Shown here: in pieces, positions 1 to 12,001 of the stretch | Layout: each line of letters starts with the position of its first letter | Numbering within the stretch: the stretch's first letter is position 1 | Assembly (NCBI GenBank): GCA_018817845.1 | Contig: JAHITH010000084.1 | Span: 1 to 12,001, forward strand | Direction: 5' to 3' | Origin: Patescibacteria group bacterium | Lineage (GTDB): Bacteria; Patescibacteriota; Microgenomatia; UBA1400; MFAQ01 | DNA: 12,001 nt | The notes under the pieces: generated by a model | Database searches by the model: none | Told to the model about the DNA's origin: nothing | What the model saw: only the letters and a program-made list of their open reading frames with translations | Position numbers and translations under genes: made by a program

Positions 1-291
1 AAGATTCAAGAAAAAGTTTTCGACCTCATCGGTTTCACCAACAAACAAAAACAAGAGTTCGAACACATGCTCACCGCCTTCAAATACGGCGTCCCGCCTC
101 ACGGTGGCATCGCCCCAGGTCTCGACAGATTTTTAATGGCCATCCTCGGAGAACCAAGTGTCCGCGAAGTCATGGCCTTCCCCACCAGCTCATCTGGCCA
201 AACAGCAGTTCTAAACGCCCCCTCCAAACCCTCCAAAGCCCAACTCAAAGAACTACATCTTCTTCGGAACCTCAATTCCCAAAACACCTAA
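1..291 (+). CDS. aspS: Aspartyl-tRNA synthetase, C-terminal part (5' end outside window)
   Basis: This is the last 96 codons of a bacterial-type AspRS, open from the first base of the window and ending in TAA. AspRS is a class II synthetase that activates aspartate and loads it on tRNA(Asp), or also on tRNA(Asn) in non-discriminating forms. Visible signs are the stretch KYGVPPHGGIAPGLDR, which contains class II motif 3 with its ATP-binding Arg in GLDR, followed by REVMAFPTS and the NAPSKPSKAQLKELHL tail typical of bacterial AspRS C-termini. The anticodon-binding domain and motifs 1 and 2 lie outside, so discriminating and non-discriminating types cannot be separated. The nearby gatCAB genes make a non-discriminating enzyme possible. 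The last 13 codons overlap the end of convergent argS. Confidence 0.95.
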   Translation, partial: KIQEKVFDLIGFTNKQKQEFEHMLTAFKYGVPPHGGIAPGLDRFLMAILGEPSVREVMAFPTSSSGQTAVLNAPSKPSKAQLKELHLLRNLNSQNT

Positions 292-2040
292 ACCGTTTTC
301 TATCGTTTGCGAAACCGCATCTACCAATCTCAACCTAGCCCATATCAAACCATCATCAGAACCAATAATCTGAGTCTTGTTGTAAAACGTACTAAAATGT
401 TTAGCCAAAGAATATATCAATACCGCCAATCTAGATGGATCATTGTGTTCCATCGCCTCCTTTAACACTCTAGAATACTTCATCAACATCTTAACCAAAT
501 CCCTTTCGGTTTCATCACCATAAACCCCTTTCACCCTCTTACCTTCCAAAACACCCCTTTCGTACCCAGCCTTCTTTAGCAAACTTTTAGCCCTCACCAC
601 CGCATATTGAACATAAGGAGCAGAATACCCCTGCATATTCAAAGCTTCATCCCAGTCAAACACCATCGACCGTCTGGCATCCTGCCCCAAATCATTCCAC
701 TTCAAAGCCCCCGCCACAATTTGCCTAACAGCCTCATCATCTAATCTCACGCCCTTTTCTTTCAACGTCTTCTCAACTCGATTTACCCCTTCCTCAATTA
801 CATCTTTTAATAAAACCGTCCTTCCTTTTCTAGTAGACATCTTACCTTCCTTTAGTCTAACCATCCCAAAATATATATGCTCACTCTTACTACCAATCTC
901 AACACCCAATCGTTTCAAAATCTCAAACAACTGCCTAAAATACAGTTTCTGATCTTCTCCAACCACATAAATAGCTTTGTCAGCCTTCATTTCCTCAGCT
1001 CTATACATTGCACAAGCCAAATCTCTAGTCATGTATACACTCGCCCCATCAGATTTCCTAACAATCGACACACCCAATCCCACATCGTCCATATCCACCA
1101 CCAAAGCCCCTTCACTAATCGTTCCACAATCACTCTTTTCTACCAACTCCATCGTTTCTTCCAATTTATCTTTATAAAAACTCTCTCCCAAAGCAACATC
1201 AAACTTCACACCCAAAAATTGGTATATTTTTTCAAATTCTTTCATAGATAAATCAACACACATCTTCCATAACTCCCTCACCTGCTTGTCTCCCTTTTCC
1301 AACTTAGAAAAAGCTTCTCTACCTTCTCTCTCTAATTCAGTTTCTACTACAACCTCACCGTCCTTCTCAACCTCGGCCTGTTTATCTACCTCATCATGAA
1401 ACTTTACATACAGCTCTTGCAAGTAACCAATCGGATCATCAGCCTTTTTAAGTTTCTGCATACTACCCCATTTCTCAATGGCCACCATTAATTTTCCATA
1501 CTGAGTCCCCCAATCACCAATATGATTATCCCGAACCACCTCATAACCACCCACTTCATACAAATTAGCAATCGCCGCCCCTATCACTGTCGACCTTAAG
1601 TGTCCATAATTCATTCTCTTGGCAATGTTCGGCGAAGACATATCAACCACCACCTTCCCTTTTCCACCCTCTCTTTCTTTACCATAATCTCCACCCTGTT
1701 CAATTATTCTACCTACAACCTCCCGTCCCACCAAATCCACATTAATCTCAATATTCACAAAAGGACCAACGCTAACCACCCTACTCACCCAAGAAAAATC
1801 ATCCCCCTCAATCTTTTTACCAATAACCTCCACCAAATCTTTAGCCAGATCCACCGGAGATAAACCAAATCTTTTCGCCAAACCAACCACGTTTACACCA
1901 AAATCCACCCCCTCAATGTGATCTGGAGAATCACCCAATACCACCACCTCCTCAGTCCCCACCAAAACCCCAACCGAACTCTGAACCATTTGTTCAATGT
2001 CCTCTAAAACACCACTGATCTTACTTTTATTATTAGCCAT
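253..2040 (-). CDS. argS: Arginyl-tRNA synthetase
   Basis: Full-length ArgRS (595 residues, normal for the family), a cytoplasmic class I enzyme that charges tRNA(Arg). Residues 1 to about 110 form the N-terminal tRNA D-loop recognition (Add-1) domain. The Rossmann core begins with SSPNIAKRMNYGHLRST; the HIGH motif here reads NYGH (144-147), with Asn at the usual first His. WGTQYGKLM (177-185) and the KMSTRKG loop (400-406) are typical of ArgRS. The anticodon-binding DALR domain fills about residues 470-595 and ends in the family-like LGIEVPKKM. The ATG at 2040 is preferred: no SD lies before it, but a -10-like TAGAAT lies 10 bases upstream, which would give an almost leaderless mRNA. The stop is TAG. 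The 3' end overlaps aspS by 39 bp on the opposite strand. The protein is Val- and Gly-rich, in line with the G-rich coding strand. Confidence 0.97.
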   Translation of the reverse strand: MANNKSKISGVLEDIEQMVQSSVGVLVGTEEVVVLGDSPDHIEGVDFGVNVVGLAKRFGLSPVDLAKDLVEVIGKKIEGDDFSWVSRVVSVGPFVNIEINVDLVGREVVGRIIEQGGDYGKEREGGKGKVVVDMSSPNIAKRMNYGHLRSTVIGAAIANLYEVGGYEVVRDNHIGDWGTQYGKLMVAIEKWGSMQKLKKADDPIGYLQELYVKFHDEVDKQAEVEKDGEVVVETELEREGREAFSKLEKGDKQVRELWKMCVDLSMKEFEKIYQFLGVKFDVALGESFYKDKLEETMELVEKSDCGTISEGALVVDMDDVGLGVSIVRKSDGASVYMTRDLACAMYRAEEMKADKAIYVVGEDQKLYFRQLFEILKRLGVEIGSKSEHIYFGMVRLKEGKMSTRKGRTVLLKDVIEEGVNRVEKTLKEKGVRLDDEAVRQIVAGALKWNDLGQDARRSMVFDWDEALNMQGYSAPYVQYAVVRAKSLLKKAGYERGVLEGKRVKGVYGDETERDLVKMLMKYSRVLKEAMEHNDPSRLAVLIYSLAKHFSTFYNKTQIIGSDDGLIWARLRLVDAVSQTIENGLGVLGIEVPKKM

Positions 2041-2050
2041 CTTATTCTCT

Positions 2051-2056
2051 ATTCTA
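2051..2056 (-). promoter_or_regulatory. Possible argS -10 element (TAGAAT)
   Basis: On the - strand TAGAAT occupies 2056 to 2051, which would place transcription start around 2044, about 4 bases before the argS ATG. A -35 box at 17-bp spacing would be TTAGTT, a poor match, and no extended TG is present. The call rests on the resemblance to the leaderless-type arrangement at tyrS and gatCA. Readthrough from the gene at 2120-2368 is an alternative. Confidence 0.3.
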
Positions 2057-2119
2057 CCCTACTTCCCAACCACAACTAATATAAGCCACATAAGCAAAGA
2101 ACTAGAACTAAAATGGCTT

Positions 2120-2368
2120 CTAAATCATTGATCTATTTCTCCAGTCATCAAGGTCACCCTCTCCAATTAAATGACCTGCATCTATCAAGTCTCGAATCGC
2201 TTTCGGCAACCTGCTTTGTCTTCTCTCCGCCTCCTCAAGTACTTCAAGCAATTCATCGGCTTCTGTTTCTAGCATGGGTACCCTTTTCCCATCGGCAGTA
2301 ATATATACCAACGTCTCATCCTCAACAATCAATGATCTTGTCTCAGCTTCTATCTTTCCATATTTCAT
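2120..2368 (-). CDS. Small charged protein of unknown function (82 aa)
   Basis: I do not recognise a family. The product is an acidic, soluble 82-residue protein with no signal peptide or membrane segment. Residues about 1-35 look beta-strand-rich (ETRSLIVEDETLVYITADGKRVPML). The middle is a strongly helical acidic stretch (ETEADELLEVLEEAERRQ), followed by a short basic helix and an acidic end. The start is set by a perfect AGGAGG lying 8 bases before the ATG at 2368. An in-frame GTG at 2377 would add three residues but lies in the SD itself, so it is rejected. The gene sits between the operon's terminator and argS, 79 bp ahead of argS on the same strand. It is the only gene here with a canonical SD. 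An antitoxin or regulator role is conceivable by size and charge only, with nothing to confirm it. Confidence 0.7.
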   Translation of the reverse strand: MKYGKIEAETRSLIVEDETLVYITADGKRVPMLETEADELLEVLEEAERRQSRLPKAIRDLIDAGHLIGEGDLDDWRNRSMI

Positions 2369-2376
2369 AAACTCCA

Positions 2377-2382
2377 CCTCCT
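2377..2382 (-). promoter_or_regulatory. Canonical Shine-Dalgarno AGGAGG of the 82-aa gene
   Basis: The - strand reads AGGAGG at 2382-2377, followed by an 8-base spacer and the ATG at 2368. This is the textbook optimum and decides the start codon. The other complete genes of the window show no such site. Confidence 0.8.
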
Positions 2383-2393
2383 TTCCAGATCAC

Positions 2394-2417
2394 AAAAAAA
2401 CCTCCCATTTGGGAGGT
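2394..2417 (-). terminator. Intrinsic terminator downstream of the decarboxylase gene
   Basis: On the - strand ACCTCCC (2417-2411), the loop AAAT, then GGGAGGT (2406-2400) form a perfect 7-bp GC-rich stem, followed directly by six T (2399-2394). This is a classical rho-independent terminator. It lies 115 bases past the decarboxylase stop codon and just before the SD of the 82-aa gene, so it ends the five-gene operon or controls readthrough into the small gene. The + strand lacks a T-run after the stem, so it should work in one direction only. Confidence 0.85.
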
Positions 2418-2532
2418 GCTTGCGATTATTTATTTTGTTTTAAATCAACAAACTTCCCTCCCTTTTAATACCATAAAAAAGAAGAAAATTGATAAAAACA
2501 ATAACTCAATCATTACTACCATAATACCATAT

Positions 2533-4026
2533 TTATTTAACAAATCTAGACGATATTCCTTTTTCCAAACCAGCAACCGCCTGATCAATAATACCATTGG
2601 TGGTTCGCGGATTCATAATGCAAGACCTATAAACCCAGATCGCATTCCCTCCATCTAAAGGTAATTTTGTACCAGAAAAAAAATATCCTCCAACCCTCTC
2701 AATTCCTTTATCCAAGTCAATTCTAGTAGACTCAATCAATTCTTCCATTCTCTTATGATCACCACTATCAACTTCCAACCGTCTTAAGGCTTCGTCTGAA
2801 TAAGTAAAACACAACAAATTCAACTCAGGGTAATGGAGCGGTACCAACAAGCTCGATTCTTCCACTCTCTTATGTAAATACTCTATTCTGTCAAGTGTTA
2901 AATCATACATTACTTCCAAACCTTTTCGTCCCAACGTTCGAAGAACAGCCAAGGTAGACAAAATCGGGTCAGGCCCCATAGACCCCTCTATTCTCTTTTG
3001 TCCCAAGTTACCCTTACCTAAATACTCAGCTCTATCTGCATATCCAAAAAAAATATCCTTTTTATCTCGCCACAAAACCGCACCATTAGCATACGGGGTC
3101 CCCAAGGCCTTATGTGGATCCAGGGTCACGGCATATGCTCTTTCCATCCCTTCAAACAATTGCCCATTTCTAGATAATCTGTAGGGTGCTCCATATGCCC
3201 CATCAACAATAAACAAACCACCTTCTCTTTCTGTCATGTCAGCCATTTCAACCAAGGGGTCAATTAAACCAGTTTCTGTTTCCCCAGCAATTCCCACCAC
3301 CACAAACGGACTACCCTCCCCTTTTACCTTCTCTATTTCTTCCTGCAAACTATCCATGGATATCTTCAGGTTTTCAGAACCAACCGCCCTTTTTTCCACT
3401 TGCCCATGTGGACCACCAATAATGTCACACATCTTAGATACAGAGTAGTGTGCAAAGGGCGAGGTGATAACCACCATCTTGCCACCCTCCCTTGATATTC
3501 TCTCATCACAATTTCTCCTAGCAGACATCAAGGCCGTCTGCATCGCCATACTTCCACCAGAAGTAAAAGTCCCATCTGCTTTTTCAGGATCAAACCCAAT
3601 TATCTCAGCCAAGCCCCTAATTGCTTCTGGCTCTAGTTCAGTAGAAAACCTAGACACCTCTCTTGCCACTGTATTATCTCCCACTCTTACTCCCAACATA
3701 TGCCCCAACATTCCAGGAATTGACGCCTGCGTCAACATATGCCCCAAATATGTTTCGTCAAAAAGCCTGGCTTTACCCATATCTCTTGCCACACTCGCCA
3801 TTCCCTCTAACAACTTCAATTCACTTTCACTCAGTCTATCCAAATCTCCTATAAACAACTCTGCCATTTTCTCCATAAAAATAGTTGTTTCAAGCCCAGG
3901 TCTTTTTAAATCAGGATACGCAGACAAAACCAAATCTATCTCTCCAATTAAATGATCACCTGTTTCAGCCAACTCCACAACCAATCTCTCCCTGTCCCTC
4001 CTAAATCTTTCTTTACTCAGTCCCAT
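2533..4026 (-). CDS. PLP-dependent group II amino acid decarboxylase
   Basis: A 497-residue fold-type I PLP enzyme of the glutamate/tyrosine/aromatic amino acid decarboxylase group; it would convert an L-amino acid to the amine plus CO2. Visible family marks are TSGGSMAMQTAL (155-166, PLP phosphate loop), FAHYSVSK with His193 stacking on PLP, GETETGLIDP (248-257), VDGAYG with Asp275 for the pyridine nitrogen, and DPHKALGTPY with Schiff-base Lys306. The C-terminal RSCIMNPRTTN block is also typical. The substrate cannot be read from these motifs: Tyr, Asp, Glu and Trp enzymes share them. The gene is last in the operon, 19 bp after the M20 gene, with no recognisable SD before its ATG, so it probably depends on cotranscription. 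A transcription terminator follows 115 bases downstream. By context it may act on the amino acid released by the M20 enzyme. Confidence 0.88.
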   Translation of the reverse strand: MGLSKERFRRDRERLVVELAETGDHLIGEIDLVLSAYPDLKRPGLETTIFMEKMAELFIGDLDRLSESELKLLEGMASVARDMGKARLFDETYLGHMLTQASIPGMLGHMLGVRVGDNTVAREVSRFSTELEPEAIRGLAEIIGFDPEKADGTFTSGGSMAMQTALMSARRNCDERISREGGKMVVITSPFAHYSVSKMCDIIGGPHGQVEKRAVGSENLKISMDSLQEEIEKVKGEGSPFVVVGIAGETETGLIDPLVEMADMTEREGGLFIVDGAYGAPYRLSRNGQLFEGMERAYAVTLDPHKALGTPYANGAVLWRDKKDIFFGYADRAEYLGKGNLGQKRIEGSMGPDPILSTLAVLRTLGRKGLEVMYDLTLDRIEYLHKRVEESSLLVPLHYPELNLLCFTYSDEALRRLEVDSGDHKRMEELIESTRIDLDKGIERVGGYFFSGTKLPLDGGNAIWVYRSCIMNPRTTNGIIDQAVAGLEKGISSRFVK

Positions 4027-4045
4027 ATTACTTAATTAAGTTACA

Positions 4046-5125
4046 TTAATTATCGGTCTTTGTCAAGGAGATCAAGAATTCCTTTAACACCTCTTTATAT
4101 TCACCCATGGCTTTCACATCCAACCATTCATTTTCTGTATGTACCAGACCACCTTCCGGTTTAGACAAAATCACAGGAATCTCTTTACTAGTAAAAAACC
4201 TTCCATCAGATGCGCCATGCTCCCTAGCTAACAACCTTTCGGTCCTGTATCTAGTAATCAACTTACTCCAAAGTTTAATATGTTTATCATCACCATCAAC
4301 AAAAAATGGGTCTGCTGTAACGATCTCTTCCAGCTCAGAAAACTTAACTACATCCCTTATTCTCTTCCATAAAGACTCCCTTTTTTCTTTTGGGATATGT
4401 CTAAAATCCAAATACCCTTCGGCCAAATCACACACTTGATTGGTTTGACTCCCACCGTGCAACTGACCAATATTCATCGTTGTTTCCCAAACCTCCTTTT
4501 CAGGGCTGGGAAACTCTTTCCTTAAAACCACCAAATCTTTCATTAATAAATCAATCGCATTTTTACCTTCCCATGGCTTCGATGAATGTGCTGACTCACC
4601 ATTAACAACTAACTTAACATGCAACACTCCCTTGGCTTCATTCACCATATGCCAATTATCTCCCCCATCAGGAATCACCACCACCCCTGGTTTAAATCCA
4701 ATCTCATTTACCAAGTAACCAACTCCATTCATTCCTCCAACTTCTTCATCAGAAGTAAGCATAATTCCTAAACTTGGCAACTCTCCTTTTTCTTCATACA
4801 ACTCTTTCAACACATCTATAAATACTGCCACGGCAAACTTCATGTCACTCACTCCTCGCCCCAAAAGTTTTCCACCTTCCTCCTTCATCACAAACATTCC
4901 ATCGGACCCAGGCACCACGTCAATGTGGGCGTTCAACAAAACCTTTGGCTTCAAAGTGTCCTCCGTCAACCAAACATAAGATATTTTTCCATTACTCTCA
5001 AATCGTTTTTTAATAAACGGATAAAAATCAAGGCGCTCTCCAATATACTCAAAACACTCTTCTATCTCATCATCATTTCCTCCAACTGTTTCAAAAGCCA
5101 CCAGGTGACTAAGTATCTCTCTCAT
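4046..5125 (-). CDS. M20-family metallopeptidase/deacylase (DapE/ArgE-like; candidate N-acyl-L-amino acid desuccinylase)
   Basis: A 359-residue zinc hydrolase of the M20 family, cytoplasmic (no signal peptide). All catalytic positions are visible: His67 and Asp69 in NAHIDVVP, bridging Asp94 in GRGVSDMK, Glu127 (base) and Glu128 (metal) in SDEEVGG, Asp153 in IPDGG, and His329 in GLVHTENE. The dimerisation lid lies at about 165-270 and includes NGESAHSS with His180. Family members cleave N-acetyl or N-succinyl groups from amino acids (ArgE, DapE) or act on dipeptides. Placed 5 bp after an N-acylamino acid racemase gene, it is best explained as the enzyme freeing the L-amino acid from its N-acyl form, as in the described succinyltransferase/NSAR/desuccinylase pathway. 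The acyl group is not proven. No lysine-biosynthesis or arginine-biosynthesis gene lies beside it. Confidence 0.88.
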   Translation of the reverse strand: MREILSHLVAFETVGGNDDEIEECFEYIGERLDFYPFIKKRFESNGKISYVWLTEDTLKPKVLLNAHIDVVPGSDGMFVMKEEGGKLLGRGVSDMKFAVAVFIDVLKELYEEKGELPSLGIMLTSDEEVGGMNGVGYLVNEIGFKPGVVVIPDGGDNWHMVNEAKGVLHVKLVVNGESAHSSKPWEGKNAIDLLMKDLVVLRKEFPSPEKEVWETTMNIGQLHGGSQTNQVCDLAEGYLDFRHIPKEKRESLWKRIRDVVKFSELEEIVTADPFFVDGDDKHIKLWSKLITRYRTERLLAREHGASDGRFFTSKEIPVILSKPEGGLVHTENEWLDVKAMGEYKEVLKEFLISLTKTDN

Positions 5126-5130
5126 ATTTT

Positions 5131-6237
5131 TTATTTTATCTCAAATTGTTTAACCATATATTTATTAATTCTAGACTTAACTACTTCATAACCCATTCCC
5201 ACACCACTTGGTACAGACACAAAACCATCATTAGAAATCTCAATGTCTTGTTTAGTAACATCTTCTCCAAAAAAAGTCTTAGACGGAGTAATATCAGCAG
5301 GTAAAGAAAATTCAGACAATGTTGCCACCGCCACATTGTATGCTTTTCCAATTCCAGTCTCTAGCATTCCCCCACACCACAACTTTATCCCGTTTTTCTT
5401 CGCTATTTTGTTAATTTTTTTCACCTCAGTCAAGCCACCTACTCTCCCTGGCTTCACATTAATTATTCTACAAGCACCAATCTCAATTGCTTTTCTTGCA
5501 TCTTCAGCACTCAATATGCTCTCATCCAAACAAATAGGGGTTTTTAGTTCTTTCTGCACCTTAGCATGATCAATAATGTCATCAAATGCCAACGGTTGCT
5601 CAATCATCAACAAATCAAACTCATCTAGTTTCCTCAATAAATCCATATCCTTCAATCTATAAGAAGAGTTGGCATCTACCATCAGAGATATTTTGGGGAA
5701 TTTTTTTCTAATCGCCCTCAGAGGTTTACAGTCCCACCCTGGTTTCACTTTTATCTTTATCCGCCGATACCCTTCACCCACCCTTTTTCCAACCACCTCA
5801 AGTAATTTATCAACGCTAGGCTGCACTCCAATACTTTCCCCAATAGGTACCTTACTCCTTGTCCCACCCAACAAATCCTTCAAACTTTTCTTTTTCAAAA
5901 GTGACTCAATCTCCCACAAGGCAGACTCCACTCCATGTTTAGCAATATTATTTCCTCTAACAAAACTACAATCATTCACGTACTCCTCTATGGTTAACTC
6001 CCTATTTAACAGCTTGGGGACCAAGAAATCCTTAATTATATGGATACATGTCTCAGTAGTCTCGGTTAAATAAACTGGGGCAGATAACGCTGCCGCCTCC
6101 CCATAACCAACCACACCATCATTGGTCTCAAGTCTCACGATTACCGCATCTCTTTCACTAATGTCACCAAAACCCGTAGTAAAAGTAAACTTCATCGGTA
6201 AAGTTATATGTAAAATCTCAACCTTCTTTATCTTCAT
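5131..6237 (-). CDS. Enolase-superfamily N-acylamino acid racemase (NSAR/OSBS family)
   Basis: A 368-residue muconate-lactonizing-subgroup enzyme with capping domain (about 1-125) and TIM barrel (about 126-330). Its motifs match the NSAR/o-succinylbenzoate synthase family: the KxK base Lys161/Lys163 in RRIKIKVKPGWD, metal ligands Asp188 (VDAN), Glu213 (IEQPL) and Asp238 (CLDES), the opposite base Lys262 (NVKPGRVGG), and WCGGMLETGIGKAYN (287-301). These positions are each one below those I recall for the Amycolatopsis racemase, so the active site is complete. It should epimerise an N-acyl (probably N-succinyl) amino acid in either direction. OSBS activity for menaquinone is the alternative, but no men gene is visible here. 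The gene starts 3 bp after the GNAT gene stops and is followed at 5 bp by M20. Both partners fit N-acylamino acid racemisation. Dipeptide epimerase is less likely given the GGMLETG block. Confidence 0.88.
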   Translation of the reverse strand: MKIKKVEILHITLPMKFTFTTGFGDISERDAVIVRLETNDGVVGYGEAAALSAPVYLTETTETCIHIIKDFLVPKLLNRELTIEEYVNDCSFVRGNNIAKHGVESALWEIESLLKKKSLKDLLGGTRSKVPIGESIGVQPSVDKLLEVVGKRVGEGYRRIKIKVKPGWDCKPLRAIRKKFPKISLMVDANSSYRLKDMDLLRKLDEFDLLMIEQPLAFDDIIDHAKVQKELKTPICLDESILSAEDARKAIEIGACRIINVKPGRVGGLTEVKKINKIAKKNGIKLWCGGMLETGIGKAYNVAVATLSEFSLPADITPSKTFFGEDVTKQDIEISNDGFVSVPSGVGMGYEVVKSRINKYMVKQFEIK

Positions 6238-6240
6238 GTG

Positions 6241-7137
6241 TTAAATCTTTCTGCTAAATACATAATAATTTCGCCTATCTCCATTTATCATACCGCTTGC
6301 AAAACCACTTACCAAATGAGTCCCTACTCCAAAATCCCTATCCGCCTGCCAATCCATAGTCACTAAAGCAACTTTTCTTAAACCCATCCTCCATTTGTCA
6401 ACATCAACAACATTCTCAGCAACCCCTGGTATTTGCACCAGGAACCTATCTCGTTCAACTTTTTTCAAATCAGTCACATCAATCACTGGCAAACCATCAA
6501 TATCCATAAGGGACAATGGTTCCAAATCTCCATCGCACACATGACTCCAAACCACTGGATTACCAATATCCCATCTTACGGTAAACCTGTCAGTCGGCGA
6601 CTCACCATACAAATCACTTGGCACCCTACCATACTTATTCACGGTATATAAATACGGCCACGCACCCAACTTTTCAATATACAATCTGGCATTTGCTCCC
6701 AATAACGGATCATACGTCCAATCAATTCTATCCACACCTTTTTCTCTCGCCAACATTCCCTGCAATAAACACATATCCCTACCTAAATCATTTACATAAC
6801 GATTCTCTCTATCCACTCCCACCATATGCAAAATCAATTTATTAAAAATAGTCCCCACCGTAAAAGACATTCCGTTCATCTCTCCATCTTTGTTATAGCT
6901 TGCAATCACCGCACCACCCGTATCTTCAGCTACAGCCAAAAAGTTACTTGGCACCGCCTCTCTAACTGGCATTTCCCACACTAAACTTTGTAGCTCCACC
7001 ATTTTCTCAAGTTCTTCAATTTCTTGCCAACCCAATCTCTTATACCAAGTTTCTCCTTTCTCTCTTTCTTTCAACCAATTTCCGTTACCTATTTCAATAA
7101 TTCCCGAACCAATTTCAGCCAATCTCTCTCGTTTCAT
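6241..7137 (-). CDS. GNAT-superfamily acyltransferase, COG3375-like (candidate amino acid N-succinyltransferase)
   Basis: A 298-residue protein resembling the COG3375 predicted acetyltransferases. Recognisable pieces are VWEMPVREAVPSNFLAVA (53-70), the hydrophobic strand LILHMVGVDREN (101-112), DWTYDPLLGANARLYIEKLGAW (139-160), where family members have TWTFDPL followed by the N-terminal part of a helix, and SPTDRFTVRW (180-189). About 105 further residues complete the C-terminus. It would move an acyl group from acyl-CoA to an amino group. In the described D- to L-amino acid pathway the first step is a GNAT succinyltransferase encoded beside an NSAR and an M20 gene, which is the arrangement here. 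Oddly, the acyl-CoA loop normally written (R/Q)xxGxG reads YVNDLG (114-119), with two of its residues changed. The ATG overlaps the aminotransferase stop as ATGA, implying translational coupling. Confidence 0.78.
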   Translation of the reverse strand: MKRERLAEIGSGIIEIGNGNWLKEREKGETWYKRLGWQEIEELEKMVELQSLVWEMPVREAVPSNFLAVAEDTGGAVIASYNKDGEMNGMSFTVGTIFNKLILHMVGVDRENRYVNDLGRDMCLLQGMLAREKGVDRIDWTYDPLLGANARLYIEKLGAWPYLYTVNKYGRVPSDLYGESPTDRFTVRWDIGNPVVWSHVCDGDLEPLSLMDIDGLPVIDVTDLKKVERDRFLVQIPGVAENVVDVDKWRMGLRKVALVTMDWQADRDFGVGTHLVSGFASGMINGDRRNYYVFSRKI

Positions 7138-8288
7138 ATTTTTTCCAATCTCTTCCTTATCTCAGCCACCCTACCCAAACTGCCTGGTATTCTCATTCTA
7201 ACCAATGAACTATCCATATTCTCATGGGTAGGTTTAAACGTAGCTCCATCTTCTGTACCAATCCCAAGGTCCAACAAAGTTTTATAAAAATTACCCTCAC
7301 CTCTGGCCAACAAAATACTTACCATTGGATGTGACCCAAACACATCAATTCCCACTTCTTGTAACACCCTTACCATCTGCCTTTTTATCAACTCAGTCTT
7401 CTTTCTCACGTCCGGCAAAAACTCAGCTAGCATCACAGGCTCCAATGCCACCTCTCCAACCAAACCAGTAAAAGTATCCACAGAAAAAACCAACTCAATA
7501 TTTTTATATACCTCAGCTAAAGGTCTCGACATTGCCATGTATCCTAATCTTGGCGAAGCCAAACCAATCACCTTAGATAAAGATCTCGTCACTATCATGT
7601 TATTAGCATTTTCCATCAACCCAAATGCAGACATCCCATCAGGTATAGAATCTCCAAAGGCTTCGTCCACAATCAACAAATCTCCTCGTTTTTGTGTCAA
7701 CATAACTAAGGCTTTCAAACTCTCTCCGTTAATTACATCCCCTGTTGGATTATTAGGATTATCAACATATACCACCGCCGGTCCCTTTCTTCTTTGCAAA
7801 TAATCACACAAATCAGATATTTTTACTTCAATCGGCTCTAACAATGGCGACTGTACAGCCATATACGGTATCCTCGCCCTATCCGCCAATACCACTACAT
7901 TAGTAAACTGAGGACCATATCCCACTAATTCCAACCCACTACTTTTCACCATATCCGAAGAAACAAAATCACTAAAAATCGAAGCCAACAAACCATAACT
8001 GCCACATCCCCCAAAAAATACCTCGGTTTTTTTGTTTAAACCAAATCTCTCTCTAACATGCACACCCAACCTCTTTGCATAAGGATCCGCTGGATACTCT
8101 CTTAATAAGTCTTTGGTAATTCCACCCAACACGTCATTAACCTGACCTGGATATTCAAACGGTGAATGTCCCAACCCACAGTCAATAAAAGAAAATTCTG
8201 AATTTGGTTTACCTTGCTCAGATGCATAATCTCTCCTCTCAATTGGTCCTCTAATCAAATTTAGTGCTACTATTTCTTGTCTCGCCAT
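7134..8288 (-). CDS. PLP-dependent class I/II aminotransferase (HisC-like)
   Basis: A 384-residue fold-type I aminotransferase, closest in pattern to histidinol-phosphate/aromatic aminotransferases. Seen are the cofactor loop GCGSYGLL (94-101), DNPNNPTG (176-183) with Asn180, VDEAF with Asp208, TRSLSK with Schiff-base Lys239, SPRLGY with phosphate-binding Arg247, and a late Arg (364 or 366, LVRMRIP) for the substrate carboxylate. The usual DEAY Tyr is Phe211. It would swap the amino group between an amino acid and a 2-oxo acid; some relatives are PLP decarboxylases (CobD) or act on imidazole or aromatic substrates. No his gene is nearby, so HisC itself is unlikely. It is first in the operon, has no SD, and its ATG lies only a few bases after the predicted transcription start. 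The adjacent genes suggest it supplies or removes the amino acid handled by the racemase set. Confidence 0.85.
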   Translation of the reverse strand: MARQEIVALNLIRGPIERRDYASEQGKPNSEFSFIDCGLGHSPFEYPGQVNDVLGGITKDLLREYPADPYAKRLGVHVRERFGLNKKTEVFFGGCGSYGLLASIFSDFVSSDMVKSSGLELVGYGPQFTNVVVLADRARIPYMAVQSPLLEPIEVKISDLCDYLQRRKGPAVVYVDNPNNPTGDVINGESLKALVMLTQKRGDLLIVDEAFGDSIPDGMSAFGLMENANNMIVTRSLSKVIGLASPRLGYMAMSRPLAEVYKNIELVFSVDTFTGLVGEVALEPVMLAEFLPDVRKKTELIKRQMVRVLQEVGIDVFGSHPMVSILLARGEGNFYKTLLDLGIGTEDGATFKPTHENMDSSLVRMRIPGSLGRVAEIRKRLEKI

Positions 8289-8300
8289 AACAGTACCACT

Positions 8301-8329
8301 AGTCTACCTAATCAAACAACATTCGTCAA
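8301..8329 (-). promoter_or_regulatory. Sigma70-type promoter of the five-gene operon
   Basis: On the - strand TTGACG (8329-8324) and TAGACT (8306-8301) are separated by exactly 17 bp, matching 5 and 4 of the 6 consensus bases. Transcription would begin near 8294, leaving about 6 untranslated bases before the aminotransferase ATG at 8288. This agrees with the missing SD. It is the best promoter match in the window and lies in the 60-bp gap after tyrS. Confidence 0.7.
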
Positions 8330-8348
8330 GACTAAAAAAACTCTCCTC

Positions 8349-9542
8349 TTACTTCACCAACCTCAAATACCTTCTCCTCCCAATCCTCACCACTACCTCT
8401 TTAGTCAATTGAATTACATCATCTGTCAATCGCTTATCATTCACATAAACCGCTCCTTGTTCAATCAATCGCCTAAACTGAGATTTACTCTCCACCAATC
8501 CCTTATCAACCACCATCTCCATTAATTTATCAATACTCAATTTCTCCATTCCTACCTTCACCGTTATCACATCATCGGTTGCTATCTTTTGTTGAATCGT
8601 CTTCTCAAAATGCTCACCAGCCTTTACAGCCTCTTTTTCAGAACAAAGCTCCTCAATTATTTTCTCTGCCAATTGTTTCTTTATCTCCATCGGGTTTTCA
8701 GTTTCTTCCAACTCCTTCTTAATTTCTTTAACTTCATTCAAGGATACACTGGTTCCAAATTCAAAATACTCAATTATTAACTCATCCTTAATAGACATCA
8801 CCTTGCCATAAATTTCTTCAGGTTTATCATCCAACCAAATAGCATTTCCCCAAGTCTTACTCATCTTTCTACCATCCGTCCCCGATAAAAATCCATTAGC
8901 AATAATAAACGACTCCTTCTTACCCAACACCTTATTCAGTTTTCTACCGGCCTGCATATTAAACGTCTGATCGGTCCCACCCAATTGAATGTCAGTATTC
9001 AAATGATAGCTATCATAACCTTGCATCAACGGATACAACACTTCAGGCAAACTCACTCTTTTACCTTCATCCAGTCTTTTTCTTATTAATTCTCTGCTCA
9101 CAAAATCATTAACAGAAAAATGACCAGCCAAAAACAACACCTCTCCAAAGGTCAATTTTTTCAGCCACTCACTATTAAACTTCACTTCAATATTGGTAAA
9201 GTCCAACACCTTCTCCGCTTGTTTTTTATAAGTAGCAAAATTTTTCTCAATTTCTTCTCGTGTCAAGACCGGCCTTTCACCTTCTTTATCAGAAGTATCC
9301 CCAATAGTAGCCGTAAAATCCCCAATTAAAAACGTTACCTTGTGTCCCAAATCAGACAATAATTGTAATTTCCGTAAGGGCACCACATGCCCCAAATGAA
9401 TCCTTGTCCCTGTTGGTTCGATCCCAACATATACATTTAGCTTTTTCCCAGACGATAGTAAATCCTCCAATTCCTTCTTTGATGGAATCACGTTCTCCAC
9501 ACATCTCTCAATTAAATCCTTAATTCTATCTTTATCATTCAT
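8349..9542 (-). CDS. tyrS: Tyrosyl-tRNA synthetase
   Basis: A 397-residue class I TyrRS that charges tRNA(Tyr), of the TyrZ-like bacterial type. GIEPTGTRIHLGH contains the HIGH-type HLGH (49-52). LGGTDQTFNMQAGR belongs to the tyrosine pocket region, and KMSKT (226-230) is the KMSKS loop with Thr last. The tail (from about 325) is an S4 RNA-binding domain (SQFRRLIEQGAVYVNDKR). I chose the ATG at 9542 rather than the TTG two codons upstream at 9548, because the extended -10 (ends at 9549) predicts transcription start at about 9542; the TTG would lie upstream of the mRNA. No SD is present. Stop TAA is followed by a run of seven T (8340-8334) without a visible hairpin, so some transcription may continue into the downstream operon. 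Confidence 0.95.
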   Translation of the reverse strand: MNDKDRIKDLIERCVENVIPSKKELEDLLSSGKKLNVYVGIEPTGTRIHLGHVVPLRKLQLLSDLGHKVTFLIGDFTATIGDTSDKEGERPVLTREEIEKNFATYKKQAEKVLDFTNIEVKFNSEWLKKLTFGEVLFLAGHFSVNDFVSRELIRKRLDEGKRVSLPEVLYPLMQGYDSYHLNTDIQLGGTDQTFNMQAGRKLNKVLGKKESFIIANGFLSGTDGRKMSKTWGNAIWLDDKPEEIYGKVMSIKDELIIEYFEFGTSVSLNEVKEIKKELEETENPMEIKKQLAEKIIEELCSEKEAVKAGEHFEKTIQQKIATDDVITVKVGMEKLSIDKLMEMVVDKGLVESKSQFRRLIEQGAVYVNDKRLTDDVIQLTKEVVVRIGRRRYLRLVK

Positions 9543-9566
9543 ATCCAAATTTTACCATGATAGAAT
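9538..9566 (+). promoter_or_regulatory. Promoter of gatCA-gatB (extended -10)
   Basis: TGATAGAAT (9558-9566) is an extended -10 with hexamer TAGAAT. TTCATA at 9538-9543 gives a 4-of-6 -35 match at 17-bp spacing, although it lies across the tyrS start codon. Transcription start would be about 9573, only a few bases before the ATG at 9577, so the mRNA would be nearly leaderless; no SD is present. Confidence 0.6.
9549..9557 (-). promoter_or_regulatory. Extended -10 promoter of tyrS
   Basis: The - strand reads TGGTAAAAT from 9557 to 9549, an extended -10 (TGnTATAAT type, 5 of 6 in the hexamer). No good -35 box stands at 16-18 bp, which extended -10 promoters tolerate. The expected transcription start, about 7 bases on, falls at or next to the tyrS ATG (9542), predicting a leaderless mRNA. 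Confidence 0.6.
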
Positions 9567-9576
9567 ACAACTAAAC

Positions 9577-11136
9577 ATGACTGATGTAAAAAGCATTGCC
9601 AAACTTGCCCATTTAACTCTAACCAACCAAGAGTTAAAACTCTACTCCAAACAATTTAAGGCCATCTTGGGTTACATAGACCAACTATCTAAAGTAGATA
9701 CCAAAGGCATAAAACCTACATTCCAAACCATAGACAACACCACCAATATCTGGCGCAATGACAAGGTCCGTCCTTGTCTAACTCAAAAACAGGCTTTATC
9801 TTCAGCTTCAAAAACCCACCAAGGATATTTTGTAGCCGATCATGTTTTTAGCCCTACTAACTTACCGTCTTCGTCATTCCCGCGTAGGCGGGAATCTATT
9901 AAATCCAAAGAAAAACAAGACGAATACGGAGCCATACTAACCAAGGTAGACTCAAAGGGAACAGTTGGCCACAAAGATCTTTTTTGTACTAAGGGAATAG
10001 AAACCACCGCCGGCTCCAAAGTCTTACTGGGCTATATTCCTCAATACTCAGCCACCCTAGTTAAGCAACTAGAAAATTTGGGCTTAAAAACTAAACACAA
10101 ATTAAATCAAGACGCTTGGGGTCACGGTTCAAGCGGTGAAAACTCTGACTTCTTCCCCACCCAAAATCCCTGGGACAAAAAAAGAGTAGCCGGCGGTTCA
10201 TCCAGTGGTAGCGCCGCTACCGTTGCTACCGGCGAGGTAGAATTAGCCACCGGCACGGATACTTGTGGCTCTATTAGAATGCCTTCTGCCTACTGTAACG
10301 TTACCGGTCTAAAACCAACTTACGGTGCCATAAGCAGATATGGGCTAATTGCCTTTGCCAGTAGTTTGGATTGTCCCGGACTTATAACTACCTCCGCCAA
10401 AAAATTAAAGAAAATATATAAATCAGTTGCTGTACCAGACCCACTAGACGCCACCAGTCAAAGCCCTTCAAGAAACAAAACAAAAACCAAACCCATTAAA
10501 ACCATTGGCGTACCCAAAGAATTTTTACTAAAAGGACTTGACCCTAAAATAAAAACCCTTACCCTAAAAGCCGCCGACCAGTTTAAAAAAGCAGGCTATA
10601 AAATAAAAGAAGTTTCTCTACCCCACGCCCATCTCGCCATCGCCACCTACTACATCATTGCCCCAGTAGAAGCCTCTAGCAATCTAGCTAGATACGACGG
10701 CGTCCGCTATGGCTATCCTAGAAACCATTTTGGGCCAGAGGCAAAACGACGAATCATGCTGGGAACTTTTGCCTCCTCCGTCGGTTACGCAGATAAATAC
10801 TACGAAAAAGCCGCCAAGGTAAGAACTTTAATAATCAACGATTTCAAAAAAGCCTTTGGGTCCGTTGACGCCATACTTGCCCCAATCTCACCCACCCCCG
10901 CCTTTTTATTGGGTGAAAAAGTAGACGACCCTTTAAAACTATACTTAATGGACATCTACACCGCCCCCGCCAGTCTTGCTGGCTTACCCGCAGTCTCCGT
11001 ACCCTGTGGATTCTCAAATAAACTACCCGTTGGTATGCAACTAATTGGCCCCCGTTGGAACGATTTAGAACTACTCAACTTAGCAGAAAAATATCAACAG
11101 CTAACCAACTGGCACAAACAAAAACCAAACATATGA
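9577..11136 (+). CDS. gatCA: Fused GatC-GatA, tRNA-dependent amidotransferase subunits C and A
   Basis: One 519-residue frame carries two subunits of the Glu-tRNA(Gln)/Asp-tRNA(Asn) amidotransferase. Residues 3-91 are a whole GatC ([48 protein letters not shown]). From about 130 on it is GatA, the amidase that frees ammonia from glutamine: Lys133 ([10 protein letters not shown]), cis-Ser208 (AGGSSSGS) and nucleophile Ser232 (TDTCGSIR) form the amidase triad at the right spacing, followed by [20 protein letters not shown] and [15 protein letters not shown]. The first part of GatA is abnormal: only about 41 residues separate GatC from the catalytic Lys, against about 78 in a free GatA. Part of that stretch, SFPRRRESI, is translated from a palindromic repeat, and the usual GIPIAIKDN reads GTVGHKDLF. 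Also unusual are GGSSS and TDTCGS where most have GGSSG and TDTGGS. The stop overlaps gatB as ATGA. Confidence 0.9.
9876..9895. repeat. dRS3-like palindromic repeat inside gatCA
   Basis: A perfect 8-bp inverted repeat, ATTCCCGC and GCGGGAAT, encloses GTAG, fitting the 20-bp ATTCCC-N8-GGGAAT pattern known from Neisseria dRS3 repeats and similar dispersed elements in other bacteria. It is read in frame as part of the peptide SFPRRRESI in the GatC-GatA linker. It is more GC-rich than its surroundings. I see only this copy in the window. Confidence 0.8.
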
Positions 11137-12001
11137 AACAACAACCAATCATCGGCATGGAGATCCACGTCGAACTATCAACTAAATCTAAAATGTTTTG
11201 TTCTTGCTCAGCAGACCACTTTGCTAAAAAACCCAACACTCAAACTTGCCCCATTTGCTTAGGTCTACCCGGAGCCATGCCAGTACCAAACAAAAAAGCC
11301 ATAGAAAACGTTATTACCATTGGCCTGGCTCTAAATTGCAAGGTTAACCAATTCTCAAAATTTGACAGAAAACACTACTTCTACCCCGATCTTCCCAAAG
11401 GCTACCAAATTAGCCAGTACGACCAACCATTTTGCCAAAACGGCTATCTTATCTTAGACTCTGGTAAAAAAATAAGAATTACCAGAGTTCACATGGAAGA
11501 AGACACCGCTAAACTAATTCACAAAAAAATAGACGGCCAACAAGTTAGTTTAGTTGATTTCAACCGTTCAGGTGTTCCATTAGTTGAAATAGTTACTCAA
11601 CCAGATCTTGAAACATCTCAAGAAACCAAAGAATTCTTAAAAAAAATTCATCACATAATTAAAACACTAAACGTCTCAAATGCAGATATGGAAAAAGGTT
11701 CTATGCGCCTAGAAGCAAACATCTCCATTGGTGATCCAAACAACTTACCAAACTACAAAGTAGAAATAAAAAACGTCAACTCCTTTAGATACATCACCAA
11801 CGCCATTGACTACGAAATTAATCGACAAACCAAGCTTATCAAACAAGGTAAAACCCCAGACCAAGAAACCAGAGGCTGGGACAGAATCAAAGGTGTCACC
11901 TTTTCTCAAAGAAAAAAGGAGTCAGAAGGCGACTACAGATACTTCCCCGAACCAGATATCCCACCAATAAAAATATCCAAAAAACAAATAGAAGATTTAA
12001 A
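11133..12001 (+). CDS. gatB: Asp/Glu-tRNA amidotransferase subunit B, N-terminal part (3' end outside window)
   Basis: The first 289 codons of GatB, running open to the window edge. GatB binds the misacylated tRNA, activates its side-chain carboxylate with ATP and accepts ammonia channelled from GatA. Visible are [17 protein letters not shown], the zinc-site cysteines 23, 25, 39 and 42 (FCSC and CPIC), [24 protein letters not shown] (kinase-like active-site segment), [32 protein letters not shown] and [10 protein letters not shown]. All are normal for the family; the tail domain contacting tRNA is outside the window. The ATG shares four bases (ATGA) with the gatCA stop, so the three activities of the complex come from two coupled cistrons in C-A-B order. 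No separate SD was needed or found. Confidence 0.96.

What the first reader, a model, noticed from the sequence alone, without database searches (positions are those of the whole stretch)
2533..8288. Compact operon combining an N-acylamino acid racemase set with an aminotransferase and a decarboxylase
Five genes in one direction with gaps of -4, 3, 5 and 19 bp encode a HisC-like aminotransferase, COG3375-like GNAT, NSAR/OSBS-family racemase, M20 deacylase and group II decarboxylase. Established: GNAT succinyltransferase, NSAR and M20 desuccinylase form a described route for irreversible D- to L-amino acid conversion in Geobacillus. Inference: here the set is extended into a salvage or amine-forming route: acylate the D-amino acid, racemise, deacylate to L, then transaminate or decarboxylate. 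I know of no description of this five-gene combination. It would be striking in a reduced genome with little amino acid metabolism.
Basis: partly seen in the sequence, partly recalled or inferred. Interest (0 to 1): 0.85.

Follow-up and report, generated by a model that had tools for sequence, protein, structure and literature searches.

The report
Patchy amino-acid racemase operon in Patescibacteria
A tiny-genome bacterium carries five tightly packed genes that look set to attach a tag to an amino acid, flip its mirror-image form, remove the tag, and pass it to a transaminase and a decarboxylase; two relatives carry the same set, and a third has swapped the tag-adding enzyme for an apparently unrelated one.

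Summary
In detail: five minus-strand genes, gaps -4, 3, 5 and 19 bp, encode a HisC-like PLP enzyme (AT), a GNAT-fold acyltransferase, an NSAR/OSBS-subfamily racemase, an M20 deacylase and a group II decarboxylase (DEC). The combination is not private to this contig: all five lie together in G005 (same family) and in an Amesbacteria genome (same class, other family). menB and menD are absent from 5 of 5 genomes, so the racemase is very unlikely to be a menaquinone enzyme.

That gene occurs in 3 of 349 class genomes, each time abutting a racemase; none of the three shows the GNAT. (2) In the DEC-I clade, 9 of 30 tree rows share a contig with a racemase, in several branches.

Best reading: an N-acylation/racemisation/deacylation cycle feeding transamination and amine formation, patchily distributed, with an exchangeable acylating enzyme. 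Substrate, direction and acyl group are unproven; tyrosine is a lead only.

The parts
7134..8288 (-). AT: HisC/CobD-like fold-type I PLP aminotransferase, 384 aa
   Evidence: Aminotran_1_2 84.9 bits; best NCBIfam hisC 95.0 and CobD 93.2 bits, both far below cut-offs; SLSK lysine K239 and NPNNPTG identical in window, G005 and Amesbacteria. AF2 model unusable, pLDDT 43
6241..7137 (-). GNAT-fold N-acyltransferase, 298 aa
   Evidence: no Pfam hit; AF2 model pLDDT 86, Foldseek hits are GNATs; of 18 relatives found outside Patescibacteria 17 lie directly beside an NSAR and 1 has only an M20 between
5131..6237 (-). NSAR/OSBS-subfamily racemase, 368 aa
   Evidence: TIGR01928 356.7 bits; PDB 1wuf (hypothetical lin2664) and 2zc8 (N-acylamino acid racemase), E<1e-93; K161, K163, D188, E213, D238, K262, R265 conserved in 22 of 22 aligned
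4046..5125 (-). M20 metallopeptidase-family deacylase, 359 aa
   Evidence: Pfam M20 and M20_dimer; ArgE/DapE-like, below every cut-off shown; H67, D94, E127, E128, D153, H329 identical in the three cassettes (their roles as metal ligands/base are recalled)
2533..4026 (-). DEC: group II PLP decarboxylase, 497 aa, clade DEC-I
   Evidence: Pyridoxal_deC 123.5 bits; K306, H193, D275 invariant in 21 aligned (roles recalled); groups with other racemase-linked decarboxylases
2400..2417 (-). terminator-like hairpin about 115 nt after the DEC stop
   Evidence: 7-pair stem + T run
8349..9548 (-). TyrS, only tyrosyl-tRNA synthetase found in the genome, 60 nt upstream of AT, same strand; probably housekeeping, possibly cotranscribed

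Best explanation
A patchily distributed operon that inverts the configuration of an amino acid through an N-acyl intermediate and hands the product to transamination and decarboxylation. GNAT N-acylates a D-amino acid (shown: GNAT fold; inferred: substrate), NSAR racemises the N-acyl amino acid (shown: the expected catalytic residues, no menB/menD; inferred: activity), M20 removes the acyl group from one enantiomer and pulls the equilibrium (inferred), DEC turns the L-amino acid into an amine and AT interconverts it with its 2-oxo acid (inferred). The acylating step is exchangeable: in G186, G182 and G309 a glutamate-cysteine-ligase-like enzyme sits beside NSAR where GNAT would be, which suggests ATP-driven (for example gamma-glutamyl) rather than CoA-driven acylation there. 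An aromatic substrate, tyrosine first, is a weak lead.
For: Five of five together in window, G005 and Amesbacteria. The three cassette racemases form one clade, 95/99. menB and menD 0 of 5 genomes; controls matched in 11 and 14 of 14. Acylating-enzyme swap: within family f26, Amesbacteria and G186 share DEC 74% (338 columns, the Amesbacteria DEC being cut), AT 65%, M20 74%, but NSAR only 46%, and GNAT versus GCS2-like; GCS2-like gene in 3 of 349 class genomes, all abutting NSAR (coordinates); none of the three is among the 6 of 373 with GNAT (same draw size as that held them), nor is a GNAT found in their fetched stretches. NSAR+M20 adjacent without DEC in G309, G182, G078, G232 and one gene apart in G334. 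DEC and NSAR rows share six longest-contig lengths, three of these also with GNAT. Tyrosine lead: TyrS within about 4.5 kb of a DEC in window, G005, G003, G008, G011, G009, G256 and G315, as a tyrS-like gene sits beside the tyrosine decarboxylase of Enterococcus (PMC3315439, passages).
Against: No assay. M20 of the window is only 32.5-33.3% identical to the M20s of G005, Amesbacteria and G186 and 26-35% to nine other M20s of these loci, so its specificity may differ. M20 stays 74% identical between Amesbacteria and G186 although the acylating enzyme changes, so either it is not the deacylase of that acyl group or it is tolerant. DEC-II decarboxylases keep company with M20 and TyrS but no NSAR. 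DEC's best NCBIfam scores are PanP (aspartate) and diaminobutyrate decarboxylases, above tyrosine ones, all below cut-off. TyrS in the window is the sole copy found, six of the eight TyrS-linked genomes are of family f1, and G186 has no TyrS near DEC. No succinyl-CoA synthetase alpha and no dephospho-CoA kinase above cut-off in 7 of 7.
Confidence: 0.45

Rival explanations
1. Small-molecule biosynthesis in the opposite sense: AT makes an amino acid, the acylating enzyme and NSAR make its D-epimer, M20 releases it, and DEC supplies an amine; the product is a D-amino-acid- or amine-containing compound or envelope component.
For: Neighbours of other NSARs of the class look biosynthetic: GCS2-like genes, class III aminotransferases, an AMP-binding-like protein (just under the Pfam cut-off), a pre-ATP-grasp/SAH-hydrolase fusion, a citramalate-synthase-like protein (just under its cut-off), and by eye a homocysteine-methyltransferase-like one. 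D-specific succinylases exist (PMC7431475, passages).
Against: No ligase, export or tailoring ORF of 90 aa or more lies between TyrS and ArgS in the window besides the five genes. Neighbours differ from genome to genome.
Confidence: 0.25
2. Scavenging of imported dipeptides or N-acyl amino acids: NSAR acts as an epimerase on peptides, M20 as a dipeptidase, and AT/DEC use the released amino acid; GNAT is accessory.
For: The M20 family includes peptidases; no prephenate dehydrogenase family member was found in G000, so it may be auxotrophic for tyrosine; DEC-II loci keep DEC+M20 without NSAR.
Against: GNAT lies beside NSAR, or one M20 away, in 18 of 18 loci outside Patescibacteria; the GCS2-like gene abuts NSAR in 3 of 3, so acylation seems central.
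Confidence: 0.14
3. The racemase is an o-succinylbenzoate synthase of menaquinone synthesis.
For: NCBIfam equivalog name menC_lowGC_arch above cut-off; many relatives are named OSBS by their sources.
Against: menB and menD 0 of 5 genomes, controls matched.
Confidence: 0.02
4. Neighbouring but functionally unrelated enzymes, gathered by chance or by a gene-acquisition hot spot next to tyrS.
For: Several DEC loci lie near tyrS and a HisS-like gene in family f1; gene order varies between cassettes.
Against: Same five families re-assembled in different orders in two other lineages; tight spacing with an overlap.
Confidence: 0.06

Closest known systems
Geobacillus NSAR pathway: GNAT N-succinyltransferase, NSAR, L-desuccinylase (Sakai 2006, recalled; not in the listing)
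   Same: GNAT + NSAR + M20 in one operon
   Different: adds a HisC-like AT and a group II decarboxylase; no succinyl-CoA synthetase alpha above cut-off; in relatives the GNAT is replaced by a GCS2-like enzyme
NSAR + GNAT pairs of Thermus/Meiothermus and Chloroflexota/Thermomicrobiales; NSAR-M20-GNAT in a Thermoanaerobaculia bin (L042)
   Same: GNAT of the same family directly beside NSAR in 17 of 18 loci, one M20 away in the other
   Different: no DEC-I or AT in any of the 18 stretches; M20 adjacent in one
tyrS-tdcA-tyrP tyramine cluster of enterococci (PMC3315439, passages)
   Same: TyrS gene beside a group II PLP decarboxylase
   Different: no tyrP-like ORF seen in the window; DEC scores 52 bits against the TIGR03811 cut-off of 905; window TyrS is the only copy; no NSAR in the enterococcal clusters (recalled)
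NSAR + stereospecific amidohydrolase cascades used in biotechnology (PMC7431475, passages)
   Same: racemase plus enantioselective deacylase drives inversion
   Different: man-made, substrates supplied N-acylated; no acylating enzyme

Membership tests
NSAR/OSBS subfamily of the enolase superfamily | profile match, paired catalytic lysines, three metal ligands, Lys-x-x-Arg motif | tested here: met
   TIGR01928 356.7 > 200.65 bits; residues conserved 22 of 22 (roles recalled; one row is a fragment missing the N-terminus)
o-succinylbenzoate synthase (MenC function) | genome holds other men genes | tested here: not met
   menB 0 of 5, menD 0 of 5; only these two men genes were sought
NSAR D-to-L conversion pathway | GNAT + NSAR + M20 encoded together | tested here: met
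NSAR D-to-L conversion pathway | succinyl-CoA as acyl donor available | tested here: inconclusive
   no sucD above cut-off in 7 of 7; sub-threshold matches in G005, G309 and G182 (181 and 108 bits in one 335 aa frame, likely a real relative); G000 is 88% complete and scavenging not excluded
NSAR D-to-L conversion pathway | D-specific acylation and L-specific deacylation | not testable with these tools
   needs assays
GNAT superfamily | GNAT fold | tested here: met
   AF2 model and Foldseek; no Pfam match
group II PLP decarboxylases | Pyridoxal_deC domain with catalytic lysine | tested here: met
   K306 invariant in 21 aligned
tyrosine decarboxylase of the TDC cluster (TIGR03811) | equivalog score | tested here: not met
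   52.2 bits against 905.3
GCS2 (for the replacing enzyme in G186, G309, G182) | profile above gathering score | tested here: met
   30.7 and 23.8 bits against 21 for G186 and G309; weak; G182's was not scanned against Pfam but is 48% identical to G186's
glutamate-cysteine ligase (named equivalogs) | NCBIfam equivalog scores | tested here: not met
   best 22.7 bits against 370.8

The most novel reading that the evidence does not exclude
In these reduced genomes the NSAR cycle runs with exchangeable acylating enzymes: a CoA-dependent GNAT in some, an ATP-dependent GCS2-like ligase that makes a gamma-glutamyl (or similar) amino acid in others, racemised by NSAR and released by M20. A CoA-free amino-acid inversion cycle via gamma-glutamyl amino acids, coupled in G186 to amine formation, would be a new kind of route.
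Probability: 0.27. Interest if true: 0.78.

Novelty: new variant of a known kind. Interest (0 to 1): 0.6.

Why it matters
Patescibacteria are thought of as poor in amino-acid metabolism. A recurrent, patchy amino-acid inversion and decarboxylation operon would be an unexpected capability, useful for feeding on D-amino acids from host or community cell walls or for making amines. The exchange of GNAT for a ligase-like enzyme beside the same racemase family is a natural experiment that could reveal the physiological acyl group of NSAR enzymes outside known systems, and could supply new enzyme pairs for making enantiopure amino acids.

Tried and rejected
Tyrosine as an established substrate: TyrS lies near a DEC in eight genomes, but the window TyrS is the only copy found, six of the eight genomes are of one family, and the second TyrS copies in G009, G256 and G315 do not form one group. 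Kept as a lead only. A link to prephenate enzymes rests on G078 alone; the five cassette-type genomes tested (G000, G001, G005, G186, G204) have no prephenate dehydrogenase match. OSBS rejected. The AT structure prediction failed and was not searched. No match in viral contigs with the GNAT profile. Rfam: nothing at gathering thresholds, so no known T-box or riboswitch in the window. The 548/559 aa proteins beside the GCS2-like genes have no Pfam or NCBIfam match and stay unexplained. Paper searches: papers with at least three of NSAR, OSBS, subfamily, Amycolatopsis: 0; Patescibacteria with acylamino acid racemase 0; Microgenomates with decarboxylase, racemase and amino acid 0; a broader search held 52 papers, of which the 12 listed say nothing of this combination in title or abstract start; two searches listed 20 of 1,241 and 20 of 330, likewise.
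Full report
What is there. One search finds the five ORFs exactly as described, on the minus strand, with gaps of -4, 3, 5 and 19 bp. Pfam and NCBIfam give Aminotran_1_2, MR_MLE N and C (TIGR01928 above its cut-off), M20 with its dimerisation domain, and Pyridoxal_deC. The GNAT has no Pfam match even at E=10 and no significant PDB sequence match (best E 0.44), but its AlphaFold model (pLDDT 86) is clearly GNAT by Foldseek (hits include RimI and the diaminobutyrate acetyltransferase EctA). A terminator-like hairpin follows DEC at 2417-2400, though such sites are only slightly commoner than in shuffled sequence. Upstream, 60 nt away on the same strand, is TyrS, the only one found in the genome. 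The window is one whole contig of a 718 kb, 88% complete genome.

Who else has it. Of 54 genomes (own and relatives) only G000, G001 (100% identical racemase) and G005 (63%) have the racemase at E<1e-100; the other 30 genomes with a match have only weak ones (best E 5e-11 to 7e-4), most in frames of about 420-460 aa, which I take to be enolase. A scan of genome contigs with the GNAT family found 20 loci. In 19 of them an NSAR lies directly beside the GNAT and in one (L042) an M20 lies between. Two of the 20 are Patescibacteria: G001's contig, and a Candidatus Amesbacteria contig holding DEC-AT-GNAT-NSAR-M20 (its DEC is cut by a run of N; it is the contig of G204 by length and gene positions). 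G005 has M20-TyrS-115 aa-DEC-AT-GNAT-NSAR. G001 has TyrS-AT-GNAT-NSAR-M20 and then its contig ends; its AT is split over two frames. In the other 18 loci (Chloroflexota and Thermomicrobiales, Thermus, Meiothermus, one Thermoanaerobaculia bin) DEC-I and AT are absent, 0 of 18 stretches; M20 is adjacent only in L042, which is NSAR-M20-GNAT. A decarboxylase of another type lies about 2.4 kb away on the other strand in L040, and a weak M20 match about 6 kb away in L033. The stretches differ in length (5.4 to 20.9 kb), so absence is limited to what was held. The class is probably Microgenomatia: G204 is the Amesbacteria contig, and G309's contig has the length of one named Levybacteria; the class name itself is recalled.

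Class-wide counts. The DEC profile matches 9 of 373 class genomes at E<=1e-60. In a 379-genome draw from the phylum only G000 and G003 match, so none outside the class in that draw. Relatives may still exist in other classes: one DEC homologue is named Saccharimonadales. The tree separates what I call DEC-I and DEC-II. The five DEC-II locus rows stand together at 100/99 (98/91 with one further protein); the branch to the 30 DEC-I rows is weak by itself (86/57). DEC-I holds the window, G005, Amesbacteria and G186. DEC-II holds G003, G011, G009, G256 and G315; G008 was not in the tree but has the same kind of match. DEC-II loci have no NSAR in the stretches read, but carry M20 beside DEC in G009, G256 and G315 and with one gene between in G003, and TyrS within about 3.5 kb in all six (G008 and G011 lie on short contigs and show no M20). 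All three DEC-I genomes of the draw (G000, G186, G204) have NSAR, which occurs in only 13 of 373. In protein searches, DEC and NSAR rows share six longest-contig lengths: 39664 (which is G005), 20738, 21785, 79400, 71031 and 11645; three of these (20738, 21785, 79400) also hold a GNAT, and 14177 is shared by GNAT and DEC only. Matching contigs by length is an inference, and on the longer contigs it does not show adjacency. The 9 racemase-sharing rows of the 30 DEC-I rows sit in several branches; for most of the other rows the neighbourhood is unknown.

The acylating-enzyme swap. G186 has DEC-AT-M20 on one strand and NSAR plus a 484 aa GCS2-like protein on the other. G182 and G309 have the GCS2-like gene, NSAR and M20 in a row. 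The GCS2-like profile matches 3 of 349 class genomes: exactly these three, each abutting or overlapping NSAR (with the coordinates). None is among the 6 of 373 genomes with the GNAT family, and no GNAT of this family is in their fetched stretches. Of those six, G000 and G204 have GNAT beside NSAR and G232 a very weak match beside NSAR; G230 (alone), G331 and G081 (inside longer frames) have GNAT without NSAR in the stretches read. Amesbacteria (G204) and G186 belong to one family, and their DEC, AT and M20 are 74, 65 and 74% identical while their NSARs are only 46%. So the acylating enzyme and its racemase appear to have been exchanged together beside a constant DEC-AT-M20. The GCS2 assignment is weak (30.7 bits, cut-off 21), with an invariant GxExE stretch near the N-terminus, whose role as metal ligand is recalled.

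Racemase identity. The three cassette racemases form a clade, 95/99, in which G005 pairs with Amesbacteria (92/97) rather than with the window of its own family. With the patchy distribution this suggests horizontal transfer; it is not proof. The residues expected for NSAR/OSBS catalysis are present in 22 of 22 sequences, one of them an N-terminally cut fragment. menB and menD are missing from 5 of 5 genomes, three of these at least 90% complete. NSAR function is therefore far likelier than OSBS.

How it may work. Shown: families, motifs, linkage, the swap. Inferred: chemistry. The likeliest order is acylation, racemisation, enantioselective deacylation, then decarboxylation or transamination. 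Donor: no succinyl-CoA synthetase alpha above cut-off in 7 of 7 genomes; sub-threshold matches in G005, G309 and G182, the last (181 and 108 bits in one 335 aa frame) probably a real relative. So at least in G000, G001, G186 and G204 the acyl group need not be succinyl; NSARs accept many N-acyl groups (PMC7431475, passages). Substrate: TyrS lies within about 4.5 kb of a DEC in eight genomes, reminiscent of the enterococcal tyramine cluster (PMC3315439, passages), but six of those eight are one family, the window TyrS is the single copy, and the best-scoring named decarboxylase families act on aspartate and diaminobutyrate. I give an aromatic substrate about 0.3.

Results against the reading. 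Window M20 is no closer to the other cassette M20s (32.5-33.3%) than to M20s of other loci (26-35%). M20 does not change with the acylating enzyme between Amesbacteria and G186. G186 has no TyrS near the locus. DEC-II shows DEC and M20 together without NSAR. Nothing here measures direction, substrate or expression. Several other NSARs of the class (G203, G295, G157, G381, G320) have no M20 in the stretches read (some contigs are short), so the full cycle is not universal. Neither AT nor GNAT has a close characterised relative by sequence.

Verdict. A real, recurrent operon type built on a known racemase module, with two PLP enzymes added and, in relatives, an exchangeable acylating enzyme. New variant of a known kind; interest 0.6.

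Noticed in passing
window 9577-11136: GatC and GatA are fused in one ORF; the junction holds a palindromic repeat (9877-9896), which also occurs in G001's contig (L021:19309-19328; 1 of 93 loci), inside the ORF at 18876-19454 that looks by eye like peptidyl-tRNA hydrolase. Possibly a repeat-borne fusion.
   Followed up: partly
window 3848-9558 against L021 141-5826: Window and G001 are 99-100% identical over M20, NSAR and most of GNAT but 84.7-98.5% and mosaic over TyrS: recent recombination or a chimeric assembly.
   Followed up: partly
L021:3427-4556 (G001): AT is split into two overlapping frames in G001: frameshift or assembly error. Left as is.
   Followed up: no
L057, L058, L059 (G009, G315, G256): A second TyrS lies beside a DEC-II + M20 pair; the second copies do not form one group in the tree.
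   Followed up: partly
L072:10239-11918 and L073:4348-5994: A 548-559 aa family (31% identical pair) with no Pfam or NCBIfam match lies beside the GCS2-like gene in G309 and G182.
   Followed up: partly
L074:4981-7566 (G203): Pre-ATP-grasp/ATP-grasp domains in one ORF with S-adenosylhomocysteine hydrolase, next to a class I glutamine amidotransferase and NSAR.
   Followed up: no
L089:7251-9608 and L090:1379-3283: The GNAT family lies inside longer frames of 785 and 634 aa in G331 and G081, without NSAR nearby.
   Followed up: no
DEC alignment A6, window residues 249-253: The 21 aligned DEC-I proteins carry an invariant ETETG (GETETG in most) where the two decarboxylases aligned have GTTVTG and GTTTTG; may bear on PLP or substrate contacts.
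   Followed up: no
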